From contig JARGOG010000003.1 in assembly GCA_029212785.1 (NCBI GenBank), forward strand, positions 33,305 to 97,304: a DNA stretch of 64,000 nt, written 5' to 3'. This DNA is from Thalassobaculaceae bacterium (GTDB lineage Bacteria; Pseudomonadota; Alphaproteobacteria; Thalassobaculales; Thalassobaculaceae). Each line of letters opens with the position of its first letter. The stretch's first letter is position 1. Shown in pieces: positions 1 to 64,000 of the stretch. A model generated the notes under the pieces. The model worked only from the letters and a program-made list of their open reading frames with translations. It had not been told where the DNA came from and ran no database searches. The translations under genes and the position numbers were made by a program.

Positions 1-67
1 TCCAGGTGCGCCGGCCCGGGTTCGCCGCGGACGACCGGCTGTCATAGCGGCCGGTCCTACGACACCG

Positions 68-2587
68 CTAACTGTCCATTTCCCCGCCCTTGGGCGCGTG
101 GTGATCCGCGGGAGAGGCGGGAACCGGCCCCATCATCCGGTCCTGCACGTCGTCGCGGCGCAGGCGGGTGTCCATGTGCGGACGCGGGAAGGAAATCCCG
201 GCGGCCCGAAGCTGCTCCGCCACCGAGAAATGCAGGTCGTTGGTGACGATCAGGAAATTGTTGATGTCGGTCAGATAGACGCGCAATTGCATGCGCATCG
301 CCACTTCGTCGAAGGCGTGAAAATAGAGGTAGGGCTCCGGCCATTTGGCGACCAGCGGATGGTCTGCCGCCAGTGCCAGCAGGATATCTCCCACCTGTTT
401 CGGATCGGTGCCGTAGCTGATCGGGACAGCGACGTCGATGCGCCCGTATTTGTCTTTGTGGGTGTAGTTGATCAGCGCGGAAGAGATCAGCTCCGAGTTG
501 GGGATGATCACTTCCGAGCGTTGGAAGGTCTGGATCTCGGTGGCGCGCACGTTGATCCGCTTCACCGTGCCTTCGAACGCACCGATCCGGACCCAGTCGC
601 CGACCTTCACCGGGCGTTCCGCCAGCAGGATCAGGCCGGAGACGAAATTGTTCACGATCGCCTGCAGCCCGAAGCCGATACCGACCGACAGCGCGCCGGC
701 GATCAGCGCCAGGTTCGACAGGTCGAAGCCGACGACCGCGATGCCCGTCAGCAGTGCGAGGGTCACTCCGACATAGCCGATACCGGCGGTCACCGAGTGC
801 TGGATCCCGGTGTCGATGTGAGTGTGCGGGAAAATCCGCCGCACCAACCCGCGCTGGATCATCCGGGTGATCACCAGGGCGACGAAGAAGGCGACGATGC
901 CGGCCAGCAGGTTACCGGGCGAGATCCGCACACTGCCGACGTCGAAGCCCTCGATCGCGCGCAGCACGACCAGATACATATCGCCGACACTCATGCCGAC
1001 GATCAGGGCAATGCCGATCAGCGCGGCGGCGGCGGTGGAGAGATCCACCAGAACGTTGAACCAGAAGACGGTGCGTGAAATCGCCGTGTCGCTGGCGCCG
1101 GCAACGCGCTGGATCCATTGATGGGCTCGGGTTCTGGAATCGTCGACGATGCCGGCGACGTCGCGAACCAGGCCGCGGAGCATGATCAGCACCAGTGCGA
1201 GGAAGCTGGCGTCGATCAACCGGTACAGCAGCCAGATCGCCGCCTCGCTGTAGCCGACCACCGCGAAGACCACACTGGAGACGGCGACAAGGGTGAGCGC
1301 CCAGCGGACGACGGTACCGGGGTCGATGCCGGCTCTGGAATCGTCGAGATCATCGTCGCTCGTCGCGGCCTGAATCGGCGGCTCCCAGTATCCGCGGCGC
1401 AGCAGCGCGAGGAGGTTGGTGGCGATCACCACGCTGAACACCAATGCGAAACCGCTTCGCAGCTCCGGCGAGATCGATAGATTCTGCGCCACTTGGATCA
1501 GGAACAGGGCGACATGCAGGGTCGAGAGCAGGATCAGCGACCGGCGCCAAATCGCCGCCGCCGCCTCATCGGGAAAGTTCGAGAGGCGCCAGGGCGCATT
1601 GTGCGGTGCGAGTGCCGCTCGGATCAGGCCGGTCAGCACCAGGTAGCGGACCAAGGCCTCCTGGGCGGATGTCAGGACGATCGCGGCGAGGCCGGATGTC
1701 ACTGCCGTCTGTTCGAGCACGAAGATCGGCGCCGCGACCAGGGCGGCCGGCGCCAGGCCGCGCGAGAGCGCCACGACGATGGCGGCCAGTACCTTCCTTG
1801 AATAGGACGATGGTTGTCCGTGAGGACCGTAGCGTCGCTCGAGCCAGAACAGGGCGGCGAGCCAGACAGCCAGGGCCAGCGCCAGCACCGCGACCAGCGG
1901 CGGAAGGGCTGCCGAGCGGCGCTCGAAACCCTGACCGAGATCGATCAGCGGCGCCGAGATGATGCGCCCCAGCACCTCCAGCCCGTCGCGAACCGCGGCC
2001 AGCAGCACGGCGGGCCGTACAGGGGCCGGATACTGGGTGAACAGGCGCTCGCGCAGTTCCGTCACCCGGGCGACGCCGATCCGCGCCACCAGTTGATCGG
2101 CCAGTTCGATCAGCAGACCGATTTCCTTGTGTCGGCCTTCGACCTCCCTGACCCGGTCGGTCAGCGCACCGCGCCGACGCACCACCGCGTCCGGTTCCAG
2201 CCCGTCATCGGGCGGTGGGCCGAGGGAGTCGATCTGGGCATGCAGATCGGTGATCCGGACCTCCAGTGCCCGGCGGCGCTCCTCGATCGCGCTCTTGGTC
2301 TCCAGGATCTGTCCGCGGATCACCGAAAGGTGGTCCTGGCTCAGATCGGCGCGCCCGCCGATCAGACGGTAGACCTCGAGCGCCTGTTCCCATCGCGCGA
2401 TGTGCGCGTCCGTGTCATTCAGGACCCCTTCGGCCTCGGTGGACCCGGATTGGCCGAGGGCCTGGGAGAGGGTGCCCTTGAGGCTGTCGGCGGGCAGGGT
2501 CTCGCCCTGGGCCCGCGACGGTTCCGCCGATAGGCACCAAACCAACGGCGCGAGGACCAGGCCGGCGAGGAGGGCGAGGCGGAGCAT
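68..2587 (-). CDS. MscS-family mechanosensitive channel with DUF3772-like N-terminal region
   Basis: ORF with N-terminal signal-like segment (MLRLALLAGLVLAPLVWCLSAEPSRAQ), many TM helices and MscS core motif ALSVGIGFGLQAIVNNFVSGLILLAERPVKVGDWV; start trimmed to internal Met at 2587. Confidence 0.88.
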   Translation of the reverse strand: MLRLALLAGLVLAPLVWCLSAEPSRAQGETLPADSLKGTLSQALGQSGSTEAEGVLNDTDAHIARWEQALEVYRLIGGRADLSQDHLSVIRGQILETKSAIEERRRALEVRITDLHAQIDSLGPPPDDGLEPDAVVRRRGALTDRVREVEGRHKEIGLLIELADQLVARIGVARVTELRERLFTQYPAPVRPAVLLAAVRDGLEVLGRIISAPLIDLGQGFERRSAALPPLVAVLALALAVWLAALFWLERRYGPHGQPSSYSRKVLAAIVVALSRGLAPAALVAAPIFVLEQTAVTSGLAAIVLTSAQEALVRYLVLTGLIRAALAPHNAPWRLSNFPDEAAAAIWRRSLILLSTLHVALFLIQVAQNLSISPELRSGFALVFSVVIATNLLALLRRGYWEPPIQAATSDDDLDDSRAGIDPGTVVRWALTLVAVSSVVFAVVGYSEAAIWLLYRLIDASFLALVLIMLRGLVRDVAGIVDDSRTRAHQWIQRVAGASDTAISRTVFWFNVLVDLSTAAAALIGIALIVGMSVGDMYLVVLRAIEGFDVGSVRISPGNLLAGIVAFFVALVITRMIQRGLVRRIFPHTHIDTGIQHSVTAGIGYVGVTLALLTGIAVVGFDLSNLALIAGALSVGIGFGLQAIVNNFVSGLILLAERPVKVGDWVRIGAFEGTVKRINVRATEIQTFQRSEVIIPNSELISSALINYTHKDKYGRIDVAVPISYGTDPKQVGDILLALAADHPLVAKWPEPYLYFHAFDEVAMRMQLRVYLTDINNFLIVTNDLHFSVAEQLRAAGISFPRPHMDTRLRRDDVQDRMMGPVPASPADHHAPKGGEMDS

Positions 2588-2669
2588 GGAGGCGATGTGC
2601 CACGCCGGGCGCTTGCGCACAAGCGACGTCTGGACGAGCCTTCGTTGGAAGAACGCGGGGGGAGGATGC

Positions 2670-3701
2670 ATGACGGATCGGGTTGCCATTGTCGGCTGCG
2701 GCTATTTCGCCGCCTTTCATCATGAAGCCTGGGCCCGAATGCCGGGGGTCGAGGTCGTCGCGATCTGCGACCGGGATATCGCCAGGGCGCGGGCTGCCCG
2801 CGACCTCCACCACCCCGGTGCCGCGGTCTTCGACAGCGTGGAACGGCTGCTGGACGAGGCCGGGCCGAGCCTGGTGGATATCGTTACTCCGCCGCCGACC
2901 CACGCGCCACTCACCGCGCTCTGCGCCGCCCGCGGGGTCGACGTGATCTGCCAGAAGCCGCTGGCCCCGGACCTGGATGAGGCCAGACGCCTGGTCGACG
3001 ATGCGGAGGACGCCGGCATCCGATTGGCGGTGCATGAGAATTTTCGCTTCCAGCCCTGGTTTCGGGAGGCGAGGCGGCTGATCGACGGCGGGACCCTCGG
3101 CCGGCTTCATTCCGTCGCCTTCCGGATGCGGCCGGGGGACGGGCAGGGGCCGCGCGCCTATCTCGACCGCCAGCCATATTTCCAGCAGATGCCGCGCTTC
3201 CTCGTGCACGAGACAGCGGTTCACCTGATCGACACCTTCCGCATGCTGATGGGCGAGGTCACCTCGCTCTATGCCGACCTGCGGCGGATCAATCCGGTGA
3301 TCGCCGGCGAGGATGCGGGCTACATCCTAATGGGCTTCGAGGGCGGCAGCACCGGCATGGTCGACGGCAATCGCCTGAACGACCATGTGGCCGAGAACAC
3401 CCGGCTGACCATGGGCGAGATGTGGCTGGAGGGGGAGGGCGGCGTGCTCCGTCTCGACGGCTCCGGCCGGCTGTACTGGAAGCCCCATGGCGGGGCCGAT
3501 GCCGAACACGCCTATGCCTGGGAGAACCGGGGCTTCGGCGGCGACTGCGTCTTCGCCACCAACGCCCATATCATCGCAGCCTGGCGTGCCGGCGATACGG
3601 CGCAGAATGAAGGCCGCGCCTATCTCCGCAACATGGCACTGGTTGAAGCGGCTTACCGGTCGAGCGAGCAGGGGCGCCGACTGGACGTCGAGGCGTGTTA
3701 G
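2670..3701 (+). CDS. Gfo/Idh/MocA-family oxidoreductase
   Basis: N-terminal Rossmann motif VAIVGCGYFAAFHHEAW, CQKPLAP motif; GGAGG ribosome binding site just upstream. Confidence 0.85.
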   Translation: MTDRVAIVGCGYFAAFHHEAWARMPGVEVVAICDRDIARARAARDLHHPGAAVFDSVERLLDEAGPSLVDIVTPPPTHAPLTALCAARGVDVICQKPLAPDLDEARRLVDDAEDAGIRLAVHENFRFQPWFREARRLIDGGTLGRLHSVAFRMRPGDGQGPRAYLDRQPYFQQMPRFLVHETAVHLIDTFRMLMGEVTSLYADLRRINPVIAGEDAGYILMGFEGGSTGMVDGNRLNDHVAENTRLTMGEMWLEGEGGVLRLDGSGRLYWKPHGGADAEHAYAWENRGFGGDCVFATNAHIIAAWRAGDTAQNEGRAYLRNMALVEAAYRSSEQGRRLDVEAC

Positions 3702-3813
3702 GAAACCATCGTTGTTCTTGTATTGTTCCGGCGTCGTGTCTGTGATCGGTAATGCGCCCGAGACCTGCCGGTCACATGTCCGCTCGTCGTCGGTCCGATG
3801 ACGCGGCTTTCCG

Positions 3814-5616
3814 CTAGAGCAGACGCCAGATTTCCGTCGGATGGGACAGGCCGCGCAGGGTCCAAGCCCCAACGCTCTGGGCCCCGGCCGGAGTCTCTCC
3901 GGCACTGGAGAGCGTGGCGGCGCTGGCCAGGGCGATGACCTCGGCAGTGGGGTCGACGTCCTTGCCGAGCTGCTCGATCCGGTTGGCCACGTTCACCGGA
4001 TCGCCGACCAGGGTGTAGTTCACCCGGCCGGGCGCCCCGATATTGCCGACCACCACCGTGCCGGAATGCAGGCCGATGCGGATCCGCACAGGCGGTTCGC
4101 CGCCGGCGATCCGCACCTCGTTCTCGGCGTGGACCGCTTTGCCGATCGCCTGAATCGCCCGGATTGCCCGTTCGGCGTGGTCCTCCTGGCGGCTCGGCGC
4201 GCCCCAGAACGCCATCACGCTGTCGCCGATATACTTGTCGATGGTCCCGTCCTCGGCCTCGACGCAGCGCGCGATGAGCGAGAAATGGGCGTTGAGCATC
4301 GCCGAGATCTCAGTCGCGTCCTTGTCCTCGGACAGAGTGGTGAAGCCCGGGATGTCGGTGAACATGATCGTGACTTCACGGCTGCGGGTCGGATAGCCGT
4401 CGGTCTGCGGCGAATCCATAAGTCGTTTGACCAACCGGCGTGGCACATAAAGTTCGAACCAACGCAACGCCCCGATCATGCTGTGGAAAGCGGCGGCGGC
4501 GTCGCGCAGTTCGGCGACCGTGGTCTCCGGCGCGTCCGGGATGGAGTCGAGATCCAGCCGGCGGATGCTGTCCGAGGCCAAGGCGAGCGCGGTCACGGGC
4601 TGGCGGACCGACTGGGCGACCCGCCACAGCAGGAACAGGGTCAGGGCCAGGACCATGCCGCCGGCGATCAGGATGCCGTAGAGCCGGGAAAACAGGACGT
4701 CGGAACTCTCGGTATCCGCGGCGACACCGACGGTCCATTTCAGCGGCAGAACCAATTTCAGCGGCGCCGTGATGACGACATACTCGTGCTCATCGACCGT
4801 CACCATCGCCGATTTCAGCCCTTCCAGACCGCGCAGCAGGTTGGTGTCCTGGTGATCGCCGCGGAGGTAGGCGGAGAGCACCTCGTCACCAAGCTCTTCC
4901 GCCGTTGGGGTCGCGTCCCGATGGGCGTCGAGCGACGTCACATGCGGATTGTGATGGGCGACGACATGGTTGGTCGAATCGAGCAGGAACGCCCGCATCG
5001 CCGGCGTTGAAAGCTGGGTCAGGAACCGGGAGAGGTCGTCGGTCGTGATGCCGCTGGCAACGAAACCGACGGCCTCGCCGTTCCGGCGGATCGGATAGCG
5101 GGCGACGACGATCGCATGACCGATATCATCGGCCCAGACCGGGTCGTTCCAGCTGACTCCGTCAACCGCCGTGAGGGCATCGAAGGCTTTCTGATCGATC
5201 TCCAGATCCGCCCATGTGCCACGCGCGACGATGTCGTTGCGGCCGACGCGGATCGTGCGACCGTCCTTCAGCACAATGGCGGTGCCGCGGATCTGCGGAA
5301 TGGCCGCCATGGTCAGGCGGATCCGATCGATATCGGCCGAGCGGAAGTCGAACTGCTCGGCCACGATCATGCCGGCGACGGTTCGGGCGTGCTCCTCGGC
5401 GGTCCGCAGGTGCGTCTGGGTGCGGGTGATGACCACGTCCATGGTCTCGGCGACCCGCTCGCGGATCAGCTCCACCGTATTGCGTCCGGCGGCGATGAAG
5501 CCGGTTGCGAGCACGATAACTAGCGACAGCGTCACCAGCGCGCCGACACCGCCGAGCAAAAGCCAGGCTATCGGAACGCTCCGCGGACGGAGCAGGGGTT
5601 TCTTGCGTGAAAACAT
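3814..5616 (-). CDS. membrane sensor adenylate/guanylate cyclase (extracytoplasmic sensor, HAMP-like linker, class III cyclase)
   Basis: two TM segments flanking a periplasmic domain, then cyclase motifs TIMFTDIPGFTTLSE, YIGDSVMAFWGAP, GLHSGTVVVGNIGAPGRVNYTLVGDPVNVANRIE. Confidence 0.9.
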   Translation of the reverse strand: MFSRKKPLLRPRSVPIAWLLLGGVGALVTLSLVIVLATGFIAAGRNTVELIRERVAETMDVVITRTQTHLRTAEEHARTVAGMIVAEQFDFRSADIDRIRLTMAAIPQIRGTAIVLKDGRTIRVGRNDIVARGTWADLEIDQKAFDALTAVDGVSWNDPVWADDIGHAIVVARYPIRRNGEAVGFVASGITTDDLSRFLTQLSTPAMRAFLLDSTNHVVAHHNPHVTSLDAHRDATPTAEELGDEVLSAYLRGDHQDTNLLRGLEGLKSAMVTVDEHEYVVITAPLKLVLPLKWTVGVAADTESSDVLFSRLYGILIAGGMVLALTLFLLWRVAQSVRQPVTALALASDSIRRLDLDSIPDAPETTVAELRDAAAAFHSMIGALRWFELYVPRRLVKRLMDSPQTDGYPTRSREVTIMFTDIPGFTTLSEDKDATEISAMLNAHFSLIARCVEAEDGTIDKYIGDSVMAFWGAPSRQEDHAERAIRAIQAIGKAVHAENEVRIAGGEPPVRIRIGLHSGTVVVGNIGAPGRVNYTLVGDPVNVANRIEQLGKDVDPTAEVIALASAATLSSAGETPAGAQSVGAWTLRGLSHPTEIWRLL

Positions 5617-5728
5617 CTGGCTACTGCATACGGTGCCGCTGCCTCCAGGTCCAGAGCGGAGCATAAGCTTGATGAACAAGGGCGCCGGGTTTATCTACCG
5701 CGCGTCTCTACAGTGAGCGGAAATATTT

Positions 5729-7318
5729 ATGCCCAGCCTGGCCGAGGAAGTGGACCGGCGCCGCACGTTTGCGATCATCTCGCACCCGGACGCCGGCAAG
5801 ACGACGTTGACCGAAAAGTTGCTGCTGTTCGGCGGAGCGATCCAGATGGCGGGTGCCGTCAAGGCGCGCGGCGAGCGCAGACGGGCGCGCTCGGACTGGA
5901 TGAAGGTCGAGCAGGAGCGCGGCATTTCGGTCGCGTCGTCGGTGATGACCTACGAGTATCAGGGTCGCACCTTCAACCTGCTGGACACGCCGGGCCACGA
6001 GGATTTCTCCGAGGACACTTACCGGACGCTGACCGCCGTCGACAGCGCGGTCATGGTCATCGACGCCGCCAAGGGCATCGAGGAACAAACCCGCAAGCTG
6101 TTCGAGGTCTGCCGTCTGCGCGACGTGCCGATCGTCACCTTCATCAACAAGCTCGACCGCGAGGGCCGGGACCCGTTCGAATTGCTGGACGAGGTCGAAC
6201 AGACCCTGGCACTGGACGTCACCCCGGCGAGTTGGCCGATCGGCATGGGGCAGCGCTTCAAGGGTTGCTACGATTTGGTGCGTGACCGTCTGGTCCTGGT
6301 CGAGCGCGGCAACAACGACCGGCCGGCCGAGGGCATCCAGTGCAACGGGCTCGACGACCCGAAGCTCGATGAGCTTCTGCCCGCGGATCTGGTGACCGAG
6401 CTGCGTGAGCAGGTCGAGATGGCGCGCGGCCTATGCCCCGAATTCGACGTCGAGGCGTTCCGCGACGGCACCATGACGCCGGTCTATTTCGGCAGCGCGC
6501 TCAATAATTTCGGCGTGCGGGAGCTGTTGCAGGGCGTGGCCGAATACGCGCCGTCGCCGCGCCCGCAGCCGGCGGTCGAGCGCGCCATCGCGCCGTCCGA
6601 AGACAAGGTCTCGGCCTTCGTCTTCAAGATCCAGGCGAACATGGATCCCAAGCACCGCGATCGCATCGCCTTCGTCCGTCTCAGCTCCGGCCATTTCAAA
6701 CGCGGCATGAAGCTGAAGCATGTGCGCAGCGGCAAGATGATGACCATGCACAACCCGGTGCTGTTCCTGGCTCGCGACCGGGAGGTTGCCGAAGAGGCCT
6801 ACCCGGGCGATATCATCGGTATCCCGAACCACGGCAACCTGCGCATCGGCGACACCCTGACCGAAGGGGAGGAGCTGCACGTCAAGGGCATCCCCAGCTT
6901 CGCCCCTGAGTTGTTGCAGCGCGTTAGACCGTTAGATCCTATGAAAATGAAGCACTTATCTCGCGCGGTTGAGCAGTTGGCTGAGGAAGGTGCCGCCAAG
7001 GCGTTCAAGACCCGCCTTGGCAGCCAGTGGATCGTCGGTGTTGTCGGCGCCTTGCAGTTCGAGGTCCTGGCCGACCGGATCCGCACAGAGTACGACGTGC
7101 CGGTAACCTTCGAATCGGCGGGCTTGCATACCGCGCGCTGGCTTGCGGCCGACGACCCGGCGGAGCTGAAGAAGTTCATGGATGCCCACCAGGGCGACCT
7201 GGCCGAGGACCACGACGGCGATCCGGTTTTCCTCGCTCGCAACGGCTGGCACCTCAAGCACACGACGGATACCTGGCCGAATCTGCGGCTGCTGGCCACC
7301 AAGGAACAGACGAACTGA
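5729..7318 (+). CDS. prfC: peptide chain release factor 3
   Basis: GTPase motifs IISHPDAGKTTLTEKLL, DTPGHEDFSEDTYRTL, INKLDREGRDP; full-length RF3. Confidence 0.95.
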   Translation: MPSLAEEVDRRRTFAIISHPDAGKTTLTEKLLLFGGAIQMAGAVKARGERRRARSDWMKVEQERGISVASSVMTYEYQGRTFNLLDTPGHEDFSEDTYRTLTAVDSAVMVIDAAKGIEEQTRKLFEVCRLRDVPIVTFINKLDREGRDPFELLDEVEQTLALDVTPASWPIGMGQRFKGCYDLVRDRLVLVERGNNDRPAEGIQCNGLDDPKLDELLPADLVTELREQVEMARGLCPEFDVEAFRDGTMTPVYFGSALNNFGVRELLQGVAEYAPSPRPQPAVERAIAPSEDKVSAFVFKIQANMDPKHRDRIAFVRLSSGHFKRGMKLKHVRSGKMMTMHNPVLFLARDREVAEEAYPGDIIGIPNHGNLRIGDTLTEGEELHVKGIPSFAPELLQRVRPLDPMKMKHLSRAVEQLAEEGAAKAFKTRLGSQWIVGVVGALQFEVLADRIRTEYDVPVTFESAGLHTARWLAADDPAELKKFMDAHQGDLAEDHDGDPVFLARNGWHLKHTTDTWPNLRLLATKEQTN

Positions 7319-7399
7319 CCGCCGCCACTGTCAAAAAACCGCAATATGCCGCGGGTTTAGACAGTTGCGGGGACTGACTCTACGGGGCATTCTTCGGCC

Positions 7400-8830
7400 A
7401 TGAGCGACGCGACTGTTGAAAGCTTTCTCGACCGGACCCTGCGCAACCTCCGCGGTGCGTGGGAGGAGGTTTCGGTCTCGACTCGCCACTATTGGACCGG
7501 TGCGCCGCGTCCGGACCTGCCGACCGACGATCTCGAGAAGATCCGGGGACAGATGGCGGACTGTTTGTCCGACAAGGGCGGCGAGGTCACGGCCCGGGTG
7601 CGGGCGGCCGATCTCGGACGCTCCTATCTCTCGCTGAATCAGACCGGGCGCCACCGGTTCCTCGGGCTGCTGGCGACCGAGTTCGGTGCCGATCACGCCG
7701 CCGTCGACATGGCGATCGGCAGGCTGCGGGAAGCCAAGGACGAGGAAAGCCGCCGCCGGGCCGAGCGGGCGTTGCGGGCGGCGCTGGTGCCGCGCTGGCG
7801 CACGCTGCTGCGCCGTTTCACCGCCTTGCCGGAAGGCGTCAAGTTCCTGGTCGACCTGCGGGCCGAACTGATCCCCTTCGCCCGCGAGACGCCGGAACTG
7901 GCGGATCTTGATGGGGACCTCAAGGATCTGCTCGGCGCGTGGTTCGACATCGGCCTGTTGGAGCTGAAGCGAATCACCTGGGATGCGCCTGCCTCGCTGC
8001 TGGAGAAGCTGATCGCCTACGAGGCGGTGCACGCCATCCGCTCCTGGGAGGATCTGAAGAACCGGCTCGACAGCGACCGGCGCTGCTTCGCCTTCATTCA
8101 CCCGAACATGCCGGACGAGCCGCTGATCTTCGTCGAGGTCGCGCTGGTCAACGGGATGTCCGACAACGTGCAGATGCTGCTCGACGAGGAGGCGCCGTCG
8201 AGCGATCCGAAGAACGCCGATGCCGCGATCTTCTACTCGATCTCCAACGCCCAGCGCGGTCTCGCCGGTATCAGCTTCGGCAATTTCCTGATCAAGCGCG
8301 TGGTCGATGTCCTGAAGCACGAGCTGCCGAACCTGAAGACCTTTGCCACCCTGTCACCGATCCCAGGATATCGCCGTTGGCTGAATGACCGGATCGAGAC
8401 GGGTGAGGTGCCCGCACTGACCTCGTCCGAGCGCAAGGCGCTGGTCCAGGCCATGGAGCTGGGCAATGATGCCACCGACGTCGACCTGATCCGCGGCGGT
8501 CTTGGCGTCGACGGATGGTGGGACGACGATGTGCTGTCGGAGGCGCTGAAGGGCCCGCTGATGCGCGGCGCGGCACACTACTTGTCAAACGAGAAGCGCC
8601 GAAGCGGCGGCGCTGGCGATCCGGTCGCCCATTTCCATCTGTCGAACGGCGCCCGGATGGAGCGGCTGAACTGGCTCGGCGACCGATCGGCGAATGGCTT
8701 CCGCCAGTCCTGCGGCATGATGATCAACTATCTCTATCGACTGGCCGAGATCGACGACAACCACGAGGCCTATACCGATGACGGCCGCATCGCCCAGTCG
8801 TCGCAGATCCGAGGCCTCGCGAAGAGCTGA
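7400..8830 (+). CDS. malonyl-CoA decarboxylase
   Basis: MCD signature regions (CFAFIHPNMPDEPLIFVEVAL, AIFYSISNAQRGLAGISFGNFLIKRVV, FATLSPIPGYRRWL, FHLSNGARMERLNWLGD). Confidence 0.93.
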   Translation: MSDATVESFLDRTLRNLRGAWEEVSVSTRHYWTGAPRPDLPTDDLEKIRGQMADCLSDKGGEVTARVRAADLGRSYLSLNQTGRHRFLGLLATEFGADHAAVDMAIGRLREAKDEESRRRAERALRAALVPRWRTLLRRFTALPEGVKFLVDLRAELIPFARETPELADLDGDLKDLLGAWFDIGLLELKRITWDAPASLLEKLIAYEAVHAIRSWEDLKNRLDSDRRCFAFIHPNMPDEPLIFVEVALVNGMSDNVQMLLDEEAPSSDPKNADAAIFYSISNAQRGLAGISFGNFLIKRVVDVLKHELPNLKTFATLSPIPGYRRWLNDRIETGEVPALTSSERKALVQAMELGNDATDVDLIRGGLGVDGWWDDDVLSEALKGPLMRGAAHYLSNEKRRSGGAGDPVAHFHLSNGARMERLNWLGDRSANGFRQSCGMMINYLYRLAEIDDNHEAYTDDGRIAQSSQIRGLAKS

Positions 8831-9060
8831 CGGTCCCGCCGCGCCGATCATCGACGGGGCCCGCGGCACGCCGTTCTATTCAGTGACGCGTGACGGTGTC
8901 CGGGGCCAGGTCGCACGGGCGGGTCGGGTGATGCCCCGACCATCGAACCGAACCTGCACCGCGATTGATGGTAACGACGACCGGGCCCCGGGCATGGTTG
9001 ACGCCGCCCGCGCCGTCATATAGCAGTGCGCGTCCCCATTGTGGGCGCGTTTGCCCCGGC

Positions 9061-9145
9061 GCGGGTGTGGTGGAATTGGTAGACACGCTGGATTTAGGTT
9101 CCAGTGGCGCAAGCCATGGGGGTTCAAGTCCCTCCACCCGCACCA
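9061..9145 (+). tRNA. tRNA-Leu (anticodon TAG), CCA encoded
   Basis: acceptor GCGGGTG/CACCCGC, long variable arm, anticodon loop TTTAGGT, T-loop GGTTCAAGTCC, 3' ACCA. Confidence 0.95.
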
Positions 9146-9226
9146 CGCGGCCAGGATGCGCTGTCCCAAGGGGAAGAGATAACCGGCCCACGCCAAAACT
9201 GGCCCTGTTCGAGCGGGAATTTCCTT

Positions 9227-10813
9227 ATGCAAGTGAACGAAACCCTCAACGAGGGACTGACGCGCGAATTCACCATCACTATTCCGGCTGTCGATCTTGA
9301 CGCCGAGCTGAACAGTCGGCTCGTCGAGCTCGCGCCGCAGGTGAACATGCCGGGCTTCCGCCCGGGTAAGGTTCCGCCGGCACTGCTGCGCCAGCGCTAC
9401 GGCGACGCGCTGCTCGGCGAGGTGATCGAGAAGTCGGTCAACGAGAGCTCCCAGCGCGCGCTCGACGAACGTGACCTTCGGCCGGCCTCCCAGCCGAACG
9501 TGGAGATCACGTCTTACGAGAAGGGGCAGGACCTGGAGTACAAGCTCTCGGTCGAGCTGATGCCGGAGATCGAAACCGTCGATTTCTCCACCCTTGAGCT
9601 CGAGCGCATGGTCGCCGAGCCGAGCGATAGCGACATCAACGACGCGCTGACGCGTATGTCCGAGGGCCAGAAGGAGTCGGCGCCGATCGAGACGGCCCGT
9701 CCGGCGGCCAGCGGCGATGTCGTGGTCATCGACTTCGTGGGCAAGATCGACGGTGAGGCGTTCGACGGCGGTGCCGCCGAGGACCATCATCTGGAGCTCG
9801 GCTCCAACACCTTCATCCCGGGTTTCGAGGAACAGCTGATCGGCGCCGAGGCGGGAGCCGAGAAGGCCGTCACCGTCAGCTTCCCCGAGGATTACCAGGC
9901 CGCGCATCTGGCCGGTAAGGAAGCCGTCTTCGACGTCACCCTGAAGGAAATCCGCGAACCGAAGCCGGTCGAGATCGACGACGCCTTCGCGCAGCGCTTC
10001 GGCCTCGACACCCTGGATGCGCTGAAGGAAGCCATCGGCGAACAGATGAAGGGTGAGTATCTGACGGCGACGCGCACCCGCATGAAGCGTCAGTTGCTCG
10101 ACATCCTCGCCGACAAGCACACCTTTGAAGTGCCGCCGAAGATGGTCGAGGAAGAGTACAAGGGGATCGTCCACCAGGTGGTTCACCATGCGGATGGCGA
10201 GACCGGTCATGATCACGAGCATGACCACGACCATGCGCACGATCACGACCATGACCATGCGCACGATCATGACCATGACCATGACCATGATCACGCGCAC
10301 GATCATGCGGCCGCCCCCGAAGCGGACGACGCCAAGCTCAGCGAGGAGGACCGTGCCGAGTACCGCACGATCGCCGAGCGTCGCGTGCGCCTGGGCCTGC
10401 TGCTGTCCGAGGTCGGCCGGCAGAACAACATCCAGGTGACCGACGAGGAAGTGAGCCGGGCGATCCAGGAGCAGGCGGCCCGATTCCCGGGTCAGGAGCG
10501 GTTCGTCTTCGACTACTACCAGAAGAACCCGCAGGCTCTGGCCCAGGTCCGTGCCCCGCTGTTCGAGGACAAGGTGGTCGACTTCGTCGTCGAGATGGCC
10601 AAGGTCACCGACAAGACCGTGAGTGCCGAGGATCTGTTCCGCGATCCGGATGCCGACGATAGCGGCGAGGACAAGGCGGAAGGCGAAGAGAAGAAGCCGG
10701 CCAAGAAGAAGGCCGCCGCCAAGCCGAAGGCCGCGTCCACGAAGGCCAAGACGGCCTCGAAGTCGAAGAAGAAGGCCGACGATTCCGACGCTGCGGCGGA
10801 CGGCGACGCCTGA
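9227..10813 (+). CDS. tig: trigger factor with histidine-rich insertion and Lys/Ala-rich C-terminal tail
   Basis: MQVNETLNEGLTREFTITIPA..PGFRPGKVPPALL, FKBP-type PPIase domain, AERRVRLGLLLSEVG; upstream of clpP-clpX-lon. Confidence 0.95.
   Translation: MQVNETLNEGLTREFTITIPAVDLDAELNSRLVELAPQVNMPGFRPGKVPPALLRQRYGDALLGEVIEKSVNESSQRALDERDLRPASQPNVEITSYEKGQDLEYKLSVELMPEIETVDFSTLELERMVAEPSDSDINDALTRMSEGQKESAPIETARPAASGDVVVIDFVGKIDGEAFDGGAAEDHHLELGSNTFIPGFEEQLIGAEAGAEKAVTVSFPEDYQAAHLAGKEAVFDVTLKEIREPKPVEIDDAFAQRFGLDTLDALKEAIGEQMKGEYLTATRTRMKRQLLDILADKHTFEVPPKMVEEEYKGIVHQVVHHADGETGHDHEHDHDHAHDHDHDHAHDHDHDHDHDHAHDHAAAPEADDAKLSEEDRAEYRTIAERRVRLGLLLSEVGRQNNIQVTDEEVSRAIQEQAARFPGQERFVFDYYQKNPQALAQVRAPLFEDKVVDFVVEMAKVTDKTVSAEDLFRDPDADDSGEDKAEGEEKKPAKKKAAAKPKAASTKAKTASKSKKKADDSDAAADGDA
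10208..10306 (+). repeat. CAY-GAY type codon repeat encoding alternating His-Asp/Ala tract within tig
   Basis: 33 codons containing 17 His codons at every second position. Confidence 0.95.
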
Positions 10814-10819
10814 TCGGAC

Positions 10820-10852
10820 GGCGCCGGTTACCGATAGACTGGTGCCGGCGCC
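10820..10852 (+). other. intercistronic stem-loop between tig and clpP
   Basis: GGCGCCGG TTACC GATAGACT GGTG CCGGCGCC; 8 bp perfect outer stem extended by ACC/GGT. Confidence 0.5.
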
Positions 10853-10918
10853 TCTGAGCGACCATATTCAAGGGGCTGGGCGACAGCCCGCGACCAACCG
10901 GACGAAGGAAGAGGCACG

Positions 10919-11554
10919 ATGGCCAACCCGGCCGAGATCTATATGAACTCCCTTGTGCCGATGGTGGTCGAACAGACCAACCGCGGCGAGCGGGCCTATG
11001 ACATCTACTCGCGCCTGCTCAAGGAGCGGATCATCTTCGTGATGGGTCCGATCAACGATGCGGTGGCCAGTGTCGTCTGCGCGCAGCTCCTGTTCCTCGA
11101 GGCGGAGAACCCGACCAAGGACATCTCCATGTACATCAACTCGCCAGGGGGCGTGGTGACGTCCGGCATGGCGATGTACGACACCATGGAGTACATCCGT
11201 CCCGATGTTTCGACCGTCTGCATCGGTCAGGCGGCGTCCATGGGGTCGCTGTTGCTGACCGCCGGCGCCGAGGGCAAGCGCTATGCGCTGCCGAATGCGC
11301 GGATCATGGTTCACCAGCCGTCCGGCGGGTTCCAGGGGCAGGCGACGGATATCGAGATCCATGCCCGCGAGATCCTGGCGGTGCGTGCGCGTCTCAACGA
11401 GATCTACGTCAAGCACACCGGTCAGAAGCTGGACGATATCGAGAAGGCCATGGAGCGTGACAACTTCATGACCCCGGAGGCCGCGAAAGGCTTTGGCATC
11501 ATCGACACGGTGATCGAGAAGCGTTCGAGTCTCTCCGAAGACGATGCGAGCTGA
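10919..11554 (+). CDS. clpP: ATP-dependent Clp protease proteolytic subunit
   Basis: catalytic motifs [14 protein letters not shown] and [10 protein letters not shown]. Confidence 0.96.
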
Positions 11555-11718
11555 CGGGCGCGGTTTGTCGCCCCAACACGCATCGCTGAATCCGGTTTCT
11601 CGCGGTATGCCGCTGGTAAGGGCTTGTTTACCAGTTCCGTGGGATATTTCGCATTGTGACTATGCGAGCCGGGTGGCTAACATAGAACCGATGGAACAGA
11701 TCAACAGGGCCGAGAACC

Positions 11719-12996
11719 ATGAGCAAATCTGGTAGCGGCAGCGGCTCAAGCGAGTCCAAGAACACCCTCTACTGCTCCTTCTGCGGGAAGAGCCAGCACG
11801 AGGTTCGCAAACTTATCGCGGGCCCGACGGTGTTCATTTGCGACGAGTGCGTCGAGCTGTGCATGGATATCATCCGCGAGGAACACAAGACCACGCTGGT
11901 GAAGTCCCGCGATGGCGTGCCCACGCCCCAGGACATCTGCCAGGTGCTGGATGACTATGTCATCGGTCAGTACACGGCGAAGCGCATCCTGTCGGTGGCG
12001 GTGCATAACCACTACAAGCGGCTGGCCCACGGGGCGAAGAACAACGATGTCGAGTTGGCGAAATCCAACATCCTGCTGGTCGGCCCAACCGGGTGCGGCA
12101 AGACGCTGTTGGCGCAGACACTGGCCCGTATCATCGACGTTCCGTTCACCATGGCGGACGCGACCACGCTGACCGAGGCCGGTTATGTCGGCGAGGATGT
12201 GGAGAACATCATCCTCAAGCTGCTGCAATCCGCCGATTACAATGTCGAGCGGGCGCAGCGCGGCATCGTCTATATCGACGAGGTCGACAAGATCAGCCGC
12301 AAGTCGGACAACCCCTCGATCACCCGCGACGTATCAGGCGAGGGCGTGCAGCAGGCGCTGCTGAAGATCATGGAAGGCACGGTCGCCAGCGTGCCGCCCC
12401 AGGGGGGCCGCAAGCATCCGCAGCAGGAGTTCCTGCAGGTGGATACGACCAACATCCTGTTCATCTGCGGCGGTGCATTCGCCGGGCTGGAGAAGATCAT
12501 CTCCAACCGGTCAAAGGGGTCCTCGATCGGCTTTGGCGCCGATGTCCGGGCGCCGGACGACCGCCGGACCGGCGAGATCCTGCGCGAGGTCGAGCCTGAG
12601 GATCTGCTGAAGTTCGGCCTGATCCCCGAGTTCGTCGGCCGACTGCCGGTCATCGCGACGCTGGAGGACCTGGACGAAGAGGCGCTGATCGAGATCCTCA
12701 CCAAGCCGAAGAACGCCCTGGTCAAGCAGTACCAGCGCCTCTTCGAGATGGAGGACGTGAAGCTCGAGTTCCGTGAGGACGCGCTGGTGGCGATCGCCCA
12801 GAAGGCGATCGAGCGCAAGACCGGAGCCCGTGGCCTCAGGTCGATCATGGAGAGCATCCTGCTCGATCCCATGTACGACCTGCCGAGCGCCGACGACGTC
12901 GAGGAGATCATCATCAACGGTGATGTTGTCTCGGCCGGCGCGAAGCCCATCTTCGTGCATGGTGAACGCCGCGAGGATGCCAACGCTGGCGCGTGA
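11719..12996 (+). CDS. clpX: ATP-dependent Clp protease ATP-binding subunit ClpX
   Basis: N-terminal zinc finger [19 protein letters not shown], Walker A GPTGCGKT. Confidence 0.97.
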
Positions 12997-13126
12997 GCCC
13001 GGGCACCTTGATCCTCGGGGCTCCGCGCGCCACCTAGGTTGCTCGTGCGCAGGGTCCATCCCCCGCCCTGTGTGACGCCGATCAATTTTCTTCACGGGGG
13101 AGGCGCTTATTTCGAGGCCAATTGAC

Positions 13127-15541
13127 GTGACCGCAGGAAACGAGGTCTACCCCGTCCTCCCGCTCCGGGACATCGTTGTGTTCCCGCACATGATCGTGCC
13201 GCTCTTTGTCGGGCGCGATAAATCGGTGCGCGCGCTCGAGGACGTGATGCAGGACGACAAGAAGATCCTGCTCGTTACCCAGCGCAATGCCGCCGATGAC
13301 GATCCGGCGCCGGGTGAGATCTATGAGATCGGTACGATCGGTACCGTGCTGCAACTGCTGAAACTGCCTGACGGCACCGTGAAGGTGCTGGTCGAGGGCG
13401 GTGAGCGCGCGCGGATCCATCGCTACACCTCCACCGTCGCCTTCTTCGAGGCCGAGGCGGAGATCATCGCCGAAGAGGCGGGCGACGAGCAGGAAGTCGA
13501 AGCTCTGTCTCGCGCGGTGGTGGGGCAGTTCGAGCAGTACATCAAGCTGAACAAGAAGATACCGCCGGAAGTCCTTGTTTCTGTTAATCAGATTGAGGAA
13601 CCCGACAAGCTCGCCGACACCATCGCCTCGCATCTGGCCCTGAAGATCGCCGACAAGCAGGAGCTGCTGGAGACAGCCGGTGTGATGGACCGCCTGGAGC
13701 GGGTCTACGGCTTCATGGAAGGCGAGATCGGGGTCCTTCAGGTCGAAAAGCGCATCCGTACCCGCGTGAAGCGGCAGATGGAGAAGACCCAGCGCGAGTA
13801 CTATCTGAATGAGCAGATGAAGGCCATTCAGAAGGAACTCGGAGAGACCGACGAGGGTCGCGACGACCTGGCCGAGCTCGAAGAGCAGATTGCCAAGACC
13901 AAGCTGTCGAAAGAGGCGCGGGACAAGGCGAACCAGGAGTTCAAGAAGCTCCGGAACATGAGCCCGATGTCGGCCGAAGCGACGGTGGTGCGCAACTACC
14001 TCGACTGGCTGGTCACGATCCCCTGGAAGAAGCGTTCCAAGATCAAGAAGGACATCGCCCAGGCCGAGACGGTGCTGGACGCCGATCACTACGGCCTCGA
14101 AAAGGTCAAGGAACGGATCCTGGAATACCTCGCCGTGCAGGCGCGCGTCGGAAAGGTGAAGGGCCCGATCCTGTGCCTGGTCGGCCCGCCGGGTGTCGGC
14201 AAGACCTCGCTCGGCAAGTCGATCGCCAAGGCGACCGGACGGAACTTCGTGCGCATGTCGCTTGGCGGCGTGCGGGACGAGGCCGAGGTCCGGGGTCACC
14301 GGCGGACCTATATCGGCGCGTTGCCGGGCAAGGTCATCCAGGGCATGAAGAAGGCCAAGACTTCGAACCCGCTGTTCCTGCTCGACGAGATCGACAAGCT
14401 CGGCCAGGACTATCGGGGCGATCCGTCCTCGGCCCTGCTCGAGGTGCTCGATCCGGAGCAGAACAACAGCTTCCAGGACCATTATCTCGAGGTCGATTAC
14501 GACCTGTCGGACGTGATGTTCGTGACCACGGCGAATACGTTGCGGATGCCGCAGCCGCTGCTTGATCGCATGGAGACCATCCGGCTCTCGGGCTATACCG
14601 AGGATGAGAAGGTGCAGATCGCCCGGCGTCACCTGATCGACAAGCAGATCGCCGACCACGGTTTGCGCAAAGGTGAATGGGCGATTACCGACGACGCTCT
14701 GTACGATCTGATCCGCTACTACACCCGCGAGGCGGGGGTGCGGAACCTGGAGCGCGAACTGGCCAATCTGGCCCGTAAGGCGGTCAAGGAGATCGTGCAG
14801 AACGGCAAGAAGAAGGTCGCGGTCACGCCGAGGAACCTGGACAAGTTCGCCGGCGTGCGCCGGTACCGCTACGGCGAGGTCGAGGAAACCGATCTGGTCG
14901 GTGTGACAACCGGTCTCGCCTGGACCGAGGTCGGCGGCGAGCTGCTGTCGATCGAAGCCCTGACCCTGCCCGGAAAGGGCAAGGTCACTTCGACCGGCAA
15001 GCTCGGTGAAGTGATGAAGGAATCGGTTCAAGCGGCCGAGTCGTTCGTAAAGGCGCGTTCGCTCACCTTCGGGATCCAGCCCAAGGTGATCGAAACCCGC
15101 GATATTCACGTGCACGTGCCGGAAGGGGCGACCCCGAAGGACGGTCCGTCGGCCGGTGTGGCCATGGTCACGTCGATCGTCTCGGTGCTGACCGGCATTC
15201 CGGTCCGCCGTGACGTGGCGATGACGGGCGAAATCACGCTGCGTGGTCGGGTCCTGCCAATCGGCGGGTTGAAGGAGAAGCTGCTGGCCGCGCTTCGGGG
15301 AGGGCTGAAGACCGTCCTGATCCCGAAGGAGAACGAGAAGGACCTCACCGAGATCCCCGATAACGTCAAGCAGGGTATGAAGATTATACCCGTTTCGACG
15401 GTTGATGAGGTGATCGGCCATGCGCTGATCTCGCAGCCGGTTCCGATCGATCCGGCGTCGTTGGATCCCGACAAGGCGGAGATCGACAGCCTTGCCAAAC
15501 CGGCCAAGCCGGAGGCGGTCGAAGGTGTCGTAACGCACTAA
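13127..15541 (+). CDS. lon: ATP-dependent Lon protease (GTG start)
   Basis: [35 protein letters not shown], protease region [11 protein letters not shown]. Confidence 0.97.
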
Positions 15542-15567
15542 TTCGGTCGAATTTGTCATAAACACTA

Positions 15568-15599
15568 ATCCGGCCGCGCCGATTGTGTAGCGGCCGGAT
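15568..15599 (+). terminator. stem-loop downstream of lon, terminator-like
   Basis: perfect 10 bp inverted repeat ATCCGGCCGC / GCGGCCGGAT, 12 nt loop, 27 nt after the lon stop; lacks a strong T-tract. Confidence 0.5.
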
Positions 15600-15780
15600 G
15601 CATTCTGGGGGTGACTTGGCTGTTACACCTTGAAGTCAAGCTCGAAAACCGCAGAAAACCTTGAATTTCGGTCCTCAGGAACGTTGACGGACGCGGAATG
15701 AGCGGCATAGAGTCTGGCCGCAAGCGTTGCTCAGACGGCGCCATTTATGATTTACCCAGCCACATTGGGGGGCTCTTAAA

Positions 15781-16053
15781 GTGAACAAGAATGATCTCAT
15801 TGCGCAGGTTGCCGAGGCATCCGATCTCTCCAAATCCGATGCGGCCAAGGCTGTAGACGCGGTGTTTGATTCGATCACCGGTGTTCTGAAGTCCGGCGGC
15901 GATGTTCGTCTCGTCGGTTTTGGCACTTTCTCCGTGGCGGCACGTGCCGCCAGCGAGGGTCGCAATCCCCGCACCGGTGAGAAGATCAACATTCCGGCTT
16001 CGAAGCTGCCGAAGTTCAAGCCCGGCAAGGGGCTGAAGGACGCCGTCAACTAA
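15781..16053 (+). CDS. hup: DNA-binding protein HU (GTG start)
   Basis: [63 protein letters not shown]. Confidence 0.96.
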
Positions 16054-16075
16054 GACGGTTTCCTGGAGTTCGATG

Positions 16076-16111
16076 CGCCAGCCTTCCCCGGAAGGCTGGC
16101 GTTTTCGTTTT
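16076..16111 (+). terminator. intrinsic terminator after hup
   Basis: CGCCAGCCTTC CCCG GAAGGCTGGCG followed by TTTTCGTTTT. Confidence 0.9.
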
Positions 16112-16153
16112 CGGCACAGGCGTAGTTGTGCCAAATTCTGCCAGTCTCATTGG

Positions 16154-16229
16154 GGGCGGTTAGCTCAGCTGGGAGAGCGAGCGGTTTACACCCGCTAGGT
16201 CGGCGGTTCGATCCCGTCACCGCCCACCA
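16154..16229 (+). tRNA. tRNA-Val (anticodon TAC), CCA encoded
   Basis: GGGCGGTTAGCTCAGCTGGGAGAGC, anticodon arm AGCGG-TTTACAC-CCGCT, ACCGCCCACCA. Confidence 0.95.
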
Positions 16230-16263
16230 TCCGACGACCCTGATACTCCGGATCGCTACAAGA

Positions 16264-16986
16264 TCAGGCCGCGGCGTCTTCCGCGGTCTCTTCGTGTTCG
16301 CCGTCGGTCACGCGCTGGATCAATGCGTCCTGGCCGGTCTGCGTGAGACGGTAGACACCACGCGAAACCCGCTCGAACCACCCGTAGTGATTCTTCTGCA
16401 AGATGGCGGCGGCCCGGTCGACGGCCGATTCGGCCCGAATCGCGGCAACGGGCAGGGCGCCCGAGGCTAGTGTCAGCGCACAGCGAATCGCATCCTGACG
16501 ATAGGCGGTGACGATCGTGCGCCGCGTTACCCCGCCGATATTCGGATCGCCGGCCCGTTTGGTGAACTCGGTGGCAAGGCGATGATGGGCGCGCCGGTCG
16601 CGTCGGGGCTTGTAGGGACCGGGCTCCACGACGACCTCGACCGCGCGGTCCGGATTCGCGGCGGCGGGAGACACCAGAAGCAGGCCCAGCTCCAGGCGGC
16701 GGCAGAGCCGGAGCAGGGCGCGGCGACGGCTGCGCCAGTTGCGGCGCTTTCCCGGCGTGTCGGGCGTCGGCACGGCGAGATAGACGTCGTCGGACAGGCG
16801 CTGCCGACTGATGCCCTGGAGCACCAGTTCCAGAGAGAACGCGGTCTTCAATTCGACGATGAGCGGCGATGCGTCGGAGCCGGGCAGGCGGGCGACCACG
16901 TCGCAGCCAGTCACCTCGGCCTTCACCTCGAAGCCGCGGGTCTCAAGGAAGCGCTTCACCGGCAGATAGAGATCCGACTCCTTCAC
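16264..16986 (-). CDS. DUF2161-like protein, putative PD-(D/E)XK phosphodiesterase with C-terminal winged-helix-like region
   Basis: KESDLYLPVKRFLETRGFEVKAEVTGCDVVARLPGSDASPLIVELKTAFS; D-x(n)-ELK core. Confidence 0.7.
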   Translation of the reverse strand: MKESDLYLPVKRFLETRGFEVKAEVTGCDVVARLPGSDASPLIVELKTAFSLELVLQGISRQRLSDDVYLAVPTPDTPGKRRNWRSRRRALLRLCRRLELGLLLVSPAAANPDRAVEVVVEPGPYKPRRDRRAHHRLATEFTKRAGDPNIGGVTRRTIVTAYRQDAIRCALTLASGALPVAAIRAESAVDRAAAILQKNHYGWFERVSRGVYRLTQTGQDALIQRVTDGEHEETAEDAAA

Positions 16987-16990
16987 CGAT

Positions 16991-17401
16991 TCAGATCCGG
17001 GTCCGGCGCAGGACGGCGTAGTTGTACATGGTCTGGAGTTCGCCCCGGGCCGCCGGTGTCATCCGGCCGCTCTTAACCGCCTCGGCATGGCGGCGGATGT
17101 CCCGCTTGGTCTCGACCGACACGTTGCCGCTGGTCATCAGGTATTCATACATCTGCTGCGGTGTCGCCTGGCCAAGCGGCGGCGGGCCGGCACCCTCCGG
17201 ATCGACCGCCTCATCGGCATCCTCGGGCGCATTGGCCCGCACCGGAAGCAGCTTGCGTGGCAGCAGGATGTCGCTCCAGGCCAGTCCATGGGCGTTGAGC
17301 AGGCGGTTGATCGCTGACGTGGCGTTCAGCACCTCGCCGTCGCTGTCGCTCCCCAGCATGTTGATCAGCTTGAGAAGGCGCTCGTAATCGCCGGCATTCA
17401 T
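16991..17401 (-). CDS. conserved hypothetical protein
   Basis: ORF starting MNAGDYERLLKLINMLGSDSDGEVLNATSAINRLLNAHGLAWSDILLP; stop lies next to the start of the downstream DUF2161 gene; longer ORF extension overlaps tRNA-Asp and is rejected. Confidence 0.65.
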   Translation of the reverse strand: MNAGDYERLLKLINMLGSDSDGEVLNATSAINRLLNAHGLAWSDILLPRKLLPVRANAPEDADEAVDPEGAGPPPLGQATPQQMYEYLMTSGNVSVETKRDIRRHAEAVKSGRMTPAARGELQTMYNYAVLRRTRI

Positions 17402-17695
17402 CTGGTCCAAAGGCGCCCTCCCGAGGCGGTCTTCACGCTGTCTTAACAGTTTACCGCCTTTTTCGATCCTTGAGGACAACGCTCCCGGCCCACGGCTTCG
17501 CTCGGAGACCCAAGTGCCGGTGCGGCAGTGGTCCGCGTCGCCCGCAAGGCTGCGCACATGCCTTCGGCGACGGAATTCGCGCACCGGCGATAAACCGGGG
17601 AGAGGGTTGTTGACAGGCCCTAGGGTACCGAGTACACCACGCGCCTCGACGCGCCTGACCGGACGGATCTCCGATCGGTTCAGGCGCCACCCGGA

Positions 17696-17772
17696 GGGGG
17701 TGTAGCTCAGTTGGTTAGAGCGCTGGCCTGTCACGCCAGAGGCCGCGGGTTCGAGTCCCGTCACTCCCGCCA
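17696..17772 (+). tRNA. tRNA-Asp (anticodon GTC), CCA encoded
   Basis: GGGGGTGTAGCTCAGTTGGTTAGAGC, anticodon loop CTGTCAC, GGTTCGAGTCC, CACTCCCGCCA. Confidence 0.96.
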
Positions 17773-17995
17773 CCCTTCGAAATCGCTGTGAGATCGGATC
17801 GGTTTACGCCGAGGTGCATCCGTATGCATTGACGGTCGCCGCGTGCGCTATCGCCGCGCCCCGAATTCGACCAACAGCCTTCCGTAACGGGTTGCACCGC
17901 ACTATAGTCCGCCGCATTGTGCGGTGCGCGATCGGCCTCGTGACCGGACCGCAGGAAACGGCGATAAAGCCGTAGAGATAAAAGGGGACTTCCCC

Positions 17996-18361
17996 ATGGA
18001 TGCCATGTTGACCGAATACCTGCCTATCCTGGTGTTCCTGCTGATCGCGGTGGCCCTGGCCGTCGTCATGGTGGCGGCGTCGTTCGTTGTCGGCCACCAG
18101 CGCCCCGACTCCGAGAAGCTGTCCGCTTACGAGTGCGGCTTCGAGGCGTTCGATGATTCGCGCCGGCAGTTCGACGTGCGGTTCTATCTGGTCGCCATCC
18201 TGTTCATCATCTTCGATCTCGAAGTGGCCTTCCTGTTCCCGTGGGCGGTGTCCCTCGGCGATATCGGCCTGTTCGGCTTCTGGTCGATGATGGTGTTCCT
18301 GGGAGTGCTGACGATCGGCTTCGTCTACGAGTGGAAGAAGGGAGCCCTGGAATGGGAGTGA
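17996..18361 (+). CDS. nuoA: NADH-quinone oxidoreductase subunit A
   Basis: [37 protein letters not shown]; first gene of nuo operon. Confidence 0.95.
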
Positions 18362-18891
18362 TGCAGTCCGACCGTCCGGTACCGCCGGGCGCCGACCAGG
18401 ACGCGGTCCTCTCCGCCGTCGGTGACGAGCTTCAGGAGAAGGGCTTCGTCATCGCCCAGGCCGACAAGCTGTTCAACTGGGCGCGCACCGGCTCGATGTG
18501 GCCGATGACCTTCGGTCTGGCGTGCTGCGCGGTGGAAATGATGCACACCGCGGCCAGCCGCTACGATCTGGATCGCTTCGGCATCATCTTCCGGCCGTCG
18601 CCGCGTCAGTCCGACGTGATGATCGTCGCTGGTACGCTGACCAACAAGATGGCCCCCGCCCTGCGCAAGGTCTACGACCAGATGGCCGAGCCGCGCTGGG
18701 TGATCTCGATGGGATCCTGCGCCAATGGCGGCGGCTACTATCACTATTCCTATTCGGTCGTGCGGGGCTGCGACCGCATCGTGCCGGTCGATATCTACGT
18801 CCCGGGCTGTCCGCCGACCGCCGAGGCGTTGCTGTATGGGGTGATGCAGCTGCAGCGCAAGATTCGCCGTACGGCGACGATCGCCCGCTGA
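18352..18891 (+). CDS. nuoB: NADH-quinone oxidoreductase subunit B
   Basis: [61 protein letters not shown] overlaps the nuoA stop. Confidence 0.97.
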
Positions 18892-18956
18892 CCGCGGGTT
18901 CTGGGGAAAGTCGGCGGGCTGCCGCCGCTAACAGCGAGGACGGGGCGAGCGACGAC

Positions 18957-19595
18957 ATGGAGACGGCGACGCCAAATCACACGGCATCCGCGCTCAAGGA
19001 GCTGGCGGCCTATATCGAGGCCCAGCTCGGGACGGATGTGAGCGACGTGACGATCAGCGGCGGCGAGCTTTCGCTGCGCTGCGCGTCCAATAATCTCATC
19101 AAGGTGCTGACCTTCCTGCGGGACGACACCCAGTGTCAGTTCAAGGCGCTGATGGACCTGTGCGGAGTCGACCATCCGGAGCGCGAACCGCGATTCGACG
19201 TGGTCTATAATCTGCTGTCGATCAGCCAGAACACCCGCATCCGCCTGAAGACGGCGACCGACGAGAACACGCCGGTTCCGTCGGCGACGGCGATCTTCAG
19301 TTCCGCCAATTGGTGGGAGCGCGAGGCCTGGGACCTGTTCGGTATCTACTTCTCCGGTCACCCGGACCTGCGCCGGATCCTCACCGATTACGGGTTCGAG
19401 GGGCATCCGATGCGCAAGGACTTCCCGCTGACCGGCTATGTCGAGGTCCGTTATGACGACGAACAGAAGCGGGTCGTGTACGAGCCGGTGAAGCTGGTGC
19501 AGGAGTTCCGCAATTTCGACTTCCTGAGCCCGTGGGAAGGCGCGCAGTCGCTGCTTCCGGGCGATGAGAAGGCCGAGGAAGAGGCGGCGAGCTGA
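18957..19595 (+). CDS. nuoC: NADH-quinone oxidoreductase subunit C
   Basis: [54 protein letters not shown]. Confidence 0.96.
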
Positions 19596-20773
19596 TGGCC
19601 GAATCGCAGATCAAACCGCTCACCATGAACTTCGGGCCGCAGCATCCGGCGGCCCACGGGGTGCTGCGCCTGGTGCTGGAAATGGATGGGGAGGTGGTAG
19701 AGCGCGCCGACCCGCATATCGGCCTGCTGCACCGCGGTACCGAGAAGCTGATTGAGCACAAGACCTACCTGCAGGCGGTGCCGTATTTCGACCGGCTCGA
19801 CTATGTCGCACCGATGAACCAGGAGCATGCCTACGCGCTCGCCGTGGAGAAGCTGCTGGGCTTGGACGTGCCGAAGCGCGGCCAGTACATCCGCGTGCTC
19901 TACGCCGAGATCGGCCGGCTGCTGAACCATCTGCTGAACATCACCACTTTCGCGCTCGATGTCGGCGCCATGACGCCGCTGCTCTGGGGCTTCGAGGAGC
20001 GCGAAAAGCTCATGGAGTTCTACGAGCGGGCGTCCGGCGCGCGGCTGCACGCGGCGTATTTCCGCCCGGGCGGGGTTCATCAGGACCTGCCGGCGGGACT
20101 GCTGGAAGACATCAAGGCCTGGGCCGACAAGTTCCCGAACTTCATCGACGATCTGGAAAGCCTGCTGACCAACAACCGGATCTTCAAGCAGCGCACCGTC
20201 GATATCGGCGTGGTGACCCGCGAGGAAGCCCTCGATCTCGGCTTTTCCGGGCCGGTGCTGCGCGGGTCCGGAACACCCTGGGATCTGCGCACGGCGCAAC
20301 CCTACGATTCCTATGGCGACTTCGACTTTGACGTCCCGATCGGCAAGACCGGCGACTGCTATGCGCGTTACCTCGTGCGGGTCGAGGAGATGCGGCAGTC
20401 GCTGAAGATCATCCACCAATGCATTGAGAAGATGCCGGATGGCCCGGTGAAAGCCCTCGACCGGAAGGTGACGCCGCCGAAACGCGGCGAAATGAAGCGC
20501 TCGATGGAGGCGCTGATCCATCACTTCAAGCTGTATACCGAGGGCTATCACGTGCCCGAGGGCGAGACGTACACGGCGGTCGAGGCGCCGAAGGGCGAAT
20601 TCGGCGTGTTCCTGATGTCCGACGGATCCAACAAGCCGTACCGCTGCAAGATCCGCGCGCCGGGATTCGCGTTCCTGGCGGCCATGGACTTCCTGGGACG
20701 CGGACACATGCTGGCGGACACGGTGGCGATCATCGGGTCGCTGGACATCGTGTTCGGGGAGATCGACCGATGA
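19595..20773 (+). CDS. nuoD: NADH-quinone oxidoreductase subunit D
   Basis: [40 protein letters not shown]. Confidence 0.97.
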
Positions 20774-21441
20774 GCACCAAACCGATCGCCGAGGCCCATC
20801 TGCAGCCCGACAGCTTCGAATGGACGGCCGACAGCAAGGCTTTCATCGACAAGGTCGTCGCCAAATACCCGGCCGGCCGTCAGGCCAGCGCGGTGATCCC
20901 GCTGCTCGACCTCGCCCAGCGCCAGCACGACAACTGGATCCCGCTGAAGGCGATGGACGCCATCGCCGAGACGCTGTCCATGCCGCGGATCCGGGTCATG
21001 GAGGTCGCGACCTTCTACACGATGTTCAACCTCGCCCCGGTGGGGAAGTGGTTCCTGCAGGCCTGCACCACGACCCCGTGCTGGCTGCGCGGGTCGGACG
21101 ACGTGATGCGCTGCATCAAGGACAAGCTCGGCCTGTCGGCGAACTACACGTCGACGGCGGATGGCCAGTTCACCCTGCTCGAGGTCGAGTGCCTGGGCGT
21201 CTGCGCCAATGCGCCGGTCGTGCAGGTGAACGATGACGTGTATGAGGATCTCGACTACGACCTGACCGCCAAGCTCATCGACGACCTGAAGGCCGGCAAG
21301 GCCCCCGAGGTCGGGTCGATGTCCGGGCGCAAGGGGTCGATGTCGAAGGACGGCCCGACCTCGCTGGTCTCACTGAAGGACAGCGACGGCGTCCCAGCCT
21401 GGTTCGCGAAGAAACAGGCATCCGCCGGCGGAGACGACTGA
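20770..21441 (+). CDS. nuoE: NADH-quinone oxidoreductase subunit E
   Basis: 2Fe-2S thioredoxin-like domain: [37 protein letters not shown]. Confidence 0.96.
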
Positions 21442-21442
21442 G

Positions 21443-22747
21443 ATGCTGAAGGACGAAGATCGGATCTTCACCAACCTCTACGGTTGGTTCGACCCCAGTC
21501 TCGCCGGGGCGCGCAAGCGCGGCGACTGGTCCACGACCAAAGAGATCCTGGCGATGTCCCCGGAGGATGTCGTCGAGGTGATCAAGGCCTCGGGTCTTCG
21601 GGGGCGCGGCGGTGCCGGATTCCCGACCGGCCTGAAATGGTCCTTCATGCCCAAGGAGGTGAAGGACAAGCCGCATTACCTCGTGGTCAATGCCGACGAG
21701 TCGGAGCCCGGGACCTGCAAGGACCGGGAGATCATGCGCCACGACCCGCACAAGCTGGTCGAAGGCTGCCTGGTCGGCGGTTACGCCATGCGGGCCTGTG
21801 CCGCCTACATCTACATCCGCGGCGAGTTCTACAACGAGGCCGTCGCGCTGCAGAAGGCGATCGACGAGGCCTATGACGCCGGTTTGATCGGCAAGAACGC
21901 TTGCGGCTCGGGATACGATTTCGACGTGATCCTGCACCGCGGCGCGGGCGCCTATATCTGCGGCGAGGAGACGGCGCTGCTCGAATCGCTGGAGGGCAAG
22001 AAGGGTCAGCCGCGCCTGAAGCCGCCGTTTCCGGCGGGCGTCGGCCTCTACGGCTGCCCGACCACGGTGAACAACGTCGAGTCGATCGCCGTGACCCCGA
22101 CCATCATGCGCCGCGGCGCCGAATGGTTCGCGGGAATCGGCCGGCCGAAGAACGCGGGCCCGAAGATCTTCTCGATCTCCGGCCACGTGAACAATCCGTG
22201 CAATGTCGAGGAAGAACTCGGCATTCCGCTGAAGGAACTGATCGAGAAGCACGCCGGCGGCGTGATCGGCGGCTGGGACAACCTGCTGGCGGTCATTCCA
22301 GGCGGCTCCTCGGTCCCGCTGATGCCGAAATCGACCTGCGATGAGATCCTCATGGATTTCGATTCGCTGCGGGAGGTCCGCTCGGGCCTCGGCACCGCGG
22401 CGGTCATCGTCATGAACAAGCAGACCGACGTGGTCAAGGCCATCGCCCGGCTGAGCGCGTTCTACAAGCACGAGAGCTGCGGCCAGTGCACCCCGTGCCG
22501 CGAGGGCACCGGTTGGATGTACCGGGTGATGCAGCGCATGGTGCGCGGCGAAGCGGATGCCGAGGAGATCGATACGCTGGAGGAGGTGACCCGCCAGGTG
22601 GAGGGCCACACGATCTGTGCCTTGGGTGACGCGGCGGCGTGGCCGATCCAGGGCCTGATCCGGCATTTCCGGCCGGAGATGGAGCGTCGGATCGCGGCGC
22701 ACAAGGCGGGGCAGCCGGTAACGGCGGTCGCCCAGGCGGCTGAGTAA
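21443..22747 (+). CDS. nuoF: NADH-quinone oxidoreductase subunit F
   Basis: [36 protein letters not shown]. Confidence 0.97.
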
Positions 22748-22777
22748 CGGCCAGGAACGGTCGGGAGAGAGGGCACG

Positions 22778-24874
22778 ATGCCGAAGCTGACAGTCGACGG
22801 AGTTGAGGTCGAGGTCCCCCCGGGATCCACGGTGCTGCAGGCCTGCGAGGCCGCGGGCGCCGAGGTGCCGCGATTCTGCTTCCACGATCGCCTGTCGGTC
22901 GCGGGCAACTGCCGCATGTGTCTGGTGGAGATGGAGAAGGCGCCGAAGCCGGTTGCCTCCTGCGCTTTTCCGGCCGGCGACGGCATGGTGATCCACACCA
23001 AGTCCGAGGTCGCCCGCAAGGCCCAGAAGGGCACGATGGAATTCCTGCTGATCAATCACCCGCTGGATTGCCCGATCTGCGATCAGGGCGGCGAGTGCGA
23101 TCTGCAGGACCAGGCCATGGGCTATGGCTACCACTCCACGCGCTACGACGAGAACAAGCGCGCGGTGACCGACAAGTACATGGGGCCGCTGGTCAAGACG
23201 ATCATGACCCGCTGCATCCACTGCACACGCTGTGTGCGGTTCTCGACGGAAATCGCCGGCGTGACCGACATGGGCATGCTCAATCGCGGCGAGGATGCCG
23301 AGATCACCACCTACCTTGAGAAGGCGCTCGACAGCGAGCTGTCGGCCAACGTGATCGATCTGTGCCCGGTCGGCGCCCTGACCTCCAAGCCCTATGCCTT
23401 CGTCGCCCGTCCCTGGGAACTGAAGAAGACCGAAACCGTCGACGTCATGGACGCGGTCGGCTCCAACATCCGGGTCGATGCCCGTGGTGCCGAAGTGCTG
23501 CGCGTGCTGCCGCGCCTGCATGAGGACGTCAACGAGGAGTGGATCTCCGACAAGACCCGCTATGCCTGCGACGGCCTGAAGCGCCAGCGGCTGGACCGCC
23601 CGTATGTCCGCAGGGACGGCAAACTGCAGCCGGCGAGTTGGCCGGAAGCCTTCGCCGCTGTGGCCGGAGCCATGAAGGGCCTCAAGGGCGACCAGATGGC
23701 GGCCATCGCCGGCGACACCGTCGATGCCGAGGCGATGTATTCGCTCAAACGTCTGATGGGCGAATTCGGCAGCACCAATCTGGACTGCCGTCAGGATGGC
23801 GCGAAGATCGGCGGCCCGCGCGCCGGTTACCTCTTCAACACCACGATCGCCGGGATTGAGGATGCGGACGCGATCTTGCTGATCGGCACCAACCCGCGCT
23901 GGGAAGGATCCCTGGTCAACGCCCGCATCCGCAAGCGCTGGATGCAGGGACCGGTATCCATCGGTCTGATCGGCGCGCCGGTCGACCTGACCTACGACTA
24001 CGAGCATCTCGGCGCCGGACCGAAGACCTTGTCGGAAATCGCCGACGGCAGCCACGCCTTCGCCAAGGTGCTGAAGGCGGCTAAGCGGCCGATGCTGATC
24101 GTCGGCATGGGCGCGCTGGCCCGCGAGGACGGCGCCGCCGTTCTGGCCGCCGCCCGCAGGATCGCCGACGACTCCGGCATGCTGATCGCCGCCGCGAAAG
24201 ACGATGACGGCAACGAGATCGCGGCCTGGAACGGTTTCAACGTCCTACACACCGCCGCATCGCGGGTCGCCGGCCTCGACCTTGGCTTCGTGCCGGGCGC
24301 GGACGGTCGCGATGTGGCCGGTATCGTCGAGGGTGCGTCGTCCGGCGCGGTGAAACTGGTGTATCTGCTCGGCGCTGACGAAGTTGACAGCGATTTTGGC
24401 GACGCCTTCGTGGTCTATCAGGGCCATCATGGCGACAACGGCGCCCATGGGGCGGACGTGATCCTGCCGGGGGCCGCCTATACCGAGAAGGACGGGCTCT
24501 ACGTCAATACCGAGGGCCGGGTGCAGATGGGAGTGGCCGCGACCTTCCCGCCGGGCGAGGCCCGCGAGGATTGGAAGATCCTGCGGGCGTTGTCGGAGGC
24601 GGTCGGCAAGACGCTGCCCTTCACCACCCTGGAGGACGTCCGCGCAGCCATGCGCAAGGACCATCCGAGCTTCGCCGCGATCGACACGATCGAAGCGGCC
24701 GCGTGGGGCGAATTCGGTGTGGCCGGCGCGACCGACGACGCGCCGTTTGCCTATCCGGTCGATAACTTCTACATGACCGACCCGATCAGCCGCGCGTCGA
24801 AGACGATGGCCGAGTGCACGGAGGCCTTCGTGCTTCCGAAGCGCGAGGCCGCGGCGACCGGTACGAACGGATAA
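22778..24874 (+). CDS. nuoG: NADH-quinone oxidoreductase subunit G
   Basis: [50 protein letters not shown]. Confidence 0.96.
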
Positions 24875-24896
24875 GCGGCGGGGCAGGGCGCGGGTA

Positions 24897-25901
24897 ATGG
24901 AGTTCATCGACACATACGTGATCCCGGGCGCGATCATCGTCGCCCAGATCCTGGCCTTGGTCGTGCCGCTGCTGGTGGCGGTCGCCTACCTGACGTATTT
25001 CGAGCGTAAGGTCATCGGCGCCATCCAGCTGCGCAAGGGGCCGAACGTGGTCGGGCCGTTCGGCCTGTTCCAGCCGTTCGCCGACGCGCTCAAGCTGTTG
25101 TCGAAAGAGACGATCCTGCCGGCCGGCGCCAACAAGATCATCTTCCTGCTGGCGCCGATGCTGACCTTCGTGCTGAGCCTGATCGCCTGGGCGGTGATCC
25201 CGTTCGACGAGGGTATGGTGATCGCCGACATCAATGTGGGCGTGCTGTACCTGTTCGCGATCAGCTCGCTTGGGGTCTACGGCGTCATCATGTCGGGCTG
25301 GGCGTCGAACTCGAAATACGCCTTCCTCGGCGCGCTGCGGTCGGCCGCGCAGATGGTGTCCTACGAGGTCTCGATCGGCTTCGTGATCATCACAGTCCTG
25401 CTCTGCGTCGGTTCGCTGAACCTGACCGACATCGTCGAGGCGCAGAAGACCGTTTGGTTCGCGATCCCGCTGCTGCCGATGTTTGTGGTGTTCTTCATCT
25501 CGGCGTTGGCGGAGACCAACCGCGCACCGTTCGACCTGCCGGAAGGCGAGTCGGAGCTGGTCGCCGGGTATTTCGTCGAATACTCGTCGATGAGCTTCGC
25601 GCTGTTCTTCCTTGGCGAGTACGCCAACATGATCCTGATGAGCGGCATCACCTGTGTGCTGTTCCTCGGCGGTTGGTTGCCGCCCTTCGACATCGCGCCG
25701 TTCAATTGGGTTCCGGGCCCGATTTGGTTCATCCTGAAGATCAGCCTGGTTCTCTTCGTGTTCCTGTGGGTCCGCGCCACGTTCCCGCGTTACCGCTACG
25801 ATCAGCTCATGCGCCTCGGTTGGAAGATTTTCCTTCCGCTGTCGCTGTTCTGGGTGGTGGTGACCGCCGGCGTGCTCGTGGCCTTCGACTGGGTTCCGTG
25901 A
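24897..25901 (+). CDS. nuoH: NADH-quinone oxidoreductase subunit H
   Basis: [59 protein letters not shown]. Confidence 0.97.
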
Positions 25902-25921
25902 GGAAAGGAAGGGGCTAAGCC

Positions 25922-26410
25922 ATGGCTTCCGTCGAGTATCGCGCCAAGAGCATGCTGCTGACCGAACTGGTCAGCGGAATGGCGCTGACGTTGAAGTACT
26001 TCTTCCGTCCGAAGGTGACGATCAACTATCCCTACGAGAAGGGACCGATCAGCCCGCGCTTCCGTGGCGAGCACGCGCTGCGCCGTTATCCGAACGGCGA
26101 GGAGCGTTGCATCGCGTGCAAGCTGTGCGAGGCGATCTGCCCGGCGCAGGCGATCACCATCGAGGCCGAACCGCGGGACGACGGCTCGCGTCGGACCACG
26201 CGCTACGACATCGACATGACGAAGTGCATCTACTGCGGGTTCTGCCAGGAGGCCTGCCCGGTGGACGCCATCGTCGAAGGACCGAATTTCGAGTTCGCGA
26301 CGGAGACCCGCGAGGAGCTGTTCTACAACAAGGACAAGCTGCTCGCGAATGGCGACCGTTGGGAGGTCGAGATCAGCCGGAACCTGACGGCCGACGCGCC
26401 ATATCGGTGA
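25922..26410 (+). CDS. nuoI: NADH-quinone oxidoreductase subunit I
   Basis: two 4Fe-4S motifs [16 protein letters not shown] and [16 protein letters not shown]. Confidence 0.97.
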
Positions 26411-26499
26411 CGTTCGAGCTAAGGTGATGGTTTAGAAATACGAGATAACCGGTTGAATATGATCGGTGACGGGTCGAAAGACCGGGGAAAGGGATCGGC

Positions 26500-27108
26500 A
26501 TGGCTCTACAGGCCTTAGTCTTCTACCTGTTCGCCTTCGTGGCGGTTGCATCGGGCGTGATGGTCGTCACATCGCGCAATCCGGTGCATTCGGTGCTGTT
26601 CCTGATCCTGGCCTTCTTCAATGCCGCCGGCCTCTTCGTCCTGATGGGGGCTGAGTTCCTGGCGATGATCCTGGTCGTCGTCTATGTCGGCGCCGTCGCG
26701 GTGCTGTTCCTGTTCGTGGTCATGATGCTCGACATCAACTTCGTCGAACTGCGCCAAGGGTTCGCCCGATACCTGCCGGTCGGCGCGCTGATCGGTCTGG
26801 TGCTGCTGGCCGAGTTGGTGTTGATCGCCGGCGTGTGGACCTTCGCCCCCGACGTCACGGCAAGTGCGGCCGCGCCGATTCCGGAAGGCGTGACCAACAC
26901 CGAGGCCCTCGGTCAGGTGATCTACACCCAGTACGTCCTGGCGTTCCAGGCGGCGGGCATGGTGCTGCTGGTGGCGATGATCGGCGCCATCGTGCTCACG
27001 CTGCGGCATCGCCCGGACGTGAAACGCCAGTCGATCGACAAGCAGAACCTGCGCCGGCCCGAGGATGTGGTCGAAATCGTCAAAGTGACCCGCGGGGGAG
27101 GGGTCTGA
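26500..27108 (+). CDS. nuoJ: NADH-quinone oxidoreductase subunit J
   Basis: multi-[56 protein letters not shown]. Confidence 0.95.
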
Positions 27109-27109
27109 G

Positions 27110-27418
27110 ATGGAAATCGCACTTGGCCATTATCTGACGGTCGCCGCGATCCTGTTCACCCTCGGGATTTTCGGCATCTTTTTGAACCGCAAGAACGTGA
27201 TCATCATCCTGATGTCGGTCGAGCTCATGCTCCTGGCGGTCAACATCAACTTCGTTGCGTTCTCCACCGAGCTCGGTGACCTGGTCGGTCAGGTCTTCGC
27301 GGTGTTCGTGCTGACGGTCGCGGCGGCCGAGGCGGCGATCGGGCTTGCCATCCTGGTGGTGTTCTTCCGCAACCGCGGCTCCATCGCGGTCGACGACATC
27401 AATCTGATGAAGGGCTGA
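27110..27418 (+). CDS. nuoK: NADH-quinone oxidoreductase subunit K
   Basis: [46 protein letters not shown]. Confidence 0.96.
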
Positions 27419-27422
27419 GCGC

Positions 27423-29357
27423 ATGTACGCCGCGATCGTCTTCCTTCCGCTCATCGCCGCCCTCATCGCCGGTTTCGGCAACAAGAAGCTCACCGACCGG
27501 GGCGCGCAGATCGTCACCTGTGGGGCGATGCTGACCTCCGCTGCGCTCGGCATCGTGGCGTTCTGGGAAGTCGCCATCCAAGGTAACGCCCAGACCATCG
27601 AGCTGTTCACCTGGATCGACAGCGGCAGCTTCGAGGCAAGCTGGGCGCTGCGTTGGGACACCCTGACCGCCGTCATGGTGATCGTCGTCACCGTCGTGTC
27701 GTCCATGGTGCACGTCTATTCGGTCGGCTACATGAGCCACGATCCGTCGATCCCGCGGTTCATGGCCTATCTGTCGTTCTTCACCTTCGCCATGCTGATG
27801 CTGGTGACCTCGGACAACCTGATCCAGCTGTTCTTCGGTTGGGAAGGTGTCGGTGTCGCCTCCTACCTGCTGATCGGCTTCTGGTACGACCGGCCCAGCG
27901 CCAATGCCGCCGCGATCAAGGCCTTCGTGGTCAACCGGGTCGGCGATTTCGGCTTCGCGCTCGGCATCTTCGGCTGTTTCCTGCTGTTCGACGCGGTGAA
28001 TTTCGATGCGATCTTCACCGCCGCGCCGGAGATGGCCGGAACCACCTTCGGCTTCCTGTGGTGGGATCAGGTCGATGCGCTTACGGTGATCGCCATCCTG
28101 CTGTTCATCGGCGCGATGGGTAAGTCGGCCCAGCTCGGCCTGCACACCTGGCTGCCGGACGCGATGGAAGGCCCGACTCCGGTCTCCGCGCTGATCCACG
28201 CCGCCACCATGGTGACTGCCGGCGTGTTCCTGGTCGCGCGCATGTCGCCGCTGTTCGAATACGCGCCTACGGCGCTCGTGGTTGTCACGGTGGTCGGCGC
28301 GGCGACGGCGTTCTTCGCCGCGACCGTCGGCACCACGCAAAACGATATCAAGCGGGTGATCGCCTATTCGACCTGCTCCCAGCTCGGCTACATGTTCTTC
28401 GCGCTCGGTGTGTCGGCCTATCCGGCGGCGATCTTCCACCTGATGACCCACGCCTTCTTCAAGGCGCTGCTGTTCCTCTCGGCCGGCTCGGTGATCCACG
28501 CCCTGCACGACGAACAGGACATGCGCAACATGGGCGGTATCTGGCGCAAGATCCCCTGGACCTACGCCATGTTCTGGATCGGCAGCCTGGCGCTCGCCGG
28601 CATCCCGTTCTTCGCCGGGTACTATTCCAAGGACATGATCCTGGAATCGGCCTTCGCCGCCCATACCGGGGCCGGGGAGTTCGCCTTCTGGGCCGGCATC
28701 ATCGCCGCGCTGCTGACCGCGTTCTATTCCTGGCGGCTGCTGTTCATGACCTTCCACGGCACGCCGCGCATGGACAAGCACACCTTCGACCATGCCCACG
28801 AGTCGCCGCCGGTGATGCTGATCCCGTTGATCGTGCTGGCGATCGGCGCGGTGATCAGCGGCTATGTCGGCTTCGAGTATTTCGTCGGCCACGAGATGGA
28901 CGCCTTCTGGGGCTCGGCCATCAAGGTGCTGGAGGAGAACAACTCGATCGAGGCGGCGCACCATCACACGCCCGGCTGGGTCAAGCTGCTGCCGCTGGTG
29001 GTTGGCATCATCGGCATCGGTTCGGCCTATGTCGCCTACATCCTGAGACCTGAGATTCCGGCCAAGGTGGCCAGCGCGATCCGACCGGTCTACCTGTTCC
29101 TGCTGAACAAGTGGTACTTCGACGAGCTGTATGACTGGCTGTTCGTCAAGCGGTCCTGGCAGGCGGGTCTGGCCTTCTGGCGAACCGGCGACGGGACGAT
29201 CATCAACGGGTTCGGACCCGATGGCGTGAGTGCCATGACCCGCTGGTGTGCGGGGCAGGTGGCGCGGCTGCAGACCGGTTACCTCTACCACTACGCTTTC
29301 GCCATGCTGATCGGCGTCGTGGCGCTGCTCTCCTGGTACCTGGCCTTCGGGGGTTGA
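27423..29357 (+). CDS. nuoL: NADH-quinone oxidoreductase subunit L
   Basis: [53 protein letters not shown]. Confidence 0.97.
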
Positions 29358-29361
29358 GCTG

Positions 29362-30873
29362 ATGCTCGAACAATGGCTTCTGACGATCGTTACGTTCGGC
29401 CCCCTGCTCGGGGTGGCGTTCATCCTGACGGTCCGCGGCACCCCGGAGCAGATCGCGAGTTCCTCGCGCTGGCTGGCCCTAGTGGCGTCCGGTTCGGTCT
29501 TCCTGATCTCGCTGCTGATCCTGACTTATTTCGATCCGACATCGGCTGAGTTCCAACTGGTCCAGCAGGTCGAATGGATCCCGGGCTCGTCGATCGCCTA
29601 TCACATGGGTGTTGACGGCATTTCGGTCTGGTTCGTGCTGCTCTCCACCCTGCTGACGCCGATCTGCATCCTGGCGAGCTGGGAGGCGGTGCAGAAGCGG
29701 GTGCGCGAGTACATGATCGCCTTCCTGGTCCTCGAGACCATGATGATCGGCATGTTCTGCGCGCTGGACATCTTCCTGTTCTACATCTTCTTCGAAGCGG
29801 TCCTGATCCCGATGTTCCTGATCATCGGCGTGTGGGGCGGGGCGCGCCGGGTCTACGCGGCCTTCAAGTTCTTCCTCTACACACTCGCCGGCTCGGTGCT
29901 GATGCTGCTGGCGATCCTGGCGATGTACTGGCAGGCCGGCTCGACCGACATCCCGACGCTGATGGAGACCCGCTTCCTGCCGGGCCTCCAGACTTGGCTG
30001 TGGCTGGCGTTCTTCGCCTCCTTCGCGGTCAAGGTGCCGATGTGGCCGGTCCATACCTGGCTGCCGGACGCCCATGTGGAGGCGCCGACCGCCGGCTCCG
30101 TCATCCTGGCCGGCGTGCTGCTGAAGATGGGTGGATACGGATTCCTGCGGTTCTCGATCCCGATGTTCCCGGAAGCCTCGGCGGATTTCGCGCCGCTGGT
30201 CTATACGCTCAGCGTCGTCGCGGTGATCTACACCTCGCTGGTGGCGCTGGTGCAACAGGACATGAAGAAGCTGATCGCCTACTCCTCGGTCGCCCATATG
30301 GGCTTCGTGACGATCGGGATGTTCACGATGACCACCCAGGGCGTTGAGGGCTCGATCTTCCAGATGCTGTCGCACGGCATCGTGTCGGGCGCGCTGTTCC
30401 TCTGCGTCGGGGTGGTCTACGACCGCATGCATACCCGCGAGATCGACGCCTATGGCGGTCTGGCGGAGAACATGCCGCGCTACGCTCTGGTCTTCATGCT
30501 GTTCATGATGGCCTCGGTCGGCCTGCCGGGAACCTCCGGCTTCGTCGGTGAGTTGCTGATCCTGGCCGGCGCCTTCCAGGCCAATACCTGGCTCGCCGCC
30601 TTCACGGCGACCGGCCTGATCCTCGGCGCGGCCTACATGCTCTACCTCTATCGACGGGTGATCTTCGGCAAGCTGGAGAAGGAGCAACTCAAGGCGCTGC
30701 TCGATCTCAGCCCGCGGGAGATTGCGGTCTTCGCGCCGCTGGTCATCCTGGTCCTGTGGATGGGCATCTATCCCTCGACTTTCACCGATCTGATGTCGGC
30801 TTCGGTCGAGAACCTGATCACGAACTACAAGGTGGCGCTCGGCGAAGCCGGCACCGCCATGGCGGCTCGCTAA
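29362..30873 (+). CDS. nuoM: NADH-quinone oxidoreductase subunit M
   Basis: [52 protein letters not shown]. Confidence 0.97.
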
Positions 30874-30892
30874 GGCGGCCGGGAGCACGGAT

Positions 30893-32344
30893 ATGGACGC
30901 GGCAACGACCCTTCCGATCATGGCGCCGGCCTCGGCGGAGATCTTCCTGGCAGTGGCGGGGCTCGCCCTGCTGATGGCCGGTGTGTTCAAGGGCGAGGGC
31001 AGTCTGAAGACCCTCTCCTGGGCGGTCATCGCGGCCTTTGCGGTCGCGGCGGTGCTGGTGGTCGTGCGGGGCGGGGAAGCGGTAGCCTTCCAGGGCCTTT
31101 ACATCACCGACGGCTTCGCCCAGTTCGCCAAGATCCTGATCCTGCTGGGCTCCGGTTTCTCCATCGTCCTGTCGCTCGGCTATTTGGAGCGCGAGCAGGC
31201 CGGGCGGTTCGAGTTTCCGATCCTGATCCTGTTCGCCACCCTCGGCATGATGCTGATGGTGTCGGCCAACGACCTGATCATGCTGTATATGGGCCTGGAG
31301 CTGCAGAGCCTGGCGCTCTACGTCGTCGCCTCCATCCGCCGCGACACGCTGAAATCGACCGAGGCCGGTCTGAAGTACTTCGTCCTCGGCGCGCTGAGCT
31401 CCGGCATGCTGCTCTATGGCTGCTCGATGATTTACGGTTTCACCGGTACGACAAGCTTCGAGGGACTGGCGACGGTCCTCGGTGCAGGAACCACGCCGTC
31501 GACCGGTCTCGTGGTCGGCCTTGTATTCCTGGTCTGCGGCCTGGCCTTCAAGGTCTCCGCAGTGCCGTTCCACATGTGGACGCCCGACGTGTACGAGGGC
31601 GCGCCTACACCGGTGACGGCCCTGTTCGCCGTGGCGCCGAAAGTGGCGGCCCTGGCGTTGTTCCTGCGGGTGATGGTCGATCCGTTCGGCGATCAGGTGG
31701 CGGCCTGGCAGCAGGTCGTCGTCTTCATCTCGCTCGCCTCAATGGTGGTCGGCGCGCTGGCCGCGATCATGCAGACCAATATCAAGCGCCTGATGGCCTA
31801 CAGCTCGATCGGCCATATGGGCTTCGCTCTGGTGGGGATCGCCGCCGGCACCGAAGCGGGGGCGACCGGCGTCATGATCTACATGGCGACCTATATCTTC
31901 ATGAATATCGGTGCCTTCGCCGTGATCCTGGGCATGCGTCGAGACGGCCGGTTGGTCGAGAACCTGACCGATCTGGCCGGTCTGTCGCGGTCCCATCCGA
32001 TGATGGCGCTGGCGCTGATGATCTTCATGTTCTCGATGGCCGGGATCCCGCCGCTCGCCGGATTCTTCGGCAAATGGTACGTCTTCATGTCGGCGATCGA
32101 CGCCGGTCTCTATGGCCTCGCCATCGTCGGCGTTCTGGCCAGCGTGGTCGGCGCGTTCTACTACCTGCGGATCGTCAAGATCATGTATTTCGACGAGGCG
32201 GAACAGCCGCTCGATGGGGCTGTTGCCGGTGATCTGCGGCTGATCCTGTACGGGTCCGCCGTGGTGACGGTGCTGTTCTTCCTCATCCTGTCGCCGATCT
32301 ACGACACCGCCGCCGCCGCCGCCGCCAGCCTGATCGGCGCCTGA
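30893..32344 (+). CDS. nuoN: NADH-quinone oxidoreductase subunit N
   Basis: [55 protein letters not shown]. Confidence 0.96.
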
Positions 32345-32411
32345 CCGCCATTGGGGTGACGGGCGCCGGATGCGCGGCGATCGCGGGATCGACCACGTCC
32401 GGGAAAGAGCG

Positions 32412-33230
32412 ATGCTGCTGGTGATCGACTGCGGCAACACCAACACGGTGTTCGCCGTTTATGAAGACGGGCGCCAGGAGGCGATCGCCTCCTGGCGTAC
32501 CTCGACCAACGCCGACCGCACGGCCGACGAGTACGCCGTGTGGCTGACCCAGCTGATGGCACTCAACGATCTGGATACCGTCGGCATCGACAGCGTGATC
32601 ATCGCCACGGTCGTGCCGTCGACGCTGTTCAACCTGAAGACCCTGTGCCGCAAGCATTTCGCCATCGATCCCATGGTGATCGGCGAGTCGCCGACGGAGC
32701 TTGGGATCGAGGTCAGAATCGAGCGGCCGGAGGAAGTTGGCGCCGACCGCGTGGTCAACGCCGTCGCCGCCCATGCGCTCTATGGCGGACCGCTGATCGT
32801 GGTCGATTTCGGTACGGCGACGACATTCGACGTGGTCGAGGATGACGGCGGCTATGCCGGCGGCATCATCTGTCCGGGTATCAATCTGTCCCTGGATGCG
32901 CTCTACATGGCCGCCGCCCAGCTGCCGCGGGTGGCGATCCGGCCACCGGAACGCAGACCCGGCGATAACGACCCGATCCGGGTCATCGGCAAGAACACCC
33001 GTTCGGCGATGCATTCCGGAATATTCTGGGGGTATGTCGCGATGATCGAGGGGCTGGTCGAGCGGATCCGCGCGGAATACGGCCGACCCATGAAGGTGGT
33101 CGGCACCGGAGGGCTGGCGTCGATCTTCGCCGACTGGACCTCCGCCATTGAAATCGTTGACGACGACCTGACATTGATGGGGCTACGCATGATCCATGAC
33201 CGGAACCGGGCGCAGACGGGCGCCGTATGA
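32412..33230 (+). CDS. coaX: type III pantothenate kinase
   Basis: MLLVIDCGNTNTVFAVYE, VNAVAAHALYGGPLIVVDFGTATTFDVV, YAGGIICPGI. Confidence 0.95.
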   Translation: MLLVIDCGNTNTVFAVYEDGRQEAIASWRTSTNADRTADEYAVWLTQLMALNDLDTVGIDSVIIATVVPSTLFNLKTLCRKHFAIDPMVIGESPTELGIEVRIERPEEVGADRVVNAVAAHALYGGPLIVVDFGTATTFDVVEDDGGYAGGIICPGINLSLDALYMAAAQLPRVAIRPPERRPGDNDPIRVIGKNTRSAMHSGIFWGYVAMIEGLVERIRAEYGRPMKVVGTGGLASIFADWTSAIEIVDDDLTLMGLRMIHDRNRAQTGAV

Positions 33231-34906
33231 GTCTGATTCTCGATCCCAACGACGACGATCTGTATTTTCTGCCACTCGGCGGATCCGACGAGATCGGCAT
33301 GAACGTCAACCTGTACGGCTATGCCGGGCAATGGCTGATGGTCGATCTCGGCATCACCTTCGGCGACGATACGACGCCGGGCGTGGATGTCATCCTGCCG
33401 GACATTTCCTCGATCGAGCCGCACCGCGACAAGCTCTGCGGCTTGCTGCTGACCCATGGCCATGAAGACCATATCGGCGCGGTTCCGTATCTGTGGGAGC
33501 GGCTGGGCTGCCCGATCTACTGCACGCCGTTTACCGCCTCTCTGGTGCGGCGCAAGCTGGTCGATGTCGGGTTGCTTCAGAAGGTCGAACTGATCGAGAT
33601 TCCGGTCTCCGGCTCCGCCGTTATCGGGCCGTTCGAGGTCGAGATGATCCGGGTCACCCACTCGATCCCCGAACCGAACATGATCGTCATCCGTTCCGGC
33701 GCCGGCACGGTCGTGCATAGTGGCGACTGGAAGTTCGATCCGACCCCGTTCGTGGGTAAGGCCACGGATTTCGACGCCATCCGCGCCGTCGGCGACGAAG
33801 GGGTGCTGGCGCTGATGGGCGACAGCACCAACGTCTTCGTCCCGGGCCGCGCCGGCTCCGAGGCCGAAGTCCGCATGGCGCTGACCGAGCTGTTCGCCCA
33901 GTACGACGGCATGGGACGGATCGCGGTTGCCTGCTTCGCCTCCAATGTCGCTCGCCTCGAGAGCATTGCCGTGGCGGCCGCCGCCAACGATCGCCAATGC
34001 GCCCTTGTCGGCCGATCGCTCTGGCGCATGCACGACGCGGCCAAGGAGAACGGCTATCTCCAGGACGCGCCGACCTTCGTGAAGGAAGACGAGGCCGGTT
34101 ACTTCCCGGAGGATAAGATCGTCATGATCTGCACCGGCAGCCAGGGCGAGGCCCGGGCGGCCTTGTCACGGATCTCCGACGGCGCCCATCCGCATGTCTC
34201 ACTCAACGACGGCGACATCTGCATCTTCTCGTCGCGCCAGATCCCGGGCAACGAGCGGGCGATCGCTCGGGTGCAGAACCGGCTTGCGGCCCGCGGCGTC
34301 GAGATCATCACCACCGAAGACCAGCCCGGCATCCACGTCTCCGGCCATCCAGCCCGCGAGGAACTGGCGGAGATGTATCAGATGCTGCGCCCGCAGATCG
34401 CGATCCCGGTGCACGGCGATGCGCGGCACCTGCGCGAGCATGCCCGCCTGGCCAAGGCCTGTCAGGTGCCGGAGGCGGTGGTGCCGTCTAACGGCAGCCT
34501 GATCCGACTGTCCACCGGTCATGCCGAGATCATCGAGTGGATCAAAGGGGAGGGGGCCCAGGTCGTCGATGACGGCCAGATCCTCGGTCTCCAGTCCGAG
34601 ACCTTGCGCGACCGGCGCCGGATGCTGCACAACGGAGCGGCGACGGTCACCCTGGTGCTGGATTCCACCGGGGCGCTACAGGCGGATCCGATGATCACTC
34701 TGGTCGGGATCGCCGAGCCGGAGGATGCGGAGGATGTCGCACTCGACGCCGCCGATGCCGTCCGCGGTGCGCTCGGCAAGCTTTCGTCGAAAGATCGCCG
34801 GAATGACGAGGCGATCCGGGAGGCGACCCGGCGCAAGGTGCGCCGCATCGTGCGCGACGAGTTCAACAAGCGCCCGGTGACCGACGTCCATATCGTGAGG
34901 ATCTGA
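33227..34906 (+). CDS. rnj: ribonuclease J
   Basis: metallo-beta-lactamase motif LLTHGHEDHIGAVPYLW, beta-CASP region, ATGA overlap with coaX. Confidence 0.93.
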   Translation: MSLILDPNDDDLYFLPLGGSDEIGMNVNLYGYAGQWLMVDLGITFGDDTTPGVDVILPDISSIEPHRDKLCGLLLTHGHEDHIGAVPYLWERLGCPIYCTPFTASLVRRKLVDVGLLQKVELIEIPVSGSAVIGPFEVEMIRVTHSIPEPNMIVIRSGAGTVVHSGDWKFDPTPFVGKATDFDAIRAVGDEGVLALMGDSTNVFVPGRAGSEAEVRMALTELFAQYDGMGRIAVACFASNVARLESIAVAAAANDRQCALVGRSLWRMHDAAKENGYLQDAPTFVKEDEAGYFPEDKIVMICTGSQGEARAALSRISDGAHPHVSLNDGDICIFSSRQIPGNERAIARVQNRLAARGVEIITTEDQPGIHVSGHPAREELAEMYQMLRPQIAIPVHGDARHLREHARLAKACQVPEAVVPSNGSLIRLSTGHAEIIEWIKGEGAQVVDDGQILGLQSETLRDRRRMLHNGAATVTLVLDSTGALQADPMITLVGIAEPEDAEDVALDAADAVRGALGKLSSKDRRNDEAIREATRRKVRRIVRDEFNKRPVTDVHIVRI

Positions 34907-34920
34907 CGGAGCCCGAGACC

Positions 34921-35325
34921 ATGATCGGCCGATTGAACCATGTCGCCATCGCCGTCCCTGACCTGGAGGCGGCGACGGCGACGTACCGGGATACGCTGGG
35001 GGCGGCGGTGTCGATGCCCATGGATCTGCCGGAGCACGGCGTCACCGTGGTCTTCGTCGAGCTGCCCAATACCAAGATCGAATTGCTGTACCCGCTCGGC
35101 GACGGCTCGCCGATTGCCGGGTTCCTGGAAAAGAACACATCCGGCGGTATTCACCACATCTGTTACGAGGTCGACGACATCCTCGCCGCCCGCGAACGGC
35201 TGAAGGCGCAGGGCGCGCGGGTGCTCGGCGACGGAGAGCCGAAGACCGGCGCCCACGGCAAACCGGTCCTGTTCCTGCACCCCAAGGACTTCGCGGGCAC
35301 CCTGGTCGAACTCGAGCAGGTCTGA
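34921..35325 (+). CDS. mce: methylmalonyl-CoA epimerase
   Basis: IGRLNHVAIAVPDLEAATATYRDTLGA, GGIHHICYEVDDI, VELEQV glyoxalase fold. Confidence 0.92.
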   Translation: MIGRLNHVAIAVPDLEAATATYRDTLGAAVSMPMDLPEHGVTVVFVELPNTKIELLYPLGDGSPIAGFLEKNTSGGIHHICYEVDDILAARERLKAQGARVLGDGEPKTGAHGKPVLFLHPKDFAGTLVELEQV

Positions 35326-35345
35326 GGTGGATTGAGGCGAAGCGG

Positions 35346-35597
35346 ATGGATCTGGTCTCGGGAATCGTCGTCTACGTCCTGCTCTGGTGGTGGATGCTGT
35401 TCATGGCGCTGCCGTTCGGCGTGCACCGTGACGAGGAGGTGCAGGCCGGCAATGATGCCGGCGCGCCGAAAACGCCCATGCTTGCGCGCAAACTGATTGC
35501 CGCCACGGTAATCGCCGCGGTGCTCTGGTTGGTGATCGATCAGATCATCCGGTCGGATCTGATCTCGTTCCGCGAGATGATTCGGGATTGGATGTAG
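35346..35597 (+). CDS. DUF1467 family membrane protein
   Basis: MDLVSGIVVYVLLWWWMLFMALPFGVHRDEE; follows mce as commonly in alphaproteobacteria. Confidence 0.8.
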   Translation: MDLVSGIVVYVLLWWWMLFMALPFGVHRDEEVQAGNDAGAPKTPMLARKLIAATVIAAVLWLVIDQIIRSDLISFREMIRDWM

Positions 35598-35740
35598 CCG
35601 GTCGGCGCTGGTGACGGCAGGCCGTGTGTTGCGGTGCACAATCCAGCATCAGACGGCAGCATCCAAATTGCTCAATTGCACAAAAAATGCACACACTGTT
35701 GTATTTTGCCAAAAAAAAGAGCGGCTGAGGCGATAAAGCC

Positions 35741-35769
35741 TTGCCACTCCCTTTGCTGAGTCCTATTTT
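35741..35769 (+). promoter_or_regulatory. sigma70-type promoter for small RNA
   Basis: TTGCCA (35741-35746), 17 nt spacer, TATTTT (35764-35769); predicted +1 near 35776. Confidence 0.6.
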
Positions 35770-35775
35770 CTGATT

Positions 35776-35860
35776 GTGATCGTTGGCGATCACATACGCC
35801 TGATGGCGTTTCCTCCCTAAACTCGGGCCGTGCCGGCTTTGCCGGTGCGGTCTTTTCTTT
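35776..35860 (+). ncRNA. candidate trans-acting small RNA, MmgR/suhB (alpha-r8) family-like
   Basis: stem-loops GTGATCG-TTGG-CGATCAC and ACGCC-TGAT-GGCGT, single-stranded TTTCCTCCCT, then CCGTGCCGGC-TTT-GCCGGTGCGG stem with TCTTTTCTTT; promoter immediately upstream; no ORF. Confidence 0.72.
35828..35860 (+). terminator. intrinsic terminator of the small RNA
   Basis: CCGTGCCGGC TTT GCCGGTGCGG (10 pairs, 2 G-U) followed by TCTTTTCTTT. Confidence 0.8.
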
Positions 35861-35981
35861 GCCCGCGAAAGATAGGGGATTGGGCTGCGCGCGTCGACCA
35901 AAAAATCGCGCTCCGGACAATTTTTGAACATCTTCGCATCCTAACGAGTATGTTTGTATCTCACTAACAGGAGGAACGGTT

Positions 35982-36446
35982 ATGAGCGTGCGCCGCTTTC
36001 CGATCCGAAAGTTGTCGAAGGGTGGGTTTGGCGCCTTTGCCGTCGCGACGATCCTGTTCTCGATCGGTGCCGTAGGCGATTCGCCGGCATGGGCCTCGAC
36101 CATCACGGTGAAGGCGTCCGACTGCCAGCGCCTGGTCCGCCATCAGCCGAGCGCCGATGTCGCTTACAAGCCGGGCGTGGACGTGAACGGCAATCCGGTC
36201 GCACCGGCCGATCTGCCGGGATCGGTCACGGTCAAGACGCCGACCGAGGTCACCTTCGACGTCACGTATGATCTGCTTTCCAACTACGGTGTCCCGTCGG
36301 ACAACGCGCTGACCCCGCAAGGGGAGGCTACCGTCGGCACGGTGAAGTACGACATTCTGTCCGGTGCGCTGACCTTCAACGGCGAGCGTCTCGACGATGC
36401 GGAAACGACGGCATTGTCCGAGCTCTGCAAGGCGGCGGCGCAGTAG
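35982..36446 (+). CDS. hypothetical secreted protein
   Basis: AGGAGG ribosome binding site, signal peptide-like N-terminus ending AWASTITV, compact 154 aa. Confidence 0.7.
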   Translation: MSVRRFPIRKLSKGGFGAFAVATILFSIGAVGDSPAWASTITVKASDCQRLVRHQPSADVAYKPGVDVNGNPVAPADLPGSVTVKTPTEVTFDVTYDLLSNYGVPSDNALTPQGEATVGTVKYDILSGALTFNGERLDDAETTALSELCKAAAQ

Positions 36447-36471
36447 TCCGCCCACCGCAGATCCGCACCAC

Positions 36472-36498
36472 AAAAAAATCCCGGAACGCGCCCGGGAT
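36472..36498 (-). terminator. minus-strand intrinsic terminator downstream of gcdH
   Basis: minus strand reads ATCCCGG GCGCGTT CCGGGAT TTTTTTG. Confidence 0.75.
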
Positions 36499-36511
36499 CG
36501 AAACTTGCGGC

Positions 36512-36538
36512 GAGGGCTCCGGATATGCCGGAGCCCTC
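36512..36538. terminator. GC-rich stem-loop between convergent genes, terminator-like
   Basis: perfect 11 bp GAGGGCTCCGG ATATG CCGGAGCCCTC. Confidence 0.6.
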
Positions 36539-36554
36539 CATTTGCCTTTGGATA

Positions 36555-37784
36555 TTAGCTGGTGAAGGCCTGAATCCCGGTCTGGGCACGGCCCAGGATC
36601 AGGGCGTGGACGTCGTGCGTACCCTCGTAAGTGTTTACCGCTTCGAGGTTCAGCACGTGACGGATCACGCCGTACTCATCCGAAATGCCGTTGCCGCCAT
36701 GCATGTCGCGGGCGGCCCGGGCGATGTCGAGCGCCTTGCCGCACGAGTTGCGTTTGGCCAGCGAGATCGCCTCCGGTGCGCCCCGGCCCTGGTCCAACAG
36801 TTGACCGAGACGCAGGCAGGTCTGCAAACCAATGGTGATCTCGGTCTGCATGTCGGCGAGTTTCTTCTGAATCAACTGGTTGGCGGCCAGCGGCCGTCCG
36901 AACTGCGTGCGCTCCATCGTGTAGTCGCGGGCGGCATGCCAGCATGCTTCGGCCGCGCCGAGCGCGCCCCAGGAGATACCGTAGCGCGCCTTGTTCAGGC
37001 AGCCGAACGGGCCGCCGAGGCCGGAGATGTTCGGCAGTAGGTTTTCCTCCGGCACGAAGACACCGTCCATGACGATCTCGCCGGTGACCGAGGCCCGCAG
37101 GCTGAACTTGCCCTCGATCTTCGGCGCGGAAAGACCGTCCATGCCTTTCTCGAGGATGAAGCCGCGGATCTTGCCGTCCTCGGTCTTGCCCCAGACCACG
37201 AACACGTCGGCGATCGGCGAGTTGGTGATCCACATCTTCGCGCCGGACAGCTTGTAGCCACCATCGACCGCAACCGCGCGGGTCTTCATGCCGCCCGGAT
37301 CGGATCCGTGGTCCGGCTCGGTCAGACCGAAGCAACCGACCCACTCGCCGCTGGCGAGCTTCGGCAGGTATTTCTTGCGCTGCGCCTCGGAGCCGTAGGC
37401 ATAGATCGGGTGCATGACCAGGCTGGACTGGACGCTCATCGCCGAGCGGTAGCCGGAATCGACACGCTCCACCTCGCGGGCGATCAGCCCGTAGCAGACG
37501 TGGTTCACGCCGGCGCCGCCGTATTCTTCCGGAATGGTCGCGCCAAGCAGGCCGAGCGCGCCCATCTCGGTCATGATGTCCCGGTCGAAGATCTCGTGGC
37601 GGAAGCCCTCGTGCACGCGCGGCAGGAGTTGTTCCTGGCAGTAGTCGCGCGCAGCGTCTCGGATCATCCGCTCTTCTTCGGTAAGCTGCTCGTCGAGCAG
37701 CAGCGGATCATCCCAGGCGAATTCGGGACGCTTCTTTGCTTCGGGCGCCGGCTTATCTGTGGCGGCGGCGACGGGCGGTGCCAT
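36555..37784 (-). CDS. gcdH: acyl-CoA dehydrogenase, glutaryl-CoA dehydrogenase-like
   Basis: [87 protein letters not shown]. Confidence 0.9.
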
Positions 37785-37865
37785 GTCGATCTACCTCGTG
37801 ATCTTGTCTCGTTCGTCTGTATATAAGGTGGTGACACGCCGCCGTCCAAATATCCAGAGACGAGA

Positions 37866-38069
37866 ATGCCCCCGAGAAACGACAGCCGCGTCATTCTGGA
37901 GTTCATCCAGCGGGGCGCTTACGTGAAGGTAAGCGCCATTGACACTCTCACCGGCACGGAAGTCTCGATTGTCGGAGACCCGTTGCGGGGTGAGGCGGCG
38001 CTGCGGCAGCTTGCCATCCGCAAGCTCGAATATGTGATGAATAAGCAAAAAAAAGACGGTCGCCGGTAA
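37866..38069 (+). CDS. small conserved protein (DUF6898-like)
   Basis: 67 aa ORF VILEFIQRGAYVKVSAIDTLTGTEVSIVGDPLRGEAALRQLAIRKLEYVM. Confidence 0.75.
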   Translation: MPPRNDSRVILEFIQRGAYVKVSAIDTLTGTEVSIVGDPLRGEAALRQLAIRKLEYVMNKQKKDGRR

Positions 38070-38082
38070 CCCGACAACCGTC
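38047..38082 (-). terminator. intrinsic terminator of mucR, overlapping the 3' end of the convergent gene
   Basis: minus strand GACGGTTGTCGG GTTA CCGGCGACCGTC TTTTTTTT. Confidence 0.88.
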
Positions 38083-38111
38083 CGGTAGCTGCCGGAACAT
38101 ACTGTCCGGGA

Positions 38112-38561
38112 TCAGGAACTCTTGCGCCGACCGCCGCGCCGCGACGTCTGACGGCCGAGGCCGATCTTCTTCGCGAACTCGGAGCGCTGAGCGGCATAGT
38201 TCGGAGCAACCATCGGATAATCGGCCGGCAGCCCCCATTTGGCCCGGTAATCCTCAGGCGTCATGTCGTAGGTCGTACGCAGGTGGCGCTTCAGCATTTT
38301 CAGCTGCTTACCGTCTTCCAGGCAGACGATGTAGTCGGGGGTGACCGACTTCTTGATCGGAACGGCCGGCTTCAGCGGCTCCGGCTCGGGCTCGACGCCG
38401 CCCTCTGTCAGATTGCTAAGCGCGTCGTGCACCGTATTGATCACCTCCGCAATTTGATTGGAGGCAACGGAGTTGTTGCTGAGATACGCCGCGACAACTT
38501 GAGTCGTCATTTCGATCATCGATTTGCCGGCGGCCGGATCAGTCTTGGTCTCTTCGCTCAT
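38112..38561 (-). CDS. mucR: MucR/Ros family transcriptional regulator
   Basis: VTPDYIVCLEDGKQLKMLKRHLRTTYDMTPEDYRAKWGLPADYPMVAPNYAAQRSEFAKKIGLG. Confidence 0.93.
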   Translation of the reverse strand: MSEETKTDPAAGKSMIEMTTQVVAAYLSNNSVASNQIAEVINTVHDALSNLTEGGVEPEPEPLKPAVPIKKSVTPDYIVCLEDGKQLKMLKRHLRTTYDMTPEDYRAKWGLPADYPMVAPNYAAQRSEFAKKIGLGRQTSRRGGRRKSS

Positions 38562-38875
38562 TGAAAAGCTCAATTTTGTGGGGAACATTGCGGACTACAT
38601 CGCTGACACAGGCGGTACTGTAAGTCAATACATTGATCAAGAATTTTACTTACTATCTTCAAGTATGCACCAGCACTCAATGCATAGATCTTGAAATAAT
38701 TGCTGGATTACGAGAAATGCCAGTCAGGAATGTCGCAGGTAATCGTCAAAACGGACGATTCAACAGATGTCGTCGTGATATCGTGGGCTTTCGTGCCGGA
38801 TGGACGCCAGCTTTTGTGGCATCGGGACCGCATGTTGCCTTATATAGGGGCGAACCTGTCTCGGAGCCATATGAT

Positions 38876-39355
38876 ATGAGCACTGCCGCGATCGCAATCG
38901 CATCCGATCATGCCGGCTTTCCGCTGAAGACTGAACTCGCGGCAATGCTGCGGGAGAAGGGGTATGACGTGCTGGATCTCGGCACGGACGGGCCCGCTTC
39001 CGTGGACTATCCGGACTTCGCCTATGAAATGGCGCGCGCATTGAAGGACGGACGGGCGGCGCGCGGAGTCCTCGTCTGCGGAACAGGGCTTGGAATCAGC
39101 ATCGCCGCCAACAGATACCCTTGGGTCCGTGCGGCGCTTTGTCACGACGTCACGACGGCCCGGTTGTCGCGCGAACACAACGACGCCAATGTCATTGCCT
39201 TAGGCGGTCGGCTTCTGGGAACAGAACTCGCGCGGGATTGCGTGGATGCGTTCCTTTCGACCGGGTTCGGAGGCGACCGCCACGCCGCCCGAGTCGGCAA
39301 GCTGACGTCACCGCCGGATCTCGATGGCACCGCCCGCGAGACTTCCGGAACCTAA
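38876..39355 (+). CDS. rpiB: ribose 5-phosphate isomerase B
   Basis: IAIASDHAGFPLKTEL, LVCGTGLGISIAANRYPWVRAALCHDVTTARLSREHNDANVIALGGRLLG. Confidence 0.94.
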   Translation: MSTAAIAIASDHAGFPLKTELAAMLREKGYDVLDLGTDGPASVDYPDFAYEMARALKDGRAARGVLVCGTGLGISIAANRYPWVRAALCHDVTTARLSREHNDANVIALGGRLLGTELARDCVDAFLSTGFGGDRHAARVGKLTSPPDLDGTARETSGT

Positions 39356-39412
39356 TCGACCAACGCTTCTGAACTGACAATTGACTGAGGTCCGAAGGAG
39401 ACCGATCTCTTC

Positions 39413-40720
39413 ATGACCCTCGCCACCGATCTTCACACCGACGCCGAGTCCTTTTTTGGCGCCAGCCTGTCCGAGGCCGATCCCGAGCTTCTCGGCTCCA
39501 TCGACAACGAACTGCATCGCCAGCAGACGCAGATCGAGTTGATCGCCTCGGAGAACATTGTCTCTCGTGCCGTCCTGGAGGCCCAGGGCTCTGTCCTGAC
39601 CAACAAATACGCCGAAGGTTATCCGGGGCGGCGCTACTACGGCGGCTGCGAGTTCGTCGATGTCGCCGAACAACTGGCGATCGACCGGGCCAAGGCGCTG
39701 TTCGACTGCCCGTTCGCCAATGTGCAGCCGCATTGCGGTGCCAGCGCCAACCAGGCTGTGTTCCTGGCGCTGCTGAAGCCGGGCGACACCATCCTGGGGA
39801 TGTCGCTGGATGCCGGCGGTCACCTGACCCATGGCGCGGCGCCGAACCTGTCCGGCAAGTGGTTCAATGCCATCGGTTACGGCGTGACCAAAGATGGGGG
39901 CACGATCGACTACGATCAGCTCGAGGCGCTGGCCAAGGAGCACAAGCCGGCTCTGATCATCGCCGGCGGTTCCGCCTATCCGCGCGAGATCGATTTTCCG
40001 CGCTTCCGGGCGATCGCCGACAGTGTCGGCGCGCTGCTGATGGTCGACATGGCGCATTTCGCGGGACTGGTCGCCGGCGGCGTCTATCCGAGCCCGCTGC
40101 CCCATGCCGATGTGGTCACCACGACGACGCACAAGACCCTGCGCGGCCCGCGCGGCGGCATGATCCTGTCCCGCGACGAGGCCATCGGAAAGAAGATCAA
40201 TTCCGCTGTCTTTCCGGGTTTGCAGGGCGGTCCGCTGATGCATGTCATCGCCGCCAAGGCGGTCGCGTTCGGCGAGGCGCTGCGGCCTGAGTTCAGGGCC
40301 TATGCTCAGGCCGTGGTCGACAACGCCAAGGCGCTGGCCGAGGTGCTGAAGATCCGCGGTCTCGACATCGTGTCCGGCGGCACCGACAGCCACCTGATGC
40401 TGGTCGACCTGCGGCCCAAGGGCCTGACGGGCCGGGATACCGAGCACGCCCTGGAGCGGGCTGGCATCACCTGCAACAAGAATGGCGTGCCGTTCGATCC
40501 GCAGAAGCCGATGGTCACGTCGGGCGTGCGGCTTGGAACGCCGGCGGGGACCACGCGGGGCTTCGGCGTCGGCGAGTTCCGCCAGATCGGCGAGATGATC
40601 GGCGACGTTCTGGACGGGCTTGCGCGCAATCCCGAAGGGGACGGCCAGGTCGAAGCCCAGGTCCGCGCCAAGGTCGAGGCGCTCTGCAACCGCTTCCCGA
40701 TCTATCCGGGCGTGGCTTGA
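39413..40720 (+). CDS. glyA: serine hydroxymethyltransferase
   Basis: [60 protein letters not shown]. Confidence 0.97.
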
Positions 40721-40740
40721 GCGAGTGAGGGGGTAAAGGC

Positions 40741-41211
40741 ATGCGCTGTCCGTTTTGCGGTAACGACGACACCCAGGTGAAGGACTCCCGTCCCACCGAG
40801 GACAACACGGCGATCCGCCGCCGCCGGTTCTGCCCGGAATGCAGTGCCCGCTTCACTACATTCGAACGGGTCCAGCTCCGTGAGCTGACGGTGATCAAGA
40901 AGACCGGCAAGCGTGTGCCGTTCGATCGCGACAAGCTGGCCCGCTCGATCCAGATCGCGCTACGCAAGCGACCGGTCGACCCCGAACGCATCGAGCGCCT
41001 GGTCACCGGCATCGTCCGGCGCCTGGAAAGCATGGGCGAGAGCGAGATTCCGTCCGATGTGATCGGCGAGATGGTCATGGACGCGCTGGCGAACGTGGAC
41101 CCGGTCGCCTATGTCCGCTTCGCCTCGGTCTACAAGAATTTCCGCGAAGCGAAGGATTTCGAGAACTTCGTGGAAGAGATCCAGAGCGGCGGCAGCTTTA
41201 TCGACGACTGA
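40741..41211 (+). CDS. nrdR: transcriptional repressor NrdR
   Basis: [46 protein letters not shown]. Confidence 0.96.
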
Positions 41212-41236
41212 CCGCCGGAGCACAGGGCGGTCTGCC

Positions 41237-42358
41237 ATGACCTCCGAATCCCCCATATCCGCGGCCGATCGCGCCTTCATGGCGGTCGCGCTGCGGCTTG
41301 CCCGGCGCGGCAGGGGCCGGACGGCGGATAACCCGTCGGTCGGCTGCGTGCTGGTCAGCAACGGTGAGGTCATCGCCCAGGCCCGCACCTCCGACGGCGG
41401 ACGTCCCCATGCCGAGGCCAATGCCCTGGAACGGGCCGGGTCGGCGGCTCGGGGGGCGACCGCCTATGTCACCCTGGAGCCCTGTGCCCATTGGGGCCGC
41501 ACGCCGCCCTGTTCCCAGGCTCTGGTCGAGGCCGGAATTGCCCGAGTCGTCGTCGCCGTGGAGGACCCGGATCCGCGGGTCGATGGCGGCGGGCTGGCGA
41601 TGATGCGGACTGCCGGGATCGAGGTGGTGACCGGCGTGGAGCGGGCGGCGGGAGAAGCCGTGCACGCTGATTATCTGGCATGTCGGCGCACCGGCCGGCC
41701 GAGCGTGACCCTGAAACTCGCGACCAGTCTGGACGGGCGCATCGCCACCGCCACAGGTGCCAGCCGCTGGATCACCGGACCCGAGGCGCGGGCGCGGGGC
41801 CATCTGATGCGCGCGCGCCATGACGCCATTCTCGTCGGCGCCGGCACCGCCGCGGCCGACGATCCGGATCTGACCTGCCGGCTGCCCGGCCTGACGGCGC
41901 AGTCGCCGGTGCGGGTGGTGCTCGACAGCCGCCTGTCTCTGTCAAGATCGTCCCGCCTGGTCACCACCGCCGAACGGATTCCAACCTGGGTGATCTGCCG
42001 GAAGGACGTGGCTGCCCAGCGGCAACTCGGCTACGGGCAATATGGGGTCGTCGTTCTTCCTGTTACCGCGGATGCGGAGGGCCGACCCACCATCGAGGCG
42101 GTCCTGTCGATCCTGGCGGAGCGCGGTATCAAGAGCGTCCTGGTGGAAGGCGGTGCCGCCGTCGCCGCCGCGTTTCTGCTGGCCAACGCGGTTGACACAC
42201 TCGCTCTGTTCCGCGCCCCGGTCGCCATCGGAGAGGAGGGAAAGCCGGCCATCGGGCCTCTCGATGTGGCCGATCTGGCGCGCGCATCACGGTTCCAGCC
42301 GGCCGGGATCGAACACCTTGGTACAGATACGCTGGAAACATTGCGCCGACGGACATAG
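41237..42358 (+). CDS. ribD: bifunctional pyrimidine deaminase/reductase
   Basis: deaminase motif PHAEANALERAG..TLEPCAHWGRTPPC; reductase domain; rib operon. Confidence 0.94.
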   Translation: MTSESPISAADRAFMAVALRLARRGRGRTADNPSVGCVLVSNGEVIAQARTSDGGRPHAEANALERAGSAARGATAYVTLEPCAHWGRTPPCSQALVEAGIARVVVAVEDPDPRVDGGGLAMMRTAGIEVVTGVERAAGEAVHADYLACRRTGRPSVTLKLATSLDGRIATATGASRWITGPEARARGHLMRARHDAILVGAGTAAADDPDLTCRLPGLTAQSPVRVVLDSRLSLSRSSRLVTTAERIPTWVICRKDVAAQRQLGYGQYGVVVLPVTADAEGRPTIEAVLSILAERGIKSVLVEGGAAVAAAFLLANAVDTLALFRAPVAIGEEGKPAIGPLDVADLARASRFQPAGIEHLGTDTLETLRRRT

Positions 42359-42367
42359 GTTGCGGCC

Positions 42368-42997
42368 ATGTTTACCGGGATCATCACAGATATCGGCCGC
42401 GTGCGGTCGGTTGAGCAGCGCGGCGACACGCGCTTCGTCATCGCCACCGCCTTTGCCATGGATACGGTGGCCATCGGCGCGTCCATCGCCTGCGGCGGGG
42501 CCTGCCTCACCGTGGTTGAGAAGGCGCCGGACAGTTTCGCCGTCGATGTCTCCGCCGAGACCCTGTCGAAAACGACGCTGGGGACCTGGGTCGCGGGCAC
42601 GCCGATCAATCTGGAGCGCTCGCTGACCCTGGGGTCGGAACTGGGCGGCCATCTCGTCACCGGACATGTGGACGGTCTGGCCACCCTGGTCGCGGCCGAG
42701 CGGGAAGGCGACAGCCACCGGCTGTCGGTCGACGCGCCCGAGGGCCTGGAGGGCTTCGTCGCCACCAAGGGCTCGGTCTGCCTCGACGGCGTGTCGCTGA
42801 CCGTGAACGCGGTCCAGGGACGGCGGTTCGAGTTGAACCTGATCCCCCATACCTGGGACCATACGACCTTCCGCGACCGGGTGGCGGGGGACAAATTGAA
42901 CATGGAAGTGGACTTGCTTGCGCGGTACGTTGCGCGCCTCGCCGAGACCGGGACGGTGCCCGTCTCGTCGCTGATCAGCCGAACGAATGGATCGTGA
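42368..42997 (+). CDS. ribE: riboflavin synthase
   Basis: MFTGIITDIGRVRSVEQRGD, NLERSLTLGSELGGHLVTGHVDG. Confidence 0.95.
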   Translation: MFTGIITDIGRVRSVEQRGDTRFVIATAFAMDTVAIGASIACGGACLTVVEKAPDSFAVDVSAETLSKTTLGTWVAGTPINLERSLTLGSELGGHLVTGHVDGLATLVAAEREGDSHRLSVDAPEGLEGFVATKGSVCLDGVSLTVNAVQGRRFELNLIPHTWDHTTFRDRVAGDKLNMEVDLLARYVARLAETGTVPVSSLISRTNGS

Positions 42998-44151
42998 TGT
43001 CCGAGCAGCAACCGCAGTCCTTGTCGGAGGTCTATACCGGCGCGCTCTCCTCCATCGAGGAAGTCGTCGAAGAGGCCCGCTCAGGGCGGATGTTCATCCT
43101 GGTCGACGACGAGAATCGGGAGAACGAGGGCGATATCTGCGTGGTCGCCCAGATGGCCACGCCGGAAGTCATCAACTTCATGGCCAAGCACGCGCGCGGG
43201 CTGATCTGCCTGTCGCTGACCCGCGAGCGGATCGACAAGCTCGGCCTGCCGCTGATGTCGTCGCGCAACGAGACACGGCACGAGACCGCCTTCACCGTCT
43301 CCATCGAGGCGCGCGATGGCGTGACCACCGGGATCTCGGCCCATGATCGCGCCCATACCATCCAGGTCGCCATCGACCCGCAGCGCGGCCGTGAGGACAT
43401 CGTCACGCCGGGCCATGTGTTCCCGCTGATGGCGCGCGAGGGCGGTGCCCTGGTGCGCGCCGGCCATACCGAGGCCGTAGTCGACATCGCGCGCATGGCC
43501 GGCCTGAACCCGTCCGGCGTGATCTGCGAGATCATGAACGACGACGGCACCATGGCGCGTCTGCCGGACCTGGTGCAGTTCGCCCAGTTCCACAATTTGA
43601 AGATCGCCACGATCGCCGACCTGATCGCCTACCGTCGCCGCACCGAAAGCGTCGTCGACCGCGCCGTGGAGACCACGTTGCGCAGCAAGTTCGGCGGCGA
43701 CTGGCGGATGATCGTCTACACCAACAAGGTCACCTATGCCGAGCATGTGGTCCTGGTGAAGGGCGATATCACCACCAAGGATCCGGTGCTGGTGCGCATG
43801 CACGCGCTGAATGTCCTGGACGATGTCCTGGGCGACGACAGCGGCAAGCGCGGCGGTACGCTCGGAGCGGCGATGAAGCTGATCGGCGATGGCGGACGCG
43901 GCGTCGTCGTGCTGATCCGCGAGCCGAGCCCGACCTCACTGTCCGATCGGGTGCGCGACAAGCTGCGGGCCGAGGCCGAGGGCAGGGTGCCGCATACGGA
44001 ACTGCGGGACTACGGTGTCGGCGCGCAGATTCTGCTCGATCTCGGCGTCCACCAGATGGTGCTGCTGTCCAATACCAAACGCACAATCATCGGCCTCGAC
44101 GGCTACGGCCTGAGCGTCGTCGAACAGCGTTCCATTCCCGTCGACGAGTGA
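42994..44151 (+). CDS. ribB: 3,4-dihydroxy-2-butanone 4-phosphate synthase fused to degenerate GTP cyclohydrolase II-like domain (RibBX type)
   Basis: DHBP synthase motifs ILVDDENRENEGDICVVA, HVFPLMAREGGALVRAGHTEAVVDIARMAGL; C-terminal domain lacks GCHII zinc cysteines. Confidence 0.9.
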   Translation: MMSEQQPQSLSEVYTGALSSIEEVVEEARSGRMFILVDDENRENEGDICVVAQMATPEVINFMAKHARGLICLSLTRERIDKLGLPLMSSRNETRHETAFTVSIEARDGVTTGISAHDRAHTIQVAIDPQRGREDIVTPGHVFPLMAREGGALVRAGHTEAVVDIARMAGLNPSGVICEIMNDDGTMARLPDLVQFAQFHNLKIATIADLIAYRRRTESVVDRAVETTLRSKFGGDWRMIVYTNKVTYAEHVVLVKGDITTKDPVLVRMHALNVLDDVLGDDSGKRGGTLGAAMKLIGDGGRGVVVLIREPSPTSLSDRVRDKLRAEAEGRVPHTELRDYGVGAQILLDLGVHQMVLLSNTKRTIIGLDGYGLSVVEQRSIPVDE

Positions 44152-44161
44152 GTGTGACCCA

Positions 44162-44608
44162 ATGCCCCGTGTCCTGATCGTTGAAGCCCGGTTTTACGAG
44201 GACATCGCCGACGAACTCGTGCGCGGCGCCATCCAGCATCTGGAGGCTGCCGGCGTCGAGTACGATCGCATCACCGTGCCGGGTGCCTTCGAGGTGCCGG
44301 CCGCGATCTCCTTTGCCTATCAGGGGTCGCTGAAAGGCGGGGTGGCCTATGACGGCTACATCGCGCTCGGTTGCGTCATCCGTGGCGAAACCACCCATTA
44401 CGACTATGTTTGCGGCGAGAGCGCCCGCGGTCTGCAGGATCTGGCGATCCGGGATAACCTGGCCATCGGCTACGGCATCCTGACCGTCGAGAACGACAAG
44501 CAGGCTTGGGCCCGCGCCGGTGTCGAGTCCGGAAAGAACAAGGGCAAGGACGCCGCCGAGGCGTGCCTGGCCATGGTTTCCCTCCGCCATCAGTTTGCAT
44601 TGTCATGA
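44162..44608 (+). CDS. ribH: 6,7-dimethyl-8-ribityllumazine synthase
   Basis: VPGAFEVPAAI, GCVIRGETTHYDYVCGESARGL. Confidence 0.95.
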   Translation: MPRVLIVEARFYEDIADELVRGAIQHLEAAGVEYDRITVPGAFEVPAAISFAYQGSLKGGVAYDGYIALGCVIRGETTHYDYVCGESARGLQDLAIRDNLAIGYGILTVENDKQAWARAGVESGKNKGKDAAEACLAMVSLRHQFALS

Positions 44609-45108
44609 CCTCTTCCGGGAAATCCTCCAAGCCGCGCGGTCGCAGCCGGTCCGTCGCTCGGACCCTGGCGCGGCTTGCCGGCGCCCAGGCGTTGTACGAG
44701 ATCGAGATCGCCGCGGCCTCGCCCCATGAGGTGGTGCCGGCCTTCGTGTCGAGCGGCTTCAAGGGCATCGTCGATGACACGCAGTCCGGTCCGGTCGACG
44801 CGCTGTTCTTCGAGAAACTCGTCCTCGGTACCGTCGGCGACATGGCGACGATCGATCCCATGCTGTCGACCGCGCTGGAGCCGGAATTCAAGCTCGCCCG
44901 GCTGGAGGTGCTGCTGCGCGCGATCCTGCGTCTTGGGGCATACGAACTGCTGGCGTTCGGCGATGTGCCGGCCAAGGTCGTGATCACCGAGTATGTCGAA
45001 CTCGGCCACGACTTTTTCTCCGGCCGCGAACCTGCGCTTGTGAACGGCGTCCTCGACCGACTCGCGCGTCTGCTGCGCGAGGACGAGGTCAACGACAAGG
45101 CGTGCTGA
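44605..45108 (+). CDS. nusB: transcription antitermination protein NusB
   Basis: RLAGAQALYEIEI, LRAILRLGAYELLAFGDVPAKVVITEYVELGHDFFSGREPALVNGVLDRLAR; ATGA overlap with ribH. Confidence 0.95.
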   Translation: MTSSGKSSKPRGRSRSVARTLARLAGAQALYEIEIAAASPHEVVPAFVSSGFKGIVDDTQSGPVDALFFEKLVLGTVGDMATIDPMLSTALEPEFKLARLEVLLRAILRLGAYELLAFGDVPAKVVITEYVELGHDFFSGREPALVNGVLDRLARLLREDEVNDKAC

Positions 45109-45132
45109 GACAGTGCGGCGGGCGAAACCGGA

Positions 45133-46125
45133 ATGACCGATGACGCCAATCCGCTCGGCGAGTTCGACAGGATCGCCCGTTTCTTCGCGCCGCTCGCCGC
45201 GGGGGCGCCGGGCGCATTCGGCCTGACCGACGATGCGGCCGTCCTGCCGGCGACCGCGCCGGACCAGGAATGGGTCGTCACCGTCGATGCGCTGGTGTCC
45301 GGGGTGCACTTCCTGCCCGACGATCCGCCGGAGCTGGTGGCACGCAAGGCCCTGCGGGTGAACCTCTCCGATCTCGCCGCCATGGGAGCGAGTCCTTCCG
45401 GATATACCTTGGCCCTGGCCTTACCCAAGGATCTGACGGCGCCGGAGGTATGGCTCGAAGCGTTCTCCCGCGGACTGGCCGGCGATCAGGCGGAATTCGG
45501 CGTGCATCTTCTCGGTGGCGACAGCGTCTCCACACCGGGGCCGATCACCATATCCATCACCGCCTTCGGTCTGGTCGACCGTGGACGGATCCTACGCCGC
45601 TCGACCGCGGCGCCCGGTCAGGACCTCTGGGTGAGCGGGACCATCGGCGACAGCGCGCTCGGCCTATATGCCGCCCAAGGCCGACTCTCGTCCGACTTCG
45701 GTGATCTCGCAGACCGGTATCGCCTACCGATACCGCGCGTGGCCCTCGGCCCTAGGCTGGTGGGGGTGGCGAGCGCGGCGATGGATGTTTCCGACGGGCT
45801 GCTGCAGGACGCCGGGCATCTGGCGGCCCGGTCGGGCTGTCGGATCTCGATCGACGCACCGGCCGTGCCGCTGTCGGAATCGGTCGCGAAGCTGGTGAGC
45901 GACGATCCCAACCTGTTCGCCCAGGTTCTCCAGGGCGGTGACGATTATGAACTGCTCTTCACGGCGCCGGCCGAGGCGCGTGACGCGCTTCTGGCGGCAG
46001 GGCGAGACGCCGGCGTATCCGTCACCCGCATCGGTCGGGTAGAGTCCGGCACTGGGGTCGAAGTCCTCGACCGAAACGGCACCCCCCTGGATGGCCTCGC
46101 GGCGCGGGGCTGGCGCCACTTCTGA
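45133..46125 (+). CDS. thiL: thiamine-monophosphate kinase
   Basis: LTDDAAVLPATAPDQEWVVTVDALVSGVHFL, KALRVNLSDLAAMGA, AMDVSDGLLQDAGHLA. Confidence 0.95.
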   Translation: MTDDANPLGEFDRIARFFAPLAAGAPGAFGLTDDAAVLPATAPDQEWVVTVDALVSGVHFLPDDPPELVARKALRVNLSDLAAMGASPSGYTLALALPKDLTAPEVWLEAFSRGLAGDQAEFGVHLLGGDSVSTPGPITISITAFGLVDRGRILRRSTAAPGQDLWVSGTIGDSALGLYAAQGRLSSDFGDLADRYRLPIPRVALGPRLVGVASAAMDVSDGLLQDAGHLAARSGCRISIDAPAVPLSESVAKLVSDDPNLFAQVLQGGDDYELLFTAPAEARDALLAAGRDAGVSVTRIGRVESGTGVEVLDRNGTPLDGLAARGWRHF

Positions 46126-46139
46126 CGGAGCCCTGAACG

Positions 46140-46619
46140 ATGAAGATCGTAATCATCCTCGTCGTTCTGCTCGCACTGCTCGGCGGCGGGTTGTTCGGTG
46201 TGTCATCCTTCGCGCCGCATCTGCTGCCGCCGCCGGTGCTCGCCCTCTTGGGGATCGAACTCCCGGAACAGACGGAGTCCGAGGAGAAGGCGAAGCCGGA
46301 ACATACGGCTCTGATCGATATCGATCCGCTGACCATCCCGATCTTCGAGGATGGGGATGTCACCAAATTCCTGGTGATGGATATCCTGCTGGAGGTCGAG
46401 TTCGGCGAGAATCAGGCCTATGTGAACCAGCAAATGCCACGGATCATCGACGCGCTGATTACCCACGTGCACGCGCTCGCCTCGCTGGACATCGAACCGG
46501 GTATTTCGGACCGACAGTTCCTGAAGGAACGTCTGCTGGCGAAGCTTAATCAGGTTTTAGGTAAAGGTGTTGTTGTTAACATATTGTTTCAAAATCTTTT
46601 CGAACGGCCCCTAGGCTGA
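46140..46619 (+). CDS. FliL-like membrane protein, no flagellar genes adjacent
   Basis: N-terminal TM, IDPLTIPIFEDGDVTKFLVMDILLEV..LLAKLNQVLGKGVVVNILFQNLFERPLG. Confidence 0.65.
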   Translation: MKIVIILVVLLALLGGGLFGVSSFAPHLLPPPVLALLGIELPEQTESEEKAKPEHTALIDIDPLTIPIFEDGDVTKFLVMDILLEVEFGENQAYVNQQMPRIIDALITHVHALASLDIEPGISDRQFLKERLLAKLNQVLGKGVVVNILFQNLFERPLG

Positions 46620-47238
46620 CCGGAGACGACGGCCGGCGTCTGACGTGGCTCTCGAAGGGGAGCTGTTCCACCGGCAGGTCGCTCAACGGGATATGAGCCT
46701 CACTGACCGCGCCATCGGCCAGATCGATCTGGGTGAAATGAAACCCAGTGCCGGCACGCGGCGGTGCGTCGGCCTCGACACGGAGCTTGGCCGATGTACT
46801 CAGGGCCAGGGTGCCAAGGAGTTGGATCTCTCCGTTGCGAAATACCGGAAGCAGCAGGCGTTCGAATTCCACGTGGCTTCGGCCTGGCTGGGTGATATGC
46901 CCCTTGAAGACGCAGATCTTGAGCGCGAAGACGTCCAGGAAATAGCCTTCGACCACCGGATAGATGTCCGGCGGAACGACGCTGTCGAGCAGTTTTCCGG
47001 CGTGGTTCGACCCGAACAGGTCGTTCACCGATTCACCGGAAACCCGGTAGCGCATCCGGTTGCCATCGCGCTCGAGGATATACAGGTGACGCAGAAGCGG
47101 TGCGGCGTCCAACGGGTCGAAGCCGGGAATTCCATGGGCGCAAGGCGACGCGCATCCGTCCAACCAGAGGTCGGCGATCACCATCGTCGGCTCATAGCGA
47201 AGCAGACGTCGCATCTGGTCGCGAATGGCTTGCGTCAT
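46576..47238 (-). CDS. PAS-domain protein (PAS_5-like)
   Basis: LRHLYILERDGNRMRYRVSGESVNDLFGSNHAGKLLDSVVPPDIYPVVEGYF..RLLLPVFRNGEIQLLG. Confidence 0.7.
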   Translation of the reverse strand: MTQAIRDQMRRLLRYEPTMVIADLWLDGCASPCAHGIPGFDPLDAAPLLRHLYILERDGNRMRYRVSGESVNDLFGSNHAGKLLDSVVPPDIYPVVEGYFLDVFALKICVFKGHITQPGRSHVEFERLLLPVFRNGEIQLLGTLALSTSAKLRVEADAPPRAGTGFHFTQIDLADGAVSEAHIPLSDLPVEQLPFESHVRRRPSSPVSLGAVRKDFETIC

Positions 47239-47497
47239 ACGGCAGGTCTCGAAATTTGAGCGGACTGCATCGGACCTCTCGATCGGGAGAAACGGGGCAT
47301 GGTCTTTAACGCTTCAGGGATTAACAACACGGTAAAATTTGAGGCGTTTCCGTGCCGGATGCACCGTTGCGTTTGCATAGGGCCAAACTGGTTCGGGGTG
47401 GACTGCGCCTACCCCGGGGAGTAGGGGACGTGTCCCGCCATCCGCTTGCTATCGATCTGATCGCTGCGGAAACCCTGTCCTCGCAGGAGCCTCCGTC

Positions 47498-48685
47498 ATG
47501 TCCTTGCGCGATCCCTCGGTAAAAAACGTCACTCTGCTGGCGATCTGCCAGGCACTCTCGATGTCCGGGATGATCATGAACATGACCGTGACCGCGCTTG
47601 CCGGGAAGGATCTGGCGCCGGATGCCGCGGTCGCCACCTTGCCGCTGGCCTTGCAGTTCACCGCGACGATGCTCACGACGATGCCCGCCTCGCTGTACAT
47701 GCGTCAGGTCGGGCGCCGGCTCGGGTTCGCAACCGGCGTCCTGATCGGCGTGACGGGCGCCGTTCTGGGCGTGGCGGCGATCTTCTCCCATAGCTTCGTG
47801 CTGTTCTGCGTCGCCTCGATGATGATCGGCTCGTTCCAGGGATTCGCGGTGCTGTATCGCTACGCTGCGGCGGATACGGCCACCGACGCGTTCCGGCCTC
47901 GGGCGATCTCACTGGTGCTGGCGGGCGGCGTCGTGGCCGCCCTGGTTGGCCCGGAACTGGCCAAACTCTCCTTCGACTGGTTCGCGCCGATCCTGTTCGC
48001 CGGCACCTTCGTCGCCATCGCCGTGGTGCAGGTCCTGAGCCTGCTGTTCCTGGCATTCGTGGAGATTCCGCGCCCCACCGCCGCCGAGCGCTCGAACAGC
48101 GGGCGGCCGCTGTCGGAGATCGTCCGTCAGCCGGTTTTCCTGGTGGCCGTTTTCGGAGCGATGATCGGTTACGGCAGCATGACGTTCGTCATGACGGCAA
48201 CGCCGCTGGCCATGATCGATTGCGGATTCGCGTTTCAGGACGCCGCCTTCGTCGTCCAGTGGCATGCTGTCGGGATGTTCGCGCCGTCGTTCTTCACCGG
48301 GTCGCTGATCAACCGTTTCGGCGTGATCAGGATCATGCTGATCGGTGTCGCCGCGTATCTCGCATGCGTGGTCATCAATCTGTCCGGCATCGAGATGCTG
48401 CAGTTCTTCTCCAGTCTGGTCCTGCTCGGCATCGGCTGGAACTTCCTGTTCATCGGCGGAACCACGCTTCTCACCGAGTCGTACCGCCCCGAGGAGCGCG
48501 CGAAGGTTCAAGGTCTGGGGGATTTCCTCGTCTTCTCGATGTCGACGCTGGCGGCATTCTCCTCCGGTGCCATCAATCACGCCTTCGGCTGGCAGGCGGT
48601 AAACCTCGGCGTATTGCCGCTGGCCGCCGCCGTCGGCATCGCTCTGATCTGGTACGGAAGCCAAAGACGAGCGACGGCCGCCTGA
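47498..48685 (+). CDS. MFS transporter
   Basis: about 12 TM helices, YMRQVGRRLGFATGVLIGVTGA. Confidence 0.85.
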   Translation: MSLRDPSVKNVTLLAICQALSMSGMIMNMTVTALAGKDLAPDAAVATLPLALQFTATMLTTMPASLYMRQVGRRLGFATGVLIGVTGAVLGVAAIFSHSFVLFCVASMMIGSFQGFAVLYRYAAADTATDAFRPRAISLVLAGGVVAALVGPELAKLSFDWFAPILFAGTFVAIAVVQVLSLLFLAFVEIPRPTAAERSNSGRPLSEIVRQPVFLVAVFGAMIGYGSMTFVMTATPLAMIDCGFAFQDAAFVVQWHAVGMFAPSFFTGSLINRFGVIRIMLIGVAAYLACVVINLSGIEMLQFFSSLVLLGIGWNFLFIGGTTLLTESYRPEERAKVQGLGDFLVFSMSTLAAFSSGAINHAFGWQAVNLGVLPLAAAVGIALIWYGSQRRATAA

Positions 48686-48850
48686 AGCCCTTGTAAAATC
48701 CGGGGATAGTTGAATGGACAGCAATATTTGCTATTGTCCGACAGCTTTTGAACCGGGGGCAAAGGCACGTGAAATAGACCCCCCGGCTGTTGTCATTCGA
48801 GTCTCCGCCAAGCCGTCGAACACGCCCGGCGCCGGAGGCTCCATAGAGGG

Positions 48851-50962
48851 ATGGAAGGGCTTCCAAAGATGGATGAAATGCTTCTGTTCGTAGTCTTGTG
48901 CGGCATCGCCGCCTTGATCTACGGCTGGTGGGCGAGCAGGTCGATCCTGTCTGCAAGCGCCGGAACTGAGCGCATGCAGGAGATCGCCGGCGCAATTCAG
49001 GAGGGCGCGAGCGCCTACCTGAACCGTCAATACACCACGATCGCCATCGTCGGCGCGGTGGTGACGGTCATTCTGCTCGCGAGCCTGGGCCTGACCGTGG
49101 CCCTCGGCTTCGTCATCGGCGCTGTGCTGTCGGGCGTGGCCGGATATGTCGGCATGAACGTGTCCGTGCGTGCCAATGTCCGCACCACCCAGGCCGCGAC
49201 CAAGTCGATGGTTGCCGCCCTGGACGTCGCGTTCAAATCGGGGGCGGTGACCGGCATGCTGGTGGTGGGCCTCGGCCTGCTCGGCGTCTCGGGCTATTAC
49301 CTCGTCCTGCAGTCGATCTACGATGCCGGCGATCCGATCGGTCTGCGCCACATCCTGGAGGCCTTGGTGGCCCTCAGCTTCGGCGCATCGCTGATCTCGA
49401 TCTTCGCGCGTCTGGGTGGCGGTATCTTCACCAAGGGCGCCGATGTCGGTGCCGATCTGGTGGGTAAGGTCGAAGCAGGTATTCCCGAGGACGATCCCCG
49501 CAACCCGGCGGTGATCGCCGATAATGTGGGCGACAATGTCGGTGACTGCGCCGGTATGGCGGCCGACCTGTTCGAGACCTACGCGGTGACCGTCGTGGCC
49601 ACCATGCTGCTGGCGGCGATCTTCTTCACCGGTGCCGACGTGGCGACGATGATGACCTATCCGCTGCTGATCTGTGCGGTGTGCATCCTCTCCTCGGTGG
49701 TCGGCACGTTCTTCGTGAAGCTCGGCTCGAGCCAGAAGATCATGGCGGCCCTGTACAAGGGCTTCATCGTCTCCGCCGTGCTGTCGGCGGTGCTGATCGC
49801 GGGCGTGACTTTCTACATGTTCGGCACCACCGAGACGATCGCCATGGGCGATACCACGGTGACCGGACGCGTCCTGTTCTACTGCGCCCTGACCGGCCTG
49901 GTCGTGACCGGCCTGCTGATCTGGGTGACCGAATACTACACCTCGACCGAATACCGGCCGGTGCGGTCGATCGCCAAGTCGTCGGAGACCGGTCACGGCA
50001 CCAACGTCATTCAGGGTCTGGCGGTGTCGATGGAGGCCTGTGCGCTTCCGGCGATCATCATCGCCGGCGGCATCATCGTCGCTTACCTCTGTGCCGGCGT
50101 GTTCGGCATCGGCGTGGCGGCGACCACGATGCTGGCGCTGGCCGGCATGGTCGTGGCCCTGGATGCCTATGGTCCGGTGACCGACAACGCCGGTGGTATC
50201 GCCGAGATGGCGGAACTGCCGGAAGAGGTGCGCACCATCACCGACGCGCTCGACGCGGTGGGCAACACCACCAAGGCGGTGACCAAGGGCTATGCCATCG
50301 GTTCCGCCGGTCTGGCCGCTCTGGTGCTGTTCGCGGCCTATACCGAGGACCTGAAATACTACTTCCCGGACCTGACGGTGGAGTTCCGCCTGCAGGATCC
50401 GTTCGTGGTGGTCGGGCTCTTCATCGGCGGCATGCTGCCGTACCTGTTCGGTGCGATGGGCATGCAGGCGGTCGGCCGCGCGGGCGGTGCCGTCGTCGAG
50501 GAAGTGCGGCGTCAGTTCCGCGAAAAGCCGGGCATCATGCAGGGCACGGACAAGCCGGAATACGGCACCTGTGTCGACATGCTGACCAAGGCGGCGATCA
50601 AGGAGATGATCGTGCCGTCGATGCTGCCGGTGCTGGCCCCCCCGGTGATGTATTTCATCGTGCTGTGGATTGCCGGTCAGTCGGCCGCGTTCACGGCGCT
50701 GGGCGCGATGCTGCTGGGGACGATCGTGACCGGCATCTTCGTGGCGATCTCCATGACCGCCGGTGGCGGTGCCTGGGACAATGCCAAGAAGTACATCGAG
50801 GACGGCAACCACGGCGGCAAGGGGTCCGAGGCGCACAAGGCCGCGGTGACCGGCGATACCGTCGGTGATCCCTACAAGGACACCGCCGGCCCGGCCATCA
50901 ACCCGATGATCAAGATCATCAACATCGTGGCGATCCTGCTGCTGGCGGCGCTGGCAACCTGA
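48851..50962 (+). CDS. hppA: membrane-bound H+-translocating pyrophosphatase
   Basis: [96 protein letters not shown]. Confidence 0.97.
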
Positions 50963-50982
50963 TCCCACCCCCGATGAAGACG

Positions 50983-51020
50983 AAAGGCCCCGGAGACGTT
51001 CCGGGGCCTTTCTCGTTTCG
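50983..51020. terminator. terminator between convergent hppA and bamE
   Basis: perfect 12 bp stem AAAGGCCCCGGA GACGT TCCGGGGCCTTT followed by CTCGTTTCG. Confidence 0.85.
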
Positions 51021-51037
51021 GGTGGACTTGCCGCGCC

Positions 51038-51517
51038 CTATTGGGTCGGGGTGAAGCGTCCGACATTGCCGATGAGCTGCTTGAGCAGGGTGATGCGCTG
51101 ACCCGCCGTCGGCGTCTCACGGTCGACGATGACGATTTTCTTGCCGTCCTCCAGATCGAGCGTGCCGATCGACTTCACGGTTCCCTCGGGCTCGAAATCG
51201 ACATACACGACCCGACGCTCGATCGTCTCGGGGCGGTAGAACGCCTGGCGCTCGGTGCGCTGGCCGATGTAGTACCATGTCGGCTCGCCGAAATTGGCCT
51301 GGCTCGACGGCGATCCGAGCAGCGCGAGGACCGTCGACTGGTTGGTGCGGCCCGGTTCGATCTTGGCGAGGGCGTCCACATCGACCATGTTCCCGTGGGT
51401 CGCGATCTGCGGACTGCAGCCGGCGATCGGCAGGGTCGCCGCAGACAGGGCTGCGACGGACAGGGCCAAGCCGGCGAAGCCGGATCGAAGTCGGGAGAAC
51501 GAGACGGGCGGGCGCAT
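51038..51517 (-). CDS. bamE: outer membrane assembly lipoprotein BamE/SmpA-OmlA family
   Basis: lipobox LPIAGC, IEPGRTNQSTVLALLGSPSSQANFGEPTWYYIGQRTERQAF. Confidence 0.88.
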   Translation of the reverse strand: MRPPVSFSRLRSGFAGLALSVAALSAATLPIAGCSPQIATHGNMVDVDALAKIEPGRTNQSTVLALLGSPSSQANFGEPTWYYIGQRTERQAFYRPETIERRVVYVDFEPEGTVKSIGTLDLEDGKKIVIVDRETPTAGQRITLLKQLIGNVGRFTPTQ

Positions 51518-51541
51518 CGCGATTCCTGGTATCAGTGTTTT

Positions 51542-51586
51542 CCCGTCCGAAACGGGTGACGGGTTTCCCCGTCTGGAACGGGTGAC
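51542..51586. repeat. two tandem palindromic units in the bamE/cytochrome c chaperone intergenic region
   Basis: CCCGTCCGAAACGGGTGAC (51542-51560) and CCCGTCTGGAACGGGTGAC (51568-51586), start-to-start 26 bp; each has CCCGT/ACGGG arms. Confidence 0.85.
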
Positions 51587-51620
51587 AGCATGTCCGCTGT
51601 CGAAGTAACGGAGAACAAAG

Positions 51621-52157
51621 ATTTTCGCACGGTTTTTCAAGAGGGACGAGACCCGCCGAGTGGTCGAGCGGCTGTACGATGCCGTCGTGGACCAGGCGCG
51701 CACGCCCGCCTTCTATGCCGATCTCGGCGTGACCGACCAGCTGGAGAGCCGGTTCGATCTTCTCGTTCTGCATCTGCATCTGGTCATCCGGCGCCTGTCG
51801 GCCAGCGACGAGCCACGCGGCGCGGCGCTGGCCCAGGGTCTGTTCGACGCCTTTTTCCACGACATGGACCGCACCCTGCGCGCGATCGGCGTGGGCGACA
51901 TGAGCGTGGGAAAGAAGGTCAAAGACATGGTGCGGGCCTATTACGGCCGCTGCGCCGCCTATGAGGAGGCGCTGACGGGCAAGGCCGACCTGGCGGATGC
52001 GATCGCGCGGAACATCTATGCGGGGGACGACAGCGCGCCGCACGCGCCGGCGCTGGCCGCCTATGTCCGCCGGGCGCAACAGGCGGTCGATACGATGGCG
52101 CTCGAGGTTCTGATGAGCGGGGGGGTCACTTTCCCCGCAGTGGAGGATGTCCGATGA
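51621..52157 (+). CDS. ubiquinol-cytochrome c chaperone-like protein (CBP3/UPF0174), probable ATT start
   Basis: MFARFFKRDETRRVVERLYDAVVDQARTPAFYADLGVTDQLESRFDLLVLHLHLVIRRL; ORF track starts at GTG 51660 but reading frame and GGAG site support ATT 51621. Confidence 0.75.
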   Translation: MFARFFKRDETRRVVERLYDAVVDQARTPAFYADLGVTDQLESRFDLLVLHLHLVIRRLSASDEPRGAALAQGLFDAFFHDMDRTLRAIGVGDMSVGKKVKDMVRAYYGRCAAYEEALTGKADLADAIARNIYAGDDSAPHAPALAAYVRRAQQAVDTMALEVLMSGGVTFPAVEDVR

Positions 52158-52717
52158 CGGATCCCGTGACGTCGATGCTGGTCGCCCCGATTCCGGTCGC
52201 CCGGATCGGCCAGCAACGTAAGGCCATCACCTTCGAGGCCGACGCGACGGCCCGCTCGGCCCTGGCCCAGCGTTTCGGCCTGATCGAACTCCCGTCGTTC
52301 AGCGCCGAGGCGACACTCCGCCGCCGCCGCGACACCGGCTGGATCGAATTGAAGGGCACCCTTCAGGCGCGTGTCGTGCAGGAATGCGTGGTCACCCTCG
52401 AGCCCGTCATCGGCGAGGTGGAGGCCGTGATCGACGAATTGTTCGACGACAGCCGGGACACGGACGGCACCGAGGTCGACCTGGACCCGATCGCCGAGGA
52501 TCCAGAGCCGCTTGAAAGCGACGAGTTGGATGTCGGCGAGATCATCGCCCAGGTCTTGTCCCTGGCGATCGATCCGTACCCCCGTGCGCCCGGCGCACCG
52601 GCGCCGGAATCGTCCGACGAGGGCTCCGCCGTCGACGTGGACGGTCAGGAGGGCGCCAAGGCCTCGCCCTTCGCTGCCCTGGCCTTGTTGAAAGACAGGA
52701 ATGTCAAGAAACGGTAA
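52154..52717 (+). CDS. DUF177 (YceD-like) protein
   Basis: ARSALAQRFGLIELPSFSAEATLRRR, GEIIAQVLSLAIDPYPRAPGA; upstream of plsX. Confidence 0.85.
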   Translation: MTDPVTSMLVAPIPVARIGQQRKAITFEADATARSALAQRFGLIELPSFSAEATLRRRRDTGWIELKGTLQARVVQECVVTLEPVIGEVEAVIDELFDDSRDTDGTEVDLDPIAEDPEPLESDELDVGEIIAQVLSLAIDPYPRAPGAPAPESSDEGSAVDVDGQEGAKASPFAALALLKDRNVKKR

Positions 52718-52897
52718 CGTGGTTGTTCGGTAGGTTGGTTCGGCGTACAACACGCGCCCGGTTCGCCCTAGGGCTTACCCGGCATCGGGTCCGGCAACGG
52801 TCGACGCGGGTTGGCTGTAACGTTAAAGTCCGCGCGATCGATTCCACCGGTCTGGCGGGGCTAGGGACCGTTGGAGAGGCGACATGAGGGTCGACGA

Positions 52898-53959
52898 GTG
52901 TCAGACGGTCTGACGATCGCACTGGACGCTATGGGAGGGGACAAGGCGCCGGATATGGTCGTCCACGGCGCCGATATCGCGCTGGAGCGCAGTCCCGAAC
53001 TCAAAGTCATCCTGGTTGGCGACAAGGCGCAGATCCGCCCGCTGGTCGAAAAGACCAAACGGCTGAAGGCGCAATCCCCGGAGATTGTCCACACCGACAA
53101 GGTGATCGCCGACGGCGACAAGCCGTCCGCCGCCCTGCGTCAGGGCAAGGGCTCCAGCATGCGCCTGGCGATCGATCTGGTCGGCCAGGGCAGGGCGGAT
53201 GGGGTGGTCTCCGCCGGCAATACCGGCGCGCTCATGGCGATGTCCAAGCTGGTGCTGCGTCCGATGCCCGGCATCGACCGCCCGGCCATCGCCGGCTTCT
53301 TTCCGACCCGGCGCGGCGAGAGCGCGATGCTGGATCTCGGCGCCAACGTTGTCTGCGACGCCACCAACCTCGTCCAGTTCGCCATCATGGGGCAGATCTT
53401 CGTGCGCACGGTCCTCGGACTGGAGCGGCCGGTGGTGGGTATCCTCAATGTCGGCAGCGAGGAGCAGAAGGGCCACGAGTCGGTTCGCGAGGCGGCAGCG
53501 ATCTTGCGCTCCATGACCGACATGCCCTTCGAATTCCACGGTTTCGTCGAAGGCGACGACATACCGGCCGGTACGGTCGACGTGGTGGTGACGGACGGAT
53601 TCTCGGGCAATATCGCCCTCAAGACGGCGGAAGGCACCTCGCGTCTGATCGGCCAGTTCCTTCGCGACGCGTTCCGTAACTCGTTGCTTTCAAGGCTTGG
53701 GTATCTTCTGGCCCGCGGCGCCGTCGGACAGCTGCGTCAGCGGATGGATCCGCGGCGGTATAATGGGGCCATGTTCCTCGGCCTCAACGGCATCGCGGTG
53801 AAGAGCCATGGCGGAACCGATGCGCTCGGCTTTGCCAATGCAATCGGCGTGGCCGCCGACATGAAGCGCCATGGCTTCATCGAGAAGGTGCGCGAAGAAC
53901 TGACCAATGGCGGCCTCGATCGGCCGGAAGAGCAACCAACAGCGGTGGCAACGGCATGA
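52898..53959 (+). CDS. plsX: phosphate acyltransferase PlsX (GTG start)
   Basis: [72 protein letters not shown]. Confidence 0.96.
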
Positions 53960-54990
53960 TGAAACGGTCCCTGATGATCGCGACCGGGTCCTATCTTCCC
54001 GAGCGCGTGGTCAGCAATGACGAGTTGTCGACTTGGGTCGACACATCAGACGACTGGATCCGTCAGCGTACCGGTATCCGTCAGCGTCACCTTGCTGGCG
54101 ACGGCGAGTTCACGAGCGACCTCGCGATCAAGGCGGCGCGCAACGCGCTGGAAATGGCCGGACTGGAAGGCGAGGACATCGACCTGATCGTCGTCGCCAC
54201 AACCACCCCGGACGATACCTTCCCCGCCACCGCCACCAAGGTTCAGAAGGCGCTCGGCGCCTTCAATGGCGCCGCCTTCGACGTGCAGGCGGTTTGTGCC
54301 GGTTTCGTCTACGCGCTTGCGGTCGCCGACAACTTCCTGAAAGTCGGACAGGCCCGCACCGCGCTCGTCATCGGCGCCGAGACCTTCTCCCGACTGCTGG
54401 ACTGGAACGACCGCACCACTTGTGTGCTGTTCGGCGACGGGGCGGGGGCCGTGCTTCTGCGGGCGACCGACGGCGGCGGCGACGGCTGGGGCGTGCTGTC
54501 GACCCATCTGCATTCCGACGGGCGCGAGCGCGACATCCTCTATGTCGACGGCGGCCCATCGACGACGAAGACCGTCGGCCACGTTCGCATGAACGGCAAG
54601 GAAGTGTTCCGCCATGCCGTCTCCAAGCTGGCGGGTGTGATCGACGAATCGCTGGAAGCGAACGGACTGGTGGCGGCCGATGTCGACTGGCTGATCCCGC
54701 ACCAAGCCAATCGTCGGATCATTGACGCCATGGCCAACCGGATGAAAATGCCGGCGGAAAAGGTCGTGGTTTCGATCGAGCGCCATGCCAACACATCGGC
54801 CGCGTCGGTGCCGCTGGCATTGGACGAAGCGGTGCGCGACGGGCGCATCCGTCCAGGCGATCTGCTCATGCTGGAAGCCATCGGCGGTGGCCTCGCCTGG
54901 GGTGCCGGCCTGGTGCGTTTCGGTATTCCGGCGCGCTCGGAGCGGGCCGAGAGCGAGACGGTACGCGAGGAAGTCGCGCCAATCGCCTGA
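53956..54990 (+). CDS. fabH: 3-oxoacyl-ACP synthase III
   Basis: [45 protein letters not shown]. Confidence 0.96.
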
Positions 54991-55056
54991 AATCACCGAA
55001 TTAATTGACGCTTCGATTCGTTCGGGGTACCTTTCTGTTCCACAACGGGGGTGCGC

Positions 55057-55359
55057 ATGACCGGCGAAACAATCACCCGCGCTCATTTGAGCGAAGCCGT
55101 CTATCAGGAAGTTGGCCTTTCCAGGAACGAATCGGCGGATCTCGTCGAGTCGGTTCTCGATGAAATGATCGGCGCGCTGGTGCGGGGTGAGATGGTGAAA
55201 ATCTCCTCGTTCGGCAGCTTCTCGGTCCGCCAAAAGGGCGAACGGATCGGGCGCAATCCCAAGACGGGCGAGGAAGTTCCTATCCTGCCGCGCCGTGTCC
55301 TGGTGTTCCGTCCGTCGCACGTCCTCAAGAACAGGATCAACCGGGACTCGGAGGGCTGA
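55057..55359 (+). CDS. ihfA: integration host factor subunit alpha
   Basis: [64 protein letters not shown]. Confidence 0.95.
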
Positions 55360-55379
55360 ACCCCACGGGGTAGCGCGCC

Positions 55380-55883
55380 ATGGCCGAAACGCAAGCAAGC
55401 TCCTCCTCCGCCGCCCCGCGCCGCAATGGCAAGTCGGCGGCGGCGTTCCGAACCATCAGCGAGGTCGCTGACGATCTGGACGTGCCGCCGCACGTCCTGC
55501 GGTTCTGGGAAACCAAATTCAATCAGATCCGGCCGCTCAAACGAGGGGGTGGGCGGCGTTACTACCGCCCGGAAGATATCGCGCTGCTGCGCCGCATTCG
55601 CGAACTGCTGTACCGCGAGGGCTATACGATCAAAGGCGTCCAGAAGCTCCTGCGGGAGGGAGCGGTGCGGATGCCGACGGCGGGCGAGACAGCCCGGGCC
55701 GTCCAGTCGAGCGATGGCGACGCGACGCCGGTGCCAAGCAATGGCAACGGAGATGGTGGCGCTGCGATCCCGCACACCGCCGCGGAGTCGGAAATGGAGT
55801 CGGGGGTCGACCGCGACGCCGTTGAGGCGGTGCTGACGGAGCTGGCAGCGCTGAAGAAGCTGCTGAGCGCGGCCCGCGCCTGA
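55380..55883 (+). CDS. MerR family transcriptional regulator
   Basis: [47 protein letters not shown]. Confidence 0.92.
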
Positions 55884-55971
55884 GCCACCTTACTTTTCTT
55901 GATATTTCTGCTGAAGTTCAGGGTCGCTGCGTGTTGTGGCCCCCTGGCGGATCGCCTATAGTCCGCCGCGT

Positions 55972-56048
55972 CGGAGCGTAGCGCAGCCTGGTAGCGCACC
56001 ACACTGGGGGTGTGGGGGTCGTGGGTTCGAATCCCGCCGCTCCGACCA
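55972..56048 (+). tRNA. tRNA-Pro (anticodon GGG), CCA encoded
   Basis: CGGAGCGTAGCGCAGCCTGGTAGCGCA, anticodon arm CCACA-CTGGGGG-TGTGG, GGTTCGAATCC, CGCTCCGACCA. Confidence 0.95.
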
Positions 56049-56124
56049 TCCGACCTCGACTGGCCCGTCAACCCCCGTCAAATTGAGCCGATCCGCCGCC
56101 GGATGGCTGCCGATGGAGGGACCG

Positions 56125-56892
56125 ATGTCGCTTGCCGCCGTACCCGAGGCCGATGGCCTGGATGCCCGTGCCAAAACCAAGCTCGAACTTGCGGCCGCCC
56201 TGCGTTGGGCCGTGCGCATGGGTATGCATGAGGGGATCTGCAACCATTTCTCTGCGGTGATCCCGGGCGAGAGCGACCGGTTCCTGATCAATCCGCACGG
56301 CTATCACTGGTCCGAGGTCCGGGCCAGCGACCTGGTCGAGGTCGATGCCGACGGCAACGCCGTCAACGGCAAGGAGCCGCCGGAGCCGACGGCGTTCTTC
56401 ATCCACTATCACATCCACCGCCTGGTCCCGGACGCGAAGGTCGTGCTGCACACGCACATGCCCTACGCCACCGCGATCACCATGCTTGAGGCGGGTCGCC
56501 TTGAGCCGGTGCTACAGACCTCGCTGAAATTCTATGACCAGATCGCCTATGACGATCTCTATAACGGGCTGGCGCTGGACGATTCCGAGGGCGAGCGGAT
56601 CGCCGCCGCCCTGCAGGGTGGCAAGCGGGTGGCTTTCCTCGCCAATCACGGCGTCGTCGTCACCGGACGCAACGTGGCCGAGGCCTTCGACGATCTGTAT
56701 TATCTGGAGCGTGCCGCACAGGCGCAGGTGATCGCCATGTCGACGCAGCAGCCCCTGCGCCGTGTGCCGCAGGACGTGGCCCGGATGACGGCCGACCAGA
56801 TGTCGTCGAATTCAGAACGCGCCCAGGCGCACCGGCATTTCGCGGCGCTGATGCGTCTGCTCGATCGCGACGAGCCGGATTACAAGGACTGA
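56125..56892 (+). CDS. class II aldolase/adducin family protein
   Basis: AAALRWAVRMGMHEGICNHFSAVIPG, DAKVVLHTHMPYATAITML, LANHGVVVTGRNVAEAFDDLYYLERAAQ. Confidence 0.9.
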   Translation: MSLAAVPEADGLDARAKTKLELAAALRWAVRMGMHEGICNHFSAVIPGESDRFLINPHGYHWSEVRASDLVEVDADGNAVNGKEPPEPTAFFIHYHIHRLVPDAKVVLHTHMPYATAITMLEAGRLEPVLQTSLKFYDQIAYDDLYNGLALDDSEGERIAAALQGGKRVAFLANHGVVVTGRNVAEAFDDLYYLERAAQAQVIAMSTQQPLRRVPQDVARMTADQMSSNSERAQAHRHFAALMRLLDRDEPDYKD

Positions 56893-56981
56893 CATCGCGA
56901 GACGCGGTCGGTTCCTGATTTTTTAGGTAAAGAAAGGCCGGTATCCTGCCGTTTTCACGATGTTTTAGTCGAATCTCGTGA

Positions 56982-57479
56982 TTACGGCCATGCCTGATCC
57001 AATTCCTGCATTCCGACGCGTTTGAAATAGGATTCGAAGCTGCTTTCCGGTCCGACGAGCTGGTGGACCAGCTTGGCGATGGCCATGCGCCGCTTCGGCA
57101 CCTGGAAGACCGGACCGATCTCGTTGATCGGCTGCGGCAGGATGCAGCGCCAGCCATCGACGGCCACCAGCATGTCGCGATAGACCATGGCGCCGTTGAA
57201 GAGGAAATCGATCAACACGCCCTGGGCCCGTTTGTTGGGTAGTTTCTCGATCCATTCCTCGCTGTAGTTCTTGTCGCCGACCAGCCCCCAGGCCATGCCA
57301 AATCGAATGTCGCGGGCAAAGGTCAGGGTCGTGGTGTGTTCCTGCAGCTCGAAATCCACCGTGCCGCCGCCGGAGGCGCGGACCGGGACCACGCGGAACA
57401 TGAAGGTCGGCAGGACCGTGGCTCGCCAATCATTCGGCTTGCTCGTTGCGATTACCGTCAAATAGTCATCGAGCGTCAT
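56982..57479 (-). CDS. hypothetical protein
   Basis: 165 aa ORF with coherent composition, no recognised family. Confidence 0.6.
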   Translation of the reverse strand: MTLDDYLTVIATSKPNDWRATVLPTFMFRVVPVRASGGGTVDFELQEHTTTLTFARDIRFGMAWGLVGDKNYSEEWIEKLPNKRAQGVLIDFLFNGAMVYRDMLVAVDGWRCILPQPINEIGPVFQVPKRRMAIAKLVHQLVGPESSFESYFKRVGMQELDQAWP

Positions 57480-57555
57480 GCACGTCCCCAGAAGTCTGAT
57501 GGATCATCGCCGCCAGGGGCCGTCCTGTCCAGCGAAGTGCCTGGAACGACGTAGG

Positions 57556-57900
57556 TTATGCGCCGGCGGCCTTGCGGCCGTCCTCGGTCAGTTTGCAGAC
57601 AAGCCAGTCCGGCTTGAGTGGATTCTCGAACCACGGTTCCGCCCAGCCACGATCCATGCAGGCCCGTACCATGCGCGGATTGACGCGCTGGCCATTGTGG
57701 TCGAACAGCGGCAACTTACCACCGGGCTGATCCAGCCCGCGCTTGAGCCAGGCGCGCTGTGCGGCCGTCGGCGACGTCTTCGCCGATCGTGTTGCCGTTT
57801 TCGCTGTCGATTTCGCCGCTCCCGCCATGGCACCGACTGTAGATAGCGGTTTGGCCCGGGGCAATGGCACGGGGGTGCTTGTGGGCACTTTCCTCGTCAT
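57556..57900 (-). CDS. hypothetical protein with basic low-complexity N-terminus
   Basis: ORF TRKVPTSTPVPLPRAKPLSTVGAMAGAAKSTAKTATRSAKTSPTAAQRAWLKRGLDQPGGKLPLFDHNGQRVNPRMVRACMDRGWAEPW. Confidence 0.6.
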   Translation of the reverse strand: MTRKVPTSTPVPLPRAKPLSTVGAMAGAAKSTAKTATRSAKTSPTAAQRAWLKRGLDQPGGKLPLFDHNGQRVNPRMVRACMDRGWAEPWFENPLKPDWLVCKLTEDGRKAAGA

Positions 57901-57925
57901 GGGATAAGAGAAAAAAGGAAATGCC

Positions 57926-59128
57926 ATGGCACTCCCCGTTTCAGCCCGTCTGGCGCTTGGGTTCTCCTGCGTCGGTCACACCTTCTCGCACTTGCTGATG
58001 CTGCTGTACCCGACCGTGGTGCTGTCGCTGGAAGGCGTGTGGGACATGCCGTTCGGCGAGTTGATCGGGCTCATGCTGGTTGGCCAGATCCTGTTCGGTG
58101 CCGCCGCGGTTCCCGCCGGATGGCTCGCCGACCGGTGGAGCGCGCCCGGCATGATGGCGCTGTTCTTCCTGGGCACCGGCGGTATGTGCGTGGCGACCGG
58201 CTTCGCGGATGGCCCGTTTGCCATGGCGGTGGGCCTGGGCGGAATTGGGCTATTCGCCTCGATCTACCACCCGGTGGGCATTGCATGGGTCACCCGGGAC
58301 CCGGCGACGCGAGGCCGGGCGCTCGGCATCAACGGCATCTTCGGGTCGCTGGGGACGGCCGGGGGTGCTGCGGTCGCCGGCACGCTGGCTGCGACCATGG
58401 GGTGGCAATGGGCGTTCTTCATTCCGGGGGCTCTGTGCGTCCTAGTCGGTCTGGCGCTGGTCGTCTCTATCGCGCTTGGCCTTGTGCAAGACAACCGGGC
58501 CGTCCATCACGCGGCGGCAACGGAGGCGAGCCGGAGTGACATGCTGCGGGGCGCCTTGGTCCTGATGGTGACCATCGCGTTCTCCGGACTGATCTACCAG
58601 TCAACCTCCTTCGCCATGCCGAAGCTTTTCGATCAGCGTCTGGTCGGGATGGTGACGACGACTGCCGGGGTCGGCCTGCTGGTCTCGCTGATTTACGGCG
58701 TATCGGCGCTGGCCCAGGTTCTTGGCGGCTGGATGGCCGACCGGTTCGACCTGAAGCGTGTCTATATCACCTGCTGGGCGCTGCAGATTCCGTTCCTGGC
58801 GGTGGCGGCGACGCTGGCCGGGCCGCTGCTGCTGCCGGTCGCGGCGATGATGGTGCTGACCAACACCGCCTTCGTGCCGGCGGAGAACAGTCTGTTCGCG
58901 CGGTACTCGCCGCCGGCCTGGCGGGGCACGGCCTTCGGCGTGAAGTTCCTGGTGTCCTTGGGGGTTTCGGCGATCAGTGTCCCGCTGGTCGGCCAGCTCT
59001 ACGACATGGCGGGCGATTTCGAGCCGTTGCTGGTGCTACTGGCAACCGTCGCCGCGGGCGGGGCGGTCGCCGGCCTGCTGCTCCCGGCGACACGTCCGTC
59101 CGGACACGTGGTGCAACCGGCGGAGTAG
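57926..59128 (+). CDS. MFS transporter
   Basis: about 12 TM helices, GWLADRWSAPGMMALFFLGTGG. Confidence 0.87.
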   Translation: MALPVSARLALGFSCVGHTFSHLLMLLYPTVVLSLEGVWDMPFGELIGLMLVGQILFGAAAVPAGWLADRWSAPGMMALFFLGTGGMCVATGFADGPFAMAVGLGGIGLFASIYHPVGIAWVTRDPATRGRALGINGIFGSLGTAGGAAVAGTLAATMGWQWAFFIPGALCVLVGLALVVSIALGLVQDNRAVHHAAATEASRSDMLRGALVLMVTIAFSGLIYQSTSFAMPKLFDQRLVGMVTTTAGVGLLVSLIYGVSALAQVLGGWMADRFDLKRVYITCWALQIPFLAVAATLAGPLLLPVAAMMVLTNTAFVPAENSLFARYSPPAWRGTAFGVKFLVSLGVSAISVPLVGQLYDMAGDFEPLLVLLATVAAGGAVAGLLLPATRPSGHVVQPAE

Positions 59129-59145
59129 ATGCGCGACCGATACGC

Positions 59146-60651
59146 CTAAGACCGTCGGGCGGCGAACCGGACGGCTTCCTCGGCGGCACGGATCAGGGCG
59201 CGGGCCTTGTTCTGGGTTTCCTGCCACTCCGCCTCGGGATCGCTGTCGGCGACCACGCCGCCACCGGCCTGGACGTACATGGTGCCGTCCTTGACCAGGG
59301 CTGTTCGTAGCGCGATGCAGGTGTCCATCGACGTCGCCGAGAGATAGCCGACGGCACCCGCATAGACGCCGCGCCGCGACACTTCCAACTCGTCGATGAT
59401 CTCCATCGCCCGCACCTTCGGCGCGCCGGAGACGGTGCCGGCCGGAAAACCGGCGAACAGCGCCTCCATCACGTCCTTGTCCTCGGCGAGCTGGCCGTCA
59501 ACATGGCTGGCGATGTGCATCACGTGGCTGTAGCGCTCGATGGTGAACTGGTCCTTCACCTCGACCGTACCGATCTTGGCGACCCGGCCGACATCGTTGC
59601 GCCCCAGATCCAGCAGCATCAGGTGCTCGGCCCGTTCCTTGGGATCGGCCAGCAGCTCCTCGGCCAGCGCCTTGTCCTCCTCCGGCGTCTCGCCACGCTT
59701 TCGGGTGCCGGCTAGCGGGCGGATGGTCACCACGCCGTCGCGCAGCCGCACCAGGATCTCCGGGCTGGAGCCGACGATCGAATAGGCGCCGAAATCGAAG
59801 AAGAACAGGAACGGCGACGGATTCAGCCGCCGCAGCGAACGGTATAGCGCGAAGGGCGGCAGGGTGAACGGCACCGACATGCGGTGCGACGGCACCACCT
59901 GGAAGGCGTCGCCGGCGTTAATGTACTCGACGGTCCGGCGCACCATCTCGTGGTACTGCTCGCGACCGGTATTGGAGACCGGCTCGGGCAGGGTATCCAC
60001 CGAGCGGGCGTTCTCGCGGCGATAGGGCAGGGAGCGTTCGAAGTCCGAGACCACGTCGGCCAGCCGTTCGGCGGCGGCCGAGTAGGCGGCGCTGGCCGAC
60101 ATCTCGCCGCTCGGATAGACCGGCGTGATGATGGTGACCATGTCGTCGATGTTGTCGAACACGCACACGATGGTCGGCCGCAACATGATGCCGTCCTGAA
60201 CGCCGAGCGTGTCCGGATTCTCGTCCGGAATGTCCTCGAACAGGCGGATGGCGTCGTATCCCATGTAGCCGAACAGGCCGGCCGCCATTGGCGGCACCTC
60301 GGCGGGCAGGTCGATCCGGCTTTCCGCGATCAGCGCCCGCAGAGAGGCGAGCGGCGGCTCGGCGACGGGCTCGAACGCGTCGGTATCGATCCGGGCCGTG
60401 CGGTTGATCTCCGCCTTGTCCTTGTAGAACCGCCAGATCACGTCCGGCTTCAAGCCGATGATCGAGTAGCGGCCGCGCACCGCACCGCCCTCCACCGACT
60501 CCAGCAGGAAAGCGTTGGCCCGGCCGTCCGCCAGCTTGAGCATGGCCGAGACCGGGGTCTCCAGATCGGCGACGAGAGTGGTCCAGACGACCTGCGCGCG
60601 GCCCGCCTCGTAATCCTGGCGGAACGCCTCGAAATCCGGACTGTTGCTCAT
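59146..60651 (-). CDS. trpE: anthranilate synthase component I
   Basis: SPEILVRLRDGVVTIRPLAGTRKRGETPEEDKALAEELLADPKERAEHLMLLDLGRNDVGRV, FPAGTVSGAPKVRAMEIIDELE. Confidence 0.95.
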   Translation of the reverse strand: MSNSPDFEAFRQDYEAGRAQVVWTTLVADLETPVSAMLKLADGRANAFLLESVEGGAVRGRYSIIGLKPDVIWRFYKDKAEINRTARIDTDAFEPVAEPPLASLRALIAESRIDLPAEVPPMAAGLFGYMGYDAIRLFEDIPDENPDTLGVQDGIMLRPTIVCVFDNIDDMVTIITPVYPSGEMSASAAYSAAAERLADVVSDFERSLPYRRENARSVDTLPEPVSNTGREQYHEMVRRTVEYINAGDAFQVVPSHRMSVPFTLPPFALYRSLRRLNPSPFLFFFDFGAYSIVGSSPEILVRLRDGVVTIRPLAGTRKRGETPEEDKALAEELLADPKERAEHLMLLDLGRNDVGRVAKIGTVEVKDQFTIERYSHVMHIASHVDGQLAEDKDVMEALFAGFPAGTVSGAPKVRAMEIIDELEVSRRGVYAGAVGYLSATSMDTCIALRTALVKDGTMYVQAGGGVVADSDPEAEWQETQNKARALIRAAEEAVRFAARRS

Positions 60652-62540
60652 TGGGCGCCTTCGCTCACGGTGAACAGCTGCCGCACGGCGCCCGGGTTGA
60701 CGGTCACCGTATGGCGGTTCTCGAGATCGGCCAGCAGCAGCTCGATCACGTCCGAGGCGACGCCGCCGGCGACTTCGCGACGAACCTGATCCTCGGGTGC
60801 GGCCATTTCACCGCCGCCCTTGATCACCTCCACCAGGGAAATCACTGCTGCACCGCTGTCGCTGCTCACCGCGCTGGCGCCGCCGGCATCGAGACCGAAC
60901 AGGGCGCCGGCCACCGCCGGCGGCCAGCCGGCTGGCAGACCCTGTCCCCGGCGGGTGATCGCCGGAAGACGCTCAACCTCGACGCCATGCTCGGCCGCCG
61001 CTTCGGCGAGCGGCGTGCCACCCTCGACGGCGGTGACGATGGCATCGGCGGTGTCCTCGGCCGCGTCCAGACGCTGCTCCGCGGTCCAGTCGGCCGCCAC
61101 CTTCGGGCGGATCTGGCCGAGCTCGGGAATCTGCGGCGGTGTGACGCCATCGACCCGCAGGATGAAGTAGGTGCCGTCACGTGTCTCGCTCAGGACACTC
61201 TGCAGGCCACTCTCGGTCTCGAAGGCGGTCTTCAGGAACGGATCGCCCGGGACCGTGGTGACGATGCCGCCTTCCGGCTGACTGCCGTCGCGGGCGACGA
61301 ACGGGATCTGATTCAGCGGAATGTTCTGGGCCAGCGAGGCCTCTTCGAGGGTCGATCCGCCGGCAAGCGCATCTTCCAGCGCGTTCGAACGCTCGAATAC
61401 GGCGTCATAGGCCCGATCCAGGGCGATCTCGTTCTTCAGCGCGTCGCGCACGTCCTCGAAGGTCGCCGGTGCGCTGACTTCGGCCGCGCGAACGCGGAAC
61501 AGGTGCCAGCCGAAATCGCTCTGCAGCGGCGCCGTCACCTGGCCCGCCTCGGTCATGGCGAAGACACCGTCGGCGGTGCCCTCGGGCAGGTCGTCGCGCT
61601 TGACCTTGCCGAGATCGAGCTCGGCGGCGCTCATACCGGTGATCTCTTCGGCGACGGCGGCGAAGTCCTCGCCGGCCTGGATCCGATCATAGGCGGCGCG
61701 GGCCGCGGCCTCGTCGGTGAACAGGACCTGATCGACAGTACGGGTGCCGGGCGTGGAGAAGCTGGCGCCCCGTTCCTCGAAGGCGGCCCGCAACTCGTCC
61801 TCGGGAATCTCCATGTCCTCGGCGACAGACTTCGGCGAAAACTGCAGCCAACTGATCCCGCGATATTCCGGTGTTTCGTAGTCCTTCTTGTGCTCGTCGT
61901 AATAGGCCGAAAGCGTCGCGTCGTCGGGCAGCGCCGGCGCCGGCATCGCGGCGGCGTCGATGCGGACCGCTTCGGCGACCCGGCGTTCCTCACGATAGGC
62001 ATGCAGCGTCTTGACGATGCTTTCCGGGACGGTCTCCTCGTTGCCGGTAGCGACGGCGCCGATCAGCTGATTGCGGGCGAGATCGCGGCGGGCCCGGTCG
62101 ACGAATTCCTGCTCGCTCCATCCGTTGGAGGCGAGATAGGTCTGATAGGCCGTGCGGTCGAACTGGCCGAGGCTGTCGCGGAACTGCTGGCGGATCAGTT
62201 GCACGATCTGACTGTCGCTGGCCGACAGGCCGAGCCGGTTGGTCGCGGCGACCATCAGGCTCTGAACCGTCAGGTTCTGCAGTGTCTGGTCCAGCAGGCC
62301 GATCTGGATCGCCTGTTCCACGGTGATCGGAATGCCCAGGCGTCGGCGTGCCTGGTCGAACTCGCCCGCCGCCTCGACCGCGGTGACCCGGACGTCGTCA
62401 TCGACTTCGACCGCGGCGCGACCCGCGGGGTTGCCGAAGATCGTGTCGCCGATGCCCCAGATCGCGAAGCTGGCGATCAGTAGGACGAAAAGAATCTTCA
62501 CGAAGATCGAGGTGACCTTGGAACGAATAATCTGAAGCAT
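60648..62540 (-). CDS. PpiD-like SurA N-terminal/parvulin peptidyl-prolyl isomerase
   Basis: MLQIIRSKVTSIFVKILFVLLIASFAIWGIGDTIFG, parvulin-like region VAEEITGMSAAELDLGKVKRDDLPEGTADGVFAMTEAGQVTAPLQSDFGWHLFRV. Confidence 0.92.
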   Translation of the reverse strand: MLQIIRSKVTSIFVKILFVLLIASFAIWGIGDTIFGNPAGRAAVEVDDDVRVTAVEAAGEFDQARRRLGIPITVEQAIQIGLLDQTLQNLTVQSLMVAATNRLGLSASDSQIVQLIRQQFRDSLGQFDRTAYQTYLASNGWSEQEFVDRARRDLARNQLIGAVATGNEETVPESIVKTLHAYREERRVAEAVRIDAAAMPAPALPDDATLSAYYDEHKKDYETPEYRGISWLQFSPKSVAEDMEIPEDELRAAFEERGASFSTPGTRTVDQVLFTDEAAARAAYDRIQAGEDFAAVAEEITGMSAAELDLGKVKRDDLPEGTADGVFAMTEAGQVTAPLQSDFGWHLFRVRAAEVSAPATFEDVRDALKNEIALDRAYDAVFERSNALEDALAGGSTLEEASLAQNIPLNQIPFVARDGSQPEGGIVTTVPGDPFLKTAFETESGLQSVLSETRDGTYFILRVDGVTPPQIPELGQIRPKVAADWTAEQRLDAAEDTADAIVTAVEGGTPLAEAAAEHGVEVERLPAITRRGQGLPAGWPPAVAGALFGLDAGGASAVSSDSGAAVISLVEVIKGGGEMAAPEDQVRREVAGGVASDVIELLLADLENRHTVTVNPGAVRQLFTVSEGAQ

Positions 62541-62737
62541 GATCTGGCGGCCTGATGCAGCGGGTCGCGGGTATTTGTCGGATCAGGGTTGTAGGCCCCG
62601 TATGCCTTTGAACGCAAGGCTTGGGGCAGGGCGATCGGCACCGGTTATCAGCGCCGGCGGTTGGCGGCGGCCGGCGGCTCGTGCTAGAGCACCGCCACGT
62701 TCCAATGCACAGAGTGACGACCGAGGAGGGTTTCGCC

Positions 62738-63481
62738 GTGGCTCCACGCGCGCTGATCGCCGGAAACTGGAAGATGAACCTGGACCGCGCCGCCGGCGAG
62801 GCGCTGGCCAAGGCGCTCGCCGCCGAGGCGGCAGCCGTTTCGGTCGAGCTCGCCGTGTGCCCGCCGGCCGTCTATGTCGCCTCGGTCGGTGTGGCGCTCG
62901 GGTCGAGCGGTGTCGCGCTCGGCGCCCAGGACTGCCATGCGGCGGCCAGCGGCGCCCATACCGGCGACACCGCGGCCGAAATGCTGGCCGATCTCGGCTG
63001 CACCTACGTCATTGTCGGCCATTCCGAGCGCCGTGCCGACCATGGCGAGAGCGACGCGACCGTCCATGCCAAGGCCGAGGCGGCCCGCCGCGCCGGTCTG
63101 GTGCCGATCATCTGCGTCGGTGAGACCGAGGCCGAGCGCGATGCCGGTAGAACGCTCGACGTGGTCGAGGGCCAGGTGCGCGGGTCGGTACCGCAAGGGC
63201 TGACGGGCGCGACCCTGGTCATAGCCTACGAGCCGGTCTGGGCGATCGGCACGGGCCGCACGCCGACCGCCGATGACGTGGCGACCGTTCATGCCCATAT
63301 CCGTAAGGTGCTGGGCGAGGTCTCGGGCGACGCCGCCAACGTGCGTCTGCTCTATGGTGGCTCGGTCAAACCGGCCAATGCCGCCGAGCTGATGGCGGTC
63401 GCCAATGTGAACGGAGCACTGGTCGGTGGTGCCTCGCTCAAGGCCGGGGATTTCCTCGGTATCGCCAAGGCCACGCCGTGA
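62738..63481 (+). CDS. tpiA: triosephosphate isomerase (GTG start)
   Basis: [54 protein letters not shown]. Confidence 0.96.
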
Positions 63482-63563
63482 CCTGCATCCGGTCTGAACG
63501 ACAGGCTGGCCAAGGCGCGCCGGAAACGCTACAAACCGCGCCGACCGAAGACCGGGGTTCGAC

Positions 63564-63887
63564 ATGGAACTGATCATTCTCACCGTCCATCTGATGATCG
63601 CGCTGGCGCTGATCGTCACCGTCCTGCTTCAGCGCAGCGAAGGCGGCGGACTTGGCATTGGCGGCGGCGGTGGCGGCGGTGGCGGCCTCGGTTCCTTCAT
63701 GTCGGCGCGAGGGACCGCGAACCTGCTGACGCGCACGACGGCGATTCTGGCCGCCTGTTTCATGGCCACCAGCATGACCCTCGCGATTCTCGCTTCCCAG
63801 ACGACGACATCTTCAATCGTCGACCAGACTCCTGCCGTTGAAGAGCCCGCCGAGCCGACTGCGCCGGCAGCCCCTCTCTCGCAGTAA
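63564..63887 (+). CDS. secG: preprotein translocase subunit SecG
   Basis: LTVHLMIALALIVTVLLQRSEGGGLGIGGGGGGGGGLGSFMSARGTANLLTRTTAILAACFM. Confidence 0.93.
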   Translation: MELIILTVHLMIALALIVTVLLQRSEGGGLGIGGGGGGGGGLGSFMSARGTANLLTRTTAILAACFMATSMTLAILASQTTTSSIVDQTPAVEEPAEPTAPAAPLSQ

Positions 63888-64000
63888 CATATTGATCCGG
63901 CGGGTGTTTTCCGCCCGTTCTCGACTGGCATCGCTTTCGCGGCGCCGGATGGTCACAACGCGTGCTTGGATTGCGCTCGATGATGTATAAGGAACGCCCA

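Follow-up and report, generated by a model that had tools for sequence, protein, structure and literature searches.

An alpha-R8 small RNA gene of a Thalassobaculaceae bacterium and its putative cis-encoded antisense partner

The 64,000-nucleotide stretch of DNA analysed here (the window) contains, between genes, a forward-strand unit composed of a promoter, a small RNA (sRNA), the 10-mer UUUCCUCCCU and an intrinsic terminator, and its sequence identifies this unit as a divergent member of the alpha-R8 (Rfam RF00519, suhB/MmgR) sRNA family. The family match is accompanied by a conserved structure, by conserved promoters and terminators on both strands, and by complementarity between the two units. 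We consider it likely that the locus encodes two opposed small RNAs, a trans-acting, anti-Shine-Dalgarno alpha-R8 sRNA and a dedicated cis-encoded antisense antagonist, which probably switches the sRNA off.

The unit lies downstream of genes for a glyoxalase-family protein, likely a methylmalonyl-CoA epimerase (34921-35325, + strand; Pfam Glyoxalase_4), and a DUF1467 protein (35346-35597, +; PF07330), and is followed by a gene for a secreted-type protein of 154 aa with no Pfam match (35982-36446, +). A consensus scan placed the promoter at 35741-35769 (+), with a -35 box TTGCCA (35741-35746) and a -10 box TATTTT (35764-35769) separated by 17 nt. The sRNA of ~85 nt, with predicted ends at about 35776 and 35860 (+), is supported by the RF00519 match, the fold and the orthologs. 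It opens with hairpin 1 (GTGATCG-TTGG-CGATCAC, 35776-35793), followed by hairpin 2 (ACGCC-TGAT-GGCGT, 35796-35809). The unpaired 10-mer, the family-defining motif and putative anti-Shine-Dalgarno seed (PMC12559287), reads TTTCCTCCCT at 35809-35818, between hairpin 2 and the intrinsic terminator (35825-35860), which was found by consensus scan and fold and consists of a GC-rich stem (35825-35853) and a T-rich tail. Elsewhere in the neighbourhood, a minus-strand hairpin (CGATCCCGGGCGCGTTCCGGGATT) with a T-run is present at 36470-36500, just past an acyl-CoA dehydrogenase gene (36555-37784), and the transcript of that gene probably ends there, short of the sRNA locus.

All of these forward-strand elements, from the promoter to the T-rich tail, are where the earlier note had placed them, and its description of a complete sRNA unit is borne out for this strand; it overlooked a unit with promoter and terminator on the minus strand that overlaps the sRNA completely. 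It was also right that no open reading frame explains the unit. Two minus-strand ORFs of 128 and 144 aa cross the locus, and a protein-coding reading was rejected, as neither matches a Pfam family and both are broken up in relatives. Taken alone, the consensus matches on the forward strand carry little weight, because the numbers of sites found are close to those expected (1 promoter-like site versus 0.4, and 1 terminator-like site versus 0.9). The predicted fold of the sRNA is far more stable than that of shuffled sequences (-41.2 kcal/mol versus -24.1 +/- 3.0; z -5.8) and leaves the 10-mer unpaired.

The RF00519 model is matched over its full length (positions 1-77) at 35791-35867 with 37.4 bits (E 2.7e-6 in a permissive cmscan of 401 nt, or 4e-4 when computed over 62 kb), under the gathering score of 41 bits. 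This shortfall causes the window sRNA to be overlooked by annotation based on the cut-off, and an Rfam scan at the gathering threshold returned only tRNAs. The curated cut-off is a rule for annotation rather than a biological feature, and homology is well supported despite the lower score. Other Rfam matches near the locus were all far below their own cut-offs and were set aside. Members of the family have an unpaired 10-mer after a weak hairpin, then a Rho-independent terminator (PMC12559287), and the window locus has all three in this order. Orthologs from many genera share the 10-mer with it, as well as the terminator and the two 5′ hairpins. The assignment to the alpha-r8/MmgR (suhB) family made in the earlier note thus stands, as do the covariance-model match and the stem covariation in relatives that it had proposed as checks; a distinct subfamily, and a second, canonical copy in the genome, had escaped it. 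Control of PHB storage, in the literature examined, is reported for S. meliloti MmgR only and is not a general feature of the family.

Orthologs across the class, found with a model built from relatives (R1), fall into two groups, which we call type A and type B, the latter comprising the canonical copies. The window copy is type A, a sequence of roughly CGCCTGRTGGCG[AT]TTCCTCCCTAAACTYGGGCC plus a 5′ hairpin of changing sequence. Type A spans at least 10 alphaproteobacterial families, and genes for methylmalonyl-CoA epimerase and DUF1467 are upstream in most of the loci; a homolog of the secreted-type protein is downstream in many, though not all. Against the Rfam cut-off of 41, 18 of 20 type A loci score too low, and all 14 type B loci score above it.

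The genome of the window carries one copy of each type. Its type B copy (G000:C145:23432-23520; L041, L053) scores 46.6 bits and has a promoter-like upstream region, a divergent gene resembling fatty-acid desaturases and no antisense unit. Three further RF00519 matches in this genome (27-31 bits) were taken as chance, the 10-mer being absent from those contigs. Elsewhere, three tandem matches of 60-67 bits, ~230-285 nt apart, are present in L101 (1493-2090). Two genomes placed in the genus of the window, G001 and G005, are single contigs of ~1.5 Mb, compared with 4.7-5.6 Mb in congeners, and have no alpha-R8 match, a pattern suggestive of reduced genomes that have lost the alpha-R8 sRNAs. The type A locus of L121, labelled as an Anaerolineae bacterium MAG, is nearly identical to that of the alphaproteobacterial L091, and the contig is probably misbinned.

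Type A loci were compared for each part of the sRNA unit. The promoter was examined in 33 loci: TTGCC is nearly invariant, and 27 loci have A as the second letter of a -10 box spaced by 17 nt, with T as its last letter in 26. Hairpin 1 occupies the same place across lineages and, although its sequence varies by lineage, has z < -1.5 in 53 of 57 loci (mean z -3.2), while hairpin 2 is near-invariant. TTCCTCCCT is present in all loci used, with a mean predicted unpaired probability of 0.86. The terminator folds more stably on the forward than on the minus strand in 34 of 35 loci, owing to G-U pairs.

Alignment of the orthologs brought the minus-strand unit to light: a conserved promoter lies just beyond the sRNA terminator, and just upstream of the sRNA is a hairpin whose T-run is on the minus strand. 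In the window, the sigma70-type promoter, recognised by conservation, occupies 35869-35897 (-), with a -35 box TCGACG (35897-35892) and a -10 box TATCTT (35874-35869) spaced by 17 nt. The terminator (35711-35750, -; -21.7 kcal/mol) consists of a hairpin at ~35750-35719 and a T8 run at 35718-35711. With the start set 7 nt past the -10 box, these conserved signals predict an antisense RNA of ~152 nt (35711-35862, -) that spans the entire sRNA; lengths predicted in relatives are mostly 153-174 nt. The two units are interlocked. The antisense promoter sits just beyond the sRNA terminator, the antisense start lies at the end of that terminator, and the sRNA -35 box TTGCCA falls within the antisense terminator stem, which may account for part of the conservation of TTGCC.

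A strict minus-strand motif, RTGAC-N17/18-TANNNT, is present at 25 of 35 non-redundant type A loci, compared with 0.04 expected from shuffles. The same motif is found at none of the 35 on the forward strand of the region and at none of 21 type B loci. Most type A loci without it, including those of the window's genus, read TCGAC, and the relaxed form GAC-N18/19-TANNNT is present at 33 of 35. In an aligned subset, GAC and TA show no variation and the last T shows almost none; the spacer is close to random, most of its columns carrying little information. A promoter for the downstream gene was rejected as the source of the motif, given the 0/35 on the forward strand and a downstream gene that is not constant. 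Counts for type A loci overstate independence, as the loci share kinship. The strict motif was defined after the first loci had been viewed; it was checked against shuffles, the opposite strand, type B loci and later loci. Among loci from two later searches that were not used in its definition, the hairpin is retained by the type A loci of every genus but one, and the promoter by all of these except L147. Each of ten families (f1, f16, f34, f38, f48, f53, f80, f103, f123 and f133) has the minus promoter at one locus or more.

For the terminator, a threshold of -8 kcal/mol was abandoned for stricter ones because 65% of type A shuffles passed it. At -15 kcal/mol the hairpin and T-run are found at 30 of 35 type A loci, versus 8.6% of shuffles, and at 1 of 21 type B loci. 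The inner pairs covary: 83% are standard pairs, whereas 2000 shuffles averaged 53% and never exceeded 64%. The hairpin energy favours the minus strand mainly in the window's own family. Promoter and terminator tend to be retained or lost as a pair: both occur at 40 loci and neither at 12, whereas 2 loci have the terminator alone and 3 the promoter alone. The Fisher value for this distribution, 5e-8, is no true probability, the loci being related and a single genus supplying 11 of the 12 that lack both. This genus, g59 of family f48 (L137-L152), has kept the type A sRNA and lost both antisense elements, so the antisense unit is dispensable there, and the loss offers a natural experiment on its role.

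These patterns bear on whether an antisense RNA exists at all. The sRNA might act alone, the minus-strand signals being binding sites or chance promoter and terminator look-alikes that yield no stable RNA. The sRNA persists in genus g59 without these elements, and the TTGCC arm of the minus-strand hairpin doubles as the forward -35 box, both of which would suit such an account. We nevertheless regard it as unlikely, since promoter letters are fixed around a random spacer of fixed length, the covarying hairpin is followed by a T-run on the same strand, and the elements are jointly kept or lost and are absent at type B loci.

The favoured reading, that of two opposed RNAs, would have them face each other across the same ~150 bp. 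The exposed UUUCCUCCCU of the sRNA would pair, with the help of Hfq, to ribosome-binding sites and block translation of nutrient-uptake and catabolic mRNAs. We infer that both RNAs are made and that the antisense RNA would counter the sRNA by forming a duplex with it, leading to sequestration, RNase III decay or both. It may also act by transcriptional interference, which is expected because each promoter overlaps or abuts the terminator of the other unit. The locus has the sequence features of a mutually cis-encoded pair, with promoter and terminator signals on each strand and one RNA fully overlapped by the other. Predicted duplexes of the antisense are perfect with the sRNA and strong with the type B sibling, and the antisense carries the anti-seed AGGGAGGAAA, exposed only in part in predictions.

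Two further accounts give the antisense a different role. Minus-strand transcription might act solely in cis on the DNA by disturbing the sRNA promoter, its RNA having no function. The position of the sRNA -35 box in the antisense terminator stem and of the antisense start at the sRNA terminator end would permit this, and RyeA transcription disturbs the sdsR promoter in E. coli (PMC6610125). In SdsR/RyeA and CJnc190/CJnc180, however, the RNAs themselves also act on each other, and with full complementarity a duplex would be hard to avoid, which makes a purely cis effect improbable. More doubtful still is a main regulator on the minus strand, a G/A-rich trans-acting RNA with targets of its own that lies opposite the sRNA by chance. 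Its conserved promoter and terminator are consistent with this, but its inner sequence is the mere complement of an alpha-R8 sRNA with a conserved seed and a strand-directed forward terminator, and type B loci have the same core without an antisense. The findings on the alpha-R8 10-mer and CrfA, together with the CJnc190/CJnc180 and SdsR/RyeA precedents, are the reasons for preferring a repressor that acts in trans and has a dedicated antagonist encoded in cis.

In the 4.9 Mb genome there are nine occurrences of the 10-mer: one in each of the two alpha-R8 genes, five as the complement of AGGGAGGAAA just before an ATG, and two elsewhere. The five genes (L166, L168, L171, L179 and L180), whose ribosome-binding sites perfectly complement the sRNA 10-mer, are candidate targets. 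They encode a GFO/IDH/MocA oxidoreductase, a CobA/CobO/BtuR corrinoid adenosyltransferase, an acyl-CoA dehydrogenase, a Peripla_BP_6 protein and a DctP solute-binding protein, a set that fits nutrient control as a lead only. Solute-binding proteins make up 5 of 20 candidates and none of the 10 controls, which have a different strong Shine-Dalgarno sequence; these numbers are too few to claim enrichment.

A broader and more tentative proposal, which we think possible but rather less than even in its chances, is that throughout the type A subfamily an anciently conserved antisense gene silences the sRNA in cis and acts in trans as a sponge for the canonical sibling, the whole making up a reciprocal switch for carbon and nutrient use. 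If so, CrfA of Caulobacter would meet the same need by an independent route. The alpha-R8 sRNAs are a widespread alphaproteobacterial family for which this counter-regulator has only lately been shown, in Caulobacter, and an antisense conserved in 10 or more families would add a second way of controlling it, encoded in cis. The locus would be a deeply conserved small RNA gene with an antisense gene of its own, and few such pairs have been characterised. The Rfam cut-off conceals the whole subfamily, so annotation and target studies may undercount alpha-R8 genes. No report of an antisense partner of alpha-R8 was found in the open-access literature searched, and the main text of a paper on Azospirillum brasilense sRNAs offered no usable entry for this locus; type A or its antisense may have been described elsewhere.

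The window sRNA resembles the known alpha-R8 sRNAs (MmgR of S. meliloti; SisA-D of C. crescentus) in its single-stranded 10-mer after a hairpin, its Rho-independent terminator, its length of about 80 nt and its occurrence in Alphaproteobacteria. It differs from them in scoring below the Rfam cut-off, in a strong extra 5′ hairpin, in adjoining the methylmalonyl-CoA epimerase and DUF1467 genes and in bearing an antisense unit; the most frequent alpha-R8 site is beside an N-formylglutamate amidohydrolase gene (PMC12559287). CJnc190/CJnc180 of Campylobacter jejuni is an experimental precedent for a cis-encoded pair (PMC8687705), but its sequences and phylum are unrelated, and the antagonism shown in Campylobacter is predicted at the window locus. 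The enterobacterial SdsR/RyeA (RyeB/SraC) are likewise mutually cis-encoded sRNAs, subject to mutual degradation and transcriptional interference (PMC6610125). Their sequences are also unrelated, and the toxin/antitoxin effect described there is not implied here. In Caulobacter crescentus, the alpha-R8 seed acts as a repressor at the ribosome-binding sites of mRNAs, and the sponge CrfA blocks alpha-R8 through a G/A-rich segment that pairs with the 10-mer (PMC12559287). CrfA uses a short site to pair with four sRNAs located at different places in the genome, whereas the predicted antisense RNA of the window is fully complementary to its partner and is encoded opposite it.
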